Source: Methylocystaceae bacterium (GTDB taxonomy: Bacteria; Pseudomonadota; Alphaproteobacteria; Rhizobiales; Beijerinckiaceae). Taken from it: a DNA stretch of 11,728 nucleotides. The stretch spans positions 1 through 11,728 of the forward strand of contig PLZT01000397.1 of NCBI GenBank assembly GCA_003152255.1, in the 5' to 3' direction. Under the pieces are notes generated by a model. The model was not told the DNA's origin. It worked only from the letters and a program-made list of their open reading frames with translations, and ran no database searches. This document shows positions 1 to 11,728 of this stretch, piece by piece (position 1 is the stretch's first letter; every line of letters starts with the position of its first letter). Position numbers and translations under genes: made by a program.

Positions 1-14
1 CCATTTGCATCGAC

Positions 15-70
15 GCCCGAGGGGGGCGCCTTCGCCAGCTTTGGCGGAGCGCTCCGGCGCCCCATCGGGC
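15..70. repeat. Long GC-rich imperfect palindrome / hairpin
   Basis: GCCCGA at 15-20 and GGGGCGCC at 23-30 pair with GGCGCCCC at 56-63 and TCGGGC at 65-70, with only a small bulge. Inside the loop, CGCCA (33-37) pairs with TGGCG (42-46) around GCTT. Further in is the palindrome GAGCGCTC (47-54). No T-tract follows, so a plain intrinsic terminator is not the obvious reading; a REP-like palindromic unit or the end of an upstream transcript is possible. The pairing is visible in the sequence; the function is unknown. Confidence 0.5.
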
Positions 71-382
71 TTCCGCCCTTCATCGACTGTCATCTCTATA
101 CCTCCGATTGCGGTTCAATTTACCGCAGCCGGATGTCTCACTTAACCGTGCCGCACCCCAAACACAGCATGCCTTGAGAAGGAAGCGCGGCTCAACCGGC
201 GAGGCGAGCGCAGGCGACGCGTCGCGGGCGACCATCCTTGCCCCGTCTTACGCCGAAGGCCAACGCGCTTCGTGGAAGCTGGGGTTGGGCGGCCCGCGCG
301 GAGATGCATCTCATGCAAGCGCGCGGCGCCCTCGCCAAGCCGACCGCACGGTCGAGTTTGACGAATGTCTTCGGCTTCTTTA

Positions 383-411
383 TTGGTTTTTGGGAGAGGC
401 GGCGCTATGAA
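383..411 (+). promoter_or_regulatory. Weak sigma-70-like promoter candidate for the EPS operon
   Basis: TTGGTT (383-388) and TATGAA (406-411) are separated by 17 bases, the ideal spacing for housekeeping sigma factors, and lie about 200 bases upstream of the first EPS gene. Each box is only a partial match to consensus, and such pairs occur by chance, so this is a weak call. Confidence 0.2.
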
Positions 412-561
412 TGTCATCTTACGCGCGACGTTAAATTGCGAGCGAGATATATCGTGGGGTGGAATAGGCCGTGGGTCTCGATTTTCGTAACATGTCAACG
501 GCCTCAAGCGCGCCAGGAAGCCAGCCGCTCGCAAGCGCATCAATCTCTAGCCCAGCCGACG

Positions 562-577
562 CGTTCCTTAAGGAACG
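562..577. promoter_or_regulatory. Perfect 16-bp palindrome, candidate operator
   Basis: CGTTCCTTAAGGAACG is fully self-complementary and ends 31 bases before the ATG of the polysaccharide export gene. No T-tract follows directly. A perfect even-length palindrome immediately upstream of an operon is the usual form of a binding site for a dimeric regulator, so an operator is the simplest inference. No regulator gene is in the window to pair with it. Confidence 0.4.
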
Positions 578-608
578 GGGGCGCCGTCTTTTGAATTCGA
601 GGTGAGGC

Positions 609-1385
609 ATGGTTAGTCCACGGCTAACGCTTAAGTTTCTAGGGAAACTCTTCAGCGCATTGGTCTTCATCGCCGCGGGCGTAGGCGCGCTTTCCGGCTG
701 CAACGGCGTTCCCGGCGACGGCGACGGCGCCAGCCTCGCGCCGCGGGAGGACGCGGACACGGCGGCCGCCGCGCAAGCCGCGCGCGCGGCGAATAAATAC
801 GCATCGGCCGCGACGCCCGGAAACGCGGGCTATTTGGTTGGGCCGCAGGACGTTTTGGACGTTACTGTTTTCCAGGCGCCAGATCTTTCGAAGTCGGTGC
901 AGGTCGCCGAGGACGGCGCCATCAATTTGCCTCTCCTGGGTCAAATCCCCGCCGCCGGGAGGAGCGCCTCGCGGCTGGAGCGCGACATCGAGGCGCGTCT
1001 CAACGCGCGTTATCTCAAATCGGCCCAGGTCACGGTGTTTGTCAGAGAATACAACAGTCAGCGCGTCACCGTTGAGGGCGCGGTGAGATCCCCGGGCGTC
1101 TATCCGCTGCGCGGCAATGACACTTTGATGCAAGTGCTCGCAAAAAGCGGGGGGGTGAGCAGGGATATCGCCTCGGACAATGCCATCGTTTTCCGTAACG
1201 CCGACGGCGCGCGCACGATGGTCCGATTCGACATTTCGACAATTCGGAGCGGCGCGGAACCGGATCCGCGGGTGCTGCCGGGCGACGTCGTTCTCGTCGA
1301 GGAGTCCGCGGCCAAGGAAACCTTAAACTTGTTTTTGAGGGTGTTGCCCGTGGCGGGCACCGCCGCCACCGTGGCGGCTTACTAG
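609..1385 (+). CDS. Polysaccharide export lipoprotein, Wza type (OPX family)
   Basis: This is an outer-membrane polysaccharide export protein of 258 residues. It should form the periplasmic and outer-membrane channel through which the polymer made under control of the next gene leaves the cell. An N-terminal hydrophobic segment (about residues 11-29) ends in a lipobox, LSGC, with the lipidated cysteine at position 31. A poly-export domain starts at Y75 (YLVGPQDVLDV) and runs to about residue 150. An SLBB domain follows (QRVTVEGAVRSPGVY, from Q151). The C-terminus is a short hydrophobic stretch. The protein is shorter than E. coli Wza but within the range of alphaproteobacterial members. The ATG at 609 is preceded by GAGGTGAGG, a good ribosome binding site. 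It is first in the operon, 56 bases ahead of the kinase gene. Family assignment is firm; the exact polymer is unknown. Confidence 0.93.
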   Translation: MVSPRLTLKFLGKLFSALVFIAAGVGALSGCNGVPGDGDGASLAPREDADTAAAAQAARAANKYASAATPGNAGYLVGPQDVLDVTVFQAPDLSKSVQVAEDGAINLPLLGQIPAAGRSASRLERDIEARLNARYLKSAQVTVFVREYNSQRVTVEGAVRSPGVYPLRGNDTLMQVLAKSGGVSRDIASDNAIVFRNADGARTMVRFDISTIRSGAEPDPRVLPGDVVLVEESAAKETLNLFLRVLPVAGTAATVAAY

Positions 1386-1406
1386 TCGCAAATTTCTAGT
1401 CGCAAA
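1382..1406 (+). repeat. Short tandem direct repeat over the stop codon
   Basis: CTAGTCGCAAA occurs at 1382-1392 and again at 1396-1406, separated by TTT. The first copy contains the TAG stop of the export gene. It looks like a 14-base tandem duplication in the spacer before the kinase gene, and it supplies a second TAG triplet downstream. Confidence 0.6.
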
Positions 1407-1441
1407 GGCGAACAAGACCAGGGGAAGGGGAACACCACCAT

Positions 1442-3739
1442 ATGGCCGAAGATCAACGGAGCGAAGCGTCCGCCGAAGACGGCGCCCCGGCGGCCCGCGC
1501 GATCGTCGAGAGGCGGGGTCATTCGCCGTCAAGCTACCCCTATCGGGAGGGCGTCGAGCCTTTCACCGGCGCGAGCGACGCGGACGCGGGGCTGGATTTG
1601 CGCAATATCTCGCGCGTCCTCATCAAACGAAAATGGTTGATCGTCGCCGTCACCGCCACGTTCGTTTGTCTCGGCCTCCTATGGGCGCTCCTGCAGACGC
1701 CGCTCTATAAAGCGACACTGCGCCTGCAGATCGATCGCAGCGCGGCCCAGATCGTTAAGGGGGAAGATCTAGAGTCCTCGCCTGACAGCAACGATTTCGC
1801 CACAGAGATCGAGCTGCTTAAGAGCCTTGGTCTCGCGGAGCGGGTGGGGTCGCTGACGCGGATCGCGCGCGATCAGGGCCCCAACACCCTCTCGCCGGCC
1901 GCGGCTGACGCAGGCGCTCCGGGCGGGAGCAAACTCGCCGGCCAGCAGCGCGCCGCGGCGGCGGGCATTGTTAGAAATCTCGTGGTCAAGCCGGTGATCG
2001 GGACGCGCCTCGTGGACATAAGCTACAGCGATCCGAGCCCGGCGTCGGCGCAAAGGATCGCCAATGCTTATGGCGAGGCCTATATCGCCGCCAGTCTCGA
2101 CAAGCGCTTTCAAGCCAACGCTTACGCCAAATCGTTCCTCGAGGATCAGCTCAAACAGTTGAAACTTCGTCTCGAAGAGTCCGAGAAGGCGTTGCTGGCG
2201 TTCGCCGAAAAGGAGCAAATCGTTCAAACCAACGACAGAGCCTCGGTCGCGGAGAACAATCTGGCGGCCGCCAACAGCGCGCTGGGCACGCTCATCGCCG
2301 AGCGCATCAAGAACGAACAATTGTGGCGGCAGGCCGAAAACGCCTCGGGAATCAACGTGCCGCAAATCCTAACGAACAGGGCGATCGAGGAACTGCGGAG
2401 CCGGCGAGGTCAGCTCGTCGCCGAATATCAAGAGAAATTGGAAACATTCCGCGCCGATTATCCGGCCATGTTGCAAATCAGCAATAAAATCAAAGAAATC
2501 GATCATCAGATCGGCGTCGAGGTGAAGGCGATCAAATCCTCGCTGAAAGCCGCGTTCGACGCGTCGTCGAGCCAAGAAACCGAGATGAAGCAGAGGATCG
2601 ACATATTGCGCGGAGAATCGCTCGATCTGCAAAGGCGCAGCATTCAATACAACATACTAAAGCGCGAAGTGGACACGACACGGGCGCTTTACGAAAGTTT
2701 ATTACAGCGTTACAAAGAAGTTGACGTCGCGAGCGGCGTGGGCACCAATAGAGTCTTCATTATCGATGGGGCGGAGCTGCCGACGGCGCCAAGCTGGCCC
2801 AATAAACTCCTGACGTTCCTTGCCGCGCTGGCGCTCGGATTTGGCGTGAGCGGCGCCGCGGCCTTCTTGCTCGAGCAGTTCGACGATTTGATTTATTCGC
2901 CGGGCGACGCGGAAGCCGCCTCGGGTCTGGCGCTTATTGGCGTCATTCCGAGATTCGACGAAGAGAAGCAGACGCTTGAGGCCGAGCTCTCCAATCCGCG
3001 CTCGGTTCTCTCGGAGGCGTTCCGATCGACGTGCACGTCGCTGCAGTTCTCAACCGAAACTGGCATCCCAAAGGCGCTGATGATCACCAGCGCGACGCCG
3101 ACGGAAGGGAAAACAAGCACCGCGGTCGGCATCGGGCGACAATTCGCCGCCGCTGGCCTCAAGGTGCTGATCGTGGACGCCGATCTCCGCAAGCCCTCGC
3201 TGCATCTGAAAATTGGCGTCGACAACAGCGTGGGCCTAAGCACTTATCTGACCCATAACTGCACGGTTGAGGACGCGATTCGAAAAATTAACCCAAAGCT
3301 TAATCTTTATGTGATGACCTCCGGTCCGCTGCCGCCCAACCCCGTGGAGTTGTTGCATGGCCCACACTTCGCCTCGCTGCTGTCCGTGGCCGGCGAAGTC
3401 TTCGATTTGGTTATCATTGACGCGCCGCCGGTCATGGGAATGGCCGACACGCTCGTGCTCTCTAATATGGTGAAAAGCACGCTGTTCGTCATCGCCTCCG
3501 GCGAGGGACGAATCGGGCAGCTTCGCAACGCCCTCAAGCGGTTGGCGCAGGCGCGCGTCATCCCCCTAGGCTTCGTCCTCAACAAGTTCGTCGCCAAGGG
3601 CCATTACGGATATGGATATGGATATGGATATGGATATGGATATGGAGACGAAGAGGCGCATTTGCTTCACCATGGCGATGGCAAAGCGTCCGAAGCCGGC
3701 GACAAGTCTGACGAAGCGCCGGTTGCGGAGGAAAGCTGA
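1442..3739 (+). CDS. Polysaccharide co-polymerase and BY-kinase, Wzc type
   Basis: This 765-residue inner-membrane protein couples a Wzz-type chain-length domain to a bacterial tyrosine autokinase. The Wzz domain starts near residue 50, with membrane span 1 at about 65-84 (FVCLGLLWALL). A periplasmic coiled-coil region follows, then a GNVR-like segment near 400-458 ending in a proline-rich motif (PTAPSWPNK) and membrane span 2 (about 456-478). The cytoplasmic kinase has Walker A (ATPTEGKTS, K557), Walker A' (VLIVDADLRKP, D579/D581) and Walker B (LVIIDAPP, D660). The tail carries YGYGYGYGYGYGYG at 722-735, the autophosphorylated tyrosine cluster, encoded by a perfect hexamer repeat. The usual EX2RX2R oligomerisation motif reads E525-A-F-R528-S-T-C531, so its second arginine is a cysteine. 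The ATG at 1442 follows GGGGAAGGGGAA. Length and domain order are normal for the family. Partners are the export protein upstream and the phosphatase at 6040-6960. Confidence 0.95.
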   Translation: MAEDQRSEASAEDGAPAARAIVERRGHSPSSYPYREGVEPFTGASDADAGLDLRNISRVLIKRKWLIVAVTATFVCLGLLWALLQTPLYKATLRLQIDRSAAQIVKGEDLESSPDSNDFATEIELLKSLGLAERVGSLTRIARDQGPNTLSPAAADAGAPGGSKLAGQQRAAAAGIVRNLVVKPVIGTRLVDISYSDPSPASAQRIANAYGEAYIAASLDKRFQANAYAKSFLEDQLKQLKLRLEESEKALLAFAEKEQIVQTNDRASVAENNLAAANSALGTLIAERIKNEQLWRQAENASGINVPQILTNRAIEELRSRRGQLVAEYQEKLETFRADYPAMLQISNKIKEIDHQIGVEVKAIKSSLKAAFDASSSQETEMKQRIDILRGESLDLQRRSIQYNILKREVDTTRALYESLLQRYKEVDVASGVGTNRVFIIDGAELPTAPSWPNKLLTFLAALALGFGVSGAAAFLLEQFDDLIYSPGDAEAASGLALIGVIPRFDEEKQTLEAELSNPRSVLSEAFRSTCTSLQFSTETGIPKALMITSATPTEGKTSTAVGIGRQFAAAGLKVLIVDADLRKPSLHLKIGVDNSVGLSTYLTHNCTVEDAIRKINPKLNLYVMTSGPLPPNPVELLHGPHFASLLSVAGEVFDLVIIDAPPVMGMADTLVLSNMVKSTLFVIASGEGRIGQLRNALKRLAQARVIPLGFVLNKFVAKGHYGYGYGYGYGYGYGDEEAHLLHHGDGKASEAGDKSDEAPVAEES
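3605..3646 (+). repeat. Hexanucleotide tandem repeat encoding the tyrosine tail
   Basis: Six perfect TATGGA units fill 3611-3646, preceded by the one-base variant TACGGA-like unit TAC GGA at 3605-3610. Each six-base unit encodes Tyr-Gly, so slippage adds or removes whole YG units without breaking the reading frame. On the other strand the same repeat translates as alternating His-Ile, which has no significance. Confidence 0.9.
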
Positions 3740-3742
3740 ACG

Positions 3743-4396
3743 ATGGCGCAGCCGGCGCCCGATCAAGAGATTGGGGCGGTGCGGGCCGCGCTTGACTTGC
3801 TCGTGGCGCCGTCGCGCGGTCGACGCTTCCAAAGCGCCGCTCTGCCGGAAGGCATGACCTTGTTGCTGCGAATCGTCGCCGATGATCAAGGCGCCATCGA
3901 AGCGTCCGCCCAACGGACGCAGAATTCGCCGCAAAAGCTGCGGGAAGCGGCGGCGTTTTACGTCGAACAGATCCTGCTGGCCGCAAATTCTGACAGTTAT
4001 CGCGTGCTGGGGGCGCGGCGAAACGCGACTCCGGGGGAGCTGCGTCGACATCTTGCCCTTCTTTGCAAATGGCTGCATTCCGAGCGGTGCCCGGGGTTGG
4101 CGCGATCCATGTTTTTCTTGCGGATCACCCATGCCTGGAACAATCTCAAGACGCCGGAGCGGCGCGCCGACTATGACGCGACGTTGGACGCGCGCATGGC
4201 GGCGCTCGCCGCCCGTAAGGCTCGAGTCGACGACTTCGCAAACACCCACCGCGGGAACGGCAAAGCCCGGCCTCCTTGCGGCGAAGCGCTGGCCGCAAGC
4301 CAGGGACAGGCGCGCATCGGCCCCGCGCCAAAGCGCAAGGCGCACAGTCTGTGGCGTCGGCTCATCGCCTTCGCGTTCGGCGCGCAGGCGCGCTGA
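3743..4396 (+). CDS. Small protein with a degenerate J-domain
   Basis: This 217-residue protein contains a J-domain-like segment from about Y86 to L147. It begins SYRVLGARRNATPGELRRH and ends in PERRADYDATL, which matches the first helices and the closing helix of DnaJ-type domains. The loop that should read HPD is HSE at H112-E114, so the residues that stimulate Hsp70 ATPase are absent and normal co-chaperone action is unlikely. No signal peptide or membrane span is evident. The tail (about 150-217) is basic and low in complexity, ending WRRLIAFAFGAQAR, a possible amphipathic membrane-binding helix. GGAGGA at 3727-3732, inside the end of the kinase gene, serves the ATG only 3 bases after its stop, so translation is probably coupled. 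Context suggests an accessory to the kinase, perhaps a scaffold. Fold assignment is fairly good; function is unknown. Confidence 0.75.
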   Translation: MAQPAPDQEIGAVRAALDLLVAPSRGRRFQSAALPEGMTLLLRIVADDQGAIEASAQRTQNSPQKLREAAAFYVEQILLAANSDSYRVLGARRNATPGELRRHLALLCKWLHSERCPGLARSMFFLRITHAWNNLKTPERRADYDATLDARMAALAARKARVDDFANTHRGNGKARPPCGEALAASQGQARIGPAPKRKAHSLWRRLIAFAFGAQAR

Positions 4397-4432
4397 GTTC
4401 TGCAAACGACGAGCGTCAAAAAGGCTTTGATC

Positions 4433-5764
4433 ATGCCAGAGTTGCATCGTCCTTCCGCGCCGCGCCCCGGGGCCGACGCGTGGCGTCATGCGCCGGGTCT
4501 CGCGGCCTTGAGCCTGCTCGGAGTGGCGCTTTGCTGGTTGATCGTCTCTCACAGCGTCGCAGGTTGGCTGTCTCGGACCTCGCCGAAGAGCGCGCTCTTG
4601 TTGCGGGGGAACGACCCTGCGTCCTTGCTCGCGCTCGTCGATAAGGAAATCAACTTCGGCGCCGGCGACCCGAGCAAGACGCCTGGGCCTTCGCAACCAA
4701 CGGCGCAGCGTCTAAAGCAGCTGCGCGACCTGGCCGAGACGGCTCTCATCAACGAGCCTCTCTCATCGCGCGCGTACCGGCTGTTGGGGCAAATAGCGGA
4801 TCGCCAGGGCTTTGCTGAGAAGGCTGAGACCCTTATGCGCGCCGCCGCGCGCGCCGATCTCCACGAAAGCGCCTCTGTCCATTGGATGATGTGGAAAAGC
4901 TTCGAACGCAAGGACTACCCTGCCGCAGCCTATTACGCCGACGCGCTGTTTCGCTCGGGGCGTGGGGCTGCAATAACTGGAGATGCGATGCCGATTTTGG
5001 CGCGCATGGCGGAGGACCCCGCCGCCAAGCAAGAGATCAAAAAGCTGCTCGCCGCAAATCCGAGTTGGAGGAGCTGGTTTCTTGGCGCGCTCGGCCCGTA
5101 TATCAGAGATGCGCGCACGCCGCTCGATTTGTTTTTGAGCCTCAAAGACACGCGAGCGCCGCCAACGACGGAAGAGCTCAACGCCTATCAATGGTTTCTC
5201 GTTCGGCACAAGCTTCATGAGCTGGCCTATTATGTTTGGCTGCAGTTCCTGCCACCCGAAAAATTGGAGGCCGCGGGGTTCCTGTTTAACGGCGATTTCG
5301 AGGCGAGACCTTCAGGTTCGCCCTTCGACTGGCAGGCCGCGGCGGGCGTCAATGTGATCGTTGATTTCGCGCCGAGGCTTGAAAATCCGAGCGATCATGC
5401 GCTTGTGGTTGAATTTGGCCCCGGGCGCGTCGAGTTCCCTGGCGTATCTCAGTCGATCGTTCTCGCGCCCGGCGCTTATCTCCTGCGGGGCTCGGTAAAT
5501 GGCGAGGTTCTTGGGCGGCGCGGCGTGGATTGGGGCGTAAGTTGCGTGGACGGAACGAGCCTCGGCCAGAGCGAGATGATCGCGGGAACCTTCCCAATAT
5601 GGCGGGCCTTTGAATTCGCATTCGTCGTGCCAGAGACTGGTTGCTCCGCCCAATTAGTACAGCTTAAGCTTGATGCTCGCTCTCCCTCGGAGCAGCTCGT
5701 GTCCGGCGCAATTTGGTTCGACGAGCTGGCGATTTCGCACAGCGAGAAAAAACTGCCCAAGTAG
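4433..5764 (+). CDS. Membrane-anchored TPR-like protein with C-terminal beta-sandwich-like region
   Basis: I do not recognise a named family for this protein of about 443 residues. A single hydrophobic span lies near residues 22-43 (LAALSLLGVALCWLIVSH), with a short basic N-terminus, so most of the protein is probably periplasmic. Residues of about 95-200 look like helical TPR-type repeats (SRAYRLLGQIADRQG, YPAAAYYADALFRSG). The region from about 283 (FNGDFE, N286) to 435 has the NGDFE opening and alternating polar and hydrophobic strands common in carbohydrate-binding, galactose-binding-like modules. The ATG at 4433 is preferred over the in-frame TTG at 4427 because AAAAAGG at 4418-4424 is then correctly spaced. 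It is the last gene of the operon, 36 bases after the J-like gene. A role in assembling or guiding the polysaccharide across the periplasm is inferred from context only. Confidence 0.75.
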   Translation: MPELHRPSAPRPGADAWRHAPGLAALSLLGVALCWLIVSHSVAGWLSRTSPKSALLLRGNDPASLLALVDKEINFGAGDPSKTPGPSQPTAQRLKQLRDLAETALINEPLSSRAYRLLGQIADRQGFAEKAETLMRAAARADLHESASVHWMMWKSFERKDYPAAAYYADALFRSGRGAAITGDAMPILARMAEDPAAKQEIKKLLAANPSWRSWFLGALGPYIRDARTPLDLFLSLKDTRAPPTTEELNAYQWFLVRHKLHELAYYVWLQFLPPEKLEAAGFLFNGDFEARPSGSPFDWQAAAGVNVIVDFAPRLENPSDHALVVEFGPGRVEFPGVSQSIVLAPGAYLLRGSVNGEVLGRRGVDWGVSCVDGTSLGQSEMIAGTFPIWRAFEFAFVVPETGCSAQLVQLKLDARSPSEQLVSGAIWFDELAISHSEKKLPK

Positions 5765-5895
5765 CTCGACTCGCGGAGGCGTCAGAACGGCAATTTTGTT
5801 AAGGCTACGAAGGTTTTTCTGTCCAGCGCCAGCAAACTGGCAACGATGCCGGGGTCCTGGGCGGCAAGCGAACGCCGTGCGGCGAGCAAGGGCGC

Positions 5896-5919
5896 GCCCG
5901 TGACCGCGGGCAATTTTTT
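5896..5919 (+). terminator. Candidate intrinsic terminator of the EPS operon
   Basis: GCCCG (5896-5900) pairs with CGGGC (5907-5911). An additional T-G and G-C pair in the middle gives up to seven pairs with a very short loop. The hairpin is followed after two A residues by six T (5914-5919). The T-tract is on the plus-strand side, fitting termination of the operon about 130 bases after the last stop and before the convergent phosphatase gene. Confidence 0.5.
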
Positions 5920-6039
5920 GCAAAACTTCGGCTTCTGAAAGAGAGAGATCGAAGAGAAATCTGCTATTTTGTGTGACTCTCCGCCTGGCAGAATCCGAAC
6001 TCGCAACAATTCCAAACTCGAGGCGATCAAGGATTGAGG

Positions 6040-6960
6040 TTAACCGCCTATCTTTGTGAGGTCCAGAAAGCGATGAGCCCAATCAGTAAAACCGCGAGCC
6101 TTATTTGCTTCGGCGCGCCCGGTCGAGTCGCCATCTCGTTGGATAATATCCGGCCTTTTCCGACGAGCAGCGAAGTTGCGCTCCGCCGCGTCGTGACTAA
6201 CTTTGCCTCCCGCCTTTGCAGCACCGGCGGGCGCGCTAACTTTCGAAGGCTCCACGTTCAATAGGACAGCGCGTGGACGGATGCAGACTAGTTGCTCCGC
6301 CTCATCTTCGCCCAGCCACTTGGCCGCAACCGCCCGGCCGTCCGCGAGATCAGGCCGCCGGCGTTTGGCGCCATGGGCGTCAGACGCCAAGATTTGGACA
6401 AGGCCGTCGCTAAGCATTCGCTCCGCCCAGTATTTCGGCCTCCTCCCAAAGGCTCCGGTTAACGAGCCGGATGTAAGCTGCATCCACACGCCAGCGCGGA
6501 ACAGTTGCACGAAGAGCATATAGTGCGTCTCTATCCACGTCAGCCTTTCGGGGTGGGTGAGGATGGGAACGTAACCAGCGGCCAGCAGTTCGAAGAAAAA
6601 ATATTCTATCCTGGGCGGGGCGACGTGATGCGGCGGCTCAACGAGGACGTATCGCGTGTCCGCCAGCGATAAGATGGCGCCTTCTCGCAGTTTGCCCGCC
6701 ATGTTGGGGACCACATGAGCGTCAGCGCCGGTAACTAGGCGCAATGGGACGCCGCGCTCATCCAAATACCGTTGAAGCTCAAGGGTCGCCGAACGAATCT
6801 GAGCCCCGCTATTTTGATAAAGGCCTGGAAAGATATGCGGCGTGCAGGCCTGGATCGTGACCCCGTTGGTCACGGCGATGCGCGCCATTTCGAGAGAAAT
6901 GTTTAGATTAGCGGCTCCGTCATCAATTCCGGGCAGGATATGCGAATGAAGGTCAATCAC
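6040..6960 (-). CDS. CpsB/CapC-type PHP tyrosine phosphatase
   Basis: This is a metal-dependent protein-tyrosine phosphatase of the PHP superfamily that dephosphorylates BY-kinase tails (here presumably that of the 1442-3739 product), acting in the cytoplasm. From the chosen start, the PHP motifs are IDLHSHILPGIDDGA (H5, H7, D13, D14), CTPHIFPG (H42), TGADAHV (D80, H82), LVEPP (E108), ILTHPER (H136, E138, R139) and SDAHG (D194, H196). The core ends near residue 235. About 70 further residues, basic and alanine-rich, make it longer (306) than the usual roughly 250. I chose the GTG at 6960 because GAGG at 6973-6970 is well spaced and members normally begin (M/V)IDLH; a GTG at 6975 would add five residues but lacks a good ribosome binding site. 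The gene converges on the kinase operon, which is less usual than sitting inside it. Confidence 0.92.
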   Translation of the reverse strand: MIDLHSHILPGIDDGAANLNISLEMARIAVTNGVTIQACTPHIFPGLYQNSGAQIRSATLELQRYLDERGVPLRLVTGADAHVVPNMAGKLREGAILSLADTRYVLVEPPHHVAPPRIEYFFFELLAAGYVPILTHPERLTWIETHYMLFVQLFRAGVWMQLTSGSLTGAFGRRPKYWAERMLSDGLVQILASDAHGAKRRRPDLADGRAVAAKWLGEDEAEQLVCIRPRAVLLNVEPSKVSAPAGAAKAGGKVSHDAAERNFAARRKRPDIIQRDGDSTGRAEANKARGFTDWAHRFLDLTKIGG

Positions 6961-7107
6961 GCCACTCAGCCTCACATTGCGCCAAAGAGTTCTGCAACTA
7001 ACAGCGGATAGCGGCTTTTATTTGGCGTTTCGCCTGCGCCGATCGAGCGAGTTAAGCTCGACCCGCTCCAGCACATGCCGGGACTAAACACCTAGCTCAG
7101 TTCAAGC

Positions 7108-7758
7108 TCAATATAAGCCGGGAATTAGCCTGGCCGTGCGGCTAGCGTATCCGTGATAGGATGGAAATGCCTCCATCAATACTTGTTCCTCATAATGCAT
7201 ACGCCAAAATTGAGAGGCAGCCGCCGCGAGCATGGCTATGAGCGGCCATGGTTGCTCCAATTCACATATGCGCCCGAAGACTATGCACAGCTCTGCCAGA
7301 TAAAGAGGATGGCGAACGTATCGATAGGGACCGTCCATCACCAAACTCCGAGCTTGCGGAAGAATACTAAAGGAACGTCCTAACCAGCACAATGATACAA
7401 TGGAGGCTAGCATTCCCAAGAATACCACCGAGGATGAAAAGATGGCGATGCGGGGCGTTGGGGTTACGTGCGGCAGCATGAGAAAACAAAATGGCAATAG
7501 ACAGCCGACCGTTCCAGCGACTTTTGGTAAAAATCCTTTTGCGTTTCGCACCGGGGGAAGTCTTATAATGACCAGCAATATAGCGAGACTCAAAAAAAGT
7601 ATGGTCGTAATTTGAGGGAACAGCGCAATTTCGTCCTCCCCCGAAACGAGCACCTGCAAGATTTTTAGCGAAGATCCTATAATCCCGAGGCCAAGCCAGA
7701 TGACCAGCGGGACGACGGCCCCTAGCTCGCAAAGCTTCAATCTTGAGCATTTAATCAT
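7108..7758 (-). CDS. Membrane methyltransferase, isoprenylcysteine carboxyl methyltransferase (ICMT/PEMT) type
   Basis: This 216-residue integral membrane protein has likely spans near residues 12-30, 50-66, 80-97 and 104-126, and a further hydrophobic stretch near 170-182. The family signature is GPYRYVRHPLYLAE (143-156), the SAM-binding loop, followed by EE at 190-191 and the ending Y..YASRTARLIPGLY. These match bacterial isoprenylcysteine carboxyl methyltransferase-like and phospholipid methyltransferase-like proteins; the substrate cannot be read from sequence. The ATG at 7758 is chosen because it has a near-perfect AAAGGAG ribosome binding site; an upstream in-frame start at 7950 would add 64 unconvincing residues. 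Base composition is clearly lower in GC than the EPS genes (one sampled 60-base line, 7381-7440, is 43% GC against 70% in a line of the kinase gene), suggesting separate origin. It lies upstream of the phosphatase on the same strand, 147 bases away, so co-transcription is possible. Confidence 0.85.
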   Translation of the reverse strand: MIKCSRLKLCELGAVVPLVIWLGLGIIGSSLKILQVLVSGEDEIALFPQITTILFLSLAILLVIIRLPPVRNAKGFLPKVAGTVGCLLPFCFLMLPHVTPTPRIAIFSSSVVFLGMLASIVSLCWLGRSFSILPQARSLVMDGPYRYVRHPLYLAELCIVFGRICELEQPWPLIAMLAAAASQFWRMHYEEQVLMEAFPSYHGYASRTARLIPGLY

Positions 7759-8074
7759 CGTTCTCCTTTCTTTGAAAAATGAGTCTTTTTTTGGGCCGAC
7801 CGCCGCCGTTTCAACTATCGACGGCCGCACATTCCGCTGATTTGCGCCGGACTCGTGATCAAGCTGTTTCGTTTTTATCGAGAAGAACATAGTGCGCAAA
7901 CGTTCAGAAAGAGCGCTTTGAAAAATGTGGTGGGTTCGCGTGATCGGCATTTTGCCGTCGCGCCAGGACGCATACAGGCCCCCGCCCGCCGTCCGGCGCG
8001 GAGGATTTCTTCTGAACTACCTTGTTATTTTGAATCTTTCTCCTGATTTCGACACAGTTTCCCCGCGAAGCGGC
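7759..8074. other. Intergenic stretch between methyltransferase and IS5 remnant
   Basis: No supported gene. It must contain the promoter of the minus-strand methyltransferase and the right edge of the IS5-type remnant, but I see no strong promoter boxes. The part next to the methyltransferase is relatively AT-rich; composition becomes GC-rich around 7970. A hairpin AGCGGC/GCCGCT (8069-8074 / 8079-8084) surrounds the stop codon of the IS5 remnant. Confidence 0.4.
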
Positions 8075-8362
8075 TCACGCCGCTCCAAGCAGAACCAGCC
8101 CGCGCTTCATATTCATCGCGCAGGCGACCAATCGCAGATGGCAGTTGTTGCGCGCGAGGCCCAGGTAGCGGACGCGCACCATCCCATACCCGTTCTTCAT
8201 CGTCGCATTGGAGCGCTCGACGCCAGGGCGAACGCTCGAAGCCGCCGTGTTGAACCACTTCTGCCAGTTCTTCAGCGGCTTGCTGCGCTGCGCCTTATAG
8301 GCGATCTTGTCCTCGGTCCCCTGCGCGGCCAGTTTCTCAAGCAACGCTTTGCTGTCATAGGC
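8075..8362 (-). pseudogene. IS5-type transposase, C-terminal remnant
   Basis: The minus-strand frame from about 8362 to the stop at 8075 encodes about 95 residues with the ending of IS5-like DDE transposases. It runs AYDSKALLEKLAAQG, then AYKAQRSKPLKNWQKWFN, VRPGVERSNATMKNGYGM, RVRYLGLARNNCHLRL and AMNMKRGLVL. VERSNATMKN includes the third catalytic acid (E) of the DDE triad. The first two catalytic aspartates and the N-terminal two thirds are missing. The frame stays open to 8524 but residues upstream of AYDSKAL do not look like transposase, so the gene is truncated there. It is a dead element fragment. Confidence 0.75.
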
Positions 8363-8524
8363 CGCTCTACAAGAAGCTTCCGGTGACGCTGGTCTAAGGC
8401 GTTCGCCGACATCATCCAGCGGAATCCAGATATGGTGGATAACGTCATCGATTTCCGCAACTTTATTTAGCGGCAACGCCATAAGATTGTCCGGCGCAAG
8501 GCGGTCGATGCGTTCAGCGCCCAT

Positions 8525-9003
8525 GATTCAACACGTGGCATAGGGCACGGGCGCGCGCCCGCAGTCCGGACGCCCCGTGCTATCGCTATGGCGACGAAGC
8601 CGCCTGCCGCGTCTTCGCCCTTTGGGGTGACGCCAGGTCGCGCAAAACGCTTCGCGGTCGATCGCCACCGCCTGCTCAGGTCGCGATCCCTTTTGCCTTT
8701 TCCTCCGCTCGCGTGCAGCGCGGCATTCGAGTTCATGAATAGTCGCACAATGCGCGAAGTTATTTCACAAAGAAGGCGCGCCGCGGGCGCGCAACATGAT
8801 CGTCCCATGCCCCCGATCGTATCGACGTGCTCAGGCGGTAAACCGCGCCGCGCGCGGTCCTTCACCTTGTCGCGGCGCCGCGCGTGACTCGCCTTGCGCG
8901 CGTCGATGACGCCGGCGGCGTCGGGACATGGCGTAATCGCGAGGGTCGACTCGTCCCAGCCGAGTATGCTCCGCATTCGCAACTCTAACCATGGAGGATA
9001 CTC
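8525..9003. other. Unassigned GC-rich stretch between IS5 remnant and IS110 gene
   Basis: Open frames run across this stretch on both strands (for example minus 9015-8467 and plus 8588-8887), but their translations are rich in Arg, Ala and Gly, carry no motif I recognise and have no ribosome binding site. It probably contains decayed DNA that once belonged to the IS5 element, plus the short left non-coding end of the IS110 element just before 9004. Confidence 0.4.
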
Positions 9004-10039
9004 ATGTCCCAACAAGAGCTTTATGTCGGCCTCGACGTGTCGCTCGAGACGACTTCAATCTGTGTCGTCGACCATGATGGTTCAACAGTTTGGCGTGGCT
9101 CGGGCCCCACCGATGCGGCAATCATCACCAAAACAATACGATTGCGCGCGGCGAACGCCGTGCGCGTTGGGCTCGAAACCGGGCAAATGTCCAATTGGCT
9201 CACGCTCTCCCTGCGCGCGCGGGCTACCCGTCATTTGTCTCGATGCGCGCCACGCCAAACCGGCGCTCAAAATGCAAGTCAATAAAACCGACGCCAATGA
9301 CGCTTGGGGATTGGCCCAGATCGTTCGCACCGGCTGGTTTCGTGAAGTCGCCGTCAAAGGCATGGACGCTCACAAGCTGCGCATGCTCTTGGTTGCGCGC
9401 TCGCAACTGGTCGGACAACGCCAGTCGCTCGCCAGCACCATTCGCGGGTTGATGAAAACCTTCGGCCTCGTCATTCCACGCAGGTGCGGCGCCCTGTTCG
9501 CCACGCGCGTTCGGGAGGCGGAAGAAGGCAAAGATGCGCTGATGGCGATCGTCGAACCCCTGCTCGCTGCTTGGCAGTCGCTCCGTGAACAAATCGCTGT
9601 GTTCGATCGGCAAATCAGCGCACGCGCCAAATCCGATTCCGTGGCGCGTTGTCTGATGACCGTGCCCGGCGTCGGCGTTGTCGTCGCTCTGGCCTATGCC
9701 GCCGTGATCGACGATCCAGCAAGATTCAAGCATTCGTCTTCGGTCGGTGCGTATCTCGGCCTCACGCCCCGGCGCTACCAATCCGGCGACATCGACGTGA
9801 CAGGCCACATCTCCCGTTGCGGCGACGGCCTGCTGCGCTCTTACCTCTTCGAGGCGGCAACCGTCATCTTGCAGCGCTATTCCCGTGCATCCCAACTCAA
9901 GGCATGGGGGCTGGCGCTCGCCAAACGCATCGGCATGCGCTGCGCCAAGGTTGCCATCGCGCGTAGGCTGGCCGTCATCATGCATCGCATGTGGATGGAT
10001 GCAACCGAGTTCCAAGGCGGCGAACGTGCTGCCGCCTGA
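9004..10039 (+). pseudogene. IS110-family (DEDD) transposase, frameshifted
   Basis: The N-terminal part starts at ATG 9004 after GGAGG (8993-8997). It carries the RuvC-like motifs YVGLDVS (D11) and VGLETG (E58). It then runs out of frame at about 9214-9223 into a stop at 9285. The rest continues in the next frame: GLPVICLDARHAK, NKTDANDAWGLAQIVRTGWF (the two further acidic residues), and the C-terminal Transposase_20 region (TVPGVGVVVALAY, then GAYLGLTPRRYQSG and GHISRCGDGLLRSYLFEAA with the conserved serine). Read across the shift, length and all motifs match full IS110 transposases of about 345 residues. The break lies in a (CG)4 tract; adding one CG unit restores LRARGLPV exactly. These recombinases use a bridge RNA from the element's own non-coding end; this copy is probably inactive unless complemented. 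Confidence 0.88.
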
Positions 10040-10089
10040 CGAGTTCCGCATGAGCCACGCAAGAAGGAGCATCCCGATGGCTTAGAATG

Positions 10090-10171
10090 TGGAAACCTGT
10101 CCCTCCGGGACGAGGCTCGGCGATCACGCGTTCCCCGTTGCGGCTCCTCTTCGGGATGACCGCGTTCGGGA
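10090..10171 (+). ncRNA. Candidate structured RNA at the IS110 3' end (bridge-RNA-like)
   Basis: Two stem-loops follow the transposase stop. CCTGTCCC (10097-10103 and flanks) pairs with GGGACGAGG with one bulged base (GTCCC 10099-10103 / GGGAC 10107-10111). CCCG-tt-GCGG (10134-10143) pairs with CCGC-gtt-CGGG (10160-10170), leaving an internal loop and a terminal loop. Members of the IS1111 group carry their bridge RNA in this 3' non-coding position. Whether this element belongs to that group is not known to me, so the call is tentative. Confidence 0.25.
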
Positions 10172-10192
10172 CCTAGAGCGTTTCCCGATCAG
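10171..10192. repeat. Possible half of a Hyphomicrobiales palindromic repeat
   Basis: CTAGAGCGTTTCCCGATCAG resembles, from memory, one arm of a dispersed palindromic repeat common in Hyphomicrobiales genomes, whose two arms read TAGAGCG...GATCAG and its complement. The second arm is not present here, so this would be a single or truncated arm. The assignment is from recollection only. Confidence 0.25.
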
Positions 10193-10253
10193 TCGACTCC
10201 ATAACCGCAGCTTATGAAGAAGTTCCTGCATTCTTCGTTCGTGAGTGTCGCGC

Positions 10254-10291
10254 AAACCGGAGCGTGTCAACGATTTTGAGACATCCGGTTT
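10254..10291 (-). repeat. Inverted repeat downstream of the integrase remnant, candidate IS end
   Basis: AAACCGGA (10254-10261) and TCCGGTTT (10284-10291) are perfect complements. TGTC (10265-10268) and GACA (10280-10283) pair inside them. Read on the minus strand, the segment follows the stop of the IS3/IS481-type integrase by only a few bases and begins AAACCGGATGTCTCAAAA, containing a TGTCTC motif of the kind found at the tips of such elements. It could be the right end of that element, or its terminator. Confidence 0.4.
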
Positions 10292-10297
10292 TGGAAT

Positions 10298-10531
10298 TTA
10301 AGCTTGGATTTCTTGTGTTTTGAACGGCGGGTTGATCCAGGCGGCGGTTGGTTTTCGGGGCGGGCTTGGCGGCATTCTGACGAAGCGTTCTGGGTTGGTC
10401 TCGAAGGCGCGATCGAGGATTTTCTGGCGAGCGTCATAAACTTGTTCGGCCTGGCCGTAATGGACTTGATCGGGCGTCATCAGACCAATGCCGGCGTGGT
10501 GATGGTCTCGATTGTAGAAGCCGACTACGGA
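10298..10531 (-). pseudogene. IS3/IS481-type integrase, C-terminal remnant
   Basis: The minus-strand frame ending at a TAA (10300-10298) encodes about 76 residues typical of the extreme C-terminus of DDE integrase-core transposases. It reads VGFYNRDHHHAGIGLMTPDQ, then VHYGQAEQVYDARQKILDRAF, NPERFV and AAWINPP. YN..H.H.G.GLMTP.QVHYG is the characteristic motif following the last catalytic residue. Everything upstream (the DDE core) is missing: homology stops abruptly at about 10531, exactly where the recombinase module begins on the other strand. The element was probably cut by that later insertion or by a deletion. Confidence 0.75.
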
Positions 10532-10542
10532 ACACCCACGGG

Positions 10543-11100
10543 ACCGAGGAGCGCGAGGTTCTTTATCCTTGGCATGCGTGGTCTGGATGCATTGTTCGCG
10601 TTGACGGCGTTGTCGAGAAGACGGCTGGCGATGTCGTTCGCTGTAGCCGCCCGGGTGACATTACTCGCCTATCGCAAGAACTGCCGGCATGGATGTTCGA
10701 CCGGGGCGCCTGCGCTGCAATGCGGGTTGAGGCGATCCCGCAGGCAGATGTTGTCGCATTGCAGGCGTCGCGGGCTCTGTTGACCGAAGTAGGCGGAGTC
10801 GGCGTCGCCACCTGCCTCACATCATCGAATGCCCCGGTTTTTGGTGCACCGAGGGTCTCTCACGACCAGCATCGGAGAGAGACTCATGCGACGCCAGCAC
10901 AAATTTCGCCATCGACATCGGAGCGGGACTCAGCAGTTCGATTTGTTCAGGGAGCCGGGCGGCGACGGCGCGACGCAAAGGCCGGAGTGGCGGAGTCTGC
11001 CCATGCAGACCCGCGAGGCGCTGACGGAGTTGATGGTGCGCCTGATACTCGACCACGCAAAAGAATCGTGTCGTCCCCGCCTGGGGGAGGCGCGCCATGA
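10543..11100 (+). pseudogene. First reading frame of the recombinase module, 5'-truncated or with a non-standard start
   Basis: From about 10543 the plus-strand frame reads EEREVLYPWHAWSG, VRVDGVVEKTAGDVVRC, LPAWMFDRGACAAMRVEA and then a variable tail, closing at TGA 11098-11100. Similar proteins, as I recall them, precede serine recombinases in alphaproteobacterial mobile elements; their function is unknown to me. No ATG, GTG or TTG lies in frame between the conserved start and the ATG at 10693 inside the conserved WMFDRG motif. The 5' end was therefore lost at the junction with the integrase remnant near 10531, or translation begins unusually. The last 215 bases overlap the next gene in another frame and may be only its shadow. 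I have not named a Pfam family because I cannot verify one. Confidence 0.45.
10855..10883 (+). promoter_or_regulatory. Hairpin covering the ribosome binding site of the small middle gene
   Basis: GTCTCTC (10855-10861) is complementary to GAGAGAC (10877-10883), with a 15-base loop. The 3' arm contains the GGAGAGAG purine tract that would bind the ribosome for the ATG at 10886. If formed, the hairpin would hide the start of the small gene unless ribosomes translating the overlapping upstream frame open it. Confidence 0.4.
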
Positions 11101-11107
11101 TGTCTGA
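10886..11107 (+). CDS. Small basic protein of the serine recombinase module
   Basis: This 73-residue protein has a strongly basic N-terminus (MRRQHKFRHRHRSG) and a C-terminal helical segment LPMQTREALTELMVRLILDHA. Comparable small proteins sit directly before the recombinase gene in related elements as I remember them; an accessory or DNA-binding role is inferred from charge and position only. I chose the ATG at 10886 rather than the one at 10829 because GGAGAGAG lies 3-11 bases before it and the upstream 19 residues look unrelated. The gene overlaps the end of the preceding frame and its TGA (11105-11107) overlaps the recombinase start by 11 bases, so the two are translationally coupled. Confidence 0.6.
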   Translation: MRRQHKFRHRHRSGTQQFDLFREPGGDGATQRPEWRSLPMQTREALTELMVRLILDHAKESCRPRLGEARHDV

Positions 11108-11728
11108 CAAGATTCGGCAGCATCATCTGGAGCGCAAGGCTATCCTTTATGTGCGCCAGTCTTCCGCCCATCAAGTCCTGCACAATCGCGAGAGCAGCGC
11201 ACTGCAATACGCCATGCGGGGGCGGCTGACGGCGCTCGGCTGGTCCGAAATCGAGACGATCGACGACGATCTCGGACGCTCGGCGGCGGGCGGCGTCGTC
11301 CGCGCAGGGTTTGAGCGCATGGTGGCGGAAGTCTGTCTCGGCAAGGTCGGCGCGGTCGCGGCGCGAGAGGTCTCGCGCTTCGCTCGCAACAGCCGGGATT
11401 GGCAGCAACTCATCGAGATGTGCCGCGTCGTCGACACGGTGCTGGTTGATCAGGAGACCGTTTACGCCCCACGGCAGGGCAACGATCGGCTGCTGCTCGG
11501 CTTGAAAGGCAGTCTCAACGAGTATGAACTCGATCTCCTTCGCCAGCGCTCGCTCTCGGCAAGATATGAGAAGGCGCGGCGCGGTGAGCTTGTCGTCATC
11601 GCGCCGATCGGCTTTGTGAAGGTTGGCGACCGCTTGGAGAAGGATCCCGACCGGCGCGTCCAGGAAGCCATTACGCTCGTCTTCGACAAGGTGGCGGAAC
11701 TGGGCAGCGTGCGGCAAGCCCTACTTTG
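11097..11728 (+). CDS. Serine recombinase (resolvase/invertase family), partial
   Basis: The N-terminal 210 residues of a large serine recombinase are present; the gene runs past the window end. The catalytic domain shows YVRQSS (Y18 to S23) with S22 aligned to the nucleophile. It then shows DDDLGRSAAGG, AREVSRFARNSRDWQQLIEMC (arginines of the active site) and LLLGLKGSLNEYELDLLRQRS, the end of the resolvase domain and start of helix E. The beginning of a recombinase domain (IGFVKVGDRLEKDPDRRVQEAI) follows from about 167. GGGGGAGG at 11083-11090 serves the ATG at 11097; a second ATG follows at 11100. Such enzymes cut and join DNA at specific sites to integrate or excise elements. It is probably the mobility gene of the module starting near 10531. 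Attachment sites are not visible. Confidence 0.9.
   Translation, partial: MMSDKIRQHHLERKAILYVRQSSAHQVLHNRESSALQYAMRGRLTALGWSEIETIDDDLGRSAAGGVVRAGFERMVAEVCLGKVGAVAAREVSRFARNSRDWQQLIEMCRVVDTVLVDQETVYAPRQGNDRLLLGLKGSLNEYELDLLRQRSLSARYEKARRGELVVIAPIGFVKVGDRLEKDPDRRVQEAITLVFDKVAELGSVRQALL

Follow-up and report, generated by a model that had tools for sequence, protein, structure and literature searches.

Why BY-kinases bear several tail tyrosines, and whether the number of these tyrosines sets the output of polysaccharide, matters for an understanding of how capsules and exopolysaccharides (EPS) are assembled. In Streptococcus pneumoniae, Morona et al. (2003) reportedly found a (YGX)4 repeat domain in CpsD. 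CpsD and its membrane part, CpsC, are described as two distinct proteins (PMC4574921). In Wzc of E. coli, phosphorylation is reported to proceed from the C-terminus to the N-terminus, and a pocket is described that holds the tyrosine two positions before the active-site tyrosine (PMC11986026, PMC8285477). According to the same reports, the function of Wzc is set by the extent of phosphorylation and not by any single tyrosine (PMC11986026, PMC8285477), and the octamer is reported to disassemble after the fourth phosphate (PMC11986026). In VpsO of Vibrio cholerae, one among the single tail mutants is reported to have 3-fold lower polysaccharide, two triple mutants 2- and 4-fold lower, and one quadruple mutant 26-fold lower; its authors state that both the position and the number of the tyrosines matter (PMC7485978). 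Among the open-licence papers listed in our searches, none was, by its title or the start of its abstract, about repeat-number variation of BY-kinase tails.

The stretch of DNA analysed here (the window; 11,728 nucleotides from a Methylocystaceae bacterium, related to methane-oxidising bacteria) carries on its forward strand a polysaccharide co-polymerase/tyrosine autokinase gene (1442..3739) that encodes 765 residues with Wzz, GNVR, and BY-kinase domains. The matches to Wzz (PF02706), GNVR (PF13807), and AAA_31 (PF13614) lie in one chain and are all above the Pfam cut-offs. TIGR01007 scores 153.7 bits against a cut-off of 108.05, and TIGR01005 (eps_transp_fam) scores 257.7, under its cut-off of 411.7. 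The Walker A stretch ATPTEGKTS (3092..3118, forward strand) includes Lys557, which aligns with residue 540 of Wzc and is a lysine in 117/117 relatives. Two further stretches on the same strand were placed from the sequence: KVLIVDADLRKPS (3161..3199), which we take to be Walker A', and DLVIIDAPP (3404..3430), presumably Walker B. The chain can be aligned to the solved Wzc, tyrosine tail included. The domain matches and this alignment through the tail bear out the first-pass annotation, made from the letters of the window, which had called the protein a Wzc-type BY-kinase with a tail. Judged by sequence, the protein is a Wzc/ExoP-type tyrosine autokinase of the BY-kinase/PCP-2a class and, by analogy, its gene probably controls exopolysaccharide production.

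The named genomes nearest to the window kinase are from Methylocystaceae and Methylocystis, at 56–65% identity. The closest kinase relative, P0027, is 88% identical over 59%, and its database record has a frame change in the kinase domain, which may be either a true inactivation or a sequencing error. A second protein search returned, among the 120 matches listed, no tail near enough to belong to P0027.

The gene upstream of the kinase gene (609..1385, forward strand) encodes its partner, a Wza-like polysaccharide export protein (Poly_export + SLBB). Directly downstream on the same strand lies a gene for a J-domain-like protein (3743..4396), followed by a gene for a 445-residue protein (4427..5764) without a Pfam or NCBIfam match. 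On the reverse strand, 6040..6975 encodes a CpsB/CapC (PHP-type) tyrosine phosphatase, the candidate cognate phosphatase of the kinase. In a tblastn survey of 19 related loci, some of them short or ended by contig edges, the Wza-like gene is present in 17, and the 445-residue protein, the J-like gene, and the PHP phosphatase are encoded near the kinase in 16, 12, and 9, respectively; one of these nine (L019) is a Gram-positive locus. The phosphatase was not found by tblastn in the five closest loci (L001–L005), two of which are short. CpsB/CapC PHP-type phosphatases are described for Gram-positives (PMC11986026); the window pairs such an enzyme with a fused kinase of the Gram-negative type. 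The J-domain-like protein scores 25.6 bits with Pfam DnaJ, under the cut-off of 27.8, and lacks HPD: at the place of HPD in L008, both L001 and the protein of the window read HSE. Judging by these residues, the window gene may no longer encode the motif typical of J-domains. An annotated J-domain gene also follows a Bradyrhizobium plasmid kinase. The window further contains an IS110-family transposase gene (9004–10039, forward strand), divided over two reading frames, and a resolvase-type recombinase gene that starts at 11097 and continues past the window end.

The hexamer array occupies 3605..3646 of the forward strand and encodes (Tyr-Gly)7, residues 722–735 of the kinase. It is composed of a divergent first unit, TACGGA (3605..3610), and six identical TATGGA units (3611..3646), the part most able to slip; the string and the kinase frame are exactly those from which seven YG units had been read in the first-pass annotation. 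Past the array lies a tyrosine-free C-terminal extension of 30 residues (3647..3736, forward strand); in the relatives, the median length beyond the last tyrosine of the cluster is 25 residues. Tandem Repeats Finder reports the array at 3608–3646 with period 6, 6.5 copies, and a 100% match, and its score of 78 is by far the best in the window (runner-up, 35). The array is thus a uniform short tandem repeat within a gene, one mark of a simple-sequence contingency locus.

In six genes of the window, array excluded, GGA accounts for 21/162 glycine codons and TAT for 29/47 tyrosine codons; in the rest of the kinase gene, GGA accounts for 5/50 glycine codons. With the codon usage of the six genes, the chance of seven consecutive GGA codons is ~6e-7, and that of six TATGGA units under independent codon choice is ~3e-7. 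When the kinase gene's own codon usage was simulated, the longest identical run of the window was equalled in 0.5% of 2000 runs; this figure is milder because runs of any hexamer were counted and pseudocounts of 0.5 were used. Codons chosen independently of one another would hardly yield such an array. Among 99 kinase tails with at least three consecutive YG units each (window included), the run of six ranks behind two runs of seven (TACGGC in L139 and TATGGT in L037) and is equalled by one other (TACGGC in L193); the run length is unusual, not unique. The codon-chance figures, the simulation, and this ranking agree with the earlier suggestion of a recent expansion and support a recent local homogenisation or expansion of the repeat; the DNA-level perfection of the window array is local and apparently recent.

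Uniformity of this kind recurs in other species. In a first set of kinases (48 arrays of at least three units; window and near-duplicate L034 excluded), 66/213 neighbouring hexamers are identical against 45.4 ± 6.4 expected (p = 0.0016), in a test that, like those below, takes species as independent, which is true only partly. L018, which has no YG run, and 16 kinases with fewer than three units, out of 67 in that set, lie outside the array tests. A second set of 70 sphingomonad-family kinases, from the best 67 of 151 matching genomes by rank, gives 73/219 identical neighbours in 49 arrays against 50.1 ± 6.6 expected (p = 0.0006). In both sets together (97 arrays, window and L034 excluded), the count is 139/432 against 95.5 ± 9.3 expected, which 0/5000 simulations reach. 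Permutation of units inside the arrays of the first set leaves a weak excess (66 against 57.2 ± 4.4, p = 0.031). The signal is confined to a minority of arrays, each of which repeats its own hexamer: TATGGA in the window and L191, TATGGT in L037 and L027, TATGGG in L104 and L032, TATGGC in L128 and L132, and TACGGC in L139 and L193. Such a pattern would be expected if arrays had expanded in tandem from time to time and synonymous changes had then eroded their uniformity. Uniformity without slippage would require selection for TAT-GGA at this very place, through codon usage, pausing, or mRNA structure. TAT is the majority tyrosine codon of the window genes, as such selection would have it, but GGA is a minority glycine codon there, and arrays elsewhere either repeat TATGGT, TATGGG, TATGGC, or TACGGC or mix their hexamers, so that we consider this explanation highly improbable.

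The length of the protein also changes much more readily in the tail than elsewhere. From 38 pairs of full-length proteins at at least 85% identity, 17 disjoint pairs were drawn; the proteins come from a 90%-clustered database with many metagenomic entries, a non-random strain sample in which assembly errors are possible. In these pairs the tail has 13 indels in 279 columns and the rest of the protein has 11 in 12,788, a 54-fold difference, and the gaps are of even length in 10/13 cases in the tail compared with 4/11 elsewhere. In the eight disjoint pairs at at least 90% identity, there are 3 tail events in 121 columns compared with 3 in 6,017 elsewhere, and five of the eight have no tail indel. 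In particular, P0066 and P0068 (97.8% identical) and P0055 and P0058 (96.1% identical) are one YG unit apart, and P0025 and P0028 (92.3% identical) are two units apart. The indel hotspot in the tail, the even-length steps, and the one-unit differences at 96–98% identity support the view that slippage brings about the changes in length.

At the DNA level, we compared 11 pairs at at least 82% identity over the kinase region, with at least three YG units on both sides. Aligned tail length is equal in 8/11 and different in 3/11. The tail of L022 differs from those of L024 and L023 by four residues, partly not YG, and the tails of L023 and L024 are equal in length in the alignment. L036 and L037 (94.2% nucleotide identity) have seven and ten units, respectively, with aligned tails 10 residues apart; the longer partner, L037, has seven perfect TATGGT units. 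Tail length differs in 3/5 pairs with a perfect run of at least three in either member and in 0/6 pairs without one. A counter-example is L108 and L109, with mixed codons and one unit apart; as one of the two has no more than two YG units in a row, this pair is not among the 11. In these few, partly related pairs, arrays of a single hexamer appear to change length more easily than arrays of mixed codons.

The first-pass annotation had suggested counting units in related genomes and had taken a constant number across strains and reads as a refutation of its proposal. In the relatives counted here, which are not strains of the organism itself, very close ones differ in unit number, so a constant number is not what is seen; among the DNA pairs, constancy holds for all six that lack a perfect run of at least three and fails for three of the five that have one. 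A repeat number that differs between close relatives, another mark of a contingency locus, is accordingly found in the tails of relatives, which are of other species than the window.

The tail peptide is conserved across the family. In 117 other full-length relatives, the spacing between tail tyrosines is exactly two in 542/646 cases, and the spacer is glycine in 416 of these 542; the first tail tyrosine is kept as tyrosine in 113/117 aligned relatives. The (YG)7 of the window has the C-terminal tyrosine cluster with YxY pattern that is characteristic of BY-kinases, and its seven tail tyrosines equal the mode of the 117 relatives (seven in 39/117, six or seven in 63/117, with clusters defined by gaps of at most five, by which a few tails with a split cluster, e.g., P0019, are undercounted). 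In the sphingomonad family, the commonest YG run is six (23/70), and the number of tail tyrosines is six in 38/69 and seven in 16/69 (54/69 at six to seven, by the same cluster rule; one duplicate of L016 omitted). Consecutive YG units range from one to ten among related kinases. In 13/40 DNA arrays of at least four YG units (window included), no two neighbouring hexamers are alike; therefore, the peptide is maintained while its codons drift. The (YG)n tail peptide is an old family trait, apparently under selection. Synonymous variation in close relatives had been named in the first-pass annotation as a sign of an old and stable repeat that would refute its proposal; in part this counts against the proposal, since the peptide is old and encoded by mixed codons in many species. 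The DNA run of the window is apparently recent.

Three sphingomonad-family genomes (G816, G664, and G508) carry two near-identical kinase genes each (L156–L161), ~24–28 kb apart and with the same tyrosine cluster. These duplicates were set aside as examples of tail-length change: their extreme C-termini differ, and the length differences fall beyond the tyrosine cluster, not within it.

The concentration of tyrosine number at six to seven suggests stabilising selection rather than free tuning. The same clustering, seven in 39/117 relatives and six in 38/69 sphingomonad tails, would also result if slippage were real and the number within about five to eight were functionally neutral, the array being a by-product. 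If ring disassembly sets in at about four phosphates, as reported for E. coli Wzc after the fourth (PMC11986026), stabilising selection would remove only the extremes, and the persistence of long arrays of mixed codons is consistent with such buffering. However, the indel hotspot in the tail leaves room for an effect, a graded output upon removal of tail tyrosines is reported for VpsO (PMC7485978), and a maintained mode may itself mean that the number matters. We consider neutrality within this range a serious contender, at somewhat less than an even chance.

A different proposal, raised by the first-pass annotation, is that clones within one population differ in unit number and hence in EPS output. 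The perfect 36-bp hexamer run and the unit changes at 96–98% protein identity are in line with it, and there are precedents in other systems. For the capsule glycosyltransferase gene gtr76 of A. baumannii, a 6-bp deletion that keeps the frame of (TAAATT)4 is reported to have arisen more than once, both in cultures and in isolates from patients, and it is suggested that the loss may modulate rather than inactivate the protein (PMC9247103); therefore, slippage in arrays of a few hexamers is possible within such periods. On plasmids of Lactiplantibacillus plantarum, a related kinase has a YGX-like tail that differs between strains in 9-bp steps. Nine Lactiplantibacillus records have 6, 6, 6, 6, 4, 4, 4, 4, and 1 tail tyrosines, seven of them chosen after their spans were known, mostly for odd spans, so that the series is not a frequency estimate; among the best 60 of 81 matches, 8 deviate in span as judged by eye, one of which is from L. 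pentosus. In L121 (L. plantarum plasmid, NZ_CP071895), a stop cuts the tail after the first tail tyrosine. Against the proposal, the A. baumannii hexamer sits in a different gene, and the L. plantarum tails are imperfect YGX-like DNA, not perfect repeats, in strains that are not one population. In addition, the tyrosine number is narrowly distributed, and therefore stabilising selection is favoured over a free clonal rheostat. Differences between clones of one population thus seem unlikely to us.

The tails of E. coli wzc and etk are without DNA repeats. For etk, the query was covered in 59/60 sampled E. coli rows, with spans of 501 (44), 500 (1), and 506 (14) bases, and no 6-bp step was found among the 60. 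The wzc locus was matched in 52/60 sampled rows, 30 in a single piece and 22 in several. The single-piece rows keep the span in 28/30 cases, the other two being +3 and −11, changes that may lie anywhere in the queried span, and contain no 6-bp steps; the 22 multi-piece rows have longer spans, and their extra length may lie anywhere in the queried locus. Two other candidates for a multi-strain comparison were rejected: the plasmid-borne kinases of Bradyrhizobium carry too few YG units, and for a Sphingomonas plasmid array the plasmid collection contained one other record, with 70% identity across 28% of the query.

Taken as a whole, the observations are best explained, in our judgement with good probability, by a phospho-acceptor tail that is altered by slippage, whose tyrosine number would affect polysaccharide output and be held by selection near six to seven. 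Across the family, the sequence comparisons give good support to slippage-born evolution of tail length that proceeds mostly by one or more entire units. In the proposed mechanism, the array would encode the phospho-acceptor tail of a Wzc/ExoP-type co-polymerase kinase. By extension from Wzc, the uniform YxY track would be threaded from the C-terminus to the N-terminus through the active site of the neighbouring subunit, gaining one phosphate per tyrosine until the ring falls apart, and the tail would be reset by a phosphatase, for which the product of the neighbouring PHP gene is a candidate. With the track fed through in this way, one TATGGA unit would correspond to one ratchet step. The comparisons support a tail DNA that is made uniform again and again and that changes length, mostly by two residues (6 bp), through replication slippage or an equivalent tandem duplication; on this reading, the window represents such an expansion ahead of synonymous decay. 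Slippage would in this manner generate variants of a kinase feature that is quantitative: the unit number would shift phosphorylation capacity and hence polysaccharide output or chain length, and selection would keep it near six to seven tyrosines.

Some features of the Wzc mechanism are not found in the window kinase. The pocket acid E675 of Wzc aligns with Gln693, and the relatives have Leu, Gln, Ala, Ser, and others at this position. D28 of the D28–K701 pair aligns with Lys62, which is Lys or Arg in 117/117, and K701 aligns with Lys719. The window kinase therefore has neither the Glu of the charge-rejecting tyrosine pocket (E675) nor the Asp/Lys pair (D28–K701) of Wzc, and with E675 and D28 not conserved, details of the mechanism would have to differ from those in Wzc; in particular, the exact chemistry of the ratchet may differ.

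In its strongest form, slippage would add or remove ratchet steps within clonal populations and so grade the amount or chain length of polysaccharide, which we regard as unlikely. If true, the array would be a contingency locus that acts on how strongly a signalling enzyme responds (its gain) and not as an on/off switch of a gene, and such loci would recur across alphaproteobacteria with different hexamers. The family offers a natural length series of one to ten YG units, encoded by a DNA repeat in which a step of one unit adds or removes a single acceptor site; therefore, the question of tyrosine number is testable with natural and synonymous-scrambled alleles. More generally, it would illustrate in quantitative terms how the evolution of tandem repeats can act on the number of phosphorylation sites.

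The described systems share different parts of this arrangement. With Wzc of E. coli (PDB 7nhr, 3la6), the window kinase shares the Wzz-like, GNVR, and kinase parts in one chain, the P-loop lysine, a C-terminal tyrosine cluster that starts at a nearly equal aligned place, an adjoining Wza-like gene, and Lys719 at the K701 position. However, the tail of Wzc K-12 is irregular (AYQDYGYYEYEYKSDAK), whereas that of the window is a pure (YG)7 followed by the 30-residue tyrosine-free extension; Glu675 and D28 of Wzc are Gln and Lys in the window kinase; and the nearby phosphatase is of the PHP type in the window and wzb in E. coli. VpsO of Vibrio cholerae is likewise a Gram-negative BY-kinase, and the number and position of its tail tyrosines are reported to determine the amount of polysaccharide, but its tail has six irregularly spaced tyrosines, and the section consulted makes no mention of a hexamer repeat (PMC7485978). 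With CpsD, the window kinase shares a short Tyr-Gly repeat as an autophosphorylation domain of a BY-kinase, a putative one in the window. The unit of CpsD has three residues (YGX), whereas that of the window has two and is uniform in its DNA, so the tail is not of the CpsD type, and the window kinase is fused, unlike the separate CpsD and CpsC. As with the hexamers of gtr76 and mutL, loss of one 6-bp unit in the window would remove two residues. The 6-bp repeats carried by Salmonella mutL are not known to be a phosphorylation-site array. Nor is the gtr76 hexamer part of such an array, whereas each unit of the window array encodes one putative phospho-acceptor.
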